DNA of 64,000 bases from Microcoleus vaginatus PCC 9802 (GTDB lineage: Bacteria; Cyanobacteriota; Cyanobacteriia; Cyanobacteriales; Microcoleaceae): contig CP031740.1 of assembly GCA_022701275.1 (NCBI GenBank), positions 569,001-633,000 on the forward strand. The letters run 5' to 3'. The first letter of the stretch is position 1, and the number at the start of each line of letters is the position of its first letter. Shown piece by piece: positions 1 to 64,000 of the stretch. Under the pieces are notes generated by a model. The model was not told where the DNA came from. It made no database searches and saw nothing but the letters and a program-made list of their open reading frames with translations. The translations under genes and the position numbers were made by a program.

Positions 1-2220
1 GTAACCAATAATCGCGTTGAGGGGAGTTCGCAATTCGTGGCTCATATTCGCTAAAAAGGCGCTTTTGGCTTGGCTTGCGGCTTGAGCTGTTTGGGCTACT
101 TTTTGGAATTCTTCTGCTAATTTGCGCTGAGTAATATCTTCCGCAATACCGACGATACGGTAAATTTCTCCGGTTTGGCTGCGGACTGGAAAAGCCCGAT
201 CGCGCACCCAGCAAACTGAACCGTCCGAGCGCACTACCCGATACTCTTCATCATAATCGCCTCGCACCTGTTTCTCAAAAGCAGCCTTGACGCGATCGAG
301 ATCCTCCGGGTGAATAGCATCCCAAAAAGCCTCCGGTTCAGAGTGCAACCTCTGACAGCTCAAATTCCATATTTTCTCGCAAGCAGGGCTCACATAAAGT
401 AGCGGCTTTTGATTGGGTTCTCTAATCCAAAATACCTCGTGAATATTTTCTGCCAACTGGCGAAATCGCTCCTCGCTGGCCCGCAACTTCTCCACAGCAC
501 TGTGAAATTCAGTCACATCCTGAATCAGCGATGCCACCCCAATAATGCTGCCGTCAGCATCAACCAAAGTCGTATTGTACCACTCGCAAAGAATAATTTT
601 GCCGTCTTTTCTGATGTTCTCGTTAAGGCTGGTAACTCCTCCTTTATTAGTGAGCAAAGTTATAGATAGTTGCCTGACATACTCCTTCGCACTTTCAGGA
701 ACTATGAGCTCGACTCCGGGGCGTCCCATTGCTTCCAAGCGGTTGTATCCAAAAATTCTTTCCGCTGACAAATTCCATTCCGCTACTTTAAAGTTTAGAT
801 CCCATTCAATCGCTCCCAAAGGAGTTTGGTGAAGATGGAGAGCCAGTTTTTGCTGCGAGTTTTTCAAAGAAATAATTAATTGATTTTTGTCGGCGATCGC
901 AGATTCTACCCGATCTTCGAGAGTAGTAAATGACTCTTCCAATTGACCGACCATCCTATTAAAAGAGCGAGCCAAGACACCCACCTCATCCTCCCGGTCT
1001 ACAGATGCCATCAAGCCGGGATCTACCGCCATCCCGTCCCATTCTCCCCGGGACAAAGCCTCCGCAGCCTTGCTCAGACGCTGAATCGGTACAACAATCC
1101 ACCTAGAAGTCAGAGCGCCAATCGCCGTTGCCAGCACCAAAGCACCCAGACACATCACCACAGTATACCGAGTGTTGGCATTAATCCTTTCCATAAAATC
1201 GGCTTCAGGAACCGCCACCACAATCAACCAATCGAGACCCCTGCTGTCTAAAAGCGGCGTCACCTGTAGAAATTGCCGTTGACCGTCGATCGTAAAATCT
1301 AACTGACGAGATCTCTCAATTTTGTGCAAATCCCCGAAGCGTTCTGTCAAATAGCGGGCGGTCGATCGAATCAGAACATTCTTGCTGCTCGTTGCCACAA
1401 TTCGTTTCGGAACGCCGTTGCTAATAATAAATGGCAGTTCCAGAGTAGAAGTAGCCACCAATTGCCCCGACCTTTCTACAATAAAAGTCTGTCCTGATTG
1501 GCCAATTTTTAGGGTTTCCAAGAATTGATTGAGCTTGGAAAGTGCCAAGTCAGAACCCAGGATGCCAATCAGTTTCCCATCCTTGCCATAAACTGGTTGA
1601 GCCGCCGTAATCGCTAGTTTGGGAGCGTCAAAATAAGTATAAATTTTACTCCAAGTCGGTTTCCCTGCCTGCACCGGGGCTATGTACCAAGGTCGGACGC
1701 GGGGGTCGTAGTTGAGAGTAGTTTTTAATAGCTTGGTTGGTTCCCCGAACTCTGACGGCGCGTAGCTTTGAAAGTTATAGCCAGTAGATTGATTAGAAAT
1801 CTGAACTTGCAACTTGCCGTCGTCGAGGCGTTCAACTCCAATAAAATCTTTTTGTTCGGAGGCGAATTGAATGAAGCTAATTTTATCAAAGGTTTTGATT
1901 TGTTTGGAGAAGTAGCGTTGCAAATTATCAGCATCCTGCACGTTCAAAATGCCGAGACGGATGGCATCGAGATTGAGCTGATTAATTTGGTGGGGTGTTT
2001 TGAGATAAGTATAAATATGTTGCTGGATACGCGATGTGACTTCTCCCCGCAGTTGTGCGGCAACATCGTTGACGGCTATGCGCCCGTTCCGCAGCGACAG
2101 CCACCCCGTCAACCCTACCGCAGCGAACGTCTGGAGGGCAAAAGGCACAACAAGGACGATGCGAATTGGCAGTTTGCCCGACATTTTTAAAATCGGGTCG
2201 GTCAGATATTTGATTGGCAT
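1..2220 (-). CDS. Multidomain sensor histidine kinase, 3' part cut by window edge
   Basis: The frame is open from an ATG at 2220-2218 to the window edge, about 740 residues, with an in-frame TAA shortly upstream that fixes the start. The N-terminus has a membrane segment after MPIKYLTDPILKM, followed by an extracellular double-Cache-like sensor region (about 40-300) with the typical RPWYIAP and YGKDGKLIG stretches. A second membrane segment and a HAMP domain (about 330-390) come next, then two PAS/PAC domains (about 430-680), the second ending in GIAEDITQRK. The last visible residues are the HisKA H-box FLANMSHELRTPLNAIIGY, with the phosphoacceptor His at about 729. The ATPase domain, and any receiver domain, lie outside the window. 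It should sense an extracytoplasmic small molecule and phosphorylate a response regulator; the ligand cannot be read from the sequence. Confidence 0.93.
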   Translation of the reverse strand, partial: MPIKYLTDPILKMSGKLPIRIVLVVPFALQTFAAVGLTGWLSLRNGRIAVNDVAAQLRGEVTSRIQQHIYTYLKTPHQINQLNLDAIRLGILNVQDADNLQRYFSKQIKTFDKISFIQFASEQKDFIGVERLDDGKLQVQISNQSTGYNFQSYAPSEFGEPTKLLKTTLNYDPRVRPWYIAPVQAGKPTWSKIYTYFDAPKLAITAAQPVYGKDGKLIGILGSDLALSKLNQFLETLKIGQSGQTFIVERSGQLVATSTLELPFIISNGVPKRIVATSSKNVLIRSTARYLTERFGDLHKIERSRQLDFTIDGQRQFLQVTPLLDSRGLDWLIVVAVPEADFMERINANTRYTVVMCLGALVLATAIGALTSRWIVVPIQRLSKAAEALSRGEWDGMAVDPGLMASVDREDEVGVLARSFNRMVGQLEESFTTLEDRVESAIADKNQLIISLKNSQQKLALHLHQTPLGAIEWDLNFKVAEWNLSAERIFGYNRLEAMGRPGVELIVPESAKEYVRQLSITLLTNKGGVTSLNENIRKDGKIILCEWYNTTLVDADGSIIGVASLIQDVTEFHSAVEKLRASEERFRQLAENIHEVFWIREPNQKPLLYVSPACEKIWNLSCQRLHSEPEAFWDAIHPEDLDRVKAAFEKQVRGDYDEEYRVVRSDGSVCWVRDRAFPVRSQTGEIYRIVGIAEDITQRKLAEEFQKVAQTAQAASQAKSAFLANMSHELRTPLNAIIGY

Positions 2221-2913
2221 GGTAAAGCAGAACGATTATGAACCCACAACATTCGGGTCAAGTACAACCTGATGAGCGCAGATTTTGAAGTTGAGAGGGT
2301 TTTAGTAGGCAAAGTGCTGTTAATAACTCGGAATCTGCTGGTGGCAACTGAATATTCAACGACTGCCACCGCCATCTTAGCGCGATCGGGAGCTTTGGGA
2401 ACATTGGCGATCGAGATGAATGCAGTATCAATCCTCGATGCACTCTACACGCTCATACTACTATTATAGATTTTTGAGATTAAAGAATTGAAGAATAGGG
2501 AAAGACTGATTCTGTAAGGGTTGAGAAGTTGCCTGCTGTTGCATTCTTTTTTTTAAACTGGTCTGTGAAACCGGGTTTTTTTAGGGTGTGGCGGGCTGCA
2601 ACCAACTATTGTCGTGAAAAAACTAATTGGTGAATAGCCACCCGTGCATCCATCACTAACTATTTTTCCACTCCTGACGCGCCCTAATCAAACAAATCGA
2701 GTTTTTGGTTGACTCATTCCTGAAATGACGTATTCTGGGGTTTCAACCGGTTTGCTGGGTCAGTTCTATTTTTCCCATAGCGCGATCGAAAGTTATAAGT
2801 TTTCACAGGAACTTTAATTGATATCTCCACAAGCAGCTACTTTTGATAGAGTACAACTTAATTCCGGCTCGGTACAATAAGCGCATAGTAGGATGCAACT
2901 AGCGGAGGCATGG
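2221..2913. other. Intergenic region without a supported gene
   Basis: This is about 690 bases between a minus-strand kinase and a plus-strand secreted protein, so it should hold divergent promoters. Short open frames (for example 2258-2443 minus and 2272-2469 plus) overlap each other on opposite strands and have no recognisable domain. I see no RNA gene or clear terminator. Confidence 0.5.
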
Positions 2914-3297
2914 ATGATGAACGCAGTTATTGCTACTCTTGGCACTGCTCTTGGATTGAGTTCAATTTTTATCGGTTGGACGCCCGCGGTTCTCGCCCAA
3001 CAAAGGCTGCAACCAGCGCCCCAAAATTCGGAAACGACTTTATCTGGGGACTCCCTCAGGACTGTGGAGGACAGAACCTTAGACTCGGACTACCAAAACT
3101 TGATTGGTGAACCAGAAACGGGGACTAATTCTGCTAGAAGGGACAGCAGCTTGGGTGACACATTTCGCCTCAAAATCGAGAGTCCCGTGGAATTTATTAC
3201 TACTCCTTCGGACGCCCAGCGTCAAGGAAATCCTTTACCTCCAAAACAAACCGACAGCGGTACAGAAGCGGGAGTTCAGCTTCAGCTAGGACTTTAG
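2914..3297 (+). CDS. Small secreted protein of unknown function
   Basis: About 127 residues. The start at 2914 is preferred over an in-frame ATG at 2893 because GGAGG lies 5 nt before it (8 nt before a second ATG at 2917). The N-terminus is a signal peptide: a short hydrophobic stretch (IATLGTALGLSSIFIG) ending in AVLA followed by QQ, a plausible type I cleavage site. The mature part is polar, rich in Ser, Thr, Gln, Asp and Glu, with no transmembrane segment, no cysteine and no domain I recognise. It is probably exported to the periplasm or outside. Function unknown. Confidence 0.6.
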   Translation: MMNAVIATLGTALGLSSIFIGWTPAVLAQQRLQPAPQNSETTLSGDSLRTVEDRTLDSDYQNLIGEPETGTNSARRDSSLGDTFRLKIESPVEFITTPSDAQRQGNPLPPKQTDSGTEAGVQLQLGL

Positions 3298-3519
3298 CAA
3301 TTTTAAATATGAATTGATGTGAAGCAAGCGATCGCGGAACCCCATTTTTGATGTTGGAACTATTGTGACTGCGATCGCCTTTTTTTATGAGTTTTATCAC
3401 AAGTTGTGTGCGATTTCCATCACACCACATCGCCGATTCTCAACAGAAAATGAGGACTATAAAACTTCTGATTCAGCGCGATCGGCTACATATCTTTACA
3501 ATAGCGCATAAAACTGGCG

Positions 3520-3717
3520 GTGAAGGTGATGGGAAAGGCTCAACTGCTCGATTATTTACGGGGGGAGTTGGCGATATCGAATTCTGCGATCGCCGTTGCT
3601 CTGCGACATGGTGAACAAGATGCCAGCCAACTGCCTATGGTTCTGTGGCAGTACGGGTTAGTTACACTGGAACAGTTAAACCTGATTTTTGATTGGCTGG
3701 AAGCTCAGCCGATTTAG
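3520..3717 (+). CDS. DUF2949 family small protein
   Basis: 65 residues, matching the length and pattern of the cyanobacterial DUF2949 family: an N-terminal LLDYLRGELAIS helix, then ALRHGEQ, then LPMVLWQYGLVTLEQL and a C-terminal FDWLEAQ. These proteins are small, cytosolic and alpha-helical, and their function is not known. The start is ambiguous: a GTG at 3520, or an ATG at 3529 with GAAGG just before it; homologues usually begin close to the second. It stands alone, upstream of a repeat-rich stretch. Confidence 0.8.
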   Translation: MKVMGKAQLLDYLRGELAISNSAIAVALRHGEQDASQLPMVLWQYGLVTLEQLNLIFDWLEAQPI

Positions 3718-3814
3718 CAATTTAAAATCCTGAGTTGAAAAATAGGGATATCTGATTGCAGATTTTTGACAAATAAAGCTTGCACAAACAATCGTCGAAA
3801 AGTATGGGGTTAAG

Positions 3815-3906
3815 TCTTGAGGTTGAGGATCGGTCTTATCTTTTCTGTTTGGGAAAAACACAAATATCCGGTAGGGACACAGCACTGCTGTGTCCTCTTT
3901 TTTGTT
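3815..3906 (+). repeat. Dispersed ~90-bp repeat, copy 1
   Basis: First of three copies (others at 3911-4001 and 4278-4368). The unit runs from GTTGAGGATCGGTCTTAT through GGGAAAAACACAAATATCC to a palindromic block (GGGACACAGCACTGCTGTGTCC) and a T-run CTCTTTTTTGTT. The palindrome followed by Ts looks like an intrinsic terminator on the plus strand, so the element may end transcription from the gene to its left. Confidence 0.85.
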
Positions 3907-3910
3907 AAGT

Positions 3911-4001
3911 GTTGAAGTTGAGGAGCGGTCTTATATTTTCCGTTTGGGAAAAACACAAATATCCGGTAGGGACACAGCAGTGCTGTGTCCTCTTTTTTGT
4001 T
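3911..4001 (+). repeat. Dispersed ~90-bp repeat, copy 2
   Basis: Nearly identical to copy 1 and directly downstream of it in the same orientation. The palindrome centre is CAGTG instead of CACTG, so the dyad itself is kept (its sequence reads the same on either strand with an inverted centre). Confidence 0.85.
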
Positions 4002-4016
4002 ACAGCGTATCCCAGG

Positions 4017-4093
4017 TTTATGAAGTGCAGCTTTAGACACGGGAATGCCTTGTCCCTACGGGGATCGATCAATAGGCGAGTGTACTTCATAAA
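4017..4093. repeat. MITE-like inverted-repeat element
   Basis: A 77-bp segment with terminal inverted repeats TTTATGAAGT and ACTTCATAAA. It lies between copies 2 and 3 of the 90-bp repeat and encodes nothing. The arrangement fits a small non-autonomous element or a long hairpin. Confidence 0.45.
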
Positions 4094-4138
4094 GTTGCAA
4101 TCTGCTGTCATATCGATTCCGGTTGCACCGTCCGTGAT

Positions 4139-4161
4139 TGTTGACTGTTGACTGTTGACTG
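4139..4161. repeat. Heptanucleotide tandem repeat (TTGACTG)n
   Basis: Three units of a 7-bp repeat. Similar heptamer runs occur at 5790, 31918, 32195, 43113, 50182, 57562 and 63621, in the style of the short tandemly repeated sequences known from filamentous cyanobacteria. Confidence 0.8.
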
Positions 4162-4277
4162 TGAGTCAAAAAAATGAAAATTGCGCGAATTATTTGTTGG
4201 CAGCTTGATTCGACTTTACGCCGGACGATGAAGCGCGGATTTGATATCATTCCGGCGCAGCCGGAATTGATATCAGT

Positions 4278-4368
4278 GTTGAAGTTGACGATCGGTCTTA
4301 TCTTTTCCGTTTGGGAAAAACACAAATATCCGGTAGGGACACAGCACTGCTGTGTCCTCTTTTTTGTT
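4278..4368 (+). repeat. Dispersed ~90-bp repeat, copy 3
   Basis: Same unit and orientation as copies 1 and 2, separated from them by about 275 bp of other repeats. It ends in the same palindrome and T-run. Confidence 0.85.
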
Positions 4369-4431
4369 GCCGACTAAAATAAAGTGCTTTCAATCTGTCG
4401 AAGAAGCGATCGCAGACGGCATAAAACAGAC

Positions 4432-4470
4432 GGCATAAAACAAACCCCAGCAACTTTTAGGTTGCCGGGG
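4432..4470 (-). terminator. Intrinsic terminator after tRNA-fMet copy 1
   Basis: On the minus strand, CCCCGGCAAC and GTTGCTGGGG form a 10-bp stem around a CTAAAA loop, followed by TTTGTTTT. It lies 17 nt past the 3' end of the tRNA gene. Confidence 0.8.
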
Positions 4471-4486
4471 CGTGTCTTATTTAATT

Positions 4487-4563
<77 letters not shown>

Positions 4564-4590
4564 TCGCTTTGTCTCTCTGTAGTAGTTTCC

Positions 4591-4627
4591 AAAAACAAAA
4601 CCCTGAAACCTTAAAGATTACAGGGTT
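4591..4627 (-). terminator. Intrinsic terminator after tRNA-fMet copy 2
   Basis: On the minus strand, AACCCTG and CAGGGTT form a 7-bp stem with a 15-nt loop, followed by TTGTTTTT. It separates the two tRNA genes, so each copy appears to be its own transcription unit. Confidence 0.65.
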
Positions 4628-4637
4628 CGCTTGAATT

Positions 4638-4714
<77 letters not shown>

Positions 4715-4831
4715 TCGTTTTGTCTCTCTACTAATATAAACATATCTTTCTGAAAATTGCAACCCCTAAATCAAAAAAACTTTTTAGATTGTGGGAGGGG
4801 TTGCTGAAATCGGCTCCGACTATCGATCGCC

Positions 4832-5785
4832 CTAAAGCATCGAAACTTCCCCGATTACCTCCAAGCGCTTGAAGTCACTGAGAGTGAGGTAAGTTTCCGA
4901 AAGAGTTTCGGCGATCGTCGGAGTGATCCACCCCAACTGCTTGAGCAAGTGAATCGCCACAGCAAATTGAGCTCGCTTTCCTCCATCCGTCACCTTAATT
5001 GCCAAGCCCATGCCTTCGCCAACGCGACCAATGCACTGCACCCCTTCGGCGCCGGATTTGCTCACCAATTCCCCTTGAGTCAAGCGCATCAGTTCCGTGT
5101 CAAATTTGCCCTCACCGGCAACCATCATCGGGTGATGAGTCATAGCGCGGACAATCCGTTCCATATCCACATTGTTACCGGAGGCTAACTGAGCGTACAA
5201 AGACGCCATTTGCCCCAACTGCAACAGATAGGTAGGAGCGCCACAGTCGTCGCGAGCGCTGATAAACTCTTCGGCAGGCATTGCCAGCAAGTCAGCTACT
5301 TTGCCCAAAATAAGCTGCTGGACAGGATGTTTGCGGCGCAAATAAGTGTCCAGAGGCCAGTGCAGTTGCTGGCAGACAGCCAGCATTCCGGCGTGTTTGC
5401 CGGAACAGTTGTATTGCAGGGCGCTCTTTTTGCCTTCGGGAATGGGGCATTGAAGTTTAGAGGGGTCAATGTCGCAGCGCCACAGGACGTTAAATACCTG
5501 GCGCGATTGCTCGATCGTACCTTGATGGGAACTGCAAATAATCGCTAAATCTCGATCGGTCAATTCGTAGCGTTCTAAAGTGCCAGTCGCCGTCACCGCC
5601 AAAGCTTGAAAAGGCTTGAGTGAAGAACGGACAAATGAGGCCGTTTCCGAGTTACCAGCAACAGACAGAACGCGCCCGCGGTTGTCGCAGACAGCGGCCT
5701 GGGCGCGGTGCCTCGATTCCACAATACCTTCGCGCAGCAATGTGACTTCTAGTTCGGGAGCTTGGGTTCGTTTTCCCCTTGTCAT
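4832..5785 (-). CDS. Asparaginase, AnsA/Rhizobium etli type (PF06089)
   Basis: 317 residues. It hydrolyses asparagine to aspartate and ammonia in the cytosol and belongs to the thermolabile R. etli type rather than the bacterial AnsA/B aspartate-threonine type. Family features visible: RSSLKPFQA with the Ser54-x-x-Lys57 pair, ICSSHQGT (Ser85/86), YNCSGKHAGML (Cys127, Lys130), RDDCGAPTY (Cys181) and LAIKVTDGGK (Lys264). These correspond to the two Ser-Lys tandems and the Cys/Lys/Cys zinc site of the structurally known family member. No signal peptide. A heptamer repeat run starts 5 bp upstream of the ATG and no Shine-Dalgarno sequence is visible, so initiation may be leaderless or weak. Confidence 0.9.
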   Translation of the reverse strand: MTRGKRTQAPELEVTLLREGIVESRHRAQAAVCDNRGRVLSVAGNSETASFVRSSLKPFQALAVTATGTLERYELTDRDLAIICSSHQGTIEQSRQVFNVLWRCDIDPSKLQCPIPEGKKSALQYNCSGKHAGMLAVCQQLHWPLDTYLRRKHPVQQLILGKVADLLAMPAEEFISARDDCGAPTYLLQLGQMASLYAQLASGNNVDMERIVRAMTHHPMMVAGEGKFDTELMRLTQGELVSKSGAEGVQCIGRVGEGMGLAIKVTDGGKRAQFAVAIHLLKQLGWITPTIAETLSETYLTLSDFKRLEVIGEVSML

Positions 5786-5789
5786 ATCA

Positions 5790-5820
5790 ATTTTAGATTT
5801 TAGATTTTAGATTTTAGATT
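5790..5820. repeat. Heptanucleotide tandem repeat (ATTTTAG)n
   Basis: About 4.4 units of ATTTTAG abutting the asparaginase start codon. The same repeat occurs at 31918-31948 and 57562-57592, and inverted at 32195-32226. Confidence 0.9.
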
Positions 5821-5965
5821 GGGGTTCAGGAAGTTATGAGTTGCGAGCTGCCAGTTAAGAGTTATAAAGTTAATCTTTCTGCCATCGTTTCTCACTCATG
5901 CACTCCGTGTGTCTTGTTGGCGGTGCGCGGCAATCTCAAAACTCAAAACTCCCTTCCATTCCCGA

Positions 5966-6481
5966 TTACAAACAACTCCAAGTTAGTCCCCCGGCAACCA
6001 GCAATACTGTCAAACCATAAAATGTTTGCCGCAGACGCCTGAGAATTGGTTCTAGTTGGTAGTTGACAATCAACTGGTCTTGAAGCAAAACTTCGGGAGT
6101 TTTAGGCCAAGATTGACAATCGTACCAACCAGACTCTTCGTAGACGACCGTGGGATTTGAAAGGCGCGATCGCACGTAGAACCAACCCAAGTAGAGTCGC
6201 AGCAAAGCTAATCCTAGAATAAAACCGCCACCTGCGGCACTGCTGAGGACAAACTGAGCTGGATACTTGACAGGAGCAAAGCTAGAAGCAGCTATCGGCC
6301 CCGATACCAAGCAACTCCAAGCCCACACCCAAGCTAGTTTGGCCAGGTATCCGGGCCAATTGAGTGTTACCCAGCTAAAAAACCAGGAGTCTTTAAGTTC
6401 TTGGTATTCATTGACCGGTCGCTGTTCTTGCGGAACGGGACAAATAGAAGCAGAAACGTCTTTCACATTAGCCATCCTCAC
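5966..6481 (-). CDS. CGLD27 family membrane protein
   Basis: 171 residues. The N-terminal block CPVPQEQRPVNEYQEL is characteristic of CGLD27 (conserved in the green lineage and diatoms 27), found in cyanobacteria and plastids. Two hydrophobic stretches (about 48-66 and 75-97) and a third near the C-terminus indicate an integral, probably thylakoid or plasma membrane, protein. Homologues in plants are linked to chloroplast stress or iron response, but the biochemical role is unknown. The first possible start (GTG at 6481) overlaps the stop of rsfS, suggesting translational coupling; an ATG at 6475 is the alternative. Confidence 0.85.
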   Translation of the reverse strand: MRMANVKDVSASICPVPQEQRPVNEYQELKDSWFFSWVTLNWPGYLAKLAWVWAWSCLVSGPIAASSFAPVKYPAQFVLSSAAGGGFILGLALLRLYLGWFYVRSRLSNPTVVYEESGWYDCQSWPKTPEVLLQDQLIVNYQLEPILRRLRQTFYGLTVLLVAGGLTWSCL

Positions 6482-6897
6482 GGCGCGGGGGAAAAGTCAA
6501 TGCGTTCGGCGTGTCCCCAGAACGCTTCTAAATTGTAGAACTCCCGCTCTTGAGGCTTCAAAATGTGAATGATCGCGTCGCCGTAGTCCATGACGACCCA
6601 ACTAGCGTCTGATAGTCCTTGTGTACGCAGCGGCAAGCGTTGCCACTCTTCTTCCACTTGGTCTGCTATCGCTTGGGAGATGGCTCGTACCTGCACATTA
6701 GAAAATCCCGTGATTATCGCAAAGTAGTCTGCCAAAAAGCATACTTCTGACACCCGGAGCAATACAATATCAACGGCTTTGCGGTCATCGGCTGCTTGGG
6801 CAACGGTCATGATCAGGCCGCGGGCTTCGTCTGGGGATGTGCTGTGCGTTGCTGTAGACTGGGCCCTGGAGTATTCGAGTTGAGTTAGATCTGACAT
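6478..6897 (-). CDS. rsfS: Ribosome silencing factor RsfS (Iojap family)
   Basis: 139 residues. RsfS binds ribosomal protein uL14 of the 50S subunit and blocks subunit joining when nutrients are scarce. The conserved core is clear: DDRKAVDIVLLRVSEV, DYFAIITGFSNVQVRAI, WVVMDYGDAIIHIL and REFYNLEAFWG, with the usual acidic C-terminal end. It follows yqeK with a gap of about 140 bp and overlaps the CGLD27 gene. The yqeK-rsfS neighbourhood is a widespread bacterial arrangement. Confidence 0.95.
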   Translation of the reverse strand: MSDLTQLEYSRAQSTATHSTSPDEARGLIMTVAQAADDRKAVDIVLLRVSEVCFLADYFAIITGFSNVQVRAISQAIADQVEEEWQRLPLRTQGLSDASWVVMDYGDAIIHILKPQEREFYNLEAFWGHAERIDFSPAP

Positions 6898-7035
6898 TCA
6901 GTGTTTAAGTTCCTAATTGATAGGGGTTGGGGGGAATGGGTGCGCTTTCGCGATCGGTTGTTGGCAGTTTGAGCCTGGAAATAGGAGTTAGCTTGAAGCC
7001 AAAAGTAAGGACAGAATTTCTGGTAAATTTTACTT

Positions 7036-7668
7036 TTAACTTGTAATTTGTTCGAGCGACTTTTCTGTCGAATTTCCTGTTTCCGGCGATCGAGCCATTT
7101 GCAGCGCCCAATTCCGCGTAAGTACGGTGCGGGGGTGGATGTAGCAGCGAGTTTCTAGCAAATATTTAAGAGAATAATCGCTAGTTTGCCACACGGCTGC
7201 ATAAAGATTTTGCAAGCTTGCCTCGCGCAGTGCTTCTAGTTCGGCTGTTTTGCCACGGCTCGGCTCTATGGTATCTGCTATGAATACGGTACAACTGAGC
7301 TGACTCATGTTTGGTCGGCCAAGGGTGTGATTGGCGATTGCGTCCAAAATTTCTTGATCGACCACCCGGAATTCGTCTCTGGCGACGATCGCGCTCGCGT
7401 CTGCGTGCAGCAAATGCGGGTTTGCTTCCAATACTGAGTCTAACTCTAAACCTTCCGCCCTTGCCATTTGCAGCAGCAGTTGAGGTTTGAAGTATTTTGC
7501 CAAATCGTGCAACAAACCGGCCGATCGGGCTTTTGCTTCGTCGAGGCCGTAATGGCGAGCCAAGTCACCTGCTGTCTGTTCGACTCCGAGGATGTGTTTG
7601 ATGCGAGCAGCAGGAACGCGCTCAGAGAGCCAAGCTAGGACGATTTCGCGCGCGGGTGCAAGTGTCAA
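7036..7668 (-). CDS. yqeK: YqeK, HD-domain Ap4A hydrolase
   Basis: 210 residues. YqeK enzymes hydrolyse diadenosine tetraphosphate symmetrically to ADP. HD-superfamily metal ligands are visible: RIKHILGVEQTA (His), AGLLHDLAKYF (HD), a DASAIVARDEF stretch and AIANHTLG (His), then FIADTIEPSR (Asp). The only start giving a full N-terminus is a TTG at 7668. The C-terminal 15-20 residues extend beyond the usual family end. Part of an operon with rsfS. Confidence 0.9.
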   Translation of the reverse strand: MTLAPAREIVLAWLSERVPAARIKHILGVEQTAGDLARHYGLDEAKARSAGLLHDLAKYFKPQLLLQMARAEGLELDSVLEANPHLLHADASAIVARDEFRVVDQEILDAIANHTLGRPNMSQLSCTVFIADTIEPSRGKTAELEALREASLQNLYAAVWQTSDYSLKYLLETRCYIHPRTVLTRNWALQMARSPETGNSTEKSLEQITS

Positions 7669-7859
7669 ATATTAACTCCGAAATTGTGTGATCTACTATT
7701 TTTATTTTAGCGTTTTGTTTCGATCGGCTGCTGCGTCGTCTGACAGGGGTGCGGTGACATCTGGGATGGGGAGGGGCGAAGGGGGCGATCGCATCAACAC
7801 ACCTCTCTCTGCTAGCTAGTTTCACAGTTCACCCTTAAAAGCTCAGTCAATAATTTACT

Positions 7860-10856
7860 TCATTCTAGAACATCCACCTCATCATTCAATCCGAGTTCTT
7901 GCAGCGCAATCTTAGTCTCATCCCGCCTTTGCTGAGACACCTCACCTTCGATAGAAACTTCTATTTTCACTGTGAGCTTAACATTTTTGTCACTGGCAAA
8001 TTTACTCAGAACTTTTGTATAAAAATTCATCCACTTCTGAGGACTAATTTCACTAATCCATCTCAATCCTTTAGGTGGAAGTGGGGTGGTTGGGTGGTCT
8101 GGTAATTGATAAATAGTAGCATTTTCTTTCGCTCTGACACCATTAGAAGATTTTACGGCAAATTCAGCAATAGCACTGATTGTTTCTACTGTTGCTGTCA
8201 CAGTGAAATTTCCCTCATTTTCTCCACCTGTGAGTAGGCCATTGGGTTCAATATTACCGCCTGTAGTAGTCCACTGTATTTCACCAATAGCAATTTCTTT
8301 GTCATATTGATCGCGTCCCCGTGCGATAAAAGTTTGCTTTTTACCCGGTTCGAGTTGCACTTTGGGGGGGGAAATTATCAACGCGCTCAACTTTGGGGGA
8401 TCGGTGATACGTTGCAGGTAAGCGGCGGCTACCTCTGATTTAATGATAAACAAATCGTCTGAAATTTCGATTTGGCTGGCTGTTAAATCGGTTTTTAACT
8501 CGAACGGTTCGTATCGATCGCCTGATGCTTTGCCAACTAATGCTAAAGTACCATCTTTGACACCGCGAGCGATCGCCTCTTTCACCGCATCCCCTTTCAA
8601 AAGTCGCGGAAACAAAGGTGAAGCAAAGAAGACATCTCGCACAGCCTTGGTACTCCACTCCTGGAAAGCACCAGACCAATTGCGAACCAAAAACCGAGGA
8701 CTCACCGCATCTTCCACATCCCCATCCAGACGCAACCGATTGATAATTAAGTCTACAATTGATTTAGCAGAACTCGACGTAACTAAACCCAAATCCACCA
8801 CCCGTAACTTATTATCTTTCCCTAACAACGCCACGTATTTATAAGCGCGCCATACGGTTTCAATCAAATCGCGCTGAGCCTTTTTCAGGTTTTCAGATAA
8901 TTGCTTTTTCTGCACGTCATCTAAATTGGTTTCCTCATCCCGAATGTCTTCCCAGGATAGCATCTTGCGGGCTTCTTCGCGCAATTGAACATCAGAATCG
9001 GCGATCGCAAAAATTAGCGCACTCTTAAACGTTCTCGCTGACGCACCAGACTCGCGAATCATTGACTCGATCAAATTTAGGGTACTCTCATCCTGTTTGG
9101 AATGGGTGGGAGACATCACCGCTAAAGTCACCACAGCTTGATTGGGAAGATTGTTAGGTTGTTCGGGAAAACAAATAACCTGAATTCCCTGATTAATGGC
9201 AAATAGCTTGTGAATCTCATTGAGAATTCGCTCATCAATGCGATGCCCTTGCACGTTAGCGCGGCGGTCTGCTAGAATTTTGTTGAGGTTTGGATAGAGA
9301 CTAAATCGATACTTAGTTTGCCCGACAGTTAAGTAATAGCAATCGCTAGTTAGAGATTCCAAAACCGTTTCTACATTGCCAATATCTACATTTGGCTCAC
9401 CTACAGCCAGTCGAATTTCTGGGACAGTTGCTTCTACGCGAGTGCAGCCACCATTGGATTCAAAAAAGATCGCAGTCGTCACTTTCCGATGCAGTCGTGA
9501 TTTCTTAATATCTTCCGTAGCTTCCGCATCAAGACGAATGGCGTGAGAGTCTTTTTTGCCGCAAATATCAGTTGTCACTGGCCCTTCTAGGCGATCGTTT
9601 CCAAGTTGATCGAATACGGCGGCTCGAAATGATAGGTCATCTAGGGGTGCAGTTCCTAATCCAATTAGGGCATCGCGATGGTTGCCTTTATAACCTTCTT
9701 GGTAGGCAATAGACACCCACAAAGCTAAGAGTCGGAGGACACCTCGGGTGCGTTGAAATCGAGGCAAAGCCTGCCATTTACGCTCGAATACCGATAGCAC
9801 TGTGGGATGAAAAGGGTAAGTCGCGACAAAGGCTTCCCGCGCACTTTCAATAGGGAAACTAGGCAACTGTTGCTTGTGTTCAATCACCCAATCTGCATAC
9901 TCGTTACAGGTAGCAACAGCATCCTTGGGAAGCATGATTTTACCTTCAGGGGTGACAGCATTAGCAGTCCATTCAAATAAGCGACGGCGGATAATTTCTG
10001 ATGTCTCAGATTCGGCGGACATCATAATTGCCTTACCCAATCTGTCGAGCACTTTTTTGAAGCGCTGTTCGTCGGCTTCGTCAGCAGCAGTATATTCCAT
10101 CTCCGAGGCGGGAATAGATACTACTAAAACGACATTTTTTTCACCTCTGGCAGTTTCTGAAAGTGCTTGAATGAAGTTATAAAGCCGATCGCCATAACCT
10201 TTGTTGCGATAGGTGCTGGCGTAGTTGATAATCTCATCCAACAAAATCAAACAGGGCTTATCTTTGGGGAGAAACTTGCGGATGACATCGCCCTTGGGTT
10301 CGATAAATTGATTTTCGTGTTCGGCGACTATATTAAAAGCGGCTTCTCCTCCTAATTGATAGGCAATTTCACCCCAAGGTGTTTTGCGTAGAGGAGTGCC
10401 ATCATCGCCACCGCGCCCGGTGATGGAGTCAAATTCAGTGCCGACAAATACGGCTACAGCCGCTTCGGGGATGGCGGAAATGGCTGCTTGCTTTAAGATT
10501 TTATCGACTCCCGTCCATTTGTTAGCAGCAGCGCCGTGTTTTGCTAAGTGATAGAGTAGAGTTAATGCGTGAGTTTTGCCACCGCCAAATTGGGTAGAAA
10601 GATTAAATATAGCTGAGGTTTCTGTGGTTTCACCAGAGAGTCGCCGGACTACCTGAGCGGCGAGGTATGTTAAATATTTGGTAAGATAAGTGCGATCGAA
10701 AAAGCGATCGGGTTCTTGATAATCTGCGGGCGCTCGTTTGTCTCGCACTTGGTCGAGATGTACCGCAAATTCGGAAGCATCTAAAGGTTTGCCTTCGCGC
10801 AAATCTTCGCGGGGGATAAGTCCTTCAATTTTATACCAAGGTTTGATCGTTGCCAT
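7860..10856 (-). CDS. DUF499 family AAA ATPase with Big-like domain
   Basis: 998 residues, cytosolic, last gene of the four-gene cassette. It starts MATIKPWYKIEGLIPREDLR with the strong site AGGAGAA 6 nt before the ATG. The P-loop is QFGGGKTHAL (GGGKTH 91-96) and the Walker B is CLILLDEIINY (around 207). This is the DUF499/COG1483 ATPase class, related in role to the BrxC/PglY ATPases of BREX. About residues 826-900 form an immunoglobulin-like bacterial Big_2-type domain (VQLEPGKKQTFIARGRDQYD ... GGNIEPNGLLTGG), unusual in an intracellular ATPase. The C-terminus has a short basic/acidic domain (WMNFYTKVLSKFAS ... IEVSIEG). Eleven bases separate it from the 195-aa gene upstream. It probably energises DNA modification or restriction by the cassette; that role is inference. 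Confidence 0.85.
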   Translation of the reverse strand: MATIKPWYKIEGLIPREDLREGKPLDASEFAVHLDQVRDKRAPADYQEPDRFFDRTYLTKYLTYLAAQVVRRLSGETTETSAIFNLSTQFGGGKTHALTLLYHLAKHGAAANKWTGVDKILKQAAISAIPEAAVAVFVGTEFDSITGRGGDDGTPLRKTPWGEIAYQLGGEAAFNIVAEHENQFIEPKGDVIRKFLPKDKPCLILLDEIINYASTYRNKGYGDRLYNFIQALSETARGEKNVVLVVSIPASEMEYTAADEADEQRFKKVLDRLGKAIMMSAESETSEIIRRRLFEWTANAVTPEGKIMLPKDAVATCNEYADWVIEHKQQLPSFPIESAREAFVATYPFHPTVLSVFERKWQALPRFQRTRGVLRLLALWVSIAYQEGYKGNHRDALIGLGTAPLDDLSFRAAVFDQLGNDRLEGPVTTDICGKKDSHAIRLDAEATEDIKKSRLHRKVTTAIFFESNGGCTRVEATVPEIRLAVGEPNVDIGNVETVLESLTSDCYYLTVGQTKYRFSLYPNLNKILADRRANVQGHRIDERILNEIHKLFAINQGIQVICFPEQPNNLPNQAVVTLAVMSPTHSKQDESTLNLIESMIRESGASARTFKSALIFAIADSDVQLREEARKMLSWEDIRDEETNLDDVQKKQLSENLKKAQRDLIETVWRAYKYVALLGKDNKLRVVDLGLVTSSSAKSIVDLIINRLRLDGDVEDAVSPRFLVRNWSGAFQEWSTKAVRDVFFASPLFPRLLKGDAVKEAIARGVKDGTLALVGKASGDRYEPFELKTDLTASQIEISDDLFIIKSEVAAAYLQRITDPPKLSALIISPPKVQLEPGKKQTFIARGRDQYDKEIAIGEIQWTTTGGNIEPNGLLTGGENEGNFTVTATVETISAIAEFAVKSSNGVRAKENATIYQLPDHPTTPLPPKGLRWISEISPQKWMNFYTKVLSKFASDKNVKLTVKIEVSIEGEVSQQRRDETKIALQELGLNDEVDVLE

Positions 10857-10867
10857 TGCTTATTCTC

Positions 10868-11455
10868 CTAAGAGATTATCGTAAATTTTCCGGCATTTAT
10901 TTCCAACTCCCACCATTTAAAAAAGCCGTAGGGAAAGGTAGCAGAATCGTCTCGGCTACCTACGACTACAAGGGTTTCACCTCCGAGTTTCCTCCTGTCG
11001 GCTAGACTCATGGCTTGCAGCACTTCATCACGCAGGAACGCAATCACAGAAGCGCGTTCCTCTGCACTGCGGCGGTAGCAAAATACTATTCGTAAATCTG
11101 CACGCACGCATAGCACTTTCCATAGTGAATAGGCACTGCGGTTAATATCGCTACTGTTCTCTAATTCCATCACGGCGATAGGGAACCGCCAGCGAGTATT
11201 ACCAGGAGCAAAGGACATTACATCTAAAGCTAGGTATTCACTGGTTGAAACAGGAAACAAGCCTAGTGAATTTCCTCTAGCGGAAGACTGCCAACCCATC
11301 GCTGTAGAGGTGGCGACAACGGTAGTGGTTAAAGCTGTTGTCCATTTAGTAAGTTGTCCATTTAAGGCAGCTTGTTTTAAAGGGTCAGCATTTTCAGGTT
11401 GTTGCAGGGTTTGCCAGAATTTAGTTTGCCACTGGTAGGCGATATTTTGCATCAT
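10868..11455 (-). CDS. 195-aa cassette protein, possible PD-(D/E)XK-like nuclease
   Basis: No family is recognised with certainty. Around residues 72-101 the pattern EYLALDVMSF followed by PIAVMELENSS resembles the strand-turn-strand of a PD-(D/E)XK fold, with Asp and an ExE in place of ExK; an AYSLWKVL helix and RIVFCYRR strand follow, as in such folds. Its start codon overlaps the stop of the methyltransferase (TAATG), so it is translationally coupled to it, and it sits 11 bp before the DUF499 ATPase. It fills the position of the small accessory protein in related methylase/ATPase/helicase clusters. Function inferred only from position and a weak motif. Confidence 0.7.
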   Translation of the reverse strand: MMQNIAYQWQTKFWQTLQQPENADPLKQAALNGQLTKWTTALTTTVVATSTAMGWQSSARGNSLGLFPVSTSEYLALDVMSFAPGNTRWRFPIAVMELENSSDINRSAYSLWKVLCVRADLRIVFCYRRSAEERASVIAFLRDEVLQAMSLADRRKLGGETLVVVGSRDDSATFPYGFFKWWELEINAGKFTIIS

Positions 11456-14400
11456 TAGAACCCCAACCCTTTTTTGCGAGCTAAAACTCCATCCACCCAG
11501 CGCTTTTCATCAGTGGCGGTGGGATACAGGGCTGAGAGGGACTGGGCTAATGTCCAGAAGCGCTTGTCACTTCCCACGCCGTCATCGACTAAGAAGCGTT
11601 TGAGGGCTTCGCTGCGTCCAGCGGCAAATAAAATCATGGTTTGGTGGATGCGATCGAGTACAGTTTTACCTTGATTCTCAATATTGGTATCGCCCCAATC
11701 TTCTGACACTTCTTCAGTAGTTTCTGTATCAAAGAGACTCAATTGCTTGTGCTCTTTTTTGGGGCGCTTGACTGGGGCTTTGCCCGCGTCTTTGCCCAAC
11801 AGATATGGCGATCGCTCCGATACTGGTAGCAGTCGCGCTTGGTCGCCCTTGACTTGTACTAAACTGGTGAGGTTTTCCAAGTTAGCACCAAGTCCCTGAG
11901 CAATCTTGCGGGCGGCATCATATTCGAGGCTAAAACCTGTGATTTTTGCTTTTTTGCCAGTGCTTTCGTCGTCATCATCGCTAACATCTTCTTCCTCTTG
12001 TGGAACCGGCATGTTGCCTGTTTTCCCATCACCTTGTGGAACAGGCATCTTGCCTGTTTCTCCACCACCTGATGAAAGTGTCCACAACCACATGGCAGTT
12101 AATCGAGCATCTTCTTCAAAGCTGGAAGTATCTGCTTCTTTGAAAATAGTGCTGAGGGCTTCTTTGGAAATCGCAGCCCAGACATATTCGAGATATTCGC
12201 GCAGGGTGACAACTTCGCCGCTTGCTTTTTCAACGCTGGAATAACGGGAAAAGATTTCTAAAGCCGGGCCAAGGCAGGCAAAAATGGCATCGGCACCGAC
12301 TACGCCTTCACTGGCGAGTCTGGGCATCCAGTCGTGAATACGTTGGGGGAGTTCTTGGAGTACATCCCGCCAGTCACCAATATCGTTAGTGTTGCGGGGA
12401 CGGCAAACGAGATGGATAGATGAAGCGAGGGCAGCAGATTCTTGGGCGCGCTGCCGACTTGGACGCTCAGTGTCAATTGGCCACGAGCCAGTAATTGTCC
12501 ACCCAGAAGCGATCGCACTGTCGAGCAGAGCTTCCCAACTTTTCATACCTTTATGGGCAAAAATTATGACTGAAAGTCCATTGGGTTTAGTAATCCGCCG
12601 TGCTTGTCTAAAAGCTAAAAGCATTTGTGAAGAGAACCAAATATGATCCTTGGGTCCTCGACCATCTATCGAGGCGGCTGGGTTTACTACAATTTCTTCT
12701 TGCTTTGGACTTTTGCTCTGTACTGACTCAAGAGAAAAAAGTGTCTTTGGATCGAGCGTTGCTCTCTTTAGCCAGCATAGAAAAAGGTCTGACAAATCTG
12801 AATAAGCAAACGCATCGTAGTATGGAGGGTCTGTAGCTACCAAGTGGGCACTGTCATCAGGAAGTGGGTGCATTTGAGCTGGAGCTTGCATAGCTATGCC
12901 AGTATGACTAATTGCCATAGAAACATGGTTTATTGCTCGAACAACCCAATCAACTTGACCCGACCAACTGCCTCCAGCATCAGCAAATGGGACTGCCTCT
13001 ACAAAATCCCAGACCATCGGCAATCGATTCTGACCTCGATTAGCGCCGACTACTGTATCAGCCCATGTAGACAGACTAGAATTCAAATCCTGTAGTCTTC
13101 CAAAGGCTAACAACAAACATTGATGAACGACTATAGATTCCGTAGTTTCCTCAGTTTCCTCCAAATTACGAATAATGCTGGCAATAGTAGCGAGCGCAAG
13201 CTTTTGTCTTTTTGTGTGCAAATCACCAAAAGTTTGCATCCCATAATTCTGTACACGAAAACCCAATGTGCCATTTGGTGGTAAGGGTTCATCGGGTGCT
13301 AACGAAAGTATTGTATTGGAGTGGCGCTGCTGTTTCAGGCGAGCTTCTACCTTGTCTACAATTTCATAGTCAGATTTTGTCGGAGTCCTATAGATACGCT
13401 TTCCTGCTTCATCATTGGCAACAATTGCTAGAAGGAATCCATCATTGGCACCACCTCGCTGTTTGGATAGTTGCCTTCGCACTGACTGCACGGGAGTTGT
13501 GAAGCCGCAACAAGGGCAGGATACGGCTCCTCGACGTACAGTAGCTGTAGTAACAAGATTGGTTATATTACCTGAAATTACTTCACATACTGGTATTTCG
13601 CTACCTGCACTGTATTTGATACGAACACCTACTTTGCATGATGAGCGTTTTGTAAGCCAAAAGGTACGAGCAAGTGGTACTTTTAGCCCACAACCGGGCC
13701 CCTCACAAACAATCGTTCTCGCCCACAAATAAGCAATCGGTGTACTTCCATCAGCATCTTTCGGATAAAAATCAGCTAATTCTTTCTCTGCTTCTTCCTT
13801 AACCCACTTTCCCCACTTCCGCACTTCATCCGCTAACTTTTGCCCATATTTAGGAATATATTCCAACACCACTTTATTCAACAAAACCGCCACCGGATTC
13901 AAGTCAGAAGCAAAAGCATCTGCCCCCACCCGCAGCGCTTCCAAAGGAATCGCACCACCCCCAGCAAAGGGGTCAACAACTAGGGGACGAGTTCCGGGAA
14001 CGCCGCCTAAAGCTTCATGGGCTGCTTGAGTTAAAGCGCGACTGGTTTCTAAATAGTCTTGCTGTGTGGAATTATCCCAATTAGCAAAATCTGCAATAAA
14101 ATCCAATAACCGATCGCGGAGAATATTGAAATGCTGGGGATTATTAGGATCTAACTGATTTTCTGTTTTGGCTAAAAACTTCCACTCACTCCAATTTTCC
14201 GTAGAACAATGATTAGCTAAATCCTTATCCGTCACCACTTTCTTAGCAAAATCCTTAATAATGCTGGCTGCTTTATCCCGAAATTCTTGAGGGCAGAGTT
14301 CATCAACAGGATCGATCCACAAGGAAGCACAAATCACCGCCCGACACGCGGCCAAAGGTCGCCTCGCCCACCAAATATGCAGGGTGGAAATATGCCCGTG

Positions 14401-14496
14401 ACGGATAGATTTTTCCCGTCTGGCGTGGGCGGAAATCCGCTTGATGGGGAGGTCAACTTCGATGAGGCGTTTGGGATAATTAGTTTTGTTACTCAC
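11455..14496 (-). CDS. DUF1156 adenine-specific DNA methyltransferase with zinc ribbons
   Basis: 1013 residues. The DUF1156 domain is at the N-terminus (LIEVDLPIKRISAHARREKS, then LHIWWARRPLAACRA). SAM-binding motif I is VVDPFAGGGAIP (DPFAGGG 175-181) and catalytic motif IV is ATDPPYYDAF (DPPY from 556), typical of N6-adenine or N4-cytosine amino-methyltransferases. Cysteine pairs CEGPGCG and CPCCG form zinc ribbons between them (COG1743 type). Its GTG start overlaps the helicase stop (GTGA), and its stop overlaps the next ATG. Around residues 813-840 lies a low-complexity insert with two GK/GN-MPVPQ units derived from an intergenic repeat family. It probably marks host DNA in a defence cassette, like PglXI of BREX type 3. 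Confidence 0.9.
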   Translation of the reverse strand: MSNKTNYPKRLIEVDLPIKRISAHARREKSIRHGHISTLHIWWARRPLAACRAVICASLWIDPVDELCPQEFRDKAASIIKDFAKKVVTDKDLANHCSTENWSEWKFLAKTENQLDPNNPQHFNILRDRLLDFIADFANWDNSTQQDYLETSRALTQAAHEALGGVPGTRPLVVDPFAGGGAIPLEALRVGADAFASDLNPVAVLLNKVVLEYIPKYGQKLADEVRKWGKWVKEEAEKELADFYPKDADGSTPIAYLWARTIVCEGPGCGLKVPLARTFWLTKRSSCKVGVRIKYSAGSEIPVCEVISGNITNLVTTATVRRGAVSCPCCGFTTPVQSVRRQLSKQRGGANDGFLLAIVANDEAGKRIYRTPTKSDYEIVDKVEARLKQQRHSNTILSLAPDEPLPPNGTLGFRVQNYGMQTFGDLHTKRQKLALATIASIIRNLEETEETTESIVVHQCLLLAFGRLQDLNSSLSTWADTVVGANRGQNRLPMVWDFVEAVPFADAGGSWSGQVDWVVRAINHVSMAISHTGIAMQAPAQMHPLPDDSAHLVATDPPYYDAFAYSDLSDLFLCWLKRATLDPKTLFSLESVQSKSPKQEEIVVNPAASIDGRGPKDHIWFSSQMLLAFRQARRITKPNGLSVIIFAHKGMKSWEALLDSAIASGWTITGSWPIDTERPSRQRAQESAALASSIHLVCRPRNTNDIGDWRDVLQELPQRIHDWMPRLASEGVVGADAIFACLGPALEIFSRYSSVEKASGEVVTLREYLEYVWAAISKEALSTIFKEADTSSFEEDARLTAMWLWTLSSGGGETGKMPVPQGDGKTGNMPVPQEEEDVSDDDDESTGKKAKITGFSLEYDAARKIAQGLGANLENLTSLVQVKGDQARLLPVSERSPYLLGKDAGKAPVKRPKKEHKQLSLFDTETTEEVSEDWGDTNIENQGKTVLDRIHQTMILFAAGRSEALKRFLVDDGVGSDKRFWTLAQSLSALYPTATDEKRWVDGVLARKKGLGF
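11997..12060. repeat. Two copies of the GGAACAGGCATCTTGCCTG repeat inside a gene
   Basis: TTGTGGAACCGGCATGTTGC and TTGTGGAACAGGCATCTTGC, each followed by CTGTTT, lie about 35 bp apart within the DUF1156 gene and are read through in frame as MPVPQ motifs. The second copy matches the repeat of the tandem array at 42038-42382. Confidence 0.85.
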
Positions 14497-17400
14497 TTGC
14501 TGGCCTCCAAAATTTTCTCTGCATCAACATGATAATGTTCAATCTTCACTAACGGTTCCCACCCCAACTGCACGGGGTCTTGTATTGGATGCACTTGTGG
14601 AGTAGAAGCGCAGTTAAAGATTACATACAACCAGTAGTCTTTTTTTAAGCGTTCTGCTGTCTTGTATTCGTTGCTGGTGAGGGCTACTTCACCCACCCGC
14701 GATCGCCCTTTAACCTCAATAAACCTCACCGCAATCGCAGTGTTTGGATCTTCTGGATGAGGTTTGCGGGAGATTAAATCAAAGCCGCGATTCTCCTTTT
14801 CTACACTCACCACCAGCCAGCCCCTCGCATTTTCATAGGCAATAACTGCCTCGACTGCAATTCGCTCAATTTCGCGATCGCTAACCATAGCTGCCATTTC
14901 AGGGGATGTGCGTTCTGGATGAGGAAGTACCCAAGCCCGTCCGTGATGTTGAATATCGGCGATCGTGCAACTGCGCTCTTTTTCCAGTTCTTCCCGCCGC
15001 GTTTCCAATCGCCCGTTTAACTCAAACAATCGGTCTTCCATTTGCTTGATGCGGCCGTCTAGTCCAGATTCCTTGGCACCAGATTCTTGTCGCGAAATTA
15101 ACTCAGCAAACTGACACTGCACTTTATCAATAATTGCAAAAAAACTAATTTCCATGTGGTCGGAAATAGTCTTAACTTCCTGCTGTCGTTGAGTCCGAAT
15201 TTCTGTCAAAAAACGATTCAATTCTTGTTCGATCAACGCTTGTTCTGTTTGGTCGCGACTGGGTAAATCTGCATCGTTTGGCAAACCATCAACCAAATTG
15301 GTACTATCAGTTACTGGCACCAAATCTAAAAACAAAGTCGGCTGTCGCACGGTCATTGTCCCGTCGATTTCCGTCTGCACCACATAGACACGTTCGTGCA
15401 GCTTGTTACCGCGTCCATCGGCGATGGCCGCCGAAAACACATCCAATCTCGCAGGTCGATCGCGATGCAAATCGAAAAATAGTGCCCCGTGGCGCAAATC
15501 ATCCTGTACCCGCGCTAGCACATCTTCCCGCACGCACTCAAACAGCGGATGTCCGGGTGTCACCCATTCCAGCGTTGGGTCATCTGTCAACTTATGTTTA
15601 TCAAACGTAATCTTTTTGTATTCATGGCCCAATTTGCCAAAGCGGGTTTCCAAACGTTCCCCGATCGGCCACAGAGTACGCGGTACTCGCCCAATGCGGT
15701 ACACCTTCTGATGCTGGCGCGTTTCCTTGGGGTGAATCCCCGAAATCGGGGCCGCTTGCACAAAAAAGTCATCAATCACTTCTGGCACTAAACGTCGCTC
15801 TTTTGCTTCTGCTGATTTACCAATAATCGCACTTAAGTTCAGTTCCCGCTTGGCTAATCCTTCTAAAGCGGAATTGGTGAGGCGGCGGAATCGATCGGTG
15901 TCCACTTGCTCGACAATGCGGTTCTTAATCACATCTTCCGTCAAGTTGTGAGCGTACATCTCCCGAATCATCCGTTCTAGCTGATTGGCCGGAAAAATAT
16001 CGCCCAAAACATTAAACACTTTGCCAGTGCGTTCTGGATCGATGTCAATCTCGATCGCCCGGATGCGCTCAAACAACTTCCACAACACCCGTCCTTCGCG
16101 GGTATTCGTCGAAACAAAGTTAAAAATCAGACAATCCTTATCCTGACCGTAACGGTGGATGCGACCCATCCGCTGTTCCAAGCGCACCGGATTCCAGGGA
16201 ATATCATAATTAATCAGAAACCAGCAGAATTGCAAGTTAATACCCTCCCCCGCCGCTTCCGTCGCCACCAATACCTGACAATCTTCCCGAAACTCGCGTT
16301 CAGAATAAATTCGGGTATTGGGCGTATCCCTGTCTCCAATTTTCATCCCCCCGTGAATCTGAGTCACCGATAGTCCCCACTCCCGCAGCTTACCCACCAA
16401 ATAATCCAAGGTGTCTTTGTGCTCGGTGAAAAGCAGCAGTTTCATCAGCGGGTCTTGGAATATGCCTTTCTGGGTAATAGCTTCTTTCAGCTTCACCAGT
16501 TTCGATTCAACTTCTCGTTTTTCCAACGTCCGCGCTTGGTCGATCAGTTTGTTCAACTGATAGATTTCTTGTTGCAATGCTACCGGGTCAACTGAAGCGA
16601 CAAGTCCTTCCAAATCTCCCAGAATTTTTTCCTGTTCTGCTTCAGTCAGTTCATCAAAATCATCTGGAACTTTCTTCGCAATCTGTTCGGCCCGGTAAGC
16701 CTCTGGGTCTTCCAATCTCCGTTGGCGTTTATCGCGCATTCGTTCTAAACTTCGCCGCACTGCGTAGACACTAGACGCGAAACGACGTTGCAACATTGCC
16801 ATCGTAAAACCCAATGCCCGACCGCGGGCGGAATCATCGGCCGATGCTTTGATTGACTGGTCTTCTACATATTTAGTCAAGTCGTCATAGAAATCCAATT
16901 CTTCGTCATCAATTTGAAAGTCGATGGTTTCAACTTTGCGATTAGTAAATAGCTTTTTGGCTTGACCGGTCTCTGTATCGGGGAAAGTAACGAGAGCTTC
17001 TTTGGTCCGCCGCAGATAAAACGGAGCATTATTCCGACGCATTGCTTCTTCTAAACTCGTAACATCACCATAAACATCGCGGTCTAGAAGTTCTAGGAAT
17101 AAACAAAAGTTTTTGGGGTCGCCTTTATGAGGCGTGGCGGTCATTAATAAGTAGTGGTCGGTGAGCTTGGAGAGTTCTTCACCGAGTTTGTAAGCCAAGG
17201 TTTTATCATCGGAACTATAGGCGCTCATCTTGTGGGCTTCATCCACAATGATTAAGTCCCAATGACTCCGCAGGAGACTATTTTTGGCATCTTCAATGCG
17301 CGAAACCCACGATATTGAGGTGATGACTTGTTTCTTTTCTTTCCAAGGGTTAGAGCCGTAATTGGCCCGCAGGACATCGCCCCGAATCACCTCAAAATCT

Positions 17401-17921
17401 TCGCGGAATTTGTCTTTGAGTTCCCGCTGCCATTGAAAGGTGAGGTTGGCGGGGGTGACAATTAAGGTACGTCTGACTAAGCCTCGGACTTTGAGTTCTT
17501 TGAGTAGCAGTCCGGCCATGATGGTTTTACCAGCACCGGGGTCATCGGCTAGCAGGAAGCGGATGCGGGGTTGTTTGAGAAAGTATTCGTAGACGGCTTC
17601 TAGTTGGTGGGGCAGTGGGTCTACATGGGCGATCGCCAGGGCAAAATAAGGGTCATATTCGTAGGCTAAACCCAAGCGCAGGGCTTCCACGCCGAGGCGA
17701 AAATGCAGGGCGTTGCCGTCAAATGGTTCTTGTTCTGGGGTAGCTTCTAGTTGAGCCAAATGTTCTTTGGACAGAATTGACTCGTAGACTTGGTTGGTAT
17801 TGATTCCTTTGCCGATGAGTTTAATAGCATCTCCCATCGGCACTGCCACAATTACTTTTACAGGTTCTGGGAACAGGGAGCCTCGCAGAATTACATGGGA
17901 CTTCATTTGCTCTACTTGCAT
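14493..17921 (-). CDS. SNF2-family helicase with C-terminal DUF3883 domain
   Basis: 1142 residues, first gene of the cassette. ATPase motifs are intact: LADDPGAGKTIMAG (126-133 P-loop core), IIVDEAHKM (DEAH 227-230), LLMTATPHKG, and motif VI GRIHRYGQ (586-593). A coiled region (about 905-965, many Glu/Arg/Gln) follows. The last ~120 residues are a DUF3883 domain (FIEVKGRSRVGEVALTSNEY) with the E-x-K of a PD-(D/E)XK-like fold, often found on restriction and defence helicases. Family members translocate on double-stranded DNA. It overlaps the methyltransferase gene by a GTGA junction. It resembles BrxHII of BREX type 3 or DISARM helicases in composition; the exact class needs a profile search. 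Confidence 0.9.
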   Translation of the reverse strand: MQVEQMKSHVILRGSLFPEPVKVIVAVPMGDAIKLIGKGINTNQVYESILSKEHLAQLEATPEQEPFDGNALHFRLGVEALRLGLAYEYDPYFALAIAHVDPLPHQLEAVYEYFLKQPRIRFLLADDPGAGKTIMAGLLLKELKVRGLVRRTLIVTPANLTFQWQRELKDKFREDFEVIRGDVLRANYGSNPWKEKKQVITSISWVSRIEDAKNSLLRSHWDLIIVDEAHKMSAYSSDDKTLAYKLGEELSKLTDHYLLMTATPHKGDPKNFCLFLELLDRDVYGDVTSLEEAMRRNNAPFYLRRTKEALVTFPDTETGQAKKLFTNRKVETIDFQIDDEELDFYDDLTKYVEDQSIKASADDSARGRALGFTMAMLQRRFASSVYAVRRSLERMRDKRQRRLEDPEAYRAEQIAKKVPDDFDELTEAEQEKILGDLEGLVASVDPVALQQEIYQLNKLIDQARTLEKREVESKLVKLKEAITQKGIFQDPLMKLLLFTEHKDTLDYLVGKLREWGLSVTQIHGGMKIGDRDTPNTRIYSEREFREDCQVLVATEAAGEGINLQFCWFLINYDIPWNPVRLEQRMGRIHRYGQDKDCLIFNFVSTNTREGRVLWKLFERIRAIEIDIDPERTGKVFNVLGDIFPANQLERMIREMYAHNLTEDVIKNRIVEQVDTDRFRRLTNSALEGLAKRELNLSAIIGKSAEAKERRLVPEVIDDFFVQAAPISGIHPKETRQHQKVYRIGRVPRTLWPIGERLETRFGKLGHEYKKITFDKHKLTDDPTLEWVTPGHPLFECVREDVLARVQDDLRHGALFFDLHRDRPARLDVFSAAIADGRGNKLHERVYVVQTEIDGTMTVRQPTLFLDLVPVTDSTNLVDGLPNDADLPSRDQTEQALIEQELNRFLTEIRTQRQQEVKTISDHMEISFFAIIDKVQCQFAELISRQESGAKESGLDGRIKQMEDRLFELNGRLETRREELEKERSCTIADIQHHGRAWVLPHPERTSPEMAAMVSDREIERIAVEAVIAYENARGWLVVSVEKENRGFDLISRKPHPEDPNTAIAVRFIEVKGRSRVGEVALTSNEYKTAERLKKDYWLYVIFNCASTPQVHPIQDPVQLGWEPLVKIEHYHVDAEKILEASK

Positions 17922-18088
17922 TCGCTTTCCATTCCCAAAACAGGATTTTATTTAATAGGATATAGCTGCTAACTTTACTTTTTTATGTATAAAACAATAT
18001 AATTAACTTGCTGTTTTACACCCATCTTACTAATTTTATCTTGTCCCCTGGATCTATTTCATTTACCGGAGCGATCGCCCAACTGCGA

Positions 18089-19357
18089 TCATTTCGGCAA
18101 AGGCTCCAAGATTTTCTCAGCATGACTCGCTGCCACCGCCGCAAATAAAGCTTCATAATGATTCAAAGCTTCCTCAAATCCGTAATTCTCCACAGCATAA
18201 TTCCTGCCTTGCTCGCCCAACGCATCCACCTTAGCGGGGTGCAAGTACAAATCCTCAACAGCCTCAGCCAAAGCCTGCGGATCTTCCGGCGCTACCACCA
18301 CGCCACCACCGCTTTGCTGCACTGCTTTCTGGGCCGTACCGGTTTCGGGAACCGAAGCCAAAATTGCCCGACCGCTGGCGAGAATTACTTGAATTTTTGA
18401 AGGCATATTGAAGTTAGTAACGCGGCGCTTTTGTACGACTAAACTAACATCAGCAGCAGCTAACAATTCGGGCAATTTTTCTCGCGGTTCAAATGGTAGC
18501 AGGATTACATTATTAGCTTTGTAAGTTTCGCAATCTTGTTGCAAGCGCGCTAGTGCTGTTGATTCCCCCACAATTACAAAAGCGATTTCGGGTATGTGTT
18601 TCAAACGAGCCGCTGCTTGGACAACTGTTTGCAAGCCTTGAGTGAGGGCAATATTGCCAGCATAGAGAACGACAAATTTGCCCTTGAGTTTGTGAGTTTC
18701 TCGAAATGAGTTACTTTCCTTGGGTAAGGGGCGAATGAAATTGACATCAACCCAATTGGGCACGCAAACTATTTTTTCCGGGGGTACTCCCTGAGAGTGC
18801 AATTTTTTGATAAAACCGCTGTCGATGACACTGACTTGGCTGGCTGTGCAGTATGCCAATTTTTCCAAAGCGTCAGCAATGCGAACTAGCAGTCCGTTTT
18901 TTTTGACCAAGCCGACGCGCACGGCTGCTTCTGAGACGATATCCTGAACGTTGAGGACGATCGGGCAAGCGCGAATCCAGCCGTAAAAGGCGACTGGGAC
19001 GCAAATCGGTAAAGGGGGCATTGTCGAGAAAATCACGTCGGGACGCCAGCCTCTGAAGGCTTGGACGGCGCTGGAGACGACAAAACTGCCGTCTAGCAAA
19101 AGTCGGTCTAGGAGGGTGGGGTGGGGGCCGTTGACGCGCAGATAGCTGCGCTGAATTGTGACGCCGTTGTGTTCTTCGGTGAGGTAAAATTTGCCCTCAT
19201 ATTGCGGATAAATCCGGCGCTGCGGATAGTTGGGCATTCCGGTGACGACTCGGACTTGGTGGCCGCGCTTGACTAGGCCTTGCGCTAGTTCTGTCATCAG
19301 AGGGGCAATGCCGATCGGCTCTGGATAATAGTTATAGGAATAAATTAGAATACGCAT
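18089..19357 (-). CDS. WcaI-like glycosyltransferase family 4
   Basis: 422 residues from ATG 19357 (MRILIYSYNYYPEPIGIAPL). A longer open frame to 19705 exists but its extra 116 residues are the antisense-like frame of the anti-sigma gene and lack any homology pattern, so they are left out. The protein has a GT-B fold: an N-terminal donor-independent domain with GHQVRVVTGMPNYPQRRI, and a C-terminal domain with VVLYAGNIALTQGLQTVVQA and a sugar-nucleotide binding E-x7-E-like region (ASGRAILASVPETG). WcaI-family enzymes add sugars to lipid-linked exopolysaccharide repeat units at the cytoplasmic membrane face. It lies next to a sugar transferase, supporting a polysaccharide role. Confidence 0.9.
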   Translation of the reverse strand: MRILIYSYNYYPEPIGIAPLMTELAQGLVKRGHQVRVVTGMPNYPQRRIYPQYEGKFYLTEEHNGVTIQRSYLRVNGPHPTLLDRLLLDGSFVVSSAVQAFRGWRPDVIFSTMPPLPICVPVAFYGWIRACPIVLNVQDIVSEAAVRVGLVKKNGLLVRIADALEKLAYCTASQVSVIDSGFIKKLHSQGVPPEKIVCVPNWVDVNFIRPLPKESNSFRETHKLKGKFVVLYAGNIALTQGLQTVVQAAARLKHIPEIAFVIVGESTALARLQQDCETYKANNVILLPFEPREKLPELLAAADVSLVVQKRRVTNFNMPSKIQVILASGRAILASVPETGTAQKAVQQSGGGVVVAPEDPQALAEAVEDLYLHPAKVDALGEQGRNYAVENYGFEEALNHYEALFAAVAASHAEKILEPLPK

Positions 19358-19518
19358 ACTATTTATTTTGAAGCAAATAGTCCAGCAGCCGCGTGCATCG
19401 AGCCTGCACCCGCAGAATTGCAGAGGATGTGGTTGGGTTCCGGGTAGGACAATAGGGGGCGAGGGGATCTTCCACTCCTGGCGAAAGAAGCCGCCCTGAC
19501 CGGGCGGGTATCGCGCCC

Positions 19519-19956
19519 TCAGGTAATGTTTTTTCGCATTACCAGGCAGTTGCGGCGATCGTCGGTACGGATATAGCGAAGATCGTCTGTGAGCTTGTAC
19601 ATGAACACCAGTCCCCTTTCTCCTTCTCTGTCCAAAGGATCGCGCTGCTCTTGCATGATCGAGTGCAGCTTTGCTTCTAAGTTGAAGGGTTGACCCCTGT
19701 CCCAAATCCTAATTTCTAAATAATCGGCAAACACTTTTACCTCAATGTCTATGGGCGTCGCCGGGGGCAAGTTCTGGTGAGCGTGGCGGACAGCGTTTGT
19801 AAAGCCTTCGTTGATTATCAGTCGGCACTGCCACCAGAAATCCGCTGGTATCATGGGCAAAACGATATTCTCCAACCATTCCAAAATGGATGTTAAAGCA
19901 TTCAGGTCTGTTTCAACCTGCAGGTGCCACTCGGCCTTTGGTTGCTTGTCTTTCAT
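19519..19956 (-). CDS. Anti-sigma-factor-like Ser/Thr protein kinase (HATPase_c)
   Basis: 145 residues from ATG 19956, preceded by GGGGGAAGAAAG; an upstream in-frame ATG at 20025 would add 23 Gly-rich residues and is less likely. It is a single GHKL ATPase domain of the RsbW/SpoIIAB type: N-box IINEGFTNAVRHAH, G1-like IRIWDRGQPF and G2 GERGLVFMYKLTDDLRYI. Such kinases phosphorylate a serine on a STAS protein and, unphosphorylated, bind a sigma factor or another target. A STAS domain is encoded about 550 bp upstream on the same strand, fused to a sugar transferase, so the two are likely partners. Confidence 0.88.
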   Translation of the reverse strand: MKDKQPKAEWHLQVETDLNALTSILEWLENIVLPMIPADFWWQCRLIINEGFTNAVRHAHQNLPPATPIDIEVKVFADYLEIRIWDRGQPFNLEAKLHSIMQEQRDPLDREGERGLVFMYKLTDDLRYIRTDDRRNCLVMRKNIT

Positions 19957-20025
19957 CTTTCTTCCCCCTGGTCGGCCCCCACCACCGCTGTACTCAGCGG
20001 CGGAGGGAGAGAAAAAGGAGGGCAA

Positions 20026-20503
20026 GGTCTTGGCAACATATTAGTTAAGTCAAGCTTGAGTTGAAGAAGCCCGTTTTGCCTCAAGGTGAGCATTCCTTTC
20101 GCACCATTTACTCGCACAGCAAATGAGAGACTTCCGATACTGTAACCCGCCTCGGTTGGGCGTTTAAATAGGGAAAATTCCCGAGTCAGCTTGCGAGGAA
20201 GTGATTTAAGCTTCGACCGTGTTAGCAGTCGGTACTTTTCTAAACACAGGTGAGTTCTTCTCGTCCTCGAAAATCATGCTGGGATCATTCGAGTATGACC
20301 TCGAACTCGCCAATTGCTAATTATTAATGCTCTGATTGCAGAGCTGGCAACTAGCTGTGCATTTTCTGGGCGTGTGAATTTTAACACTTAATGCTAACGT
20401 AGGTATCGCTAGCGATCATCTGCTTGACTAAGTATCGAGTTCGAGTTCCCCCCTCCCGTCGGCAACAGCACCTCAAAGTTGAGCGGTGGGTTGTTGAGGG
20501 TTC
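20026..20503. other. Intergenic region, nothing recognised
   Basis: About 480 bases between the STAS-sugar transferase gene and the kinase gene, both on the minus strand. No plausible gene is visible. The length would allow an internal promoter for the kinase and glycosyltransferase. Confidence 0.4.
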
Positions 20504-21502
20504 CTACACAGCGCCACTATTTTTGTTAAACAGGACTGTTACAGTTTTGACAATTAGTTTGAGGTCATACACCAGGCTCCAGTTTTGTTGGTATTTTAAA
20601 TCTAAACGGATGACATCTTCAAAATCGCGGACTTGAGAGCGACCGTTGACTTGCCATTCGCCTGTCATCCCTGGTTTGACATCCAAACGCTGCCACTGAG
20701 GGACTTCGTAACGCTCAACTTCGTCTGGGGTAGGCGGTCTAGTGCCAACTAGACTCATTTCGCCTTTGAGCACGTTCCAAAACTGCGGCAGTTCGTCGAG
20801 GCTGGTTTTGCGTAAGATGCGCCCGACTTTGGTAATCCGCGGGTCGTTGTCATTTTTGAAAAATGCGCCAGAAGCCTGGTTTTTGATTTGGGCTTTCATG
20901 GCTTCGGCGTTGGTACACATCGATCGAAATTTCCAAATCCGAAATTGTCTGCCCATCCAGCCACAGCGGGTTTGACCGAAAAATATCGGGCCTGGATCGT
21001 TGATAGTGATAGCTGCAGCTATGGGTACGAGCAAAATTCCTGTAATTATCAAACCGACGATTGCCCCAACGATATCTATCAGCCGCTTCACCCACGATTG
21101 CACTGAGGGGTGCGTCATCGGTAGCTGATTGTCCGACGGGTTGTTCTCTGTGGGAGTTGAGGTTGCAGAGGGCTGCTCGATCGTCAGCACTTGATCTAGG
21201 CTGGTGAGAGCAAATACTGCCATCACCTGCGGCTTGAGGCTTCGGAGCACCAAGTCGCTATCCCGCTGTTTGGCAAATTTCAGATTGCTGACTAAAGCAC
21301 CGATCCCGCTACTGTCGATGAATGTCGTCTGACTGAAGTCTAGGACAATCTTGCTGGGAACGGTGCTGCCCGAAAAAAGTTGCTGGCAGGTTGTCTTGAA
21401 GTTTACGGCTTCAAGTACGCTCAAGCGCACGGGTATGTGAACTGAGGGAATCTCGTCCGAGTACGTTACCCGAAAATCTGCCTCTGGGGTTTGACTGACC
21501 AT
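20504..21502 (-). CDS. STAS domain fused to exopolysaccharide sugar transferase
   Basis: 332 residues. Residues 10-110 form a STAS (anti-sigma factor antagonist) domain with VLDFSQTTFIDSSGIGAL; Ser64 or Ser65 of the DSSG motif is the usual phosphorylation site. After a Ser/Thr/Pro/Asn linker, residues about 135-332 are a bacterial sugar transferase (PF02397): one membrane helix (VGAIVGLIITGILLVPIAAA), GQTRCGWMGRQFRIWKFRSM, DELPQFWNVLKGEMSLVGTR and KPGMTGEWQVNGRS. Such enzymes transfer the first sugar phosphate onto undecaprenyl phosphate to begin capsule or exopolysaccharide assembly. The fusion suggests that the enzyme's activity or location is switched by phosphorylation, possibly by the kinase encoded at 19519. 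Confidence 0.93.
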   Translation of the reverse strand: MVSQTPEADFRVTYSDEIPSVHIPVRLSVLEAVNFKTTCQQLFSGSTVPSKIVLDFSQTTFIDSSGIGALVSNLKFAKQRDSDLVLRSLKPQVMAVFALTSLDQVLTIEQPSATSTPTENNPSDNQLPMTHPSVQSWVKRLIDIVGAIVGLIITGILLVPIAAAITINDPGPIFFGQTRCGWMGRQFRIWKFRSMCTNAEAMKAQIKNQASGAFFKNDNDPRITKVGRILRKTSLDELPQFWNVLKGEMSLVGTRPPTPDEVERYEVPQWQRLDVKPGMTGEWQVNGRSQVRDFEDVIRLDLKYQQNWSLVYDLKLIVKTVTVLFNKNSGAV

Positions 21503-21875
21503 GAAGTCCTGGTTTCAAATTTCAAGCTGATGTCTTTAGCCTATTCTGTCCTAGCAGCTCCTCCTTATGCTAGCTTTATACAAACTTTATAAAAACGCCT
21601 GCCAACTCGCCCGCCGAGAATGATATCAAAGGCAAAAATAGACTTGAGTCTAACAGTGCCAGTTTTGACCCAAAGATTTTTGAACGCAGTCGCTGCCAAA
21701 CTTTGACATCGGAATCAAGATTTTTGTGGATTCAGGCCGATTAATCTTGTCGCTCATAATTTTCGTGCCTGTCTTGCACCGGATAGCCATCGCAGTTAAC
21801 AGTTAACAGCTAACACAGAAGTCAACAGTTAACGGTTAACTGGAAAACCCCCGTAACCAGCGTCGGGGGATGAGG
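21503..21875. other. Intergenic region with TTAACAG-type short repeats
   Basis: Between two minus-strand genes. It should carry the promoter of the STAS-sugar transferase gene. Near 21795-21841 there are short direct and inverted repeats of GTTAAC-containing units. No gene is visible. Confidence 0.4.
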
Positions 21876-22544
21876 TTAAGAATTGTAGACGTTTTCTGAC
21901 TGGGATGTTTCGCGGGTGATGGGTTTGACTTTGGCCTTGGCTTTGGCTGCATTGCGTTTGAGGGCCTGGAGACGAGCTTCGTATTTAGCCCGCTGCTGTT
22001 TTTTTGAGGTTTGCTCGATTAAGGTTTTTAAGGCGCTGCCAAGGCTTTTGTAGGCGTTTGGGAGAGTGTAGCCGAAGCGGGTGGCGAGGGCGAGGGCTTT
22101 TTCGTCAGCGTCTACTGCTTCTTTTAAACTTTTCTCTCCGTTATTTTTTTGGAAAAGTCTCCAGCCGGAGACGCCGCACAGGGATAGGGCCAGTAACAGC
22201 AGCAAGCCGTCTTGCACCCAAAGTTCACCGACGGCGCCGCCTAAACCAATGGCGAGGGCTGCCATTTCCCAACCGTCTCTGGGAATGGTGTCGTTTTGGA
22301 TTCTGGCGACTTCGTGCCAAAATAGGAGGTTCCGCTGATCGATTGCTAGCTGTTCCCAGCGGATCAGGTCTATTTGGATTTCTACCTGGTCTTTGCCTAT
22401 TTCTTCGCTGCGGATCAGGGTAGGATTAACTTCTATTGTTTTTTCTACTGTTACCCAACTTTGGAGTTCTGGGGGCAGTATGTTTTTCAAGCGCCGGATC
22501 TCACTCATCTCGGCTCTTGCTGTAGAGGTTGCATAGGATGTCAT
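21876..22544 (-). CDS. DUF3318 domain-containing protein
   Basis: 222 residues, cyanobacteria-specific. The N-terminus is EIRRLKNILPPELQSWVTVE, followed by LIRWEQLAIDQRNLLFWHEVARIQNDTIPRDGWE, characteristic of DUF3318. A hydrophobic stretch (about 98-127) may be one or two membrane helices. The C-terminal half is a helical, Lys/Ala-rich tail (QQRAKYEARLQALKRNAAKA). Function unknown. It stands alone with a long gene-free region upstream. Confidence 0.85.
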   Translation of the reverse strand: MTSYATSTARAEMSEIRRLKNILPPELQSWVTVEKTIEVNPTLIRSEEIGKDQVEIQIDLIRWEQLAIDQRNLLFWHEVARIQNDTIPRDGWEMAALAIGLGGAVGELWVQDGLLLLLALSLCGVSGWRLFQKNNGEKSLKEAVDADEKALALATRFGYTLPNAYKSLGSALKTLIEQTSKKQQRAKYEARLQALKRNAAKAKAKVKPITRETSQSENVYNS

Positions 22545-23861
22545 AGCTCCGGCCTATTGATTTTGCAAAGGTTAATATCTGTCTATTTCTGGAGTATAGC
22601 AAACCTTTAATCAAAATCTAGTCGAGTAACGGGGGTCGAGCGACCAATACTTGCAATTTTACTCTCTGGGGGCGATCGCAACTGCCTGGTAGATCCTTGA
22701 CTTTAGACTATTTCATAAACTGTTCGATTTGTTGCCACAATTTAGACAAAGCAGACCAAACTTCCTACTTAGAAGTTATGCCTTTTTGTACTAAAACACC
22801 TCCGTCCCATACTTCAGCAATTCCGTACACACCTCGCAGTAGAGATTCATCGGTAAAACGCACCGCCCCCCAACTCTACCTCGGTCAATCGGAGCTTTTA
22901 ATTTCTTATGCTGTAAATGCCACAAGTCCAGAAAGTCCTAATCGACAGCAACAGTTTTTTCGTCTTTCTCTATAAACTGCATCACTTATAAACAAATTAT
23001 TTTCTGGCTGGTCAAAAGCTGAGAAACTCTAGCCACTCTCAATCATTTGTACAATAGAATAATATTTCGTTCACCTTAGTAAAATTGAATGTTATCAAGA
23101 TAAAAATTTAAATAATTTCTTAATTAGGTTAAAATTAGGCAAATCAAATAACAGCATATAACAAGCTTCTTACCTTATATCCTTATATGCTCATGCTTTT
23201 TGCATAATTTTCCTCTGAGCTATAAGAAGCAAATAAAAAACAATTTATTGGGAATTTGGACGGTGATTTACCCTCGTTTTACCTTTTAACAAGCTGCTGC
23301 ATTTTTTGACCTTGAGGATAGCTAGCACCCTCCCCTTTCAAGAAAGCTTCTGTTAGACATCAAGTGTTTTTCTAGTTTTGATATATTCCGCTTTTCGCGT
23401 TGAGATAGCCACACGATGCGGAGAACGGTTCCTTTGTTAAATAGCTTTTTTAACGATATTTTAATGTCGTGATTCCCAGCGAAGTATTTTCTGTGAGTGT
23501 GTGCAATAAAACTTGTTTCAACGTTTACTTTTTTAAAAGTAGCGACTAAATTAGTGTAATAGGAGTCTAACAGCTTGTTTTATGTTCCATTTCGGGATAT
23601 CTTTTTTATGGTAAATAAAGTTGTGCAACTCTTCTTTTTGTCCCAAAATCCTCTCTTTTTTTGCCTTGTTTAAAATTCATTTTTTTCTCTTTTTTTGCTA
23701 CATGAGCGCGATCGCCCACAGTCGGGTGTTCGATCGCGCACAGTAGCGAGTCGGAGCGCGCGCTGCTGGCACTAACTACTGGTCTACCCCCTTTTTTTCT
23801 TGCAGTGGATCTTACCAATTTCCGGGGATTTACACACATCATTCAGACGCGACTTTAATGA
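22545..23861. other. 1.3-kb region without a supported gene
   Basis: AT-rich for most of its length. An open frame at 22697-22975 (92 residues) looks loosely protein-like at its end but has no start signal or domain. An Arg-rich frame at 23606-23842 overlaps HIP1 sites and is unlikely to be a gene. No tRNA or known small RNA was recognised. It may be a decayed insertion or a long regulatory region. Confidence 0.45.
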
Positions 23862-24917
23862 TTAAAGTGACTTGAGAAGACCACTTTCTAACTGATAAAT
23901 TGCTGCCATGATTCCGCTTTCAGGATTTGTAAGCAGGGACTTTTTGACATCTTTCAAGTATTCTACAATGTGTTCCCGCAAAATTGGTCTTTCTACTGTG
24001 ACTGTGTGATTATAATCCCACAAATCCCAGATGATAATCCCGATCCCGACAATCGGGTCGATTAAACTTACTCCCAACTGACTAGCCACTGTACCGCCTG
24101 TTTTTGTGGCTACCTTGGCGGCGGCTTTGCTGGCAACTTTTGCGGTAACTTTACTACCAACTTTAGCTGCGACTCCCAAAATTAAGGGTTTAGCAACCAA
24201 GTAACCGCTACCACCAACTAATACTTTTAATGATAAATTCGAGACGTTTCCTTTGTCGCTAATTGTGGTAGCAATATCGTTCAGATATTTGTCCCACTGT
24301 ACCTGCGGTATGCTATAATTGTTTTGAACTACTTTCACATTTTTGCTAACTTCTGATATGTACAAATTAGCAGTATCTTGAGTAATTAATTGAAAGCGCA
24401 GTTGAGCGTTTTTTGGCACCAGCACGCGGTTAGCAAATTCTCTTTGAAAGTCTTCGGTTAATTTTTCGGAAACAGCACGAGATGCTGCTGTCATATCAAA
24501 TCTGTTGAGTACGGCAGATTTCACGAAATTAAAAGGGACGGTAAACTCCATCTTTTTTTGGTTGAAGTAATCGAAATACCAATCGAGGAAACTATTGTCT
24601 ACTCGTGCAATTACTTCGGTTTCCCATTTGTCCAACTCTTTTGAGGCGAAAGTTTCGGCTGTTGTATGGGATTGTTGGATAGCGTTTTTAATGTCTTGGT
24701 TGACTTTGCTAAAATCGTGTGGCGGCGACACTACAACTGCTGTCGTTCGCGTATTTGTTAGTGACTGGGAAATTAGAAAGTTACCTAATAGGGGAATGAT
24801 GACTACTAAAATTACGATCGTCCAAATCATCGGTGTCACAGTTTTGATAAACTGACCGATAACTCTGAGACGTTCTGTTTTCTCTGAATAGCTAATTTCT
24901 TCCTTGTCTTGACTCAT
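23862..24917 (-). CDS. Membrane-anchored protein with glycine-zipper segment, unknown
   Basis: 351 residues. A strong transmembrane helix lies at about 27-49 (MIWTIVILVVIIPLLGNFLI), then a large helical, probably extracytoplasmic, region with many charged residues. Residues about 235-300 form a small-residue Gly/Ala/Val stretch (AKVGSKVTAKVASKAAAKVA and GIGIIIWDLWDY) like membrane-inserting or glycine-zipper sequences. No family is recognised. It is divergent from the nuclease-like gene at 25129, with only a short promoter region between. A membrane-active effector is conceivable but not shown. Confidence 0.6.
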   Translation of the reverse strand: MSQDKEEISYSEKTERLRVIGQFIKTVTPMIWTIVILVVIIPLLGNFLISQSLTNTRTTAVVVSPPHDFSKVNQDIKNAIQQSHTTAETFASKELDKWETEVIARVDNSFLDWYFDYFNQKKMEFTVPFNFVKSAVLNRFDMTAASRAVSEKLTEDFQREFANRVLVPKNAQLRFQLITQDTANLYISEVSKNVKVVQNNYSIPQVQWDKYLNDIATTISDKGNVSNLSLKVLVGGSGYLVAKPLILGVAAKVGSKVTAKVASKAAAKVATKTGGTVASQLGVSLIDPIVGIGIIIWDLWDYNHTVTVERPILREHIVEYLKDVKKSLLTNPESGIMAAIYQLESGLLKSL

Positions 24918-25128
24918 GGCGGTTTCTCAACTGATGAGAGTGGGGCTAGTTTCGATTATAGGCGATCGTACCTGCGATCGTGTTAGGGCCGTGTGGCCTG
25001 AGATTCTGGAAAAGTTGGGGAAAAGTCCGCGTGAGCGAAGCTACCCCAAAGGGAATCGCCAGTTTTTAATTCTTGACTGCATAGAAATTAAAGTGGTACT
25101 ATTTTTGAATATATTTCAAGCTGTTAAT

Positions 25129-25974
25129 ATGACCTTAGATCCTTTGCGCCACAAGCTAGCAGCCATAAATCAAGCTTTATCTGCCCTTTCAGCAGAAACC
25201 TGCACGGCGCCCGGATGCAATCAAGCAGTTTCAAAACTTGGTCACAAATTATGCTACGAACATTGGAAAGCTAACAACGCTCCACCCGTGTCACCGCCCA
25301 AACCTAAACCCCAACAATCCTCTTCCCCCTCACTTCTGTCCGCTACCACCATCAGCGAGAAACTAGAAATATCAAAGCACAAAGTCAACCCAATTTTAGC
25401 AGAGTTAGGATTAGTAAACAAAGAGCGCAACGGCTGGGTAGCCACTAAGCGGGGAATAGGTTTTGGGGCGGTGCAAAAAACCTACCCTCAAGACAACACT
25501 CCTTATGTGCTTTGGCCGGAATCTATACTGACCAATCAAGTTTTTATGGTGACTATTGAGAGTCTTAAAGGCGAGAATTCAGAACAGAGCAAAACAGAAG
25601 TAAACACAAAGCTAGGGTTCCGCGAGAAGTTTCGGGCGAGTGCACAGCATCGAACAACTGACGGTCATTTTGTGCGGTCTAAAGCTGAAGTTTTGATTGA
25701 TAATTGGCTCTATATGGCGGAGCTAGTTCACGCCTATGAACGCCGACTCCCCATAGAGGAAGAAGCTTACTGTGACTTTTATATTCCTGGGGGAAAGGTG
25801 TATATTGAATACTGGGGATATGAGAACAACCAGGAGTATCTGGCGCGTAAGAAAGTGAAGCAAGAACTATATCAGAAGTACGAACTAAACCTGATTGAGT
25901 TAACAGATGAACACATCAAGAATTTGGATGATTATTTGCCTAGAATGTTATTAAAATTTGGCGTAATTGTAAAT
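25129..25974 (+). CDS. Zinc finger / winged-helix / PD-(D/E)XK-like nuclease
   Basis: 281-282 residues from ATG 25129; an open frame continues upstream to 24916 but those 71 residues overlap the divergent gene's start region and carry HIP1 sites, so they are excluded. Residues 25-45 form a zinc-finger-like Cys4-type set (CTAPGC, then LCYEH). Residues about 70-115 resemble a winged helix (TTISEKLEISKHKVNPILAE). Residues about 180-275 match a Vsr/DUF559-like nuclease fold: RSKAEVLIDNWL (Glu187), YCDFYIP (Asp216) and KVYIEYWG (Glu227). Such proteins are often solitary defence or repair nucleases. Substrate unknown. The stop codon follows at 25975-25977. Confidence 0.7.
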
Positions 25975-26143
25975 TGAGTGAAAAGTACGAGCGCACTTTT
26001 CATCCGCGTTAATCTCTGTTAATCCGACTATCTATCACAGCTTTCCATGACTTACGCAGTGATAACGATTTTTTGTCATTGTGAGCGATAGCGAAGAATC
26101 TCAAGGTCTGATACTACCGTTACAATGCGTAATTCCTGTTTCA

Positions 26144-26845
26144 TTAGGGGGTTGTACTTATATCTAATAAGTTATTGTAATCCTCTGTGATCTCTAGGGG
26201 AGGAATTTCAATATTTAAAAGAGACATATAACGATGACATATTGCTCTCGCCTCATCGATCAGTTTTTGCAAGTCATCTTTTTCAAGCCTAGTCATCTCT
26301 TCAGGCATTGGCGGGAGCGCGTTTTCATCTTCCTCATTTTCTAATGGATTCCTGGTTTTTTTCAAAACCTCTAAAAGTTTTTCATATTTAAAAAGTTCTT
26401 TCTTGTCATAGTGAGCTATTGCTTTGTCTCTATGATTAAAAAGTATTTCTTTCAATCCATCTAGATTCTGATCATAATCTTTGTCACCCCCTTTTTTATC
26501 TTGGAATTTAATTTGGTCTTTCTTTAATTGTTTTGTGTCTAACTTACCTATTTCCGGAGATTTTTTTTCCCAGTATTTATAATTACTCTCAACAATCTTT
26601 AAAATTTTGGGAACGCTTACAGCATCTTTATGTGAGTCATATACTTGACACAAATATAATACACACAGGTCGCGAAATCCCGTGGCAGTCCTCGTCCAGA
26701 AATGAGGTGCTTTAGCGTATTTTTCTGGCGTACTACTCAAACCATAAAATAAATCATAAGCTACCGACCAATAGTATTGAGCCTCCGATAGCCTAACATC
26801 AATAGAGTTAACCATATCACCAAATTTTTCTTTTTCAACTGTCAT
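26144..26845 (-). CDS. HEPN-domain protein, AbiU2-like
   Basis: 233 residues, helical and charged. The HEPN signature R-x5-H is present as HRDKAIAHYDK (Arg139, His145), preceded by long helices with YYWSVAYDLFYGL and RDLCVLYLCQVYD. The pattern resembles the AbiU2 branch of HEPN proteins, many of which are RNases in toxin-antitoxin or abortive-infection systems. No partner antitoxin is adjacent: the neighbours are chlN and the nuclease-like gene. Base composition is more AT-rich than its neighbours, which hints at transfer. Function is inference. Confidence 0.65.
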   Translation of the reverse strand: MTVEKEKFGDMVNSIDVRLSEAQYYWSVAYDLFYGLSSTPEKYAKAPHFWTRTATGFRDLCVLYLCQVYDSHKDAVSVPKILKIVESNYKYWEKKSPEIGKLDTKQLKKDQIKFQDKKGGDKDYDQNLDGLKEILFNHRDKAIAHYDKKELFKYEKLLEVLKKTRNPLENEEDENALPPMPEEMTRLEKDDLQKLIDEARAICHRYMSLLNIEIPPLEITEDYNNLLDISTTP

Positions 26846-26876
26846 TTTGATAGCCTTTTATTGATTAAGTTATAAA

Positions 26877-26901
26877 GTAGGGTAGGCATTACCTACCCCA
26901 C
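26877..26901 (-). terminator. Possible terminator of chlN
   Basis: The inverted repeat GTAGGGTAGG-CATTA-CCTACCCCAC (one mismatch) lies about 60 bp past the chlN stop and is followed on the minus strand by TTTATAACTT. A weak T-run makes the call tentative. Confidence 0.45.
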
Positions 26902-26958
26902 TTATATAATAATTAGCGCTTTTTACAACAGTGAAACCGGAAGTAGATGAGCTAGAGA

Positions 26959-28843
<1,885 letters not shown>

Positions 28844-30397
28844 TCACTTAAAATCCGACAAAAAGCCCGAAATTTCTTCATCCTCATCGTCGGAATCCAA
28901 ATCACCGAGACCTAGAGCATCTAAATCATCTTCATCGGGATCTCCGGTAGTTGCTTCCCCCAGATCGTCGAGTCCGAGATCGTCGAGGTCATCGTCATCA
29001 GATACAGAGAAATCGTCAATACCGTCATCGTCCAAGTCGCCCAGATCCATGTCTAGGTCATCTGAGGTCGCTGTCCCAAAAGGATCGGGTATTTCTTCGG
29101 CGACAAACTCTGCATCTTCTTCCCCAAACGGATCGGAAATCCCCGCTTCGAGATCTCCAGAGGTCAAAGTCCCAAATTGTGAGGCTTCTTCTTCCTCGTC
29201 ATCGCCGAGGTCGAGACCGCCCAAAGCCGAGGCTTCTTCTTCCTCGTCATCGCCGAGGTCGAAACCGTCCAAAGCCGAGGCTTCTTCTTCCTCGTCATCG
29301 CCGAGGTCGAGACCGCCTAAAGCCGAGGCTTCTTCCTCATCGTCGTCCATGTCAAAATCAGATACGGCATCTTCCTCGTCGTCGCCGAGGTCGAAGTCAG
29401 ATACGGCGTCTTCCTCATCGTCACCCATATCGAAGTCAGATACGGCGTCTTCCTCATCGTCGCCGAGGTCGAGACCGTCCAAAGCCGAGGCTTCTTCCTC
29501 ATCGTCGTCCAGGTCGAAGTCGGAGACTGCTTCTTCCTCATCGTCGTCCAGGTCGAAGTCGGAGACTGCTTCTTCCTCGTCGTCGTCCAGGTCGAAGTCG
29601 GAGACTGCTTCTTCCTCATCATCGCCCAGGTCGAAGTCGGAGACTGCTTCTTCCTCGTCATCGCCCAGGTCGAAGTCGGAGACTGCTTCTTCCTCGTCAT
29701 CGCCCAGGTCGAAGTCGGAGACTGCTTCTTCCTCAAACTCATCGAAGGATTCGTCGTCGGAGCTCAGTGCTGACGCAGCAGCAGCCAGACCGGCGGCTCC
29801 GGCGACTCCGGCGACTACTCCGGCTGCTGCTAAGGCCGCACCGCCCAATTTATTAGATTTGGCATCAGCGGGTGCAGCAGTTGCAGTTTGAGCTGCTGCG
29901 GGTGCAGCAGTTGCAGTTTGAGCAGCAGCAGGTGCAGCAGTTGCAGTTTGAGCTGCTGCGGGTGCAGCACTTGCAGTTTGAGCCGCTGCGGGTGCAGTTT
30001 GAGCCGCTGCGGGTGCAGCAGTTGCAGTTTGAGCTGCTGCGGGTGCAGCACTTGCAGTTTGAGCCGCTGCGGGTGTTGGAGATGTGCCGGCCGTCTGCGG
30101 CGCGATATTTGAGGGCATACCCAGCGCTAGGTCCGGGTCAAAATTTAGCCCCAAAACTTCGATCAGGCTGTCTGCATCCGGCTTGAGTTTTGAGAAGGGC
30201 AGCATTAATTGCTGGAGTTCCGGCTCCAGGGCAGCCGCAATTCCCAGGATGAGGTAAGAAACCGGCCTTTTCCCGCCGTCGGGTGTGGCGACCGTGTTGT
30301 CAGCCGTCATGTGCAGGAGCAGCCAAGCCCGATTTACCTGGTAGTAGTCCAACCACTTCTGTTTGAGAGCAACTGAAAAAGTATCAAAAAAAGCCAT
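28844..30397 (-). CDS. DUF5331 protein with long repeat-expanded acidic tail
   Basis: 517 residues. The N-terminal ~100 residues (FFDTFSVALKQKWLDYYQVN, then GGKRPVSYLILGIAAALEPE) are the DUF5331 domain, a cyanobacterial family characteristically located between chlL and chlN. The rest is low complexity: an Ala/Pro/Gln/Thr region (about 105-185, ~10-residue period), an Ala/Gly hydrophobic segment (about 185-210), then an Asp/Glu region with a 13-residue period (FDLGDDEEEAVSD) shifting to 15-17 residues, ending in an acidic tail. The domain may assist protochlorophyllide reductase expression or assembly, but this is only inferred from position. Confidence 0.9.
   Translation of the reverse strand: MAFFDTFSVALKQKWLDYYQVNRAWLLLHMTADNTVATPDGGKRPVSYLILGIAAALEPELQQLMLPFSKLKPDADSLIEVLGLNFDPDLALGMPSNIAPQTAGTSPTPAAAQTASAAPAAAQTATAAPAAAQTAPAAAQTASAAPAAAQTATAAPAAAQTATAAPAAAQTATAAPADAKSNKLGGAALAAAGVVAGVAGAAGLAAAASALSSDDESFDEFEEEAVSDFDLGDDEEEAVSDFDLGDDEEEAVSDFDLGDDEEEAVSDFDLDDDEEEAVSDFDLDDDEEEAVSDFDLDDDEEEASALDGLDLGDDEEDAVSDFDMGDDEEDAVSDFDLGDDEEDAVSDFDMDDDEEEASALGGLDLGDDEEEEASALDGFDLGDDEEEEASALGGLDLGDDEEEEASQFGTLTSGDLEAGISDPFGEEDAEFVAEEIPDPFGTATSDDLDMDLGDLDDDGIDDFSVSDDDDLDDLGLDDLGEATTGDPDEDDLDALGLGDLDSDDEDEEISGFLSDFK
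29180..29735. repeat. Coding minisatellite (39-51 bp units)
   Basis: Tandem units encoding acidic DDEEEAVSDFDL and DDEEEEASALGG peptides within the DUF5331 gene. Neighbouring units are near identical, so copy number is likely to vary between strains and assemblies. Confidence 0.85.
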
Positions 30398-30431
30398 AAC
30401 CTCTTTATCCTCATCCTGATCGCTAGACCTA

Positions 30432-31298
30432 TTAAACCATCATCAGGTCTAGCTCATCTTCCTCCTTCTTGACCACCGGTTGCACTGGATTTAGATAAAA
30501 ATCTGAAAGTAAGGCGAATAATTCGCGATCGGGCGTGTCGTTGGGCACTACTCCTTCGGGCATTGCCAAAATCTGGTCAGCGATGTTGAGGTAGTAATCG
30601 CAGACGTAGTTGAGGGAAGGATCGCTTTCGGCCATCTCAAACAATGTTTTGCCTTTGACGCGAGAAACGCGGATGTCTTCAATCAGGGGCAGCACTTCCA
30701 GCACGGGCATCGGTACAGAGTCAATGTACTTGTCGATCAAGTCGCGCTTTGAGGTGCGGTTGCCAATTAAACCGGCGAGCCGCAACGGGTGAGTGCGGGC
30801 TTTTTCGCGGACTGAGGCGGCGATGCGGTTGGCTGCAAATAAAGCGTCGAACCCGTTGTCGGTAACAATCATGCAGTAATCGGCGTAGTTCAAGGGGGCT
30901 GCAAAACCGCCGCACACTACGTCACCGAGCACGTCGAACAGAATGATGTCGTATTCGTCGAAGGCATTGAGCTCTTTGAGGAGCTTGACGGTTTCACCGA
31001 CTACATAGCCGCCGCAGCCAGCTCCTGCGGGAGGGCCACCTGCTTCTACGCAGTCAACGCCGCCGTAGCCTTTGTATATGACATCTTCGGGCCAAACGTC
31101 TTCGTAGTGATAGTCCTTTTGCTGAAGGGTGTCAATAATTGTGGGGATCAAGAACCCAGTGAGGGTAAATGTGCTGTCGTGCTTTGGATCGCAACCGATT
31201 TGCAAAACTTTCTTGCCGCGCTTGGCTAGGGCAACGGAGATGTTGCAGCTTGTTGTCGATTTGCCAATTCCACCTTTTCCGTAAACTGCGAGTTTCAC
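30432..31298 (-). CDS. chlL: Light-independent protochlorophyllide reductase iron-sulfur ATP-binding subunit
   Basis: 288 residues. ChlL is the nitrogenase iron-protein-like homodimer that hydrolyses ATP and passes electrons to ChlNB for dark chlorophyll synthesis. The P-loop [14 protein letters not shown] (7-20) and the 4Fe-4S ligands Cys95 (AGAGCGGYV) and Cys129 (GDVVCGGFA) are intact, with switch region FDVLGDV. It is the first gene of the chlL-DUF5331-chlN group; about 35 bp separate it from the DUF5331 gene, so the two are probably co-transcribed. The short C-terminal tail with EEDEL is typical for cyanobacteria. Confidence 0.98.
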
Positions 31299-31917
31299 TC
31301 TTTGTTCTCCTATAAATTTCTATCAAAACGATGAGGGCTGGGTTTTCATGCTTTTTTCGATCGCCCAATTGCAATAGCCCAATTGCAATTCCCTTACTGT
31401 CAGTCGATTTGAGATTTCAGATTTGAGATTAAAGAATGAACTCCACAGATGAATCTGGGGCTTCTCTCTAACTAAAATTTTCGATCTCGACGACTTTTGT
31501 TTGGGGCTTCTATCCTTCTTTGGGTTAGGCCAATTTTGGAGTCCGCCCTTAGTCACCTCGTTGAAAGCATTATTAGCTAACTTGCGATGAAAAGAAAGGG
31601 GGCGTCTAAATGAAAATGCTAGTAAATTTGTTTATTTTGCACCTCTGAGAATCTTAACTGGTTTTTTGACATAAAAATCTATTTTTATAATTTTTTTAGC
31701 TTTTAAATTGATTTTAGAATACTTTCTTAATATAAAGAGGTACAAAAATAAAACAAAAATTAACTTCTCAAACAATCTGGGCTTTTGGCTTTGGGGCTAG
31801 GATGCAGGCAGTTGAGGGCTTGTGCGGGTAACTGGAACGGTCATAAAGGCGCTAGTGGATGAGGCAAACTCGAAGTGAGTTCGCATCAGTTGGGTCAGGG
31901 GAGGCCAAAGTTATGGG

Positions 31918-31948
31918 ATTTTAGATTTTAGATTTTAGATTTTAGATT
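31918..31948. repeat. Heptanucleotide tandem repeat (ATTTTAG)n
   Basis: About 4.4 units; its inverted partner is at 32195-32226, so the 309-bp segment between their outer ends can pair at its ends. Confidence 0.9.
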
Positions 31949-32194
31949 GGGAAAGATTGACTTTGCTTGGGTTTCTGGTGTTTTGTAAAAAATTGTGAAT
32001 TTTTAGGAAATGGGGGGAGTCGGAGAGTGGGGGAGTGAGTCGGGAAGAGGGAGAGTGGATGGGGAGAGTGGAGGAGTGGGAGAATATCATGTCTTCCCCA
32101 TGACTACTGATACCAGTTGAAAAAAAGAATGCAACTGTACGCCCGTGATCCCAACCCCGGGCTTCATGAGTCATTTCCCATCCTTAAATTGTTC

Positions 32195-32226
32195 AATCTA
32201 AAATCTAAAATCTAAAATCTAAAATC
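32195..32226. repeat. Inverted heptanucleotide tandem repeat (CTAAAAT)n
   Basis: Reverse complement of the ATTTTAG runs at 31918, 5790 and 57562. Confidence 0.9.
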
Positions 32227-32239
32227 GTATGACTGCTGA

Positions 32240-34402
32240 CTAATGACCACTGACTATCGGAATCTCGATCGCAAATTCAGTGCCCCGTCCAGCTTCCGAA
32301 ACGCAGTCGAGCCGCCCCCCGTGCTGTTCGACGACTAAATGGTAAGAAATCGACAGTCCCAACCCAGTGCCCTTGCCGACTGGTTTGGTAGTAAAAAACG
32401 GGTCAAATAATTGGCGGCGAATCTCCTCCGGTATGCCCCGCCCGTTGTCGGAAATGCGGATCGCCACAAAATCGCCGCCAACAACTTCAGTGCGAATTGT
32501 AATTGTGGGAACAGTCAATGGAGAACTAGGATGTGACAGGGCTGAATTTTTCGCATTTCTCGTCGCCCATTCCCCTTTCTGGATTTCTTCATCCAAAGCA
32601 TCAATAGCATTGCCGATAATATTCATGAACACCTGATTGATCTGACCGGCACAGCACTCGATGTGGGGCAAATTGCCATATTCTTTAATAATCTGGATAG
32701 CTGGATGTCCGCCGTGGGCTTTGAGCCGGTGCTGCAAAATCAACAAAGTGGTTTCGAGTCCCTCGTGAATGTCAACGAGCTTGATGTTAGATTGATCCGA
32801 TCGCGAAAAATTACGCATCGACACAACTATTTGGCGGATGCGCTCGGTTCCTACTTGCATAGAAGACACTAGCTTAGATAAGTCTTCTACCAAAAAATCG
32901 ATTTCCATCTCTGCTGCTGCTTCCCGAATTTCCGAGACTGGTTCGGGATAGTGCTGCTGGTAAAGTCCCAAAAGTTGGAGCAATTCTTTGATGTAGTGGC
33001 TGGCGTGGGAAAGGTTGCCGTAGATAAAATTAACAGGATTGTTAATTTCATGAGCGATACCGGCAATCATTTGTCCCAAAGAAGACATTTTTTCGGTTTG
33101 CACTAATTGAGTTTGAGTTTGCTGCAACTTTCGCACAGTTTGCTCTAATTGCTGCGCTTGATTTTTCAAGCAAGTTTGCTTTCGCCGCAGCACTTCTTCG
33201 ACTCGCTGGCGCTTGATAATATCGCGTCTCAACAATTCATTGGATTCTAAAAGTTGAGCGGTGCGTTCTTCAACTTGTTTTTTTAAGTCGTCGTGAGCTT
33301 GGCGCAGGGCTTCTTGGGCCCGCTGCCGCTCTAAAATTTCTTGCTGCAAAAGTTCGTTGGCTTTCTGCAATTGGGCGGCTCGATCGTCCACTGCTTGCTG
33401 CAAAAGCTCGATCGTCCCATACATTTCAGATTGGTTAAAAACTTGGGGCAAACTTGTCTGAGAGACAACGCCCAAAAGTTCTCCCTGGCTGCCAACTACT
33501 ACCAAACGGCGGACGCAGTGCCGCTGCATGGACTGGTGGACACTCCAGAGGGAATCGGCGGGAGATATGCAAAATAAAGGCGCACTCATGGCCCTTGCTG
33601 CCGGGATTTCCGAGAGGTTTAATTCGAGGGCGTGAAACTGCACGATGTCGCGCTCGGTGACAATGCCGATCGGAATTTTATAATTTTGTGTTGGTGCGAT
33701 CGCCAGCTCTGGATGCTGAGTTTGCTCTTTGACAATGACGACGGAACTAACTCGATGCTTGACCATGAGCTGGGCTAAATCGAGGGCTGAGGCAGTTGTT
33801 GGGGCAGAAATGACTTCTTTCGTCATGACATCTGCTGCACAGCGCAAATTGGTTAGCAAGTTAATCGGTTGCAGGGCTTCGTGAATGGCTTCGCGGGTGA
33901 TGATGCCGAGAAGTCGCGAGTCCTCGTCCACTACGGGCAAATGCCGGATCTGGTGCTGGCGCAACGTGAACATAGCTGTGAAAATATCTTGAGACTCGGA
34001 TTGTTTGAGGGTAATGGGCGATGGAGTCATTACGTCAGCAATTGTCAGTCCGACTGTACAAGCTGCCACGGTAGTTAGCTTGACGATATCCCGTTCTGTA
34101 AAAATGCCGATCGGTCGATTATCTTCCACGACTAAGACGCAACTGCGCTTGGCTGCGCTAGCAACAGCCTTTTGTTTTTCGCCACAAAGCTGACAGGAGA
34201 CGCGCATCGGGTTCATGAGAGCCAACACCTGGGCGATCGGGGTTTCTGGAGCGACGGTGAGGGGGTGGCGGTCGATCGCCCGATCTAAAGGTGAGGAGTA
34301 GAGCGCTTGGCTGTTGGGCCGTCCCGCGGGTTCTGATGATTTAATTGCTGGCAACTGGGGGGCTGAATTTACGAAATGCTGTAATTTTTGTTCTTGGAGC
34401 AT
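32240..34402 (-). CDS. CBS-domain sensor histidine kinase
   Basis: 720 residues, no transmembrane segment, so cytosolic. Two CBS pairs (four CBS motifs) span about 40-340; they commonly bind adenosyl ligands. The first CBS carries an insertion with [10 protein letters not shown] and a third cysteine (KRSC), a possible metal or redox site. A long coiled coil (about 340-440, E/Q/L-rich) leads to HisKA with the H-box [12 protein letters not shown] (about 454), and HATPase motifs [12 protein letters not shown] and [15 protein letters not shown]. No receiver domain and no response regulator gene is adjacent, so it is an orphan kinase. It probably couples energy state or redox state to phosphorelay; ligand not determined. 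Confidence 0.92.
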
Positions 34403-34551
34403 GGTTGATTATTAATTTTACTTAATGAATTGTTACAATTTTGCAGACTTAGGTTGGCAGACTTAGCATTAATTAAGCGGGTGATAGATGCTCGATCGCC
34501 TAAAATCTGATTGCTAGAACACTCTTATTTAATTTTTATTTTTTAAATCCT

Positions 34552-37113
34552 ATGTCGTGGACTCCCTTAAGTCATCGAATTCATCACTTGCCGCTGATCC
34601 TTGCGGGTCCGATTTTGCGCCGGACTGAAAGTCGGGCCGTGACAGTTTGGCTGGCGCTGAAAGCACCCCGCAAAGTCGAACTCAAGGTTTATTCGACTGA
34701 GGGCGGAATCGGCGAAATTGTGGATCGACCATTGCTCCAAGGTGCGAGATCTACCGTGCAGCTCGGCAAATACCTGCACGTAGTGGCGGTGACTGCTAAA
34801 CCAATTAATAGCAATGTCTTGACATCCGGGCAAATTTATGCTTACGACATAGAGTTTGCTGGGAATCGCGAGTCGCCGTCGGGGGTTGCAGTCCCAGAAA
34901 ATGAGAAAGAAAATCTCATTTCTTCTCTGTGGCCTGCTTCTCCTGATTTGTCGGCTTTGGGACGGGAGGCGATCGGTTATTTCGCTCACCAGTTGCCGAC
35001 TTTTGCCCTGCCGCCGAAGGATTTAAACTATTTGCGTATCGTTCACGGTTCTTGTCGCAAGCCCCACGGAGACGGCAGAGATGCGCTGCCAATCTTGGAT
35101 AATTCGATCGAACAGTTTGCAGGTACAGCAAATAGCAGGCCCCACCAACTGTTTTTAACCGGTGACCAAATTTACGGCGACGACGTTGCCGATGCGATGC
35201 TGTGGGCTTTGACGGACGCTGGCGATACACTGTTGGGCTGGGAAGAAAGTCTACCCCTGATGGATGATGCCCAAATTAAAAAGAATTTGTGTATCAGTAT
35301 ACCTAAAAATTCGGAAAACGAAAATGCAGTTGGCCAAGAGAGGGAAATTTTGAGAGAGTCCCCTCTTCAGAAACTCTCTGAGGCTGATGAGTATCAGTAC
35401 AAAAAACCAATTCAGTTACAGCCGGGGACTCGCAGCGATATTGCCAGAGATTTTGCCGGCTTTACGGGGATGTTGGTGAATAAACCGGACAAGGCTAAAA
35501 GTCACTTGTTTAGCTTGGGCGAATATTATGCGATGTATTTGTTAGTTTGGTCACCGATACTTTGGTGCGCGCGTTTTCCGAAGGGTAAGGATATTTGTCC
35601 AAATTCTAAGCAGGCAAAAGTCTGGGATAGAGAAGTTGTTGAACTTGACGGTTTTGCCCGCAATTTGTGGAGGGTGAGGAGGGCGCTAGCGAATATTCCT
35701 ACTTATATGATTTGCGACGACCATGATGTTAGCGACGATTTGTATTTGAATCGAGAGTGGTGTTACCGGGTGCTGGGGAAGCCGCTGGGACGGCGGGTGG
35801 TGCAGAATGCTTTGCTGGCTTACGCTGTGTTTCAGGCTTGGGGAAATACGCCCGCACAGTTCGATCGCGAAAAACCGGGAGATAAATTATTAAAAGCTGC
35901 TGAAAAATGGTCGGAGTCGGCGGGAACTGATGTTTCTGCTTGGGAGGATGCCGCTTCGTATGTGGGAATTCCAGGACTCGATCCGAAAACTCATTTGCCT
36001 AAGTTGAAATTAGATGAAGATGTTTTTATTTTGGATCGAGATGACCAGGGTGTAAATGAGGTTTTGAATTGGCATTTTACTGTGAGAAGTTTTAAGCACG
36101 AGGTAATTGTGCTGGATACGCGGACTTGGCGGGGGTATCCGGTGGAAAGCCCGATCGATCCGCCGATGCTTTTGACTCACAAAGGTTTTGAGGAGCAAAT
36201 TCAGCAACCTTTGAAGGAGACGGATTTGCTGAATAAAACTGGGGAGTTTGAGATTGAGGCGACGCTGGTGGTTGTGCCGACAAATTTGGTGGGTTTGTGG
36301 ATTATTGATGCGGTGCAAAAGTGGGATGTTGCACAGGGGAAGGTTTTTAGTAGTGATGCGGGGGATGCTTGGAATTTTCATGAGTTAGCTTTTGTGAAGC
36401 TGTTGGTGGAATTTTTTAAACAGCGCGATCGGGTGATTGTGTTGACGGGGGATATTCACTATGCTGCTGCTGTGCGGCTGAGTTATTGGTATGATTGTCA
36501 TTTTGGCGATTCTCGACCGAATATTGAGCCTTTGAGGGGGGCGAATTATAAGTCAAGTTGTCAATATTCTGTGCTGGCGCAGTTGACTGCTAGTGCTTTT
36601 ATCAATGAGGAGTGGACAACGCATTTAGTTCATACTAAGATTAAGTCGCTGCTTCCTGAGCGATCGCACCAATGTTTGGGATGGAATGAGCCGCTGGAAT
36701 TAATGAATATTTCGAGGATGACCAGAAAGAAAGCTGTGGCGGCTGGTTTCAAAAATAGACAATCTATGCCTGACTGGGGCTATCAAATTGACTGGATTAA
36801 ACGGCAAAGAGCTCGGGTGTTTTTGCAAGAAGAAAAGGGAACTCCGTCAAGTAGATCGCATAAAAATAAACAATTGCCACTGCTGCATAGGTTGTGGAAT
36901 TTTATATCGCTGTTGTGGCGCAATCGCTGGCTGCAAGAGGGTGATGAGATTGTGGGATATAGCAATATTGCGATCGTCAGTTTTCAGTGGCCTGCGGATG
37001 GTGATGGGGAGAAGGCGGTGATGCAAAATGTTTATTGGCGACCGCTTTGGGAGCCGGATAGTGTGGTTTACAGTCAATATTTTGTGCCGCTGGGATTGGA
37101 TGAGGATGATTAG
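34552..37113 (+). CDS. PhoD-like metallophosphatase
   Basis: 853 residues. Metal-ligand motifs of the PhoD/calcineurin-like superfamily are visible: VHGSCRKPHGDG, FLTGDQIYGDDVADAML (about 201-216), MICDDHDVSDDLY (about 387) and VLTGDIHYAAAVRLSYW (about 630). It is longer than typical PhoD enzymes and has no evident Tat signal (no twin Arg near the N-terminus), so it may be cytosolic. It hydrolyses phosphoesters of unknown identity. The N-terminus (HHLPLILAGPILRRTESRAV) resembles the Ig-like domain that precedes PhoD in cyanobacterial members. Adjacent genes give no pathway clue. Confidence 0.85.
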   Translation: MSWTPLSHRIHHLPLILAGPILRRTESRAVTVWLALKAPRKVELKVYSTEGGIGEIVDRPLLQGARSTVQLGKYLHVVAVTAKPINSNVLTSGQIYAYDIEFAGNRESPSGVAVPENEKENLISSLWPASPDLSALGREAIGYFAHQLPTFALPPKDLNYLRIVHGSCRKPHGDGRDALPILDNSIEQFAGTANSRPHQLFLTGDQIYGDDVADAMLWALTDAGDTLLGWEESLPLMDDAQIKKNLCISIPKNSENENAVGQEREILRESPLQKLSEADEYQYKKPIQLQPGTRSDIARDFAGFTGMLVNKPDKAKSHLFSLGEYYAMYLLVWSPILWCARFPKGKDICPNSKQAKVWDREVVELDGFARNLWRVRRALANIPTYMICDDHDVSDDLYLNREWCYRVLGKPLGRRVVQNALLAYAVFQAWGNTPAQFDREKPGDKLLKAAEKWSESAGTDVSAWEDAASYVGIPGLDPKTHLPKLKLDEDVFILDRDDQGVNEVLNWHFTVRSFKHEVIVLDTRTWRGYPVESPIDPPMLLTHKGFEEQIQQPLKETDLLNKTGEFEIEATLVVVPTNLVGLWIIDAVQKWDVAQGKVFSSDAGDAWNFHELAFVKLLVEFFKQRDRVIVLTGDIHYAAAVRLSYWYDCHFGDSRPNIEPLRGANYKSSCQYSVLAQLTASAFINEEWTTHLVHTKIKSLLPERSHQCLGWNEPLELMNISRMTRKKAVAAGFKNRQSMPDWGYQIDWIKRQRARVFLQEEKGTPSSRSHKNKQLPLLHRLWNFISLLWRNRWLQEGDEIVGYSNIAIVSFQWPADGDGEKAVMQNVYWRPLWEPDSVVYSQYFVPLGLDEDD

Positions 37114-37183
37114 ATTACCGATTTCTTGAAGAAGTCGGGGATTTGGATATTGGTACAATATTGTGATGAGTTGGTGGCAGTTT

Positions 37184-37239
37184 CCGCCGGGGGTTGAAAC
37201 CCCCGTCTCATAGCTAAAGTCGGTTGAAACCGACTAAAG
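37184..37239. repeat. Hairpin repeat, left arm of an inverted pair
   Basis: CCGCCGGGGGTTGAAACCCC then CGTCTCATAGCTAAAGTC and GGTTGAAACCGACT. It contains two small hairpins, and its sequence recurs in reverse complement at 37274-37327. Confidence 0.8.
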
Positions 37240-37273
37240 ATTCGCCTCAAACCAATGTACATCAACTAACTCT

Positions 37274-37327
37274 TCAGTCCTCTTGAGAGGACTTTCGCTT
37301 TGAGACAGGGGTTTCAACCCCTGGCGG
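37274..37327. repeat. Hairpin repeat, right arm of an inverted pair
   Basis: Reverse complement copy of 37184-37239 with changes in the second hairpin (TCCTCTTGAGAGGA in place of the GTCGGTTGAAACCGAC hairpin). The loop between the arms is about 34 bp. Confidence 0.8.
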
Positions 37328-37567
37328 ACTCGCGGACGAACCAACTGGCCTTCCCTGCGCGGACAAACTAACGGACTAACAAATCGAATTCGATCGCACA
37401 TTTCTCTCAAATTCGATCGCCCGATCAACAAAAAACCCGATCGCCCAATCAACCCAAAAACCCGATCGCACATTTCTCTCAAATTCGATCGCCCATCACC
37501 AAAAAACCCGTGAAGCGTGGCTATCCCGTAGGGAATCGCCCATCACCAAAAAACCCGATCGCGGGGC

Positions 37568-37640
37568 CCCAGAAACCTGGTTTTTACGACAATACCTCGT
37601 TATAACCCACAGATTCGGACAAAAACCCGGTTTCTTGGAT
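37568..37640. repeat. 73-bp direct repeat, copy 1
   Basis: Begins CCCAGAAACCTGGTTTTTAC and ends AAAAACCCGGTTTCTTGGAT; its ends are imperfect inverted repeats and can form a hairpin. The second copy is at 37651-37723. Confidence 0.85.
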
Positions 37641-37650
37641 CGGCGGGTGA

Positions 37651-37723
37651 CCCAGAAACCTGGTTTTTACGGAAATACTTGGTTACAACCGACAGATTCG
37701 GGCAAAAACCCGGTTTCTTGGAT
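37651..37723. repeat. 73-bp direct repeat, copy 2
   Basis: About 90% identical to copy 1. It abuts the stop codon of the WD40 gene and may serve as its 3' hairpin. Confidence 0.85.
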
Positions 37724-39933
37724 TATCGCCCGCCGCTAACTCCCTCCAATCGCAGGAAATGCACCCGGCCCGACGAATCCCCCGCTACAACTGTCACTCC
37801 ATCAAGCAAAATTGCACAGCAAATGAAGCTAGAATCTCCGCTGAAACTAGCAATTTCTTTGCCACTAAGCAAATCCCAGATTTTTAGGGTGTTATCCCTA
37901 GATGCGGAAATCGCGGTTTTGCCGTCTGGTGCGATCGCCACTGCTGTTACCCATTCAGTATGACCGGTGAGGGTTCTAACTTCGGTACCTGTCTCGGTGT
38001 CCCAGATTTTCAGGGTTTTATCCCCTGAAGCGGAAATCGCGGTTTTGCCGTCTGGTGCGATCGCCACTGCTGTTACCCATTCAGTATGACCGGTGAGGGT
38101 TCTAACTTCGGTGCCTGTCTCGGTGTCCCAGATTTTCAGGATTTTATCCCTTGAAGCGGAAATCGCGGTTTTGCCGTCTGGTGCGATCGCCACTGCTGTT
38201 ACCGGGTTAGTATGACCCGTGAGGGTTCTAACTTCGGTACCTGTCTCGGTGTCCCAGATTTTCAGGGTTTTATCTGATGAAGCGGAAATCGCTGTTTTAC
38301 CGTCTGGTGCGATCCCCACTGCATTTACCAAGGTAGTATGACCGGTGAGGGTTCTAAGTTCCCTACCTGTCTCGGTATCCCAGATTTTCAGGGTTTCAGA
38401 TGAAGCGGAAATCGCTCGTTTGCCGTCTGGTGCGATCGCAACTGCTGTTACCCAGTCAGTATGACCGGTGAGGGTTCTAACTTCGGTTCCTGTCTCGGTG
38501 TCCCAGATTTTCAGGGTTTTATCCCCTGAAGCGGAAATCGCTCGTTTGCCGTCTGGTGCGAGATCCACTGCTGTTACCCAGTCAGTATGACCGATGAGGG
38601 TTCTAACTTCGGTTCCTGTCTTGGTGTCCCAGATTTTCAGGGTGTTATCCCCTGAAACCGAAATCGCTGTGAGGGCGTCTGGTGCGAGATCCACTGCATA
38701 TACCGAGTTAGTATGACCGGTGAGGGTTCTAACTTCGGTTCCTGTCTTGGTGTCCCAGATTTTCAGGGTTTTATCCCATGAAGCGGAAATCGCTATGAGG
38801 CCGTCTGGTGCGATCGCAACTGCATATACCGAGTCAGTATGACCGGTGAGGGTTCTAACTTCGGTTCCTGTCTCGGTGTCCCAGATTTTCAGGGTTTTAT
38901 CCCCTGAAACCGAAATCGCTGTCAGGCCGTCGGGTGCGAGATCCACTGCATATACCGAGTCAGTATGACCGGTGAGGGTTCTAACTTCGGTTCCTGTCTC
39001 GGTGTCCCAGATTTTCAGGGTGTTATCGTATGAAGCGGAAATCGCTGTGAGGCCGTCTGGTGCGATCGCCACTGCTGTTACCGGGCTAGTATGACCGGTG
39101 AGGGTTCTAACTTCGGTACCTGTCTTGGTGTCCCAGATTTTCAGGGTTTTATCCCATGAAGCGGAAATCGCGGTTTTGCCGTCTGGTGCGATCGCAACTG
39201 CTGTTACCCAGTCAGTATGACGGGTGAGGGTTCTAACTTCCGTACCTGTCTCGGTGTCCCAGATTTTCAGGGTTTTATCCCATGAAGCGGAAATCGCAGT
39301 GAGGCCGTCTGGTGCGATCGCCACTGCATTTACCGAGTTAGTATGACCGGTGAGGGTTCTAACTTCCGTACCTGTCTCGGTGTCCCAGATTTTCAGGGTT
39401 TTATCGTCTGAAGCGGAAATCGCTGTATTGCCGTCTGGTGCGATCGCCACTGCTTTTACCGCGCTAGTATGACCGGTGAGGGTTCGCAGACATCCTTCTC
39501 CCGGCCGCTCTAAATTAGCCCTCAAAGCCCGCAGCCAAACACTATTTTTCGATTGCTTCGCCTGTTCCAACATCCCCTTAATCTGGGGTATTTCACAATC
39601 GAGAAACCTCCCCCACAAATGCTCTGCTAGTTGCGTTTTATCTCTTTCCAAAACGTGCGCCGACTTGCGAATTGCCCCTTGAATCAACTTCAGCGTTTCA
39701 GTTTGCCCCTCCGACAGCAACACATCTGCATTTCTCCCTAAATCGTAATCCTCAATTAGCGGCTGCACCCCCAACAATTTTAACTTCGCCTCAATAAAAC
39801 CAAAATCCGTCATCCAACGATAATAACGGTTGAAATCTCGCCCAATCTCAATGAAATCCCTGGGTTGATGCTTCAACAAATATTCTCGCTCCGATTTACT
39901 TTGCTTCGCCAACCACACACCCAAATCGCTCAT
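37723..39933 (-). CDS. WD40-repeat protein with STAND-type helical N-domain
   Basis: 736 residues. The first ~145 residues are helical and contain YRWMTDFGFIEAKLKLLGVQ followed by PLIEDYDL, the pattern that links NACHT and WD40 parts in cyanobacterial STAND proteins. From about residue 148 there are 14 WD40 repeats of about 42 residues, each with a GHT at the start and LKIWDTETG at the end; 14 repeats suit two seven-bladed propellers. Repeats are close to identical, suggesting recent duplication or gene conversion. Its ATG overlaps the stop of the STAND NTPase gene (ATGA, 4 bp), so the pair is translated in tandem. It probably forms the sensor half of a two-protein STAND module. Confidence 0.9.
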   Translation of the reverse strand: MSDLGVWLAKQSKSEREYLLKHQPRDFIEIGRDFNRYYRWMTDFGFIEAKLKLLGVQPLIEDYDLGRNADVLLSEGQTETLKLIQGAIRKSAHVLERDKTQLAEHLWGRFLDCEIPQIKGMLEQAKQSKNSVWLRALRANLERPGEGCLRTLTGHTSAVKAVAIAPDGNTAISASDDKTLKIWDTETGTEVRTLTGHTNSVNAVAIAPDGLTAISASWDKTLKIWDTETGTEVRTLTRHTDWVTAVAIAPDGKTAISASWDKTLKIWDTKTGTEVRTLTGHTSPVTAVAIAPDGLTAISASYDNTLKIWDTETGTEVRTLTGHTDSVYAVDLAPDGLTAISVSGDKTLKIWDTETGTEVRTLTGHTDSVYAVAIAPDGLIAISASWDKTLKIWDTKTGTEVRTLTGHTNSVYAVDLAPDALTAISVSGDNTLKIWDTKTGTEVRTLIGHTDWVTAVDLAPDGKRAISASGDKTLKIWDTETGTEVRTLTGHTDWVTAVAIAPDGKRAISASSETLKIWDTETGRELRTLTGHTTLVNAVGIAPDGKTAISASSDKTLKIWDTETGTEVRTLTGHTNPVTAVAIAPDGKTAISASRDKILKIWDTETGTEVRTLTGHTEWVTAVAIAPDGKTAISASGDKTLKIWDTETGTEVRTLTGHTEWVTAVAIAPDGKTAISASRDNTLKIWDLLSGKEIASFSGDSSFICCAILLDGVTVVAGDSSGRVHFLRLEGVSGGR

Positions 39934-42020
39934 AGAGGCGCCCCTTCTATCCTGTTATTCATACCTTGGCGGTTAAGTTCTTCAACATTAACTCCCGCAG
40001 ATTGCACGGTTTCATCTTTTGCCAGAAACTCGCGAAAACTGTTGTGATAAATGCTGTAGCGAATTTCGCCGCTGACTTGCTGCCGCAAAAATGAATCCCA
40101 TTTCTTGAGTACCTGCTGTACTTTAAAATCTGTCTCGCCTACGGATTTAGCAATCCAGCCGCGAGAAACAGCTTCGCGCGCTTTCGAGATGACGTAGATA
40201 ATCTTAACTTTCATTTCCAACAGCGGATCGTCTTCCCTGCCCATCATCTGTGCCCAATGCTTCCGATAATATCCTGTCAACTCCCTAGGCAAATCTTCCA
40301 AAGAAACATCCCTGTACTCGCCGTTTTCGATATCATTCAGCACGTAGCGGAGATACATAAAATTGTTCTGGCTTTTTTGGGCCACCGCCCCCACAAACAG
40401 TTCCAGGCTCAAATCATGACTGGCAATCCAATTCTGAATCGACGCGCTATTGCTGGTGCGTTTTGCAATATAAGCCTTCGTATCTTCCAGACTTTCTGCA
40501 TCGTACTGCATCAAATCAAACGGCAGATGATCCATCGGCAAAGGCAAAGATTCCGGCCGCTTGGAAACAATAAAATAAACGTTATCCGGCAAAACTTCCG
40601 GCAAATAGAGAACGTTGCTGCCGCTGCTTTGCAAACTCAAATCGACTTCATCGAGGGCATCTACCACAAAAATCAACTTTTTCCCGCCCAATGTAGCGCT
40701 GACTTCCCCCAACAGCCGCCCTAAAAAATTGCCGTTTGCCGTCGCATTTTCCGGCAGTTGCGGATACTTATCCCTGAGTTTAAAGCCCTCAATTAATTGA
40801 AGGCAGGCATTTTCGAGAAATGTTTTGGCATCAACAATCCCGTCGGATCGCGAGTTAAAATGAGTAACGCAGCGCCGCTTCAGCAGCAGCACTAACTTTG
40901 CCATAATTGAACTTTTACCGACACCCGGTTCTGCTTCTAAAACAAAATAGCCTTTCGGATTTTTATGCAAGAAACGGCCAATTTCTTCAAATACAAACTT
41001 GCGCCCGGTAAAGTCTTTAGTTCGGTCTTCAATAATCGTCTCGGACTTCAAAGAAATCGGCAATCGGGGCGCGGAAGTATCGATAAATGTTTGCAGCAAT
41101 TCCCGAACTTGCGCCAAATCGTCCCGGATGCCAATTTCTATGGCTGACAATTTCTCCATCACTTGACAAATCTGCTGCCCAGTTGCCACGGCCTCCAACT
41201 TTTGCAGAATTTCCCCATTTTGCAGCCCCAAATCTTTGAGTTCTGCCAAAGCAATTTGGTGCAGTTTAAACAGCATCGCGGCAAACTTTTCTCCTCCCTT
41301 CGCCGCATCCTGTTTCAGCACTTTGCGGTACGCTTTGGGGAAAGTTGCGTACAGTTTTTTCGCGACAAATTCCACGATTTCCGCATCCAAGGATTTGCGC
41401 TCGCGCCGGGCGAATTCGTTGAGGAAACTTGCCCAATCTGCCGTTGTCAATGCGGTAACTCGATCGAACTCCTCGGCATCCGCAGAAAAAATCAGGGTTA
41501 ACTGGTCTTCGGAAATATTTAAACCCCTTGACAAATCGGCTGTATTTGTGTTAATATTCAGCCAGTATTCAGGAGTTTTCTCGGCTAATTGACCGAGATC
41601 CCTTTTAGGATCGGGCAAATTTTTGCTAAGTGCGATCGCAGTTAATTGAGGGTACGAAGCAACCTCTCTCAAAATATAGGCGATCGCCTCACCCGCAGCC
41701 TCAATCAAATCGTGATTATCGAGAATATTCGGATTTTTGCTCAACCCTTGGGTCATCCGATTTCCGAGGTCATTAGCCGCGATATTCCCCGCTATATCAC
41801 CAGCAATTGCCGCCAAAATCGAAACTCCCCCAAGGGCGATCGGGCCGCCGATAATACCCGCTGCTGCTTGAGTTCCCGGATTGGCGATCGCATATGAAAT
41901 AACTTGTCCAATAGCCATCACCGCACTGCATCCAATTACCCTAGTTTTAAAATTAGCTAAGTCCATTAGTGGTATAAAATAAATATTCTTCTTTTCAAAA
42001 GTTGATAAGCTGTCCCGCAT
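39930..42020 (-). CDS. STAND/NACHT NTPase with membrane-like N-terminus
   Basis: 696 residues. The NTPase core has Walker A LEAEPGVGKSSIM (364-371) and Walker B KLIFVVDALDEVDL (about 448-460), with a NACHT-type arrangement and the SKRPESLPLP sensor region. The N-terminal ~90 residues contain a Gly/Ala-rich segment (QAAAGIIGGPIALGGVSILA and IAGDIAGNIAANDLG) that looks like a glycine zipper or two membrane helices, a possible pore-forming effector. A helical middle domain (about 200-320) follows. The WD40 sensor that is usually fused at the C-terminus is encoded by the next gene, overlapping by 4 bp. An alternative start is Met19 (41966). A defence role is inferred. Confidence 0.85.
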   Translation of the reverse strand: MRDSLSTFEKKNIYFIPLMDLANFKTRVIGCSAVMAIGQVISYAIANPGTQAAAGIIGGPIALGGVSILAAIAGDIAGNIAANDLGNRMTQGLSKNPNILDNHDLIEAAGEAIAYILREVASYPQLTAIALSKNLPDPKRDLGQLAEKTPEYWLNINTNTADLSRGLNISEDQLTLIFSADAEEFDRVTALTTADWASFLNEFARRERKSLDAEIVEFVAKKLYATFPKAYRKVLKQDAAKGGEKFAAMLFKLHQIALAELKDLGLQNGEILQKLEAVATGQQICQVMEKLSAIEIGIRDDLAQVRELLQTFIDTSAPRLPISLKSETIIEDRTKDFTGRKFVFEEIGRFLHKNPKGYFVLEAEPGVGKSSIMAKLVLLLKRRCVTHFNSRSDGIVDAKTFLENACLQLIEGFKLRDKYPQLPENATANGNFLGRLLGEVSATLGGKKLIFVVDALDEVDLSLQSSGSNVLYLPEVLPDNVYFIVSKRPESLPLPMDHLPFDLMQYDAESLEDTKAYIAKRTSNSASIQNWIASHDLSLELFVGAVAQKSQNNFMYLRYVLNDIENGEYRDVSLEDLPRELTGYYRKHWAQMMGREDDPLLEMKVKIIYVISKAREAVSRGWIAKSVGETDFKVQQVLKKWDSFLRQQVSGEIRYSIYHNSFREFLAKDETVQSAGVNVEELNRQGMNNRIEGAPL

Positions 42021-42037
42021 CTAAATTGTATTTCTTT

Positions 42038-42382
42038 GGGCGGGCAAGATGCCCACCCCACAATCAATTTAATCTACTGTGGAACAGGCATCTTGCCTGT
42101 TGATTTTGGGCGGGCAAGATGCCCACCCCACAATCAATTTAATCTACTGTGGAACAGGCATCTTGCCTGTTGATTTTGGGCGGGCAAGATGCCTACCCCA
42201 CAATCAATTTAATCTACTGTGGAACAGGCATCTTGCCTGTTGATTTTGGGCGGGCAAGATGCCCACCCCACAACAAATTTAATCTACTGTGGAACAGGCA
42301 TCTTGCCTGTTGATTTTGGGCGGGCAAGATGCCCACCCCACAACAAATTTAATCTACTGTGGAACAGGCATCTTGCCTGTTC
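42038..42382. repeat. Tandem array of five 70-bp hairpin repeats
   Basis: The units start at 42038, 42108, 42178, 42248 and 42318, the last one truncated. Each has GGGCGGGCAAGATGCCCACC, an AT-rich spacer (CAATCAATTTAATCTACTGT) and GGAACAGGCATCTTGCCTG; the two halves are partly complementary (CAAGATGCC / GGCATCTTG), so each unit folds into a hairpin. Units 1-3 have CAATCAATTT and units 4-5 CAACAAATTT. A matching half-unit occurs inside the DUF1156 gene (11997-12060). Confidence 0.97.
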
Positions 42383-42405
42383 CTAAAATCAGAGACAAAT
42401 ATCAA

Positions 42406-43107
42406 CTACAAAACAGCAGCAACACTTGCCATCAACAACCCTTGAAACAATTTCACCCCATCTGTTTCGCCCAACATCGGATCGGAAGCCCTCTCAGGAT
42501 GCGGCATCATTCCTAACACATTGCCTTGGCGATTGCAAATACCGGCAATATTATTTAACGAACCGTTGGGATTGCCAGCATCGCTAATTTTGCCCGCCTC
42601 TGTGCAGTAGCGAAACAGCACTTGCTTGTGCTCTTCTAGTTCTGCTAAAGTATCGGCATCGGCATAATAGTTGCCTTCCCCGTGAGCGATCGGCAAATCG
42701 ATGATTTCACCCGTAGTATAAGCCGCAGTCCAACGAGTATTACCGCGCTCGACTTTCAAAGAAGCGCGATCGCAAATAAAATTCAATCCCGCATTCCGCA
42801 CCAGAGCACCGGGCAACAAACCAGCTTCAGTCAACACCTGAAAACCGTTGCAGATGCCTAATACAAGCTTTCCTTTTTTCGCGTGTTCCGCAGTAGCCCG
42901 CATCGCCGGAGAAAAACGGGCGATCGCGCCGCACCGCAAATAATCTCCGTAACTGAAACCACCGGGAATTACAATGATATCAATATCCGAAATATCGGTA
43001 TCTTCGTGCCAAATCATCCGCGTCGGTTGGTGGAGTAACCCTTGAGTCACCCACACCACATCGCGATCGCAATTTGAGCCCGGAAAAACAATAACTCCAA
43101 ATTTCAT
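42406..43107 (-). CDS. purQ: Phosphoribosylformylglycinamidine synthase subunit PurQ
   Basis: 233 residues. This is the glutaminase subunit that supplies ammonia to PurL in the fourth step of purine synthesis. It is a class I glutamine amidotransferase: FPGSNCDRD, VIPGGFSYGDYLRCG, the nucleophile Cys86 in LGICNGFQVL, and the His/Glu pair in GMMPHPERASDP near the C-terminus. Length is normal. It follows purS on the same strand with a 277-bp repeat-filled gap; purL is not in this window. Confidence 0.97.
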   Translation of the reverse strand: MKFGVIVFPGSNCDRDVVWVTQGLLHQPTRMIWHEDTDISDIDIIVIPGGFSYGDYLRCGAIARFSPAMRATAEHAKKGKLVLGICNGFQVLTEAGLLPGALVRNAGLNFICDRASLKVERGNTRWTAAYTTGEIIDLPIAHGEGNYYADADTLAELEEHKQVLFRYCTEAGKISDAGNPNGSLNNIAGICNRQGNVLGMMPHPERASDPMLGETDGVKLFQGLLMASVAAVL

Positions 43108-43112
43108 AAGCT

Positions 43113-43150
43113 GAAGGAAGAAGGAAGAAGGAAGAAGGAAGAAGGAAGAG
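43113..43150. repeat. Heptanucleotide tandem repeat (GAAGGAA)n
   Basis: About five units directly upstream of the purQ start on the plus-strand side. Its complementary form is at 63621-63701. Confidence 0.9.
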
Positions 43151-43198
43151 GTGTCAACATAAGACTAAAATCTTATGTTTTTCTCTCTTGTATCGAAG

Positions 43199-43352
43199 TC
43201 TCGCTCCCCCTAAATCCCCCTTAAGAAGGGGGACTTTGAGTCGTTCTAGTTCTTATGTTTTTAACGAAGACTTTGAATGCTCTTCCGCGTTTTTAACAAA
43301 GACTTTGAATGCTCTTGTCCCCCCCTTATTAAGGGGGGTTAGGGGGGATCTC
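43199..43352. repeat. Nested inverted and direct repeats between purS and purQ
   Basis: Inverted copies of a CCCCCTAAATCCCCCTTAA-type element lie at each end (about 43203-43235 and 43317-43351, the latter reading TTAAGGGGGGTTAGGGGGGA), each with a small hairpin. Between them, TTTTTAACRAAGACTTTGAA-type sequence occurs twice. Nothing is coding. Confidence 0.7.
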
Positions 43353-43384
43353 CGGGTTTAAAAACACCCTAGGGACGATCCCAT

Positions 43385-43669
43385 TTATGCTGCCGCTGTC
43401 TCCACGGCAACAGGAATTTCAGTCAAATCAAAGCGATAATTTTCAATCACTGGATTGGCCAAAAGTTGGTCGCAAACGCGATCGAGTTGTTCGCGGGCCT
43501 CCGACTCAGCAGCAGCAGTCAGCGTCAATTCAACGTACTTCCCGATTCGCACACGCTCAACATTGTCGTATCCCATGTGTTGCAAACCAGACTGTACGGC
43601 TGTGCCGGCGGGATCTAAAACAGAAGGGCGGAGGGTAACATAGATTTGGGCAAGATATTTCTGAGTCAC
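43385..43669 (-). CDS. purS: Phosphoribosylformylglycinamidine synthase subunit PurS
   Basis: 94 residues. PurS is the small subunit that bridges PurL and PurQ in the FGAM synthase complex. Family features: YLAQIYVTLRPSVLDPAGTA, VRIGKYVELTL and a C-terminal NPVIENYRFDL. The start codon is GTG (43669). It is the first gene of the purS-purQ unit and is divergent from the Fur-family regulator at 43813. Confidence 0.95.
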   Translation of the reverse strand: MTQKYLAQIYVTLRPSVLDPAGTAVQSGLQHMGYDNVERVRIGKYVELTLTAAAESEAREQLDRVCDQLLANPVIENYRFDLTEIPVAVETAAA

Positions 43670-43812
43670 GGGAATGTTGCGGTAGGTGATGTGAAAGTTA
43701 GCCCCATTGTATTCTACAACCGAGCTGCACGCCGATCGCCATTTGGTTAGCCCAAGTAAGATAGCCTAGAAATAGGGACAGATGTGATTCCAGCAGATTC
43801 GAGAAAAAAATT

Positions 43813-44205
43813 ATGAGAACCAACCACACCCGCAGTCAGGAGCGTATTTTAAACTTGCTCAAAGTCCTGAATCGATCGCTCTCAGCGCAAGATATCTACT
43901 TAGAACTGCGTAACAGCGACCAAAGCATGGGCTTAGCAACCGTTTACCGCTCCCTCGACGGTTTAAAGCGAGAGGGGTTCGTTCACGTCAGAACCCTCGC
44001 TAGTGGCGAGTCTCTCTACGGTGCAGCCCACCAAGACCAACATCACTTAACTTGTCTGGAATGTGGCACCTCCATTACGATCGACGAATGTCCCGTCCAC
44101 CACTTAGAAAGCCAACTACAACAATCTCATTCTTTCAAAATTTATTATCACACTTTGGAGTTTTTCGGATTGTGCGATCGATGTACTTTGGCTCAAGAAT
44201 CTTAG
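43813..44205 (+). CDS. Fur-family metalloregulator, Zur-like
   Basis: 130 residues. It has an N-terminal winged helix (RILNLLKVLNRSLSAQDIYL, SMGLATVYRSLDGLKREGF) and a C-terminal metal-binding domain with two CxxC structural zinc pairs, Cys81/Cys84 (LECG) and Cys121/Cys124 (DRC). The HQDQHHLTC and DECPVHHLE segments supply regulatory-site ligands. Two CxxC pairs and the length fit cyanobacterial Zur (FurB) better than Fur or PerR. It would repress zinc-uptake genes under zinc-replete conditions. No Zur box was recognised nearby. Confidence 0.9.
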   Translation: MRTNHTRSQERILNLLKVLNRSLSAQDIYLELRNSDQSMGLATVYRSLDGLKREGFVHVRTLASGESLYGAAHQDQHHLTCLECGTSITIDECPVHHLESQLQQSHSFKIYYHTLEFFGLCDRCTLAQES

Positions 44206-44495
44206 AGAAGTTATTAGTCATGAGTGATCTCAATTTCGGTTGCACGACCGAAATGATTGTTGACTGTTAACGGTTGACTGTTGAATCTGGCCGAAACACT
44301 GAATGGTTGAGTGTTAACTGTTGACTCGATTTTATTATTCCCATGCAACCGCCAACGATATAGCAATCCTCGCATCATTTGTGAATTTCTTACTCCATCA
44401 GAGCGGGTTCGGGGAGGGTTGGGGTGGGGTGCAAAAGTGAGATGCTCCCGGTGGTGTTTGTGTAGCAACAGATTTCAACCTGTCGTTTTATTAAC

Positions 44496-46706
44496 TCAAG
44501 GATGCAAAAACTCTAAATGGTCTCCTGGAATCGATCGCAATTTTGCAGCCGAGCCTTGCATTTTCAATCGGCCCCGTTCTAACATGATAATCCAATCGGC
44601 GCGATCGATCACTCGCGGCCTGTGACTGATAAAAATCGTCGTTTTCCCGTGCCGGTACATCAACAATTGTTCTAAAACTTCCGCTTCGCTTGCCGGGTCA
44701 AGCCCTGCGGTAGATTCGTCTAAAATCAATACGGGCGGGTTGTTGAGAATGGCGCGGGCGATCGCCAATCTCTGTCTTTGTCCGCCAGAAATATTCGCTC
44801 CAAACTCCCCTAAAACAGTTTGATATTTATCCGGCAATTGGCTGATAAATTCATCCGCCCCCGCAATTTTGCAGACTTTAACAATCTGTTCAAAGCTGAT
44901 ATCTGGACTGCCCAAACGAAAATTTTCGAGAATCGATCGGCTCCAAAAATGTGCTTCTTGAGGAACCAATACTACCTGCTGTCTGAGACTGTCGAGAGAC
45001 AAATCCTGCAAGTTGTAACCGCCAATTCTAATATTACCAGATTGCAGCGGGTACAGACCAGCAATTACTTTTGCTAGCGTACTTTTTCCGCAGCCGGAAT
45101 GGCCGATTAAAGCAATTGCTTGACCGCCGGGAAATGTGACAGAAAAATTTTCCAGCAAGTCAAGTCGGCCGGGGTAGTGAAAATTAACACTTTTGCAAAC
45201 AATACCGTCGCGGTTCTGAATTGTTACGAAAGGTTTATTCATATCGTCTTTAGTTTCCGCTTCAGCATCAATGACTTCCGACAGCCGTTGAGTAGCTGTC
45301 TGCACGCGAGTCATCTCATCAGTAAATCCTACTAGCGAATTCACCCAAGTAGTAACGTTTTGATTCATGCTAATAAACGCTAGCAACTGACCTATACTCA
45401 ATACCTTGTCAATCACCAAACCGCTACCCAGCCACAGCAGAGTAATGCTGCCAGCAGAGGCAACAAAACCAGAAAATATATTGTTGAGAATGCCAATTTG
45501 TGTAGTGCGGAAAGTTATATTTGCTAAGCGACCGAAGCGGCTTTGAAATTCTTCCCAAAGTTGCTGACCGCTGCTAGTAGTTTTGACAGTCAGCGCGCCT
45601 TTAAAAGTTTCTACTAAAACGCCTTGAGTTTCTGCTTCCAACACCAATAAACTGCGCGTTTTTTGCTGCAAAACGGGCAGGAATACCACTGTAGAGGCCG
45701 TCATCAACAGAGCTATAGCTGTAGCTGCTAACGTCAGTTCCTTGCTGTAAAATAACATAAAAATAAAAGAAACTACAGCTATAAAAAATTGACTAGGCAA
45801 GCTGATAGCGACTTGAGAAATTAATTTATTTATTTCTTGGATATCTTGTAATCTACTGACAATTTCGCCACTGCGTCTAGTTTCGTAAAAACTCAAAGGC
45901 AATCGCAGGAATTTGCGCGCAAATTCCATCACCAGTCCCAGTTCTAAACGCTGGGAAAACTGAGCAATTAAGTTCGACTGTACCAATCCTAAACTGCTGC
46001 TAAAAAGGTTCATAACGATAACTGCGATCGCCACACTTGCCAGGAGTTGTCTGTCGCCCCGCACCAGGATGTCGTCGGTGAGCATTTGAACTAGAAAAGG
46101 CGAAGAAATTGACAGCAAACCCAACACTGCATTCAGCAAAAATGCTTCCATTAAAATCGGGCGATAAATCCCAATCCGGCGCATCCATTTTTGTAAGGAA
46201 TTGGCGGGCGGTTGACCCTCTGCGGCCGCAAAAAACCGCTCAGCATCAGGTTCTACTAGCAAGCACAGCCAATCTGTCCAAGCTGCTGCTAATTCTGCTT
46301 TAGAAACATAGCGTATACCGACAGCCGGATCGCCGATCGCATATTGGTTGCCCTGTTTTCCGTACAACACAACCCAGTGAGAGCCGTTCCAGTGAATAAT
46401 CATCGGTAGAGGGGCATCATCGAGCTTGTCTAAAATTGCAGCGGCCGCTCTCACCGATCGAGCATTAAAGCCGATCGCCTCAGCGCCTTGTTTCAAGCCA
46501 AGTAAACTCGTCCCTTGTTGCCCAGTGCCGACAAATTCTCGCAAGCGGCTAATTGTAAAATTCTGTCCGTAAAATTTAGCGATCGAAGCCAGACAAGCTG
46601 CACCGCAATCTTCTTCGCTCTGCTGGAGAACAACCTGATATTTCATCAGCCTGTTTACTTGTCCGAAGAAAGGCATTTCTCGGATAAAAGGAATGTTTTT
46701 TAACAT
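44496..46706 (-). CDS. C39-peptidase ABC transporter (PCAT) for double-glycine peptides
   Basis: 736 residues with three parts. The C39 cysteine protease (about 20-140) has SEEDCGAACLASI (Cys34), GSHWVVLY (His110) and IGDPAVG (Asp126). It is followed by a six-helix ABC exporter domain (about 190-450), and an ATPase with GHSGCGKSTLAK, ISGGQRQRLAIARAI and VLILDEST. Such transporters cleave after a Gly-Gly leader and export the mature peptide. Two substrate candidates are encoded just upstream on the same strand (46841-47014 and 47184-47411), with an HlyD adaptor beyond them. Met21 (46646) is an alternative start that gives the usual C39 N-terminus. Confidence 0.95.
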   Translation of the reverse strand: MLKNIPFIREMPFFGQVNRLMKYQVVLQQSEEDCGAACLASIAKFYGQNFTISRLREFVGTGQQGTSLLGLKQGAEAIGFNARSVRAAAAILDKLDDAPLPMIIHWNGSHWVVLYGKQGNQYAIGDPAVGIRYVSKAELAAAWTDWLCLLVEPDAERFFAAAEGQPPANSLQKWMRRIGIYRPILMEAFLLNAVLGLLSISSPFLVQMLTDDILVRGDRQLLASVAIAVIVMNLFSSSLGLVQSNLIAQFSQRLELGLVMEFARKFLRLPLSFYETRRSGEIVSRLQDIQEINKLISQVAISLPSQFFIAVVSFIFMLFYSKELTLAATAIALLMTASTVVFLPVLQQKTRSLLVLEAETQGVLVETFKGALTVKTTSSGQQLWEEFQSRFGRLANITFRTTQIGILNNIFSGFVASAGSITLLWLGSGLVIDKVLSIGQLLAFISMNQNVTTWVNSLVGFTDEMTRVQTATQRLSEVIDAEAETKDDMNKPFVTIQNRDGIVCKSVNFHYPGRLDLLENFSVTFPGGQAIALIGHSGCGKSTLAKVIAGLYPLQSGNIRIGGYNLQDLSLDSLRQQVVLVPQEAHFWSRSILENFRLGSPDISFEQIVKVCKIAGADEFISQLPDKYQTVLGEFGANISGGQRQRLAIARAILNNPPVLILDESTAGLDPASEAEVLEQLLMYRHGKTTIFISHRPRVIDRADWIIMLERGRLKMQGSAAKLRSIPGDHLEFLHP

Positions 46707-46771
46707 TTGGCAAAATGAATAATGAGTAGAGCCTAATGAACATTACCCCTCACCCAGTAGCCAATCAGAAC

Positions 46772-46799
46772 AAAGCACCCATAAGTTTATGGGTGCTTT
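46772..46799. terminator. Bidirectional hairpin terminator
   Basis: A perfect inverted repeat, AAAGCACCCATAA and TTATGGGTGCTTT (13-bp arms), lies between the first double-glycine gene's stop and the PCAT start. T-runs on either side suit termination of the peptide gene (minus strand); some read-through to the transporter gene is possible. Confidence 0.75.
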
Positions 46800-46840
46800 A
46801 TTAATTAACATTAATCGAGCTGAAGTGACAGCACTAAAAC

Positions 46841-47014
46841 TTACCAGTAACGGTACACTACTCTTAAGGAGCCGTCGAAATCCCGGCGGTACACGACGTG
46901 ACGGGTAGGACGGTAACAGTTGTATCGATTAGAATAATAGTGACCGCCGTTGACGCTAGCTGATTCTTCAGATGTAAGTTCAGTAAACAGTGAATTGTCG
47001 TTTGTTTCTTCCAT
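46841..47014 (-). CDS. Double-glycine precursor peptide 1 (57 aa)
   Basis: 57 residues, starting at the ATG at 47014 with ACGGAG 7 nt before it. The leader ends LFTELTSEESASVNGG, a classic double-glycine leader with the glutamate/leucine pattern seen in cyanobacterial bacteriocin-like precursors. The core after GG is 33 residues, rich in Tyr and Arg with one Cys (RYNCYRPTRHVVYRR, ending VVYRYW). It should be cleaved and exported by the adjacent PCAT. Activity unknown; no modifying enzyme gene is seen nearby. Confidence 0.88.
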   Translation of the reverse strand: MEETNDNSLFTELTSEESASVNGGHYYSNRYNCYRPTRHVVYRRDFDGSLRVVYRYW

Positions 47015-47183
47015 GATTTGACTCCGTTTAAGTTGAGAAAAGTGAAGGGAAGCTAGAAATCTTATCTAATTTCTAGAACCTCGTGTAAATACTGACTAAT
47101 ACTTCTGGTAGTGCTGTGCGACCTCCGGAATATTACGGAGAAATATTCAAAATTTACTTGATCGCACAACTTGACTCAGCTAT

Positions 47184-47411
47184 CTAAACCACTATGGTTT
47201 TGAAAGTGCGATAGTCCTTCGGATTGTATTGATAAAACTGGCTAGCCGGCGGCAGGAAAAACAGCATATTCAGGCGATAGCTGCTGGTGTTATCCGTCTC
47301 GCTGTTGCTTTTAGCACCGCCCACACCGCTGGTAATGCTGCCACCGTTGACAGTAGCAGATTCTCCATCGGTTAGTTCCATGAAGAGTGAATCTTGTTGA
47401 TTTTCTGACAT
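47184..47411 (-). CDS. Double-glycine precursor peptide 2 (75 aa)
   Basis: 75 residues, with AGGAG 9 nt before the ATG. The leader LFMELTDGESATVNGG closely matches that of peptide 1 (17 of 19 aligned leader positions alike or similar). The core (51 residues: SITSGVGGAKSNSETDNTSS, then YRLNMLFFLPPASQFYQYNP and a basic end) is quite different from peptide 1, with a hydrophobic central patch and no Cys. A second GG inside the core (GVGG) could be an alternative cleavage point. Probably exported by the same transporter. Confidence 0.88.
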   Translation of the reverse strand: MSENQQDSLFMELTDGESATVNGGSITSGVGGAKSNSETDNTSSYRLNMLFFLPPASQFYQYNPKDYRTFKTIVV

Positions 47412-47746
47412 AAAGAACTCCTATTAATACCTATGTACTTACTACCTACGCATACAAGAAAAACCCGGTAACAGCGCCAAAAGTCATTGCAAAAATCCCA
47501 TATTTTCCTGACTGTAGCCCGTTGGCTTCACTCCTCTTGATATTTGGCGAAGTTTGTGGGTGACAACGGCAAAGCTGTGCGGATTTTTACCTTTACCCTG
47601 TGAATTTTGATTTAGACTTCTAAACCTATGCTTGGTTTCCGGAAAGCTGATCATAAAGGTGACAAAAGAAATCAGCGATCGATCTCTCCCTCCCCCCTAA
47701 CTCAAAACTCCAAACTCCAAACTATTCCCCTCTCCCCCTTGCCGCC

Positions 47747-48862
47747 ATGTCTCTCACTCCCGAAGCCACACCCGCTGAAACCTTTGATAACGACCAGTTT
47801 TTGCCCCCTGTCAGCCGCTGGACGACTTTGGGGGGCATTTTGATGGTGGCGACCTTTGGCGGGGCGATCGCCCTCGCTAGCGTCACCAAATACAGCGCTA
47901 CAGTCAAAGCAGACGCGATCGTCCGTCCAGCCGGAGAAGTGCGCGTCGTGCAAGCCGCAACCGAAGGAACCGTCGAAAGCATTGCTGTCAGCGAGAATCA
48001 GACAGTAAAAGAAGGAGATGCGATCGCAGTTGTAGACGCTTCGCGTTTGGGCGCTCAACAACAGCAGTTACAAGAAATAATTAATCAGTCTCAAACAGCA
48101 GCACAGCAAATCAACCAGCAACTGCGCGACTTAGAAAATCAAATTTTGGCCAGCGCCCAGTTTAAAAGCATCCAAAGTGAAAGTTCCGCCCAACAGGAAT
48201 TAATCGAATCCGCTTTAGTAAAATTCGCCACATCGCTGCCAGATGTCGCCGAGAGACTGGGCCGAAGTCGGCGGGTTTTGCTCGTTAAGCGATCGTCCCT
48301 TCAACAACAATTAATTCAAGCTAAAAAACAACTAAATCAAATTGACTTAAAACTCGAAAATAGCGTGATCCGCGCCCCCGCTGATGGTACAATTCTCAGA
48401 TTGGAAGTACGAAATACTGGTCAAACCGTACAAGCCGGCAGTGCGATCGCCCAAATCGTCCCCACCGACGTACCCTTGGTAGTCAAAGCCAAGGTAACAT
48501 CCCAAGACATCGCCCGCATCCAAATCGGCCAACCCGTACAGATCAGGATTTCGGCTTTGCCTTTCCCCGATTACGGCACATTAAAAGGAACTGTCAGCGA
48601 AATCGCCCCAGATGCGATCGCCACTCAAAATCCCACTAATAATTTAGGTACAGCTTATTACGAAGTGGCAATTAAGCCCGAGCAAACTTATTTAACAAAA
48701 CTCAAATCCGCCAACAGCCAATTCTTCGGAAACTCCCAGGCTAATGTCCCCCGCCAGTATTCGATTCAATCGGGAATGGAAGGCAGAGCCGATATTATTA
48801 CCGGCGAAGAAACAGTTCTGACATTTGTTCTACGCAAAGCAAGGTTGCTAACAGATTGGTAA
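47747..48862 (+). CDS. HlyD-family membrane fusion protein
   Basis: 371 residues. One N-terminal membrane helix (about 27-48), then lipoyl/biotinyl half-motifs (ATEGTVESIAVSENQTVKEG and VIRAPADGTILRLEVRNTGQ) around a coiled-coil hairpin (about 100-195, Gln-rich), and a C-terminal beta-barrel domain. It links an inner-membrane exporter to an outer-membrane channel. It is divergent from the double-glycine peptides and PCAT gene, and is the obvious adaptor for that transporter. No TolC gene is in the window. Confidence 0.93.
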   Translation: MSLTPEATPAETFDNDQFLPPVSRWTTLGGILMVATFGGAIALASVTKYSATVKADAIVRPAGEVRVVQAATEGTVESIAVSENQTVKEGDAIAVVDASRLGAQQQQLQEIINQSQTAAQQINQQLRDLENQILASAQFKSIQSESSAQQELIESALVKFATSLPDVAERLGRSRRVLLVKRSSLQQQLIQAKKQLNQIDLKLENSVIRAPADGTILRLEVRNTGQTVQAGSAIAQIVPTDVPLVVKAKVTSQDIARIQIGQPVQIRISALPFPDYGTLKGTVSEIAPDAIATQNPTNNLGTAYYEVAIKPEQTYLTKLKSANSQFFGNSQANVPRQYSIQSGMEGRADIITGEETVLTFVLRKARLLTDW

Positions 48863-48904
48863 TTGCTTTCAAGCCCATTTTTTAAATGCTACGGCTAAGG
48901 ACAC

Positions 48905-48958
48905 GACCTTGCCGTCTCCCTACAGATATTTAAATATCTGTAGGGAGACGGCAAGGTC
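48905..48958. repeat. Perfect 54-bp palindrome
   Basis: GACCTTGCCGTCTCCCTACA followed by GATATTT, then its exact reverse complement with no spacer. The match continues outward for about six more bases with one mismatch. It lies between the HlyD gene and trpS. The core word TAGGGAGACGGCAAGGTC is typical of dispersed repeats in such genomes. Confidence 0.95.
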
Positions 48959-49101
48959 ATGTCTCTACAGATGTCTTAAAAGTGGAACGGGCTTCTAGCC
49001 CGTTGCTGACAATGGTGCAAGATGTGAATTTTAACCAAGAGTATCTTAAATCAAAATAACGTGTCAATATAGAAATGTGAGTTCAATTCTATTCTTTCCT
49101 C

Positions 49102-50112
49102 ATGGGCAAACAGCGCGTTCTTTCAGGAGTTCAGCCAACAGGCAATCTTCACCTCGGCAATTATCTCGGTGCCATTCGCAACTGGGTAGAAGGTCAAAGT
49201 CAGTACGAAAATTACTTTTGCGTAGTCGATTTGCACGCAATTACCGCACCGCACAATCCAGCAACTCTAGCCTCCGACACTTACACGATCGCCGCACTCT
49301 ATTTAGCCTGCGGCATCGATTTAGAATATTCTACTATTTTCGTGCAATCCCACGTCTCGGCGCACACAGAACTAGCATGGCTGCTCAACTGCATTACGCC
49401 GATTAACTGGCTCGAAGATATGATTCAGTTTAAAGAAAAAGCAGTTAAACAAGGTGAAAATGTCAACGCCGGTTTGCTAAATTATCCCGTGTTAATGGCA
49501 GCCGACATTTTGCTTTACGATGCCGACAAAGTGCCAGTGGGAGAAGACCAAAAACAGCATTTGGAACTCACCCGCGATATTGTCATCAGATTAAATCACC
49601 AATTCGGCACACCCGAAAAGCCAGTATTGAAACTTCCCGAACCGTTAATTCGCACTGACGGTGCAAGGGTAATGAGTTTGACAGATGGCACGCGCAAAAT
49701 GTCGAAATCTGACCCTTCCGAACAAAGTCGAATTAATTTATTGGATTCGCCAGATACGATCGCCAAAAAAATCAAGCGCTGTAAAACAGATGCCGTGCGG
49801 GGTTTGACTTTTGACGACCCCGATCGCCCCGAAGCTAGAAATTTGCTGACACTTTATCTCCTGCTTTCCGGCAAATCTAAGGAAGAAGTAGCAACAGAGT
49901 GTGAAAACATGGGTTGGGGAGATTTTAAACCCTTGCTGACAGAGACGGCTATTAATGCCCTCAAGCCAATTCAGGATAAATACAAGGAAATAATGGACGA
50001 TCCGGGATATTTAGAGTCTGTACTACGTCGCGGAAGAGAACAAGCAGAAGCTATTGCTAATCAAACTCTAACTAAGGTTAAGACAGCTTTCGGTTATTCT
50101 TTACCTGTTTAG
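49102..50112 (+). CDS. trpS: Tryptophanyl-tRNA synthetase
   Basis: 336 residues, typical bacterial length. Class I synthetase motifs: GNLHLGNYLGA (HIGH equivalent, 13-23), GEDQKQHLELTRDI, and RKMSKSDPSE (KMSKS, about 200). It attaches tryptophan to its tRNA. The ATG is preceded by a weak AT-rich leader; the palindrome at 48905 lies upstream. Monocistronic. Confidence 0.98.
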   Translation: MGKQRVLSGVQPTGNLHLGNYLGAIRNWVEGQSQYENYFCVVDLHAITAPHNPATLASDTYTIAALYLACGIDLEYSTIFVQSHVSAHTELAWLLNCITPINWLEDMIQFKEKAVKQGENVNAGLLNYPVLMAADILLYDADKVPVGEDQKQHLELTRDIVIRLNHQFGTPEKPVLKLPEPLIRTDGARVMSLTDGTRKMSKSDPSEQSRINLLDSPDTIAKKIKRCKTDAVRGLTFDDPDRPEARNLLTLYLLLSGKSKEEVATECENMGWGDFKPLLTETAINALKPIQDKYKEIMDDPGYLESVLRRGREQAEAIANQTLTKVKTAFGYSLPV

Positions 50113-50181
50113 TTGTGAGTTGTTAGTTGTTATTGGCTATTGGTTACTGGTTAAGAATGACAACTGCCAACTGCCCACTAA

Positions 50182-50226
50182 CAACTGCCAACTGTCAACT
50201 GTCAACTGTCAACTGTCAACTGTCAA
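50182..50226. repeat. Heptanucleotide tandem repeat (CAACTGT)n
   Basis: About six units, some degenerate (CAACTGC), in the gap between trpS and the reductase gene, 25 bp before its start codon. Confidence 0.85.
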
Positions 50227-50250
50227 ATAACCAATAACAGACAAATAATC

Positions 50251-51141
50251 ATGAACCGTTTTCGCACAGCCTGCACCACCCCCGGAGAATTTATAATTAC
50301 CGCCGAAGTTGCCCCGCCAAAAGGTGGCGACATAACTCACACAATTCAAATGGCTGAACGCCTCAAAAACAGAGTGCACGCCATTAATATCACCGACGGG
50401 AGTCGCGCAGTTTTGCGAATGTGCCCCCTAGCAGTTTCGGCGATTTTAGTGCAGCACGGAATTGAGCCCATTTGTCAAGTTGCTTGTCGCGATCGCAATC
50501 TAATTGGCCTGCAAGCTGATCTCATGGGAGCCCACGCTTTAGGCATTCGCAATGTATTAGCACTTACAGGCGATCCCGTCAAAGCGGGCGACCATCCTAA
50601 AGCAAAAAGTGTATTCGATTTGGAATCAGTTCGGCTATTGCAAGTTATTCAAAAAATGAACGGTGGCCAAGACTGGAATGACAAACCTTTAACCGACGGA
50701 GTTACTGATTTATTTGTAGGTGCAGCAGTCGATCCGCAATCCCCCAGTTGGTCGGGTTTGCAAAGTCGATTCGAGAAAAAAGTAGAGGCTGGAGCACAGT
50801 TTTTTCAGAGTCAATTAATTACAGATTTTGAAGTTTTGGATAAGTTTATGCACCACGTTGCAGCGGGCTGCAACAAGCCAGTCTTAGCAGGAATATTTTT
50901 GTTTAAATCCGCTAAAAATGCTGAATTTATTCAAAAATACGTGCCGGGAGTTCACATCCCACAAGAGACTATCGATCGTTTAGCAAAAGCTCCCGAACCC
51001 TTGCAGGAAGGCATAAAAATTGCTGCCGAACAAGTCAAACTAGCGCGGCAGATTTGTCAAGGAGTTCACATGATGGCTGTCAAACGAGAAGATTTAATTC
51101 CTCAAATTTTGGATTTGGCAGGAATCGAGCCACTGAGCTAA
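50251..51141 (+). CDS. Methylenetetrahydrofolate reductase family protein
   Basis: 296 residues. The TIM-barrel flavoenzyme pattern is visible: FIITAEVAPPKGGD (the FE.xPP-type motif), INITDGSRAVLRM, CQVACRDRNLIGLQADLMGA, NVLALTGDPVKAGDHPKAKS and KPVLAGIF. It reduces methylenetetrahydrofolate to methyl-tetrahydrofolate for methionine synthesis. It matches MetF in length but is one of the divergent cyanobacterial short forms. No metabolic neighbour supports a more precise call. Confidence 0.85.
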   Translation: MNRFRTACTTPGEFIITAEVAPPKGGDITHTIQMAERLKNRVHAINITDGSRAVLRMCPLAVSAILVQHGIEPICQVACRDRNLIGLQADLMGAHALGIRNVLALTGDPVKAGDHPKAKSVFDLESVRLLQVIQKMNGGQDWNDKPLTDGVTDLFVGAAVDPQSPSWSGLQSRFEKKVEAGAQFFQSQLITDFEVLDKFMHHVAAGCNKPVLAGIFLFKSAKNAEFIQKYVPGVHIPQETIDRLAKAPEPLQEGIKIAAEQVKLARQICQGVHMMAVKREDLIPQILDLAGIEPLS

Positions 51142-51254
51142 GATTAAACGTAGGGGCGGGTTTTACCAATTATAAATTCCTAAAACTAACGATTTCCTAA
51201 ACTCATAAACCCGCCCACTCCCGCGCTACCATTTTGAACATCAATAAAACACCC

Positions 51255-51854
51255 ATGCTTCAAACTGTAGACAATCCAACCACTTCTCCCGCAGTCGAAC
51301 AACGTTTCACTTGCCACAGTTTGACATGGCATAAATTCAAGGCCATTCAAGCTGGCTTTGAAGACGTGGCGAATATACGCTTATTTTATTGTGAGGGAGT
51401 TCTAGAAATTGTCGGTACTGGAAGGTTGCATGAAGCGATTAGGTGTTTGATGGGCTTGCTCACGGGACAGTATTTTATGAAAAAAAGAATTGTATTTTTT
51501 CCCAGCGGTACTTATAGTCACATTGTCGAAGAGCAAGTCGAGTATCAGGCAGATTTGTCTTATTGTTTCGGAACTATTAAAGATGTTCCAGATTTATGTA
51601 TTGAGATTGTTATCACTAGCGGTAGTCCGATTAAACTTCAGAAATACCGACTGATGGGAGTCCCAGAAGTCTGGTTTTGCGAAGATGGCCCTCTAGAGCT
51701 TTACCATCTGCCAGAGGAAGGTTACGAGCGAATTGCTAGCAGCGAAATGCTGCCTGAGTTAGGCTTATCTTTGCTGAAAAGCTGCATTTTATTTGGTTCG
51801 CCTTTGGATGCGCTTGAGGAGTTTGCTAAAGGAATGGGCGATCGGGAAAATTGA
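51255..51854 (+). CDS. Uma2 family endonuclease-like protein
   Basis: 199 residues from ATG 51255 (a TTG at 51234 would add seven residues). Uma2/DUF820 family with a PD-(D/E)XK-like fold: EGVLEIVGTGRLHEA, VEYQADLSYCFG, and DLCIEIVITSGSPIKLQKYR (the DxxIEV..TSxSP..K pattern). Normally Uma2 has D-x-x-E-V motifs; here EIVITS fits. Very abundant in cyanobacterial genomes, function unclear. Solitary gene. Confidence 0.9.
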   Translation: MLQTVDNPTTSPAVEQRFTCHSLTWHKFKAIQAGFEDVANIRLFYCEGVLEIVGTGRLHEAIRCLMGLLTGQYFMKKRIVFFPSGTYSHIVEEQVEYQADLSYCFGTIKDVPDLCIEIVITSGSPIKLQKYRLMGVPEVWFCEDGPLELYHLPEEGYERIASSEMLPELGLSLLKSCILFGSPLDALEEFAKGMGDREN

Positions 51855-51917
51855 CCAATAAACTAATTTTGAAATAGCTCGCTCGACTAAACGGTTATTA
51901 AATAGGAGCAACTGGCA

Positions 51918-53540
51918 ATGACTGACTCAGAAATACTTAATTCTGATACAATTAAAACACTAAAGACTAGCATATCAGAAGTTACAGTTTATACTGATCG
52001 CGCTTTGGTGACCCGGCGCGGTACGGTATCTCTGACGGGAAACGAGCGAGAATTGGCGATCGCCTCTGTACCGGCAACCCTCGAAACAGAGTCAGTCAGG
52101 GCCACGGGTGCGGGTACAGTTGCAGTGCGATTGCTGGGAGTGCGAACCGAAACAGTGTTTAGCAGCGAACCGGTGGGCGATCGCACTGCCGAATTAACCC
52201 AACAAATTAAGGAGTTACAAACCCAAAGACGGGGAATTAACGACAAAATAACCGCCCGAAAAATTCAGCTCCAATTTGTCGAAGGTTTGAGCGAAAAAAG
52301 CGTCGGTTTCTTTTCTAGCAGCATCGCCAAACAGCAGGTAGGTTTAAACGAAACTGGCGAATTGCTCAATTTTTTAGGAACTAATTACCTAAAATATGTA
52401 AGTGCGATCGCCCAACACGAAAAACAGAAGCGCGAAATAGACAACCAAATAAAAGCTTTGCAGCAGCAGGTGGGGCAAGTACAAACTCCCCATTCCCAGC
52501 AAAGTTTTAACATCATTGTTGCCATTGAACCCAGTGGCAGCGGCAATTTTGAACTAGAAGTTTCCTATGTAGTCACGCGAGCCCGTTGGACTCCCCTTTA
52601 CGACTTGCGAGTAAACACTATCAACAACCAAATTAATCTCAATTACCTAGCCGAAGTCAATCAAAATACAGGCGAAGATTGGACGGGAGTAGCGCTGACT
52701 TTATCTACAGCAAAACCCGGAATGGGAACTCTCCCACCAAAACTAGAACCTTGGTATATCGATAAAACCGAGCCAGAGCAATTTTTTGGTAGGGGTGTAT
52801 CAGAGGATGATTTTTTAGACCTAGAAGAAGTATTATCTGAAGGTTTTGCAGGCGGCGGTTCACGCTCCATAACACGAGCGCCCATAGCAGCTCAAATAGC
52901 CACAGCCCAAGTATCCAGAGAAGGCGGTACAGTCTCATTTCAAGTAGGCGGAAGTACCAAGATTCCCAGCGACGGTACACCGCACAAAGTTACTATTTTC
53001 AGCGAAAATTATCCCTTTAAGCCTGAATATATAGCCGTTCCGCGATTAGTCAGTTTTGCCTATTTGCAAGCAGTTGTTGTGAATCCGCTGACAGGCGCAA
53101 CTCTGCTTCCCGGTAAAGCAAATATCTTTCGCGACAACACTTTTGTCGGCCGTGTGCAGTTAGAAAATGTTTCCCCCGGGCAAGAATATAAAGTTAATTT
53201 AGGAATAGATGAACGGTTAAAAATAGAGCGGGAATTAGTAGAAAGACAAGTAGATAAAAAACTGCTCGGTCAGCAGAGGCGCACGAGTTACGCTTATCGC
53301 TTAAATGTGACAAACTTGCATCAGGTGCAGGTACACCTGACACTAAAAGAACAATTGCCAGTCAGCCGCAATGAACAAATTAAAGTGCGATCGACTCTCA
53401 CTAATCCGAAGATAGTAGCAGGTGAAATGGGACTGCTAGAATGGATAATGTCTCTGCCGCCGCAAGCAAAGCAAGAGTTATATTACCAGTTTGTTGTCGA
53501 ACATCCTCCCGACTTAACACTCACGGGTTTAGATATTTAA
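51918..53540 (+). CDS. DUF4139 / mucoidy inhibitor MuiA family protein
   Basis: 540 residues. N-terminal DUF4140 domain (ISEVTVYTDRALVTRRGTVS), a coiled-coil with LTQQIKELQTQRR and AIAQHEKQKREIDNQIKALQ, then the DUF4139 beta-rich domain with FELEVSYVVTRARWTPLYDL and NTGEDWTGVALTLSTAKP. No signal peptide is obvious, so location is uncertain. The family was first named from a mucoidy inhibitor but its biochemical role is unknown. Length is normal. Preceded by a GGAGC site 9 nt before the ATG. Confidence 0.92.
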   Translation: MTDSEILNSDTIKTLKTSISEVTVYTDRALVTRRGTVSLTGNERELAIASVPATLETESVRATGAGTVAVRLLGVRTETVFSSEPVGDRTAELTQQIKELQTQRRGINDKITARKIQLQFVEGLSEKSVGFFSSSIAKQQVGLNETGELLNFLGTNYLKYVSAIAQHEKQKREIDNQIKALQQQVGQVQTPHSQQSFNIIVAIEPSGSGNFELEVSYVVTRARWTPLYDLRVNTINNQINLNYLAEVNQNTGEDWTGVALTLSTAKPGMGTLPPKLEPWYIDKTEPEQFFGRGVSEDDFLDLEEVLSEGFAGGGSRSITRAPIAAQIATAQVSREGGTVSFQVGGSTKIPSDGTPHKVTIFSENYPFKPEYIAVPRLVSFAYLQAVVVNPLTGATLLPGKANIFRDNTFVGRVQLENVSPGQEYKVNLGIDERLKIERELVERQVDKKLLGQQRRTSYAYRLNVTNLHQVQVHLTLKEQLPVSRNEQIKVRSTLTNPKIVAGEMGLLEWIMSLPPQAKQELYYQFVVEHPPDLTLTGLDI

Positions 53541-53630
53541 TATTAAGTAGGTAAAAAGTTGTTTCTAATCAGGACTTGAGTCCTTATTCGCCGGAACTAT
53601 GAGGACTGAAGTCCCGATAAACTCTCAAAT

Positions 53631-54122
53631 CTAGCGGTAATTTGTAAACTGCAAAGCTACCGGATAATCTTCTTGCTTCAAGCGTTGAATCACCAACTGC
53701 AAATCATCCTTATCCTTAGCAGACACCCGCACTGCATCTCCTTGAATCGAACCTTGAATCTTCTTAAATTCATCGCGGATTAACTTAGTAATCTGTTTCG
53801 CGATTTCCTGACTAATTCCTTTTTTAAGTTTAATTTCTTGACGCACCCGACTGCCGCTAGCAGGTTCAGCTTTGCCGTAATCAAAAATTTTCAAAGATAA
53901 ATTGCGCTTGGCGGCTTTAGTTTGCAAAACAGTGTGAATTGCGTCGAGAGTAAATTCGCTGTCCGTATTGACAGTAATTGATTCTGCGCCCAATTCCACG
54001 GTAGTTTTGGTATCTTTCAAATCGTAGCGGCTTTGAATTTCCCGCACAGTTTGGTCAACAGCGTTAACTAATTCTTGCCGATCGAACTCGCTGACAATAT
54101 CAAAGGAATAACTAGCAGCCAT
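53631..54122 (-). CDS. YajQ family nucleotide-binding protein
   Basis: 163 residues. The start [20 protein letters not shown] and the end [20 protein letters not shown] are diagnostic of YajQ, whose two ferredoxin-like folds bind nucleotides; some homologues bind cyclic di-GMP. Cytosolic. Intact throughout. Divergent-tail to the MuiA-like gene and independent of it. Confidence 0.96.
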
Positions 54123-54238
54123 AAATTAGTAATTGGTAATGGGTAATTGGTAATGGGTTATGGTAATTAGTCATTACTTAAGCGTCTCTTAACTAATGAC
54201 TAATGACTCATGACTACTGATTACTGACTAATAATTAA

Positions 54239-54658
54239 TTAGCCATTAACAGCCATTAAACTGAAATAGAATAAAGTAGCTGTGCAAGAAGAACTAATCG
54301 CAAACATGAGCGATCGCGCCAGCGGCACATTCAGAATATAGAAAACCGAAAACAACAACCGGGCGATCGTAAAAGCGATCGCAGCCCAACCCGCCGCTTC
54401 CGAATCTACCCCCGTCACAAAAGCCATCAAAGCCGCCGCTGAAAACAGCATAAACGTCTCAAACGAATTTTGGTGAGCCCAAGTTGCGCGCTGAGCGTAA
54501 GCAGGCAACCTCTCAAACATAGCGCGGGGGGCTGCTTGGTCGTAGCCTAGCTGCAAGCGGGCGAACGCAACCACCAAAAACGGTGCGTAAACCAGCGCAG
54601 CAGCAGCAGCAATACAATCAAGCAGAATAACCGAAACAGGCAATCCCAACACCATCAT
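54239..54658 (-). CDS. MAPEG family membrane protein
   Basis: 139 residues with about four transmembrane helices. The MAPEG pattern is visible: an N-terminal helix VILLDCIAAAAALVYAPFLV, AQRATWAHQNSFETFMLFSA and a helix FSVFYILNVPLARSLMFA. The family includes glutathione-dependent enzymes of eicosanoid metabolism; bacterial members have unknown substrates. It sits 12 bp after the DprA-like gene on the same strand, likely co-transcribed. Confidence 0.92.
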   Translation of the reverse strand: MMVLGLPVSVILLDCIAAAAALVYAPFLVVAFARLQLGYDQAAPRAMFERLPAYAQRATWAHQNSFETFMLFSAAALMAFVTGVDSEAAGWAAIAFTIARLLFSVFYILNVPLARSLMFAISSSCTATLFYFSLMAVNG

Positions 54659-54670
54659 CCGCCTCGCAGT

Positions 54671-55240
54671 TCAATCAAAATAGAACAGAGTAACCACCTT
54701 GCGCTGTTCCTCCGCATCCTGGCAAGTTTTCAGCAAAGTGTGGCTTTCGTGAAAAGCAAAACAGATCAGTTGCTGGCAGCGAGAAATAATCTCCTGATTG
54801 CACATGGCGCTTGCTTCCGGGAGAGACAAGCTATCATTTTTGGGATTTTCTACCAAATGTATCACTTGTTCGAGTTGGTCGCGAGACTCCCGAGGCTGGC
54901 GACTCATGCTTTGTGGCAAAATCACCGTCAGCAGATTAGGATCTGCTCGCATTGCCCCCCGAATTGCGGCTGAATTGGTGCCTGTAGCGCCAGAAGTGAT
55001 GAGCTGATTGCCTCCCAGAACTATGGCGTAGCTCAGCATCTCAATTAGCTGCTGGTGGGTAATAGGAACGTGGCGAGAACCCAAAAGAGCAATCCGCTTG
55101 GAGCTGGTTTGCTGGATCGCCGCAAGTTCTTGTAAAAAATCATCTACTCTGGGTAGCTCAATTGATTGACTCAAAGAATTTATTAAATTAAATAAAACTA
55201 CGTTGTGGATTTTAGCAGACTCACTAGCCATTGCCGCCAA
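54671..55240 (-). CDS. DprA-like (SLOG fold) protein
   Basis: 189 residues. It resembles the Rossmann-like core of the DNA processing protein family: RIALLGSRHVPITHQQLIEM, GGNQLITSGATGTNSAAIRG, LTVILPQSMSRQPRESR and ICFAFHESHTLL. This is the DNA recombination-mediator protein A-like cyanobacterial group, shorter than true DprA (no winged helix or SAM domain). SLOG proteins bind nucleotides or nucleic acids. Which applies is not clear. Two in-frame ATG codons (55240 and 55231) can serve as start. Upstream of the MAPEG gene in one unit. Confidence 0.8.
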   Translation of the reverse strand: MAAMASESAKIHNVVLFNLINSLSQSIELPRVDDFLQELAAIQQTSSKRIALLGSRHVPITHQQLIEMLSYAIVLGGNQLITSGATGTNSAAIRGAMRADPNLLTVILPQSMSRQPRESRDQLEQVIHLVENPKNDSLSLPEASAMCNQEIISRCQQLICFAFHESHTLLKTCQDAEEQRKVVTLFYFD

Positions 55241-55452
55241 AAAGAAGTTAAGAATTGCTGATTGACGGGCTCAGACTAGAGGCTCTGGAGATTTGAGGAA
55301 GCCAGAAGGCCGAAGGTCTGAAGACATTCGGCAGCCGCAGCTCAAAATAGAATTCAAGAAAAATTGAGAATTTAAGAATTTTGGCTTTTTATTTATTTAA
55401 ACAAAAAGTTCTCTCTGCCGAATACCTTCTTCCCTCAGCTCCGGCTGCCTTC

Positions 55453-56550
55453 TTAATGGACTTGATCGCTCAGGCCCAAGGATGCCATCATGCCATCAAG
55501 GTCAAAATGTTCTGCCATTAGCTGAGTAACGCATTCCACCTTGATCGGTTCGTGCAGGCGCACGTTGCCAAAGGTGCTGTCGATAATTTCTACCGTGGTT
55601 AAGGTATCCAAATCAACAGACAAAACCGGAATTTCCATTTCTTCTGCCCTGCCAATCACTAGGGGAGAAGGAGGCAAGTGGCCTGTCAAAATTAAGCACT
55701 GAGTCGAGCTCTCCAGAGCCGCTAGCTGAATGTCCGTGCGATCGCCCCCCGTCACCACCGCCATATTTCTCGCTTTGCGGAAATACTTCAGAGCAGAACT
55801 AACATTCATCGCGCCAATGGTCAAGGTTTCCACCATCAAGTCCAAACGGTCTCGACGGCACAGCACATCAGCTTTCAATTGGTGCACCAATTCTTTGACG
55901 CTGACACTTCGCAGCAAAGCACTTCTCGGCAGCATTCCCAAAACTGGAATACCCGCAGCCTCCAGAAAAGGCCGCACAGTCGCCGTTACGGATTCGAGTT
56001 TGTCCGAGGGAACGTCATTGAGTACCACGCCCAGCAACCGCGAACCCAAACGCTGTTTAGCCGACAGCAAATCGTCTATATAAAGATCGATCGGGCGGGC
56101 TACCAACAGCACAGAGGCATCAACTGCCTCAGCGACTTGAGCCAAAGACAAGTCAAACAGACTGCCTTCCTCCAAATTAGCTGGGCCTTCTAACAGCACC
56201 AAGTCTCCGCTGGGAGCTTGCAAATATTGCGCTAAAGACTGGCGGTAATCTGTCTTGTCTTCTCTCCGCAAACGCTTGTGAACGGTCTCTTCATCCAAAT
56301 ACAGCAGTGTTGACGGCATCTGACTTTGTGAGAGCTTCAGCGTCTCTACCGCGAACCGCACGTCTTCCTCCTCAAGCCCAGCTCCCTCGGAGCTGAAACA
56401 GGTTCCCAGAGGTTTGCCGTAGGCGACGGCCAGTCCTTTTCCCCGGAGTCCGAGTGCCATCCCCAGGGCGATGGCCGACTTGCCGCTGTAAGCTTTTGTG
56501 GAACCGATCAGCAAATATTTAGTCAATTTGGGTACGCCTTCAATCCTCAA
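55453..56550 (-). CDS. Phosphotransacetylase-family protein (AAA_26 and DRTGG domains)
   Basis: 365 residues. A P-loop AAA_26 (BioD-like) domain (YLLIGSTKAYSGKSAIALGM) is followed by a DRTGG domain (about 215-320, with VVTGGDRTDIQLAALESS). This is the N-terminal half of Pta-type enzymes without the phosphotransacetylase catalytic domain, a common cyanobacterial arrangement whose role is probably regulatory. The start must be TTG: either 56550 or residue 9 at 56526, the latter with GAAGG 9 nt upstream, so the N-terminus is uncertain. Confidence 0.82.
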   Translation of the reverse strand: MRIEGVPKLTKYLLIGSTKAYSGKSAIALGMALGLRGKGLAVAYGKPLGTCFSSEGAGLEEEDVRFAVETLKLSQSQMPSTLLYLDEETVHKRLRREDKTDYRQSLAQYLQAPSGDLVLLEGPANLEEGSLFDLSLAQVAEAVDASVLLVARPIDLYIDDLLSAKQRLGSRLLGVVLNDVPSDKLESVTATVRPFLEAAGIPVLGMLPRSALLRSVSVKELVHQLKADVLCRRDRLDLMVETLTIGAMNVSSALKYFRKARNMAVVTGGDRTDIQLAALESSTQCLILTGHLPPSPLVIGRAEEMEIPVLSVDLDTLTTVEIIDSTFGNVRLHEPIKVECVTQLMAEHFDLDGMMASLGLSDQVH

Positions 56551-56950
56551 TTTGCACCTGTCTATTTCAATAAATTTAGTTTTTTCTACAGTATTTCTAA
56601 ACTGCGACTCAATTTGGCAATACTATTATACTCTATTTTGTCGCTTTTGGGCAGATTGTTTTTTTACTAAAAAATTTTATTCACCCGTTCGCAACCCTTT
56701 TCTTACCATTCTTTTTACTTGATTTTGGGAAATCCGCTTTTAAATTGTTTGTTTTAGCCGCCGTTTTTGATAATAATTTATCGTCCCTGTTTCCTTTAAA
56801 ACCGATTTTAATTATAAAATTTTTAGCCAATCTTATGACTGACATTAGATATTAATACCGACTTTTATAAAATAAAAATAACAGGGTAGAAGTGGTGATT
56901 TCACTAGAAAAACCTATGGAGACGGCTTGGTGCAATTTTTGTTTGGTATA

Positions 56951-57020
56951 TAGCACTCCTCGTCGCATCATGTGTGAATTTCTTACCCCCTCCCCTTCGT
57001 AAGGGGAGGGTTGGGGTGAG
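56951..57020. repeat. Dispersed repeat with G-rich hairpin
   Basis: Contains GTGAATTTCTTACCCCCTCC and AGGGGAGGGTTGGGGTGAGG. A related sequence lies at about 44380-44440 (GTGAATTTCTTACTCCATCA ... GGGAGGGTTGGGGTGGGGT). Both have CCTC-TCG-CATCAT upstream. Confidence 0.7.
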
Positions 57021-57293
57021 GTAAAAAAAATACGACTCATTTATGATTGCTATCATACAGGTATTTTGTAGGAATAAAGCCGGGTGCTAGCCTGATCATT
57101 TTTGCATATAATTGAAAATCGATAGGTGGTATTATTAGTTATTAATTATTAGTGCGATCGCCCGCGTTCAAACTGATCGGTGGCACTGCGAGCAATAAGC
57201 TGCTTAGGATCGGGCTTCTAGCTTCTAAACACATAAATTGTCGGGCACAGCACCCATGTCCGAAATTGGCTTTTGGGCTTCTCCCACAACAAA

Positions 57294-57391
57294 TACAGCA
57301 GTTTTCAATTAGATGAAATACAGGTAGGGACTCAGGCTGGACCTGAGTCCCTACGCGAAATCTGTATCACCCTCAACAGAAAACTGCTGTA
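57294..57391. mobile_element. MITE-like element with 13-bp terminal inverted repeats
   Basis: 98 bp bounded by TACAGCAGTTTTC and GAAAACTGCTGTA. A nested inverted pair (ATACAG/CTGTAT) and a central perfect TAGGGACTCAGG / CCTGAGTCCCTA stem make nearly the whole element foldable. It encodes nothing, and no target-site duplication could be verified by eye. Confidence 0.6.
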
Positions 57392-57486
57392 GATTTACTT
57401 TAGCAATGGGGATAAGTGCTGACCCCCAAAAGGATTATTGAGAATGATGCCACAACTCACTTACTATTTCCGCTTCTCAAATAGGG

Positions 57487-57542
57487 CTGGCGCACCAATC
57501 ATGTAATGTTGCCGTCGAGGCGTTACACTATTGGTGCGCCAG
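57487..57542. repeat. 56-bp hairpin
   Basis: CTGGCGCACCAAT-C-ATGTAA-T-G pairs with its reverse complement (three mismatches), with a 10-base loop. It could be a terminator or a remnant of a mobile element. Confidence 0.65.
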
Positions 57543-57561
57543 TTATAGCGCCCGTCAATCG

Positions 57562-57592
57562 ATTTTAGATTTTAGATTTTAGATTTTAGATT
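57562..57592. repeat. Heptanucleotide tandem repeat (ATTTTAG)n
   Basis: Same 31-bp run as at 5790 and 31918. Confidence 0.9.
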
Positions 57593-57738
57593 GAAGAAAG
57601 CGACCCCACTGGTAAATCCGGGGGCTGGCGATCGCGAGCGAGGAGCTTTTTTCTCGATCCACGAATCAATCCCGGGGCCCCGGATTAAATTGCTTGATTG
57701 TCAATTGCGGACTTTCGGGAGTGTGGCTGCGGTGAAAG

Positions 57739-58113
57739 TTATTCATCCATTCGCATCAGCTTGCGATAAAACGTTTTAGAAAAATCGACAGTACGAGTCC
57801 GCTGAAAAGTCAGGAGAACCTCAATTAAGCAACTAACAAACTCAGAGCTTTGCATAGTCACTTCGTAGCTGAGTTCAGCATTGCCGTCAAACAACACCCG
57901 ACAGCGGGTTAAGTCGATCGGCAGCGACGAGATATTCCAACTAGCGACAAACGGCACGCTCTCCCCGCCGTCAATTTTTCTTGCCCCCTCCAAGCTTTTG
58001 AGCTTGTAGAGGCCAATAGCGTGCGGTAAAAACTTGCGCCTGGGCTCTTGACAGAAAGGTGCGTAGACTTTCACTTCTTTGTCATCGGCTGGCTTGAGTT
58101 GAGGAATAGACAT
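57739..58113 (-). CDS. Conserved-looking protein of unknown function
   Basis: 124 residues, no signal peptide or membrane segment. The sequence is well-formed (YAPFCQEPRRKFLPHAIGLY, VPFVASWNISSLPIDLTRCR, FVSCLIEVLLTFQRTRTVDF, ending RKLMRMDE) and rules out a random frame, but no family is recognised. It is divergent from the GT2 gene at 58360, with 246 bp between them that should hold both promoters. It ends in an AT-rich, repeat-rich region. Function unknown. Confidence 0.65.
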   Translation of the reverse strand: MSIPQLKPADDKEVKVYAPFCQEPRRKFLPHAIGLYKLKSLEGARKIDGGESVPFVASWNISSLPIDLTRCRVLFDGNAELSYEVTMQSSEFVSCLIEVLLTFQRTRTVDFSKTFYRKLMRMDE

Positions 58114-58359
58114 ATTTCCACCTCAGACAATTATTACTAACAGATAGTTTAGATCCCCAGAAAAAACTAACAGATATTCCTGGTCGATCGCAAGCAAAAG
58201 TCAACCAAAATACTCGATGCAGTACCCGTTTACCAGGGTAGTACAAGCACCGAACCCGCTGGTTGTCCTCCCGTCCGCTTTCGACAAAAGTCCAGAAACT
58301 GATACAGTAGATGCTTATATCTAAAATCAAAAACTATTGGTGGTTGAATCAAGTAACCT

Positions 58360-59877
58360 ATGCAGGAGAGTTCTTGGCCAGAAAACGACGCTCGCAGCGA
58401 GCTTAACTTGGACATCTCTGATTTAGCTCAAGAAGAGCTCAAGAGTTTGACCTCGAACTCGAAGCTCAGCAAAGTATTTGCTATACCAGACATTGGCGAC
58501 AGGGTGTTTGACGCGGAAACAAAAGCAGAGATCCCGGTTGCGGTGTCTGTGCCGGGAACTCCCTCTTTTCCTCAAAATCTGTATCGGGGACGCCGCGGAA
58601 AAGCTGCCGCAGTGCTGACTGCGATTTGGGCCGGCACGATCGCCCTGCACTTGATTTCTTGGGGTGCGTGGGTAGTGTGGGGGTTGACGGGACTGCTGTG
58701 GATGCAAGCATTTCGAGTTTTGTTTGCTTCGCCCAAGCCCGCACTGCCGCCTCTTGCCGATGAAAGTCGAGAGGATTGGCCTTATGTGTCGCTGCTGGTG
58801 GCCGCAAAAAATGAGGAAGCGGTGATTGCCCGATTCGTAGAATCCATCTGCAATGTAGATTATCCGATCGACCGCTACGAAGTTTGGGCCATCGACGATC
58901 ACAGCAGCGACGCCACGCCGCTAGTATTGGAACAGCTAACCAAAAAATACCCCCAGCTCAAAATATTTCGCAGAGGAGCAAATGCCAGCGGTGGCAAGTC
59001 GGGAGCCCTGAATCAAGTGTTACCGCTGACTCGCGGGGAATTTGTGGGAATATTTGACGCCGACGCGACGGTAACGCCGGATTTGCTGCGCCGGGTGCTG
59101 CCAGTGTTCCATGGAGAAAAGGTAGGAGCTGTCCAAGTCAGAAAAGCCATCGCCAATGCTTCGGTAAATTTTTGGACTCGTGGCCAAGAAGCAGAAATGG
59201 CTCTCGACAGTTTTTTCCAACAGCAGCGGATTGCGATCGGCGGCATTGGAGAATTGCGCGGTAACGGGCAATTCATGCGTCGCACCGCCTTGGAAAGCTG
59301 CGGAGGCTGGAACGAGGAGACGATTACCGATGACCTGGATTTGACGGTGAGGCTGCACCTAGACCGATGGGACATTGAATTTCTCGCTTTCCCAGCCGTG
59401 TCAGAAGAAGGAGTCACTAACCCTTGCGCTCTGTGGCACCAGCGAAATCGCTGGGCAGAAGGTGGCTATCAGCGTTATCTTGACTACTGGCGGCTAATTT
59501 TGCGGAACCGCATGGGAACTGGGAAAACTTGGGATTTATTTGGATTTTGGGTATCTCAATATTTCTTACCCACAGTAGCGCTGCCCGACTTTGTGATGTC
59601 AATTGCGCTGCGCCGGATGCCGATCGCCAGTCCCATAACTTTTATGACCCTTACATTGTCGGTGGTGGGAATGTTTGTCGGTTTGCGCCGCACTCGCAAA
59701 GAGACCAAATTTGACGTTAAAAGAGTTTTTGTTACTTTGCTGCAAACGTTGCGGGGTACTGTGTATATGTTCCACTGGCTGCTGGTAGGGACTGTGACGG
59801 CTCGGATTGCGCTACGGCCCAAGCGGCTCAAATGGGTCAAAACCGTCCATCAAGGCGCTGTTAATAGCATCAAGTAA
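58360..59877 (+). CDS. GT2 membrane glycosyltransferase (monoglucosyldiacylglycerol synthase-like)
   Basis: 505 residues. It has an N-terminal cytosolic extension, membrane segments at about 85-115 (AAVLTAIWAGTIALHLISWG) and three or more near the C-terminus (about 400-480), with a GT2 domain between: SLLVAAKNEEAVIARFVES, WAIDDHSSDATP, GEFVGIFDADATVTPD, TITDDLDLTVRLH and HQRNRWAEGGYQRYLDYW (the QxxRW-type motif). The arrangement resembles the processive/membrane GT2 that makes beta-monoglucosyldiacylglycerol in cyanobacterial thylakoid lipid synthesis (Sll1377, MgdA type); this assignment is probable but not proved. A related cellulose-synthase-like function is the alternative. Confidence 0.75.
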   Translation: MQESSWPENDARSELNLDISDLAQEELKSLTSNSKLSKVFAIPDIGDRVFDAETKAEIPVAVSVPGTPSFPQNLYRGRRGKAAAVLTAIWAGTIALHLISWGAWVVWGLTGLLWMQAFRVLFASPKPALPPLADESREDWPYVSLLVAAKNEEAVIARFVESICNVDYPIDRYEVWAIDDHSSDATPLVLEQLTKKYPQLKIFRRGANASGGKSGALNQVLPLTRGEFVGIFDADATVTPDLLRRVLPVFHGEKVGAVQVRKAIANASVNFWTRGQEAEMALDSFFQQQRIAIGGIGELRGNGQFMRRTALESCGGWNEETITDDLDLTVRLHLDRWDIEFLAFPAVSEEGVTNPCALWHQRNRWAEGGYQRYLDYWRLILRNRMGTGKTWDLFGFWVSQYFLPTVALPDFVMSIALRRMPIASPITFMTLTLSVVGMFVGLRRTRKETKFDVKRVFVTLLQTLRGTVYMFHWLLVGTVTARIALRPKRLKWVKTVHQGAVNSIK

Positions 59878-60210
59878 GCAATTCGCAAAAATATCTCGGC
59901 ACAGGATCGCCGAACGTCCGAAGATTTTCCGAGACAAAAAAACACCAACGCTCGCCAAATATCTCCCCGCCAGAGCCGACAGTAAAATTTGGCAATTCCG
60001 AGAAAAAAACACTTTGAAACAGCTTAGGTAATAGGTAATCGGCGAGCGGTAATGAATAAGTAATCGGTCATACACCCGTCGAAAAATAAAAGATAAAAGC
60101 GATAATTTTTAACTTTTAACTTGACAAAAAACCAATTACTATCTATTAATTATGAATTGCCAATTAGGACGAATTGCTTGTTGCCAACTACCCGTCACCC
60201 GTAATTGATA
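59878..60210. other. Intergenic region, nothing recognised
   Basis: 333 bases between the GT2 gene and sucC, both on the plus strand. Overlapping short frames are not gene-like. It presumably holds the sucC promoter. Confidence 0.4.
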
Positions 60211-61440
60211 ATGGATTTGTTAGAGTACCAAGCTAAATCTTTATTTCGCCAGATGGCAATTCCGATTTTGCCGTCGCAGCGGATTGACAATCCCGCCGAC
60301 CTCAAAGGACTGAAAATTCCCTACCCCGTTGTACTCAAGTCGCAAGTGCGGGCTGGGGGACGAGGCAGGGCGGGCGGTATTAAGTTTGTAGAAAATACGA
60401 TCGATGCAGTAGCAGCCGCTCAAACAATTTTTAATTTGCCGATCGAGGATGAATATCCCCAAGTCCTGCTGGCAGAAGCAAAGTACGACGCCGACCAAGA
60501 ATTGTACTTAGCGGTACTCCTAGACCCCGTAGCGCGCCGCCCCGTGCTTCTGGGTTCGAGACAAGGAGGTATGGATGTCGAAGGGTCGATCGAGCAAATG
60601 CAGCAAGTTGCCGTAGATCAAGAATTTTCCCCATTCTACGCGAGGCGTCTCACGCTGAAAATGGGATTGCAGGGAGACTTGATTCAATCGGTGAGCACCA
60701 TTGTCGAAAAAATGTACCGGCTGTTTGTTGAAAAAGATTTAGATCTAGTAGAAATCAATCCTCTCGGCATCAGTCCGACGGGAGAGGTAATGGCTTTAGA
60801 CGGTAAAGTCACCGCCAACGACGATGCCTTGGGGCGGCATCCAGATTTGGCCGCACTATCGGGAAAGAGGCAAAGCAGCGGGTTGGCACGGGAAAGGAGA
60901 AGTACCCATGCCTCTGGCGATCGCCCCCATTCCCACTCGAAGGCTCAGCAGTCGCCGGAGTTTGACCCCAAATCTAAATCGCCAATCTCGAATTCCGAAT
61001 CCCTGCAATTAATCGAACTAGACGGGAATATCGCGATTTTGTGCAACGGAGTGGGCCTGACAATGGCAACTCTAGATGCTGTAACCCACCAAGGAGGAAA
61101 ACCAGCTAATTTTGTGAATATTGGTTCCCTAGACCGCTACGATGCAGCAAATGCCCTTCGCGATCGCGCGGAGTTGGGTCTGGAGTTAGTCGCTCAGGAT
61201 AAAAGCGTTAAGGTGATACTTGTAAATATTTTGGGCAGCGCCTCCAAGACCGAGGAAATAATCGCTGCAGTAGCCGGCTATTTGGAACGGAAAGCTCGCG
61301 CTAACCGCCACATCCAAGTTGTGCTACGGCTGGTAGAGATCGATGCTGATGCTGTTAAGAAGCGTTTGGGACAGTTGCCGGTGCAGCTAGCTAGCACTTT
61401 GGATGAGGCCGCGGCCGCTTCTGTATCCTCCGCCAAGTAG
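60211..61440 (+). CDS. sucC: Succinate-CoA ligase subunit beta
   Basis: 409 residues from ATG 60211 (an upstream TTG at 60205 adds two residues). ATP-grasp enzyme that makes succinate and ATP from succinyl-CoA. Visible: LEYQAKSLFRQMAIPILPSQ, VLKSQVRAGGRGRAGGIKF (ATP-binding loop), LVEINPLGISPTGEVMALDG and GNIAILCNGVGLTMATLDA. A roughly 45-residue Ser/Lys-rich insertion (about 215-265), containing HASGDRPHSHSK and a HIP1 site, separates the ATP-grasp part from the C-terminal flavodoxin-like domain. It pairs with sucD 83 bp downstream. Confidence 0.9.
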   Translation: MDLLEYQAKSLFRQMAIPILPSQRIDNPADLKGLKIPYPVVLKSQVRAGGRGRAGGIKFVENTIDAVAAAQTIFNLPIEDEYPQVLLAEAKYDADQELYLAVLLDPVARRPVLLGSRQGGMDVEGSIEQMQQVAVDQEFSPFYARRLTLKMGLQGDLIQSVSTIVEKMYRLFVEKDLDLVEINPLGISPTGEVMALDGKVTANDDALGRHPDLAALSGKRQSSGLARERRSTHASGDRPHSHSKAQQSPEFDPKSKSPISNSESLQLIELDGNIAILCNGVGLTMATLDAVTHQGGKPANFVNIGSLDRYDAANALRDRAELGLELVAQDKSVKVILVNILGSASKTEEIIAAVAGYLERKARANRHIQVVLRLVEIDADAVKKRLGQLPVQLASTLDEAAAASVSSAK

Positions 61441-61523
61441 CGGCAGTCGAGCGGCAAAAAACGAGATTTCTGTACAGATGAAGGCCTTCTGCTTTTTACA
61501 GATCGAGTGTTAAGTGGGAAAAA

Positions 61524-62420
61524 ATGAATTTAACTCCTGAAAGCAAAGTCCTAGTACAGGGCATTACAGAATCTCCCGCGTCCACCCGCGCCGCCCTGAT
61601 GATGAAAGCATACGGCACGAATGTAGTCGCCGGTGTCAGTCCCGGTCGAGGGGGGCTGGAAGTGGAGGGGATTCCGATTTTTGATTTGGTAGAACAAGCA
61701 GTGGCGGCAGTGGGTCACGTTGACACTGCGGTAATTTTGGTAGACGCTTACTCGGTGCTGGATGCGGCTCTAGAAGCGATCGCCGGAGGAATTCGGCAAA
61801 TCGCGATCGTTACTGGGGGAGTGCCTCCTCTGGATATGGTGCACTTAGTCAGAAAAGCAGAAGCCACCGAAACTTTGGTAATCGGGCCCAACAGTCCGGG
61901 GATTATTGTGCCCGACAAACTCCTGCTGGGAACTCACCCCAAGGAATTTTACACTCCCGGCCCGGTGGGAGTGATCAGTCGCAGTAGCACTTTGACTTAC
62001 GAAGTTGCCCTAGAACTGACGGAGGCTGGGTTGGGACAGTCGATGGCGGTTTGTATTGGCTGCGACGCGATTGTCGGTTCTTCTTTTATGCAGTGGCTGC
62101 AAATTTTGGACGAAGACGACAGTACCGAAGCGATAGTTTTGGTAGGGGAAGTTGGCGGGTGGAGTGAACAAGCTGCTGCTTCTTACATCGCCTCAGCGAT
62201 CGACAAACCCGTGGTTGCTTATCTGGCCGGCCGCTACGCTCCCAAGGGGCCGTCTTTGGGCCACGCCGGCATCCTGATCAGTTCTCGGGCCGCTGCCCAG
62301 AAAGCCTTTGGAGTTACGGCCCCAAACAAAATGGCTGCCTTTGAAGAGGCGGACATACCTGTGGCGGCTCGACCTTCAGAGATCCCTAAGTTGCTCAAAA
62401 AATTGCTAAAGAAAAATTGA
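61524..62420 (+). CDS. sucD: Succinate-CoA ligase subunit alpha
   Basis: 298 residues. CoA-binding subunit with the phosphohistidine. LVQGITESPASTRAALMMKA and GVSPGRGGLEVEGIPIF form the CoA site, EATETLVIGPNSPGIIVP the nucleotide part, and GPSLGHAGILIS carries the phosphorylated His247 (E. coli His246). The usual GGKGT after the histidine is absent here (SSRAAAQKAFG), so it belongs to a divergent branch; acyl substrate specificity may differ. Downstream of sucC in the same unit. Confidence 0.88.
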   Translation: MNLTPESKVLVQGITESPASTRAALMMKAYGTNVVAGVSPGRGGLEVEGIPIFDLVEQAVAAVGHVDTAVILVDAYSVLDAALEAIAGGIRQIAIVTGGVPPLDMVHLVRKAEATETLVIGPNSPGIIVPDKLLLGTHPKEFYTPGPVGVISRSSTLTYEVALELTEAGLGQSMAVCIGCDAIVGSSFMQWLQILDEDDSTEAIVLVGEVGGWSEQAAASYIASAIDKPVVAYLAGRYAPKGPSLGHAGILISSRAAAQKAFGVTAPNKMAAFEEADIPVAARPSEIPKLLKKLLKKN

Positions 62421-62563
62421 TTGCTTTGGGAGTTTTCACAAAAGTCCTAACCCTCTTGGGGGTTGGGATAGGGGTAGGGCGGGGGCGGGTTTGGTCTCAA
62501 AAGTGTCGGCAGAATGCCACAACAGGCGCTTCAACCCGCCTTTAGGACACATTTATAATTTTT

Positions 62564-63265
62564 TTACCAAAGCCCTCTGACCGGCGTCACAGGCTGCGGT
62601 GCGGGTGCTGGCAAGGGGGCGGCACGGCGCGGCGCTGGAGGCGGAGTTGTTGGCTGCACGCTGCGGCGAGGTTCGATCGGACTTTCGGGGCGAGTTGTTT
62701 CAGTTGTGCGAGTTGTCGATCGCATCACATCTTGAAGCAGGCTTTGCAGAGTTCCGGCTATACTCTGAACTTTCCCAACAGCGGTACGAAGGCTGGCAAC
62801 ATCTACGTAAACCTCGTTGAGAGGATACTTTTTCAGGATTTCTAGCAGCGATACCTTACCGTCGTCCCCGGCTGCCAGGATCATCGCCGCCCGCAGCGCT
62901 TTGCCACTTTCTGTGCGGCGCTGAGTCCGAATTGCTTGACCGATTTGGTCAGTGATTTTTTCTCCCGGGGTGCTATAAACTACCCTAGCCAGATTAGCAG
63001 GCTTTAAACCAATTTCTAGACCCATGAACCCCCGCAATACTTGCGCGTCCATTTTGGAGAACCGGATAATTTGTTGCAGGGTTGGCGTCGTCGTGCCCTC
63101 TTTAGCAAAGTCTTCTAAGTCGCTGACATTGAGGGCTTGTCTGATCGGGCCAAAGGTGAGGACAACTTTTTCGGCCCCTAATGCTCTACTGCTGCTCGAT
63201 AATATGCTCCCGCTTGCTCCTAACATTAGGGCAATGCCGATCGATACAAAATTTGTTAATTTCAT
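62564..63265 (-). CDS. Secreted DUF1400 protein
   Basis: 233 residues from ATG 63265 (an upstream in-frame start at 63307 adds 14 residues before the signal peptide). Signal peptide: KLTNFVSIGIALMLGASGSI, then a small-residue region ending ALGA. The DUF1400 domain (VVLTFGPIRQALNVSDLEDF, LQQIIRFSKMDAQVLRGFMG, EKITDQIGQAIRTQ) is found at the N-terminus of some secreted alpha/beta hydrolases, but here there is no hydrolase domain. The C-terminus is Pro-rich (PTTPPPAPRRAAPLPAPAPQ), likely a surface-linker tail. Confidence 0.85.
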   Translation of the reverse strand: MKLTNFVSIGIALMLGASGSILSSSSRALGAEKVVLTFGPIRQALNVSDLEDFAKEGTTTPTLQQIIRFSKMDAQVLRGFMGLEIGLKPANLARVVYSTPGEKITDQIGQAIRTQRRTESGKALRAAMILAAGDDGKVSLLEILKKYPLNEVYVDVASLRTAVGKVQSIAGTLQSLLQDVMRSTTRTTETTRPESPIEPRRSVQPTTPPPAPRRAAPLPAPAPQPVTPVRGLW

Positions 63266-63706
63266 ATTCACCGCTAGATTAAAATTATTTTTTTGAGATT
63301 TGTACATTATAGATGCAGCAGTTATATTCTACAAGGTCGCCAGTGTAATTTGTGCCCGCGTCACACCCACAATCTCGACCGAGACTTTTTCTCGATCTTG
63401 ACTTTAAGAATAAGTCACCAACTCTACCGAAATATTTTTGCTTCTATTCATTCTGCTTTCTACCTTCTATATCTCCAGCTTTTTACATCAGAGTGTGTTC
63501 CGCCTTCAACATAAGTGCCTTATAAAAATTCTAGGAACTGCCCTGACGGGAAGACGTTCTTAATTGCACAAACATAAGGGGTCGATTGCTTCTTCTTTCT
63601 CTCTTAGGGAACTAACTCCCTTTTCCTTCTTCCTTCTTCCTTCTTCCTTCCTTCTTCCTTCCCTCTTCCCTCTTCCTTCTTCCTTCTTCCTTCTTCCTTC
63701 TGCTAT
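63266..63706. other. Intergenic region ending in a long (CTTCCTT) tract
   Basis: 441 bases with AT-rich sequence, then a polypyrimidine heptamer tract from about 63621 to 63701 that ends five bases before the next start codon. No gene is seen. Confidence 0.6.
63621..63701. repeat. Heptanucleotide tandem repeat (CTTCCTT)n
   Basis: About 11 units, some degenerate (CCCTCTT), the complement of the GAAGGAA run at 43113. Confidence 0.9.
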
Positions 63707-64000
63707 ATGTTGAAAACCCGCAAAGCCAAAAAATCCAAAAACAAGCATAGCGAAAAAACCACAGCGCTGAGCAAAAAAGAAGTAGCTGCACAAAAACGCA
63801 AAATTTCAGAAAAGCGCAATGAATTGGTGCAGGCGATCGCCATAAGCTGCTTAGTCACCGTTTCTCTCAGCATTCCCCTGTTGTTCGTAGCCGGCCCTAA
63901 GATTGCTATTGCAGGAGGCGCAGCCGCAGCCATCTTGCTGCTTTCCTACAAATACCCCCGTCAAGCTTTGTGGACTTTTCTAATTTACCTGCCTTTCAGT
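63707..64000 (+). CDS. O-antigen-ligase-like membrane protein (possibly HpsL), 5' part
   Basis: 98 residues before the window edge, open throughout. A very basic Lys-rich N-terminus (MLKTRKAKKSKNKHSEKTTA, then EVAAQKRKISEKRN) is followed by two hydrophobic segments (LVTVSLSIPLLFVAGPKIAI and GAAAAILLL) and KYPRQALWTFLIYLPFS. The basic start and the KYPRQALW-F-IYLPF pattern are as I recall them for cyanobacterial HpsL, a hormogonium-polysaccharide O-antigen-ligase-like protein. Ligases of this type attach polysaccharide chains at the periplasmic face. No Shine-Dalgarno is visible; the pyrimidine heptamer tract lies directly before the ATG. Confidence 0.7.
   Translation, partial: MLKTRKAKKSKNKHSEKTTALSKKEVAAQKRKISEKRNELVQAIAISCLVTVSLSIPLLFVAGPKIAIAGGAAAAILLLSYKYPRQALWTFLIYLPFS

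Follow-up and report, generated by a model that had tools for sequence, protein, structure and literature searches.

Within the window, the whole 64,000-nucleotide stretch of the Microcoleus vaginatus PCC 9802 genome analysed here, an ORF check recovered four open reading frames, all on the minus strand. The gene set, coordinates and junctions given by the first-pass annotation were confirmed. GTGA lies at 14496-14493, TAATG at 11455 and the 11-nt gap at 10867-10857, where AGGAG precedes the ATG of hmaC. The features of the locus, with the 195-aa product referred to as p195, are as follows.

7792-18087, no strand: insertion between yqeK and the glycosyltransferase gene; approximate extent, from matched flanks in relatives
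14493-17921, minus strand: hmaA, 1142 aa; SNF2-family helicase/translocase with C-terminal NOV_C (DUF3883) (PADLOC and Pfam)
14586-14870, minus strand: NOV_C nuclease-like domain, HmaA residues 1018-1112 (Pfam E 1.1e-20; D...EVK motif intact)
11455-14496, minus strand: hmaB, 1013 aa, GTG start; DUF1156 DNA amino-methyltransferase (PADLOC, Pfam and motifs)
12397-13746, minus strand: exchanged region of HmaB, residues about 251-700 (identity profile of L007/G024 against the window)
10868-11455, minus strand: p195 gene, 195 aa, unnamed; PD-(D/E)XK-like by motif and predicted strand order
11159-11239, minus strand: p195 residues 73-99, with invariant E73, D78 and E97-L-E99
10857-10867, minus strand: p195-hmaC junction, 11 nt; AGGAG overlaps the p195 stop
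7860-10856, minus strand: hmaC, 998 aa; DUF499 AAA+ ATPase (PADLOC, Pfam and motifs)
8154-8411, minus strand: Ig-like (Big_2-like) domain, HmaC residues 816-901 (Big_2 E 0.024, below cutoff)

The flanks agreed with their earlier description, with Pfam identifying an HD-domain protein (yqeK-like, beside RsfS) and a group-1 glycosyltransferase. Because three relatives without the operon have these flanks nearly joined, with 97 nt (G009, L176), 454 nt (G013, L160) and 884 nt (G016, L163) between them, the operon represents an insertion of roughly 10.3 kb between yqeK and the glycosyltransferase gene; the same operon occupies the same site in the relative G024. An Rfam scan of window positions 1-30000 returned nothing beyond two tRNAs. 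Promoter-like sites numbered 20 (12.7 expected) and terminator-like sites 13 (12.3 expected), and we base no conclusion on either.

PADLOC recognized HmaA, HmaB and HmaC, encoded together in one operon (E 5.4e-192, 2.8e-118 and 8.5e-120, respectively), and Pfam corroborated the families named beforehand (SNF2/Helicase_C with NOV_C in the DUF3883 region, DUF1156 and DUF499). The Hma system was named in PMC8565338, with representatives in 26 phyla, and is among the most widespread candidate defence systems; systems of this type were mentioned earlier in PMC3710099 and PMC7641849. It equates to the Type-1 DUF499 BREX-related, restriction-modification (RM)-like tripartite system described in PMC12839542. 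Since the operon matches a system already in the literature, the claim that its three large genes are novel is refuted. The initial proposal, that of a distinct system for defence or modification with kinship to BREX type 3, held, and calling it little-studied was fair, but the system already bears the names Hma and Type-1 DUF499 BREX-related. The unnamed part is the 195-aa gene, which that annotation had passed over.

The other suggestion made at the outset, a BREX type 3 system reduced by the loss of PglZ, BrxA and BrxF, was not upheld and is in our view extremely improbable. It draws on the families in common with BrxHII and PglXI and on a core that PMC12839542 holds to be related to Type-3 BREX. 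However, the Hma models won by a wide margin in PADLOC: HmaA scored 638 bits against its own model versus 347 for BrxHI/BrxHII, HmaB scored 394 versus 41 for PglXI, and HmaC matched the HmaC, DUF499 and SspC models, with no BrxC model matched. The reported lack of PglZ (PF08665) in the window extends to the whole 6.7-Mb genome, which gave no match in a profile search that was positive in 2 of 14 control genomes, and PMC12839542 describes the three-gene Type-1 system as widespread without PglZ. The missing PglZ likewise sets the locus apart from Type-3 BREX-related systems. Neither BrxA nor BrxF was found among 12 window proteins scanned with Pfam, nor did any of the four operon proteins match them in Pfam or PADLOC. 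By sequence, then, we assign the three large genes to the known Hma system and not to a reduced BREX. DISARM class 1 was rejected separately: the NCBIfam DrmD model reached 370.8 bits on the SNF2 helicase (curated cutoff 610), and no separate DrmA, DrmB or DrmC gene is present among the four.

The domain composition of the three large proteins was consistent with this assignment. HmaA carries GAGKT and DEAH motifs alongside the Pfam SNF2, Helicase_C and NOV_C domains, and D1048 and E1069-V-K1071 are conserved in all 26 aligned HmaA sequences, 18 from loci with p195 and eight from loci without it. A C-terminal PD-(D/E)XK-type domain on the helicase, here NOV_C with D...EVK, is the additional feature that PMC12839542 attributes to 79% of Type-1 taxa; an N-terminal TUDOR of the helicase and a C-terminal RRM of the ATPase are further features of that type. 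Features of the Type-2 BREX-related systems, DUF3780 and the HKD nuclease, had no Pfam match in the four operon proteins. HmaB matched DUF1156 and, weakly, methylase families, and its DPPY and DPFAGGG motifs fit an amino-methyltransferase. The G024 operon is nearly identical to that of the window in HmaC (96%) and p195 (98%) and diverges in HmaB residues 251-700: L007/G024 is 95-96% identical to the window at residues 112-250, 22-62% at 251-700, 84% at 701-750 and 90-100% after 750. This exchanged centre is likely the target-recognition part. HmaC contains GGGKT at 91 and LLDE at 205 within DUF499, and no Pfam HEPN match. Its Ig-like region matches repeats of another protein in the same genome (E 1e-15) and is variable between relatives, with low identity in Nostoc relatives.

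The fourth protein, p195, had no match in Pfam, PADLOC, NCBIfam or PHROGs and no meaningful match among PDB sequences. Across 26 p195 sequences, 34 positions are invariant, including many aromatic and hydrophobic ones, and E73, D78, E97 and E99 are unchanged in 26 of 26. The dN/dS values of 0.05-0.22 in seven of eight pairs (the eighth having saturated dS) indicate purifying selection, and together with the invariant positions they disfavour a fast-evolving recognition gene. In AF2 models assigned with DSSP, the predicted strand order is alpha-beta-beta-beta-alpha-beta, where strand 2 carries the D and strand 3 the ExK/E, and the E73 loop is modelled at low confidence. This predicted order resembles that of PD-(D/E)XK nucleases, a likeness that the fold searches do not confirm. 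Two PDB fold searches included no PD-(D/E)XK nuclease among the 50 matches listed, the best of which were acetyl-CoA carboxylase domains (once E 7.6e-4), and a BFVD search placed an Mrr-type REase first, as a weak match (E 9.4e-3). None of the Pfam REase families matched any of 25 p195 members at E up to 10, where the only Pfam match was MTBP_N in one member. The idea that p195 substitutes for a lost HmaA nuclease was rejected, the motif being intact in HmaA of 18 p195 loci and eight p195-less ones.

Relatives of p195 are found in Methanothrix as well as in several bacterial phyla. Of 24 scan hits, 22 are followed by hmaC or an hmaC remnant; in another hit (L029) the contig ends inside p195, with no Hma gene in the preceding 10 kb. 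Where measured, the p195-hmaC gap does not exceed 52 nt in 22 of 24 loci, and the p195-hmaB gap ranges from -4 to 2572 nt. Since this neighbourhood recurs across phyla, the four-gene arrangement is not a product of chance. No p195 was found near 78 loci of more distant HmaC relatives or in the viral_contigs scan, and the sole plasmid copy sits in an Hma operon. At the same time, p195 is not required. Of 18 assessable cyanobacterial loci in the same HmaC clade, a sample partly ascertained through p195 itself, 13 lack it, and of three Planctomycetota loci reached by way of HmaC two have it and one does not (G1103, L122, with 1.5 kb before hmaC). One genome holds two Hma loci, with p195 in one and not in the other. 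By sequence comparison, p195 in cyanobacteria moved recently and separately between anciently diverged Hma operons, and a stable ancestral partnership everywhere is not supported there. We found no p195 remnants by tblastn at E 0.01 in 26 p195-less loci (including flank-only and outgroup loci) and no convincing flanking repeats that might account for the movement.

In 9 of the 13 assessable p195-less cyanobacterial loci, the slot is occupied by PIN, BrnT, MNT, HsdR_N/Uma2/PD_DExK or Schlafen genes, which by family are toxin-antitoxin-type or nuclease genes; a further locus has DUF6932/HTH, and in two hmaB and hmaC are directly adjacent. Related loci carry HEC-type genes between hmaA and hmaB (HEC-04, E 2.8e-51, L068).

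Together, these results make it reasonably probable that this is an intact operon of the Hma (Type-1 DUF499 BREX-related) type, an RM-like defence with an exchangeable HmaC-linked accessory, p195, that is probably a nuclease. This reading rests on the observed gene set, intact motifs, insertion, divergent HmaB centre, p195 linkage, purifying selection and separate transfer, from which we infer the defence activity, the methylation, the fold and catalysis of p195 and its contact with HmaC. HmaB, with its central region determining the site, would methylate adenines (or N4-cytosines) and thereby mark self DNA; HmaC, an AAA+ ATPase, would assemble and gate the complex; and HmaA, the SNF2 translocase that carries a PD-(D/E)XK domain at its C-terminus, would attack unmarked DNA. 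p195, encoded directly before hmaC, would be an optional, exchangeable accessory, in all likelihood a small nuclease of PD-(D/E)XK fold that is brought into play by HmaC. In position, though not in fold, it would correspond to the HEPN RNase that other Hma branches carry as a fusion to HmaC. That the HmaA nuclease motif is intact with or without p195 was counted against reading p195 as an extra nuclease.

A lesser but real possibility is that p195, as a dead enzyme or a non-catalytic protein, acts as an adaptor that couples HmaC to HmaB or DNA and serves in assembly or regulation. Its tight coupling to hmaC, far more invariant positions than an active site needs, the nuclease motif already on HmaA and the lack of PD-(D/E)XK nucleases among the PDB fold matches listed all speak for such a role, whereas the invariance of all four acidic residues at PD-(D/E)XK-like positions, the toxin-antitoxin-type or nuclease genes that mostly fill the slot otherwise and the existence of loci without p195 speak against it. 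We consider it unlikely that p195 is independent cargo, a Hma-embedded candidate defence gene sheltering in the operon and acting alone. Its recent separate transfer, the presence/absence pair in one genome and the HEC-type genes in the hmaA-hmaB gap would fit; however, scan hits lie almost always before hmaC or its remnant, no copy is shown free of Hma, the plasmid copy included, no viral copy was found, and no HEC or PDC model matched p195 in PADLOC at E up to 0.01. That the locus serves epigenetic or housekeeping methylation and plays no part in defence is very improbable in view of the patchy insertion, the wide and scattered distribution, the divergent HmaB centre in near-identical operons, the intact helicase-nuclease motifs and the slots with toxin-antitoxin and nuclease genes.

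Beyond the favoured reading of a defence operon with an exchangeable accessory, we tentatively raise a broader one. Hma might be a chassis with a standard docking slot immediately upstream of the ATPase gene. p195 would then found a family of its own, made up of nucleases that HmaC activates and that have a PD-(D/E)XE-type (BamHI-like) active site; the family would be spread over bacteria and archaea and traded as a single gene between operons, a trade whose observed part is cyanobacterial, and HmaB specificity would be separately swappable. If so, Hma would therefore be reprogrammed in two independent places, recognition and action. In any case, p195 is a conserved partner of the ATPase missing from model libraries, and may encode an additional DNA-cutting enzyme that travels between Hma operons. 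Natural operon pairs with and without p195, and others differing in the HmaB middle, are available for comparison. They allow two matters to be tested directly: the part of the system that determines its target specificity, and whether the DUF499 ATPase serves as the docking point for effectors.

DPPY is a motif of amino-methyltransferases. With regard to known systems, this motif sets HmaB here apart from the m5C enzyme predicted in PMC8565338, whereas all three proteins match the PADLOC Hma models (PMC8565338) over most of the profiles as helicase, methylase and ATPase, with p195 as a fourth gene outside those models. The similarity to DISARM class 1 (DrmD) lies in the SNF2 helicase, and BREX type 3 has homologous helicase and methylase families but differs in having PglZ and a BrxC-type ATPase in place of DUF499. 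The Type-1 system of PMC12839542 shares the tripartite core without PglZ and the helicase with a C-terminal PD-(D/E)XK domain; the locus here differs by the Ig-like domain near the HmaC C-terminal end and by p195 before the ATPase gene, which the supplements of that paper may list as an auxiliary REase. HEC/PDC genes, from a preprint cited in PMC12111858 and PMC12988326, likewise lie between the genes of Hma operons and are acquired or lost individually, but p195 matches none of their models and has no demonstrated free-standing copy. In the HEPN-DUF499 Hma branch (Ava_2192 type, PMC3710099; Thermus plasmids), as here, the DUF499 ATPase has a module of effector type at its upstream end; there it is a fused HEPN RNase, whereas p195 is encoded separately and has a different predicted fold.

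The four minus-strand open reading frames described in the first-pass annotation are present as claimed, and the GTGA overlap, the TAATG overlap and the 11-nt gap between them were all seen.

14493-17921, minus strand: hmaA, SNF2 helicase with NOV_C
11455-14496, minus strand: hmaB, DUF1156 methylase
10868-11455, minus strand: p195, an unnamed 195-aa protein encoded directly before hmaC
7860-10856, minus strand: hmaC, DUF499 ATPase

Pfam returned the domain families expected from that annotation (SNF2/Helicase_C plus NOV_C, the DUF3883 region; DUF1156; DUF499), and the absence of PglZ that it had reported for the window extends to the whole cyanobacterial genome, a single contig of 6.70 Mb. PADLOC assigned the large genes to HmaA (638 bits), HmaB (394) and HmaC (400), its DrmD, BrxHI/BrxHII and PglXI models scoring lower, and no operon protein matched the NCBIfam antiphage and DrmD models above their cutoffs. 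The Hma name comes from PMC8565338 (1,638 operons, 26 phyla), and PMC12839542 (2026) describes the same gene set as DUF499-centred BREX-related systems; earlier mentions are found in PMC3710099 and PMC7641849. Type-1 of PMC12839542 comprises an ATPase, an N6-methylase and a helicase that carries an extra active REase at its C terminus, and the window agrees with this description, having an intact NOV_C motif (D1048 and E1069-V-K1071, kept in all 26 HmaA sequences aligned) in a genome without PglZ. The three-gene system is therefore already known: the suggestion of a separate, little-studied system was right about the separate gene set, but the system is named and in print. The DPPY motif present in HmaB argues for a putative amino-methyltransferase, as opposed to the m5C enzyme predicted in PMC8565338. 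Inside hmaB we also observed a 36-nt tandem repeat (11997-12068) that codes for two similar stretches with MPVPQ, in a linker of low conservation; it has the look of a dispersed repeat that has come into the reading frame. An Ig-like domain of HmaC (8154-8411) resembles tandem repeats of a long open frame elsewhere in the genome (G000:C1:4092177-4092926, E 1e-15).

The fourth gene, p195, occurs in 4 of the 59 genomes in the relatives set and in 3 of 386 in the phylum sample, the source genome counted in both, and in one of 72,556 plasmid records, where it lies inside an Hma operon; none was found in a scan of a viral contig collection. A genome-contig collection yielded 24 loci from cyanobacteria, Methanothrix/Methanosaeta, Planctomycetota, Verrucomicrobiota, Acidobacteriota, Chloroflexota, Armatimonadota and Betaproteobacteria. 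hmaC or a remnant of it follows p195 in 22 of these 24; the contigs of the remaining two stop at or inside p195, one (L022) with hmaA and hmaB before it and the other (L029, ending inside p195) with the 10 kb before it free of Hma genes. In a set of 207 loci, 78 have more distant HmaC relatives, and p195 was near none of these. Of the 24 loci in which the p195-hmaC gap was measured (19 scan loci plus the window, L005, L068, L200 and L201, leaving out L022, which ends before hmaC, and the broken or partial L021 and L028-L030), 22 have a gap of 52 nt or less, the exceptions being L016 (111 nt) and L011 (3.3 kb), whereas the p195-hmaB gap ranges from -4 to 2572 nt; the coupling of p195 is thus to hmaC, not to hmaB.

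We considered what occupies the place between hmaB and hmaC among HmaC relatives, which split into a close clade with identities from about 47% upwards, counting fragments, and a remainder at 38% or less over long matches. HmaC searches found 21 cyanobacterial close-clade loci, three of which, lying at contig ends or truncated, could not be assessed (G902, G877, G820), with short hmaC remnants in three further genomes left out of the count. p195 was present in 5 of the 18 assessable loci (G000, G035, G049, G121 and one of two in G920). The 13 without it held PIN in four (G101, G201, G136, G903), MNT in one (G109), MNT with BrnT in one (G158), HsdR_N/Uma2/PD_DExK in two (G295, G900; domains read from the matching plasmid copy L073), ParA with Schlafen in one (G086) and DUF6932 with HTH in one (G944); the place was empty in two (G920, G796), and hmaB was absent in one (G870). 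Several of these loci are decayed: G101 has a broken and G944 a split hmaB, and G136 lacks the gene. For most p195 loci outside cyanobacteria, the search sequence was p195 itself; HmaC alone led to three Planctomycetota close-clade loci, of which two carry p195 (G1109, G997) and the third (G1103), a split copy, has 1.5 kb before hmaC without it. On an HmaC tree of 25 p195 rows, 15 other rows and 4 outgroup rows, a quick tree with long-branch warnings, p195 presence changes 10 times, and well-supported branches require 9 of these changes. In relatives, known embedded types sit between hmaA and hmaB, such as HEC-04 (2.8e-51, L068) and HEC-01A/PDC-M07A-like ATPases.

In the Planktothrix plasmid locus L005, positions 6895-8914 between hmaA and hmaB encode a HEC-01A/PDC-M07A-like ATPase and a 242-aa protein without a match. 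Three loci have hmaC without a recognisable adjoining hmaB (judged by blastp of ORFs for L191 and L065, by annotation only for L076), as if operon decay had started from the methylase. The short close-clade hmaC remnants in G048, G218 and G340 are signs of past operons now lost.

Proportions of synonymous differences, compared in 28 hand-picked pairs of the 136 possible among 17 loci, separate the history of p195 from that of its neighbour. In nine pairs, the window and L005 against the Nostoc/Anabaena/Dolichospermum loci (L008-L011) and against each other, they were 0.24-0.41 for p195 versus 0.65-0.78 for HmaC residues 1-500. The contrast was smaller in the six pairs within L008-L011 (0.21-0.42 versus 0.33-0.53); the very close window-L007 pair gave 0.05 versus 0.14, and in the remaining 12 pairs the two genes differed by at most 0.16, in either direction. 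dS was mostly above 1 or saturated for HmaA against L008 and L009 and for HmaB against L008, L009 and L005. At the DNA level, p195 is for the most part 80-97% identical, individual 30-nt windows dipping lower, and the neighbouring stretches of hmaB and hmaC are mostly 63-80% identical. This conservation has no sharp edges, the final 45 nt of hmaB also being well kept. Furthermore, L005 groups with Nostocales rows in the p195 tree (support 80/84) and with the window in the HmaC tree, and one of the two G920 loci carries p195 while its sister, 86-89% identical, cleanly lacks it. Together, the synonymous contrast, the tree conflict and the G920 pair are best explained by recent single-gene transfer of p195 into this place.

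The centre of HmaB also varies. A close relative (L007/G024: L007 is a MAG named Microcoleus sp., and its contig matches that of the same-genus genome G024) shares the p195-hmaC pair with the window at 96-98% identity (HmaC 96%, p195 98%); HmaB identity is 95-96% over residues 112-250, 22-62% over 251-700, 84% over 701-750 and 90-100% thereafter. In the conserved parts dS stays at 0.07-0.15, against 1.69 to saturation in HmaB 251-700 and 1.04 in 701-750; the G024 contig stops inside hmaB, so that its HmaA lies outside this comparison. The two G920 loci are likewise alike in DNA except in the middle of hmaB. The simplest reading is that a putative target-recognition region of HmaB was exchanged in situ, with no corresponding change in HmaC. 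The two G920 loci (L193, L194), differing in the hmaB middle and in p195 presence, form a natural test pair.

The operon lies between yqeK and a glycosyltransferase gene. Searching the yqeK protein in 27 same-genus genomes, the source genome included, and comparing the loci with the window gave distances between the matched sides of 97 nt (G009), 454 nt (G013) and 884 nt (G016), against about 10.3 kb in the window. The site may be an insertion hotspot, because other ORFs occupy it in three further same-genus relatives (L188, L189, L190). hmaC adjoins yqeK on the G024 contig, and in G010 an hmaC (95%) is at the yqeK site too, on a contig that stops at the hmaC start, where p195 is not assessable. 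The window also encodes a protein that joins a STAS domain to a bacterial sugar transferase (20504-21502), adjoining an anti-sigma-type HATPase_c_2 kinase gene (19519-20025); L188-L190 contain ORFs similar to this pair.

Across 26 sequences, 34 p195 positions are invariant, E73, D78, E97 and E99 among them, and dN/dS is 0.05-0.22 in seven of eight pairs, dS being saturated in the eighth. Two AlphaFold2 models (mean pLDDT 85) give helix-strand-strand-strand-helix-strand, with D78 immediately preceding the second strand and E97-L-E99 closing the third, a predicted layout consistent with a PD-(D/E)XK arrangement in which E replaces K. The BamHI active site has such an ExE. The 50 PDB fold matches listed for each model included no PD-(D/E)XK nuclease, the best among those listed being acetyl-CoA carboxylase domains (second search E 7.6e-4, TM-score 0.44). 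In BFVD, the first match was an Mrr-type REase (E 9.4e-3), followed by a few other restriction-type nucleases and resolvases amid mostly other or unnamed proteins. Among 25 members, no Pfam REase family matched, and MTBP_N in one member was the only Pfam match. We consider the chances evenly balanced that p195 is a nuclease.

For the core, the reading set out in PMC12839542 probably applies to the window operon: HmaB would mark self DNA, HmaC would assemble and recognise, and the helicase-nuclease HmaA would restrict. HmaB would carry the specificity, and p195 would be an HmaC-linked accessory effector. To this the window locus adds two parts, the HmaB centre and p195, that each vary independently of the remaining operon. 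Pfam, PADLOC (with its HEC and PDC models), NCBIfam and PHROGs all lack a match to the window p195, and PDB sequences gave no meaningful one; literature searches tied no paper to p195, and word searches cannot reach an unnamed gene. It could be listed without a name in the supplements of PMC12839542 or in the embedded-defence preprint cited in PMC12111858 and PMC12988326. In the HEPN branch described in PMC3710099, an RNase is fused to the ATPase (identity about 27-28% for HEPN-branch ATPases of Thermus plasmids), whereas p195 is a separate protein at the equivalent upstream place.
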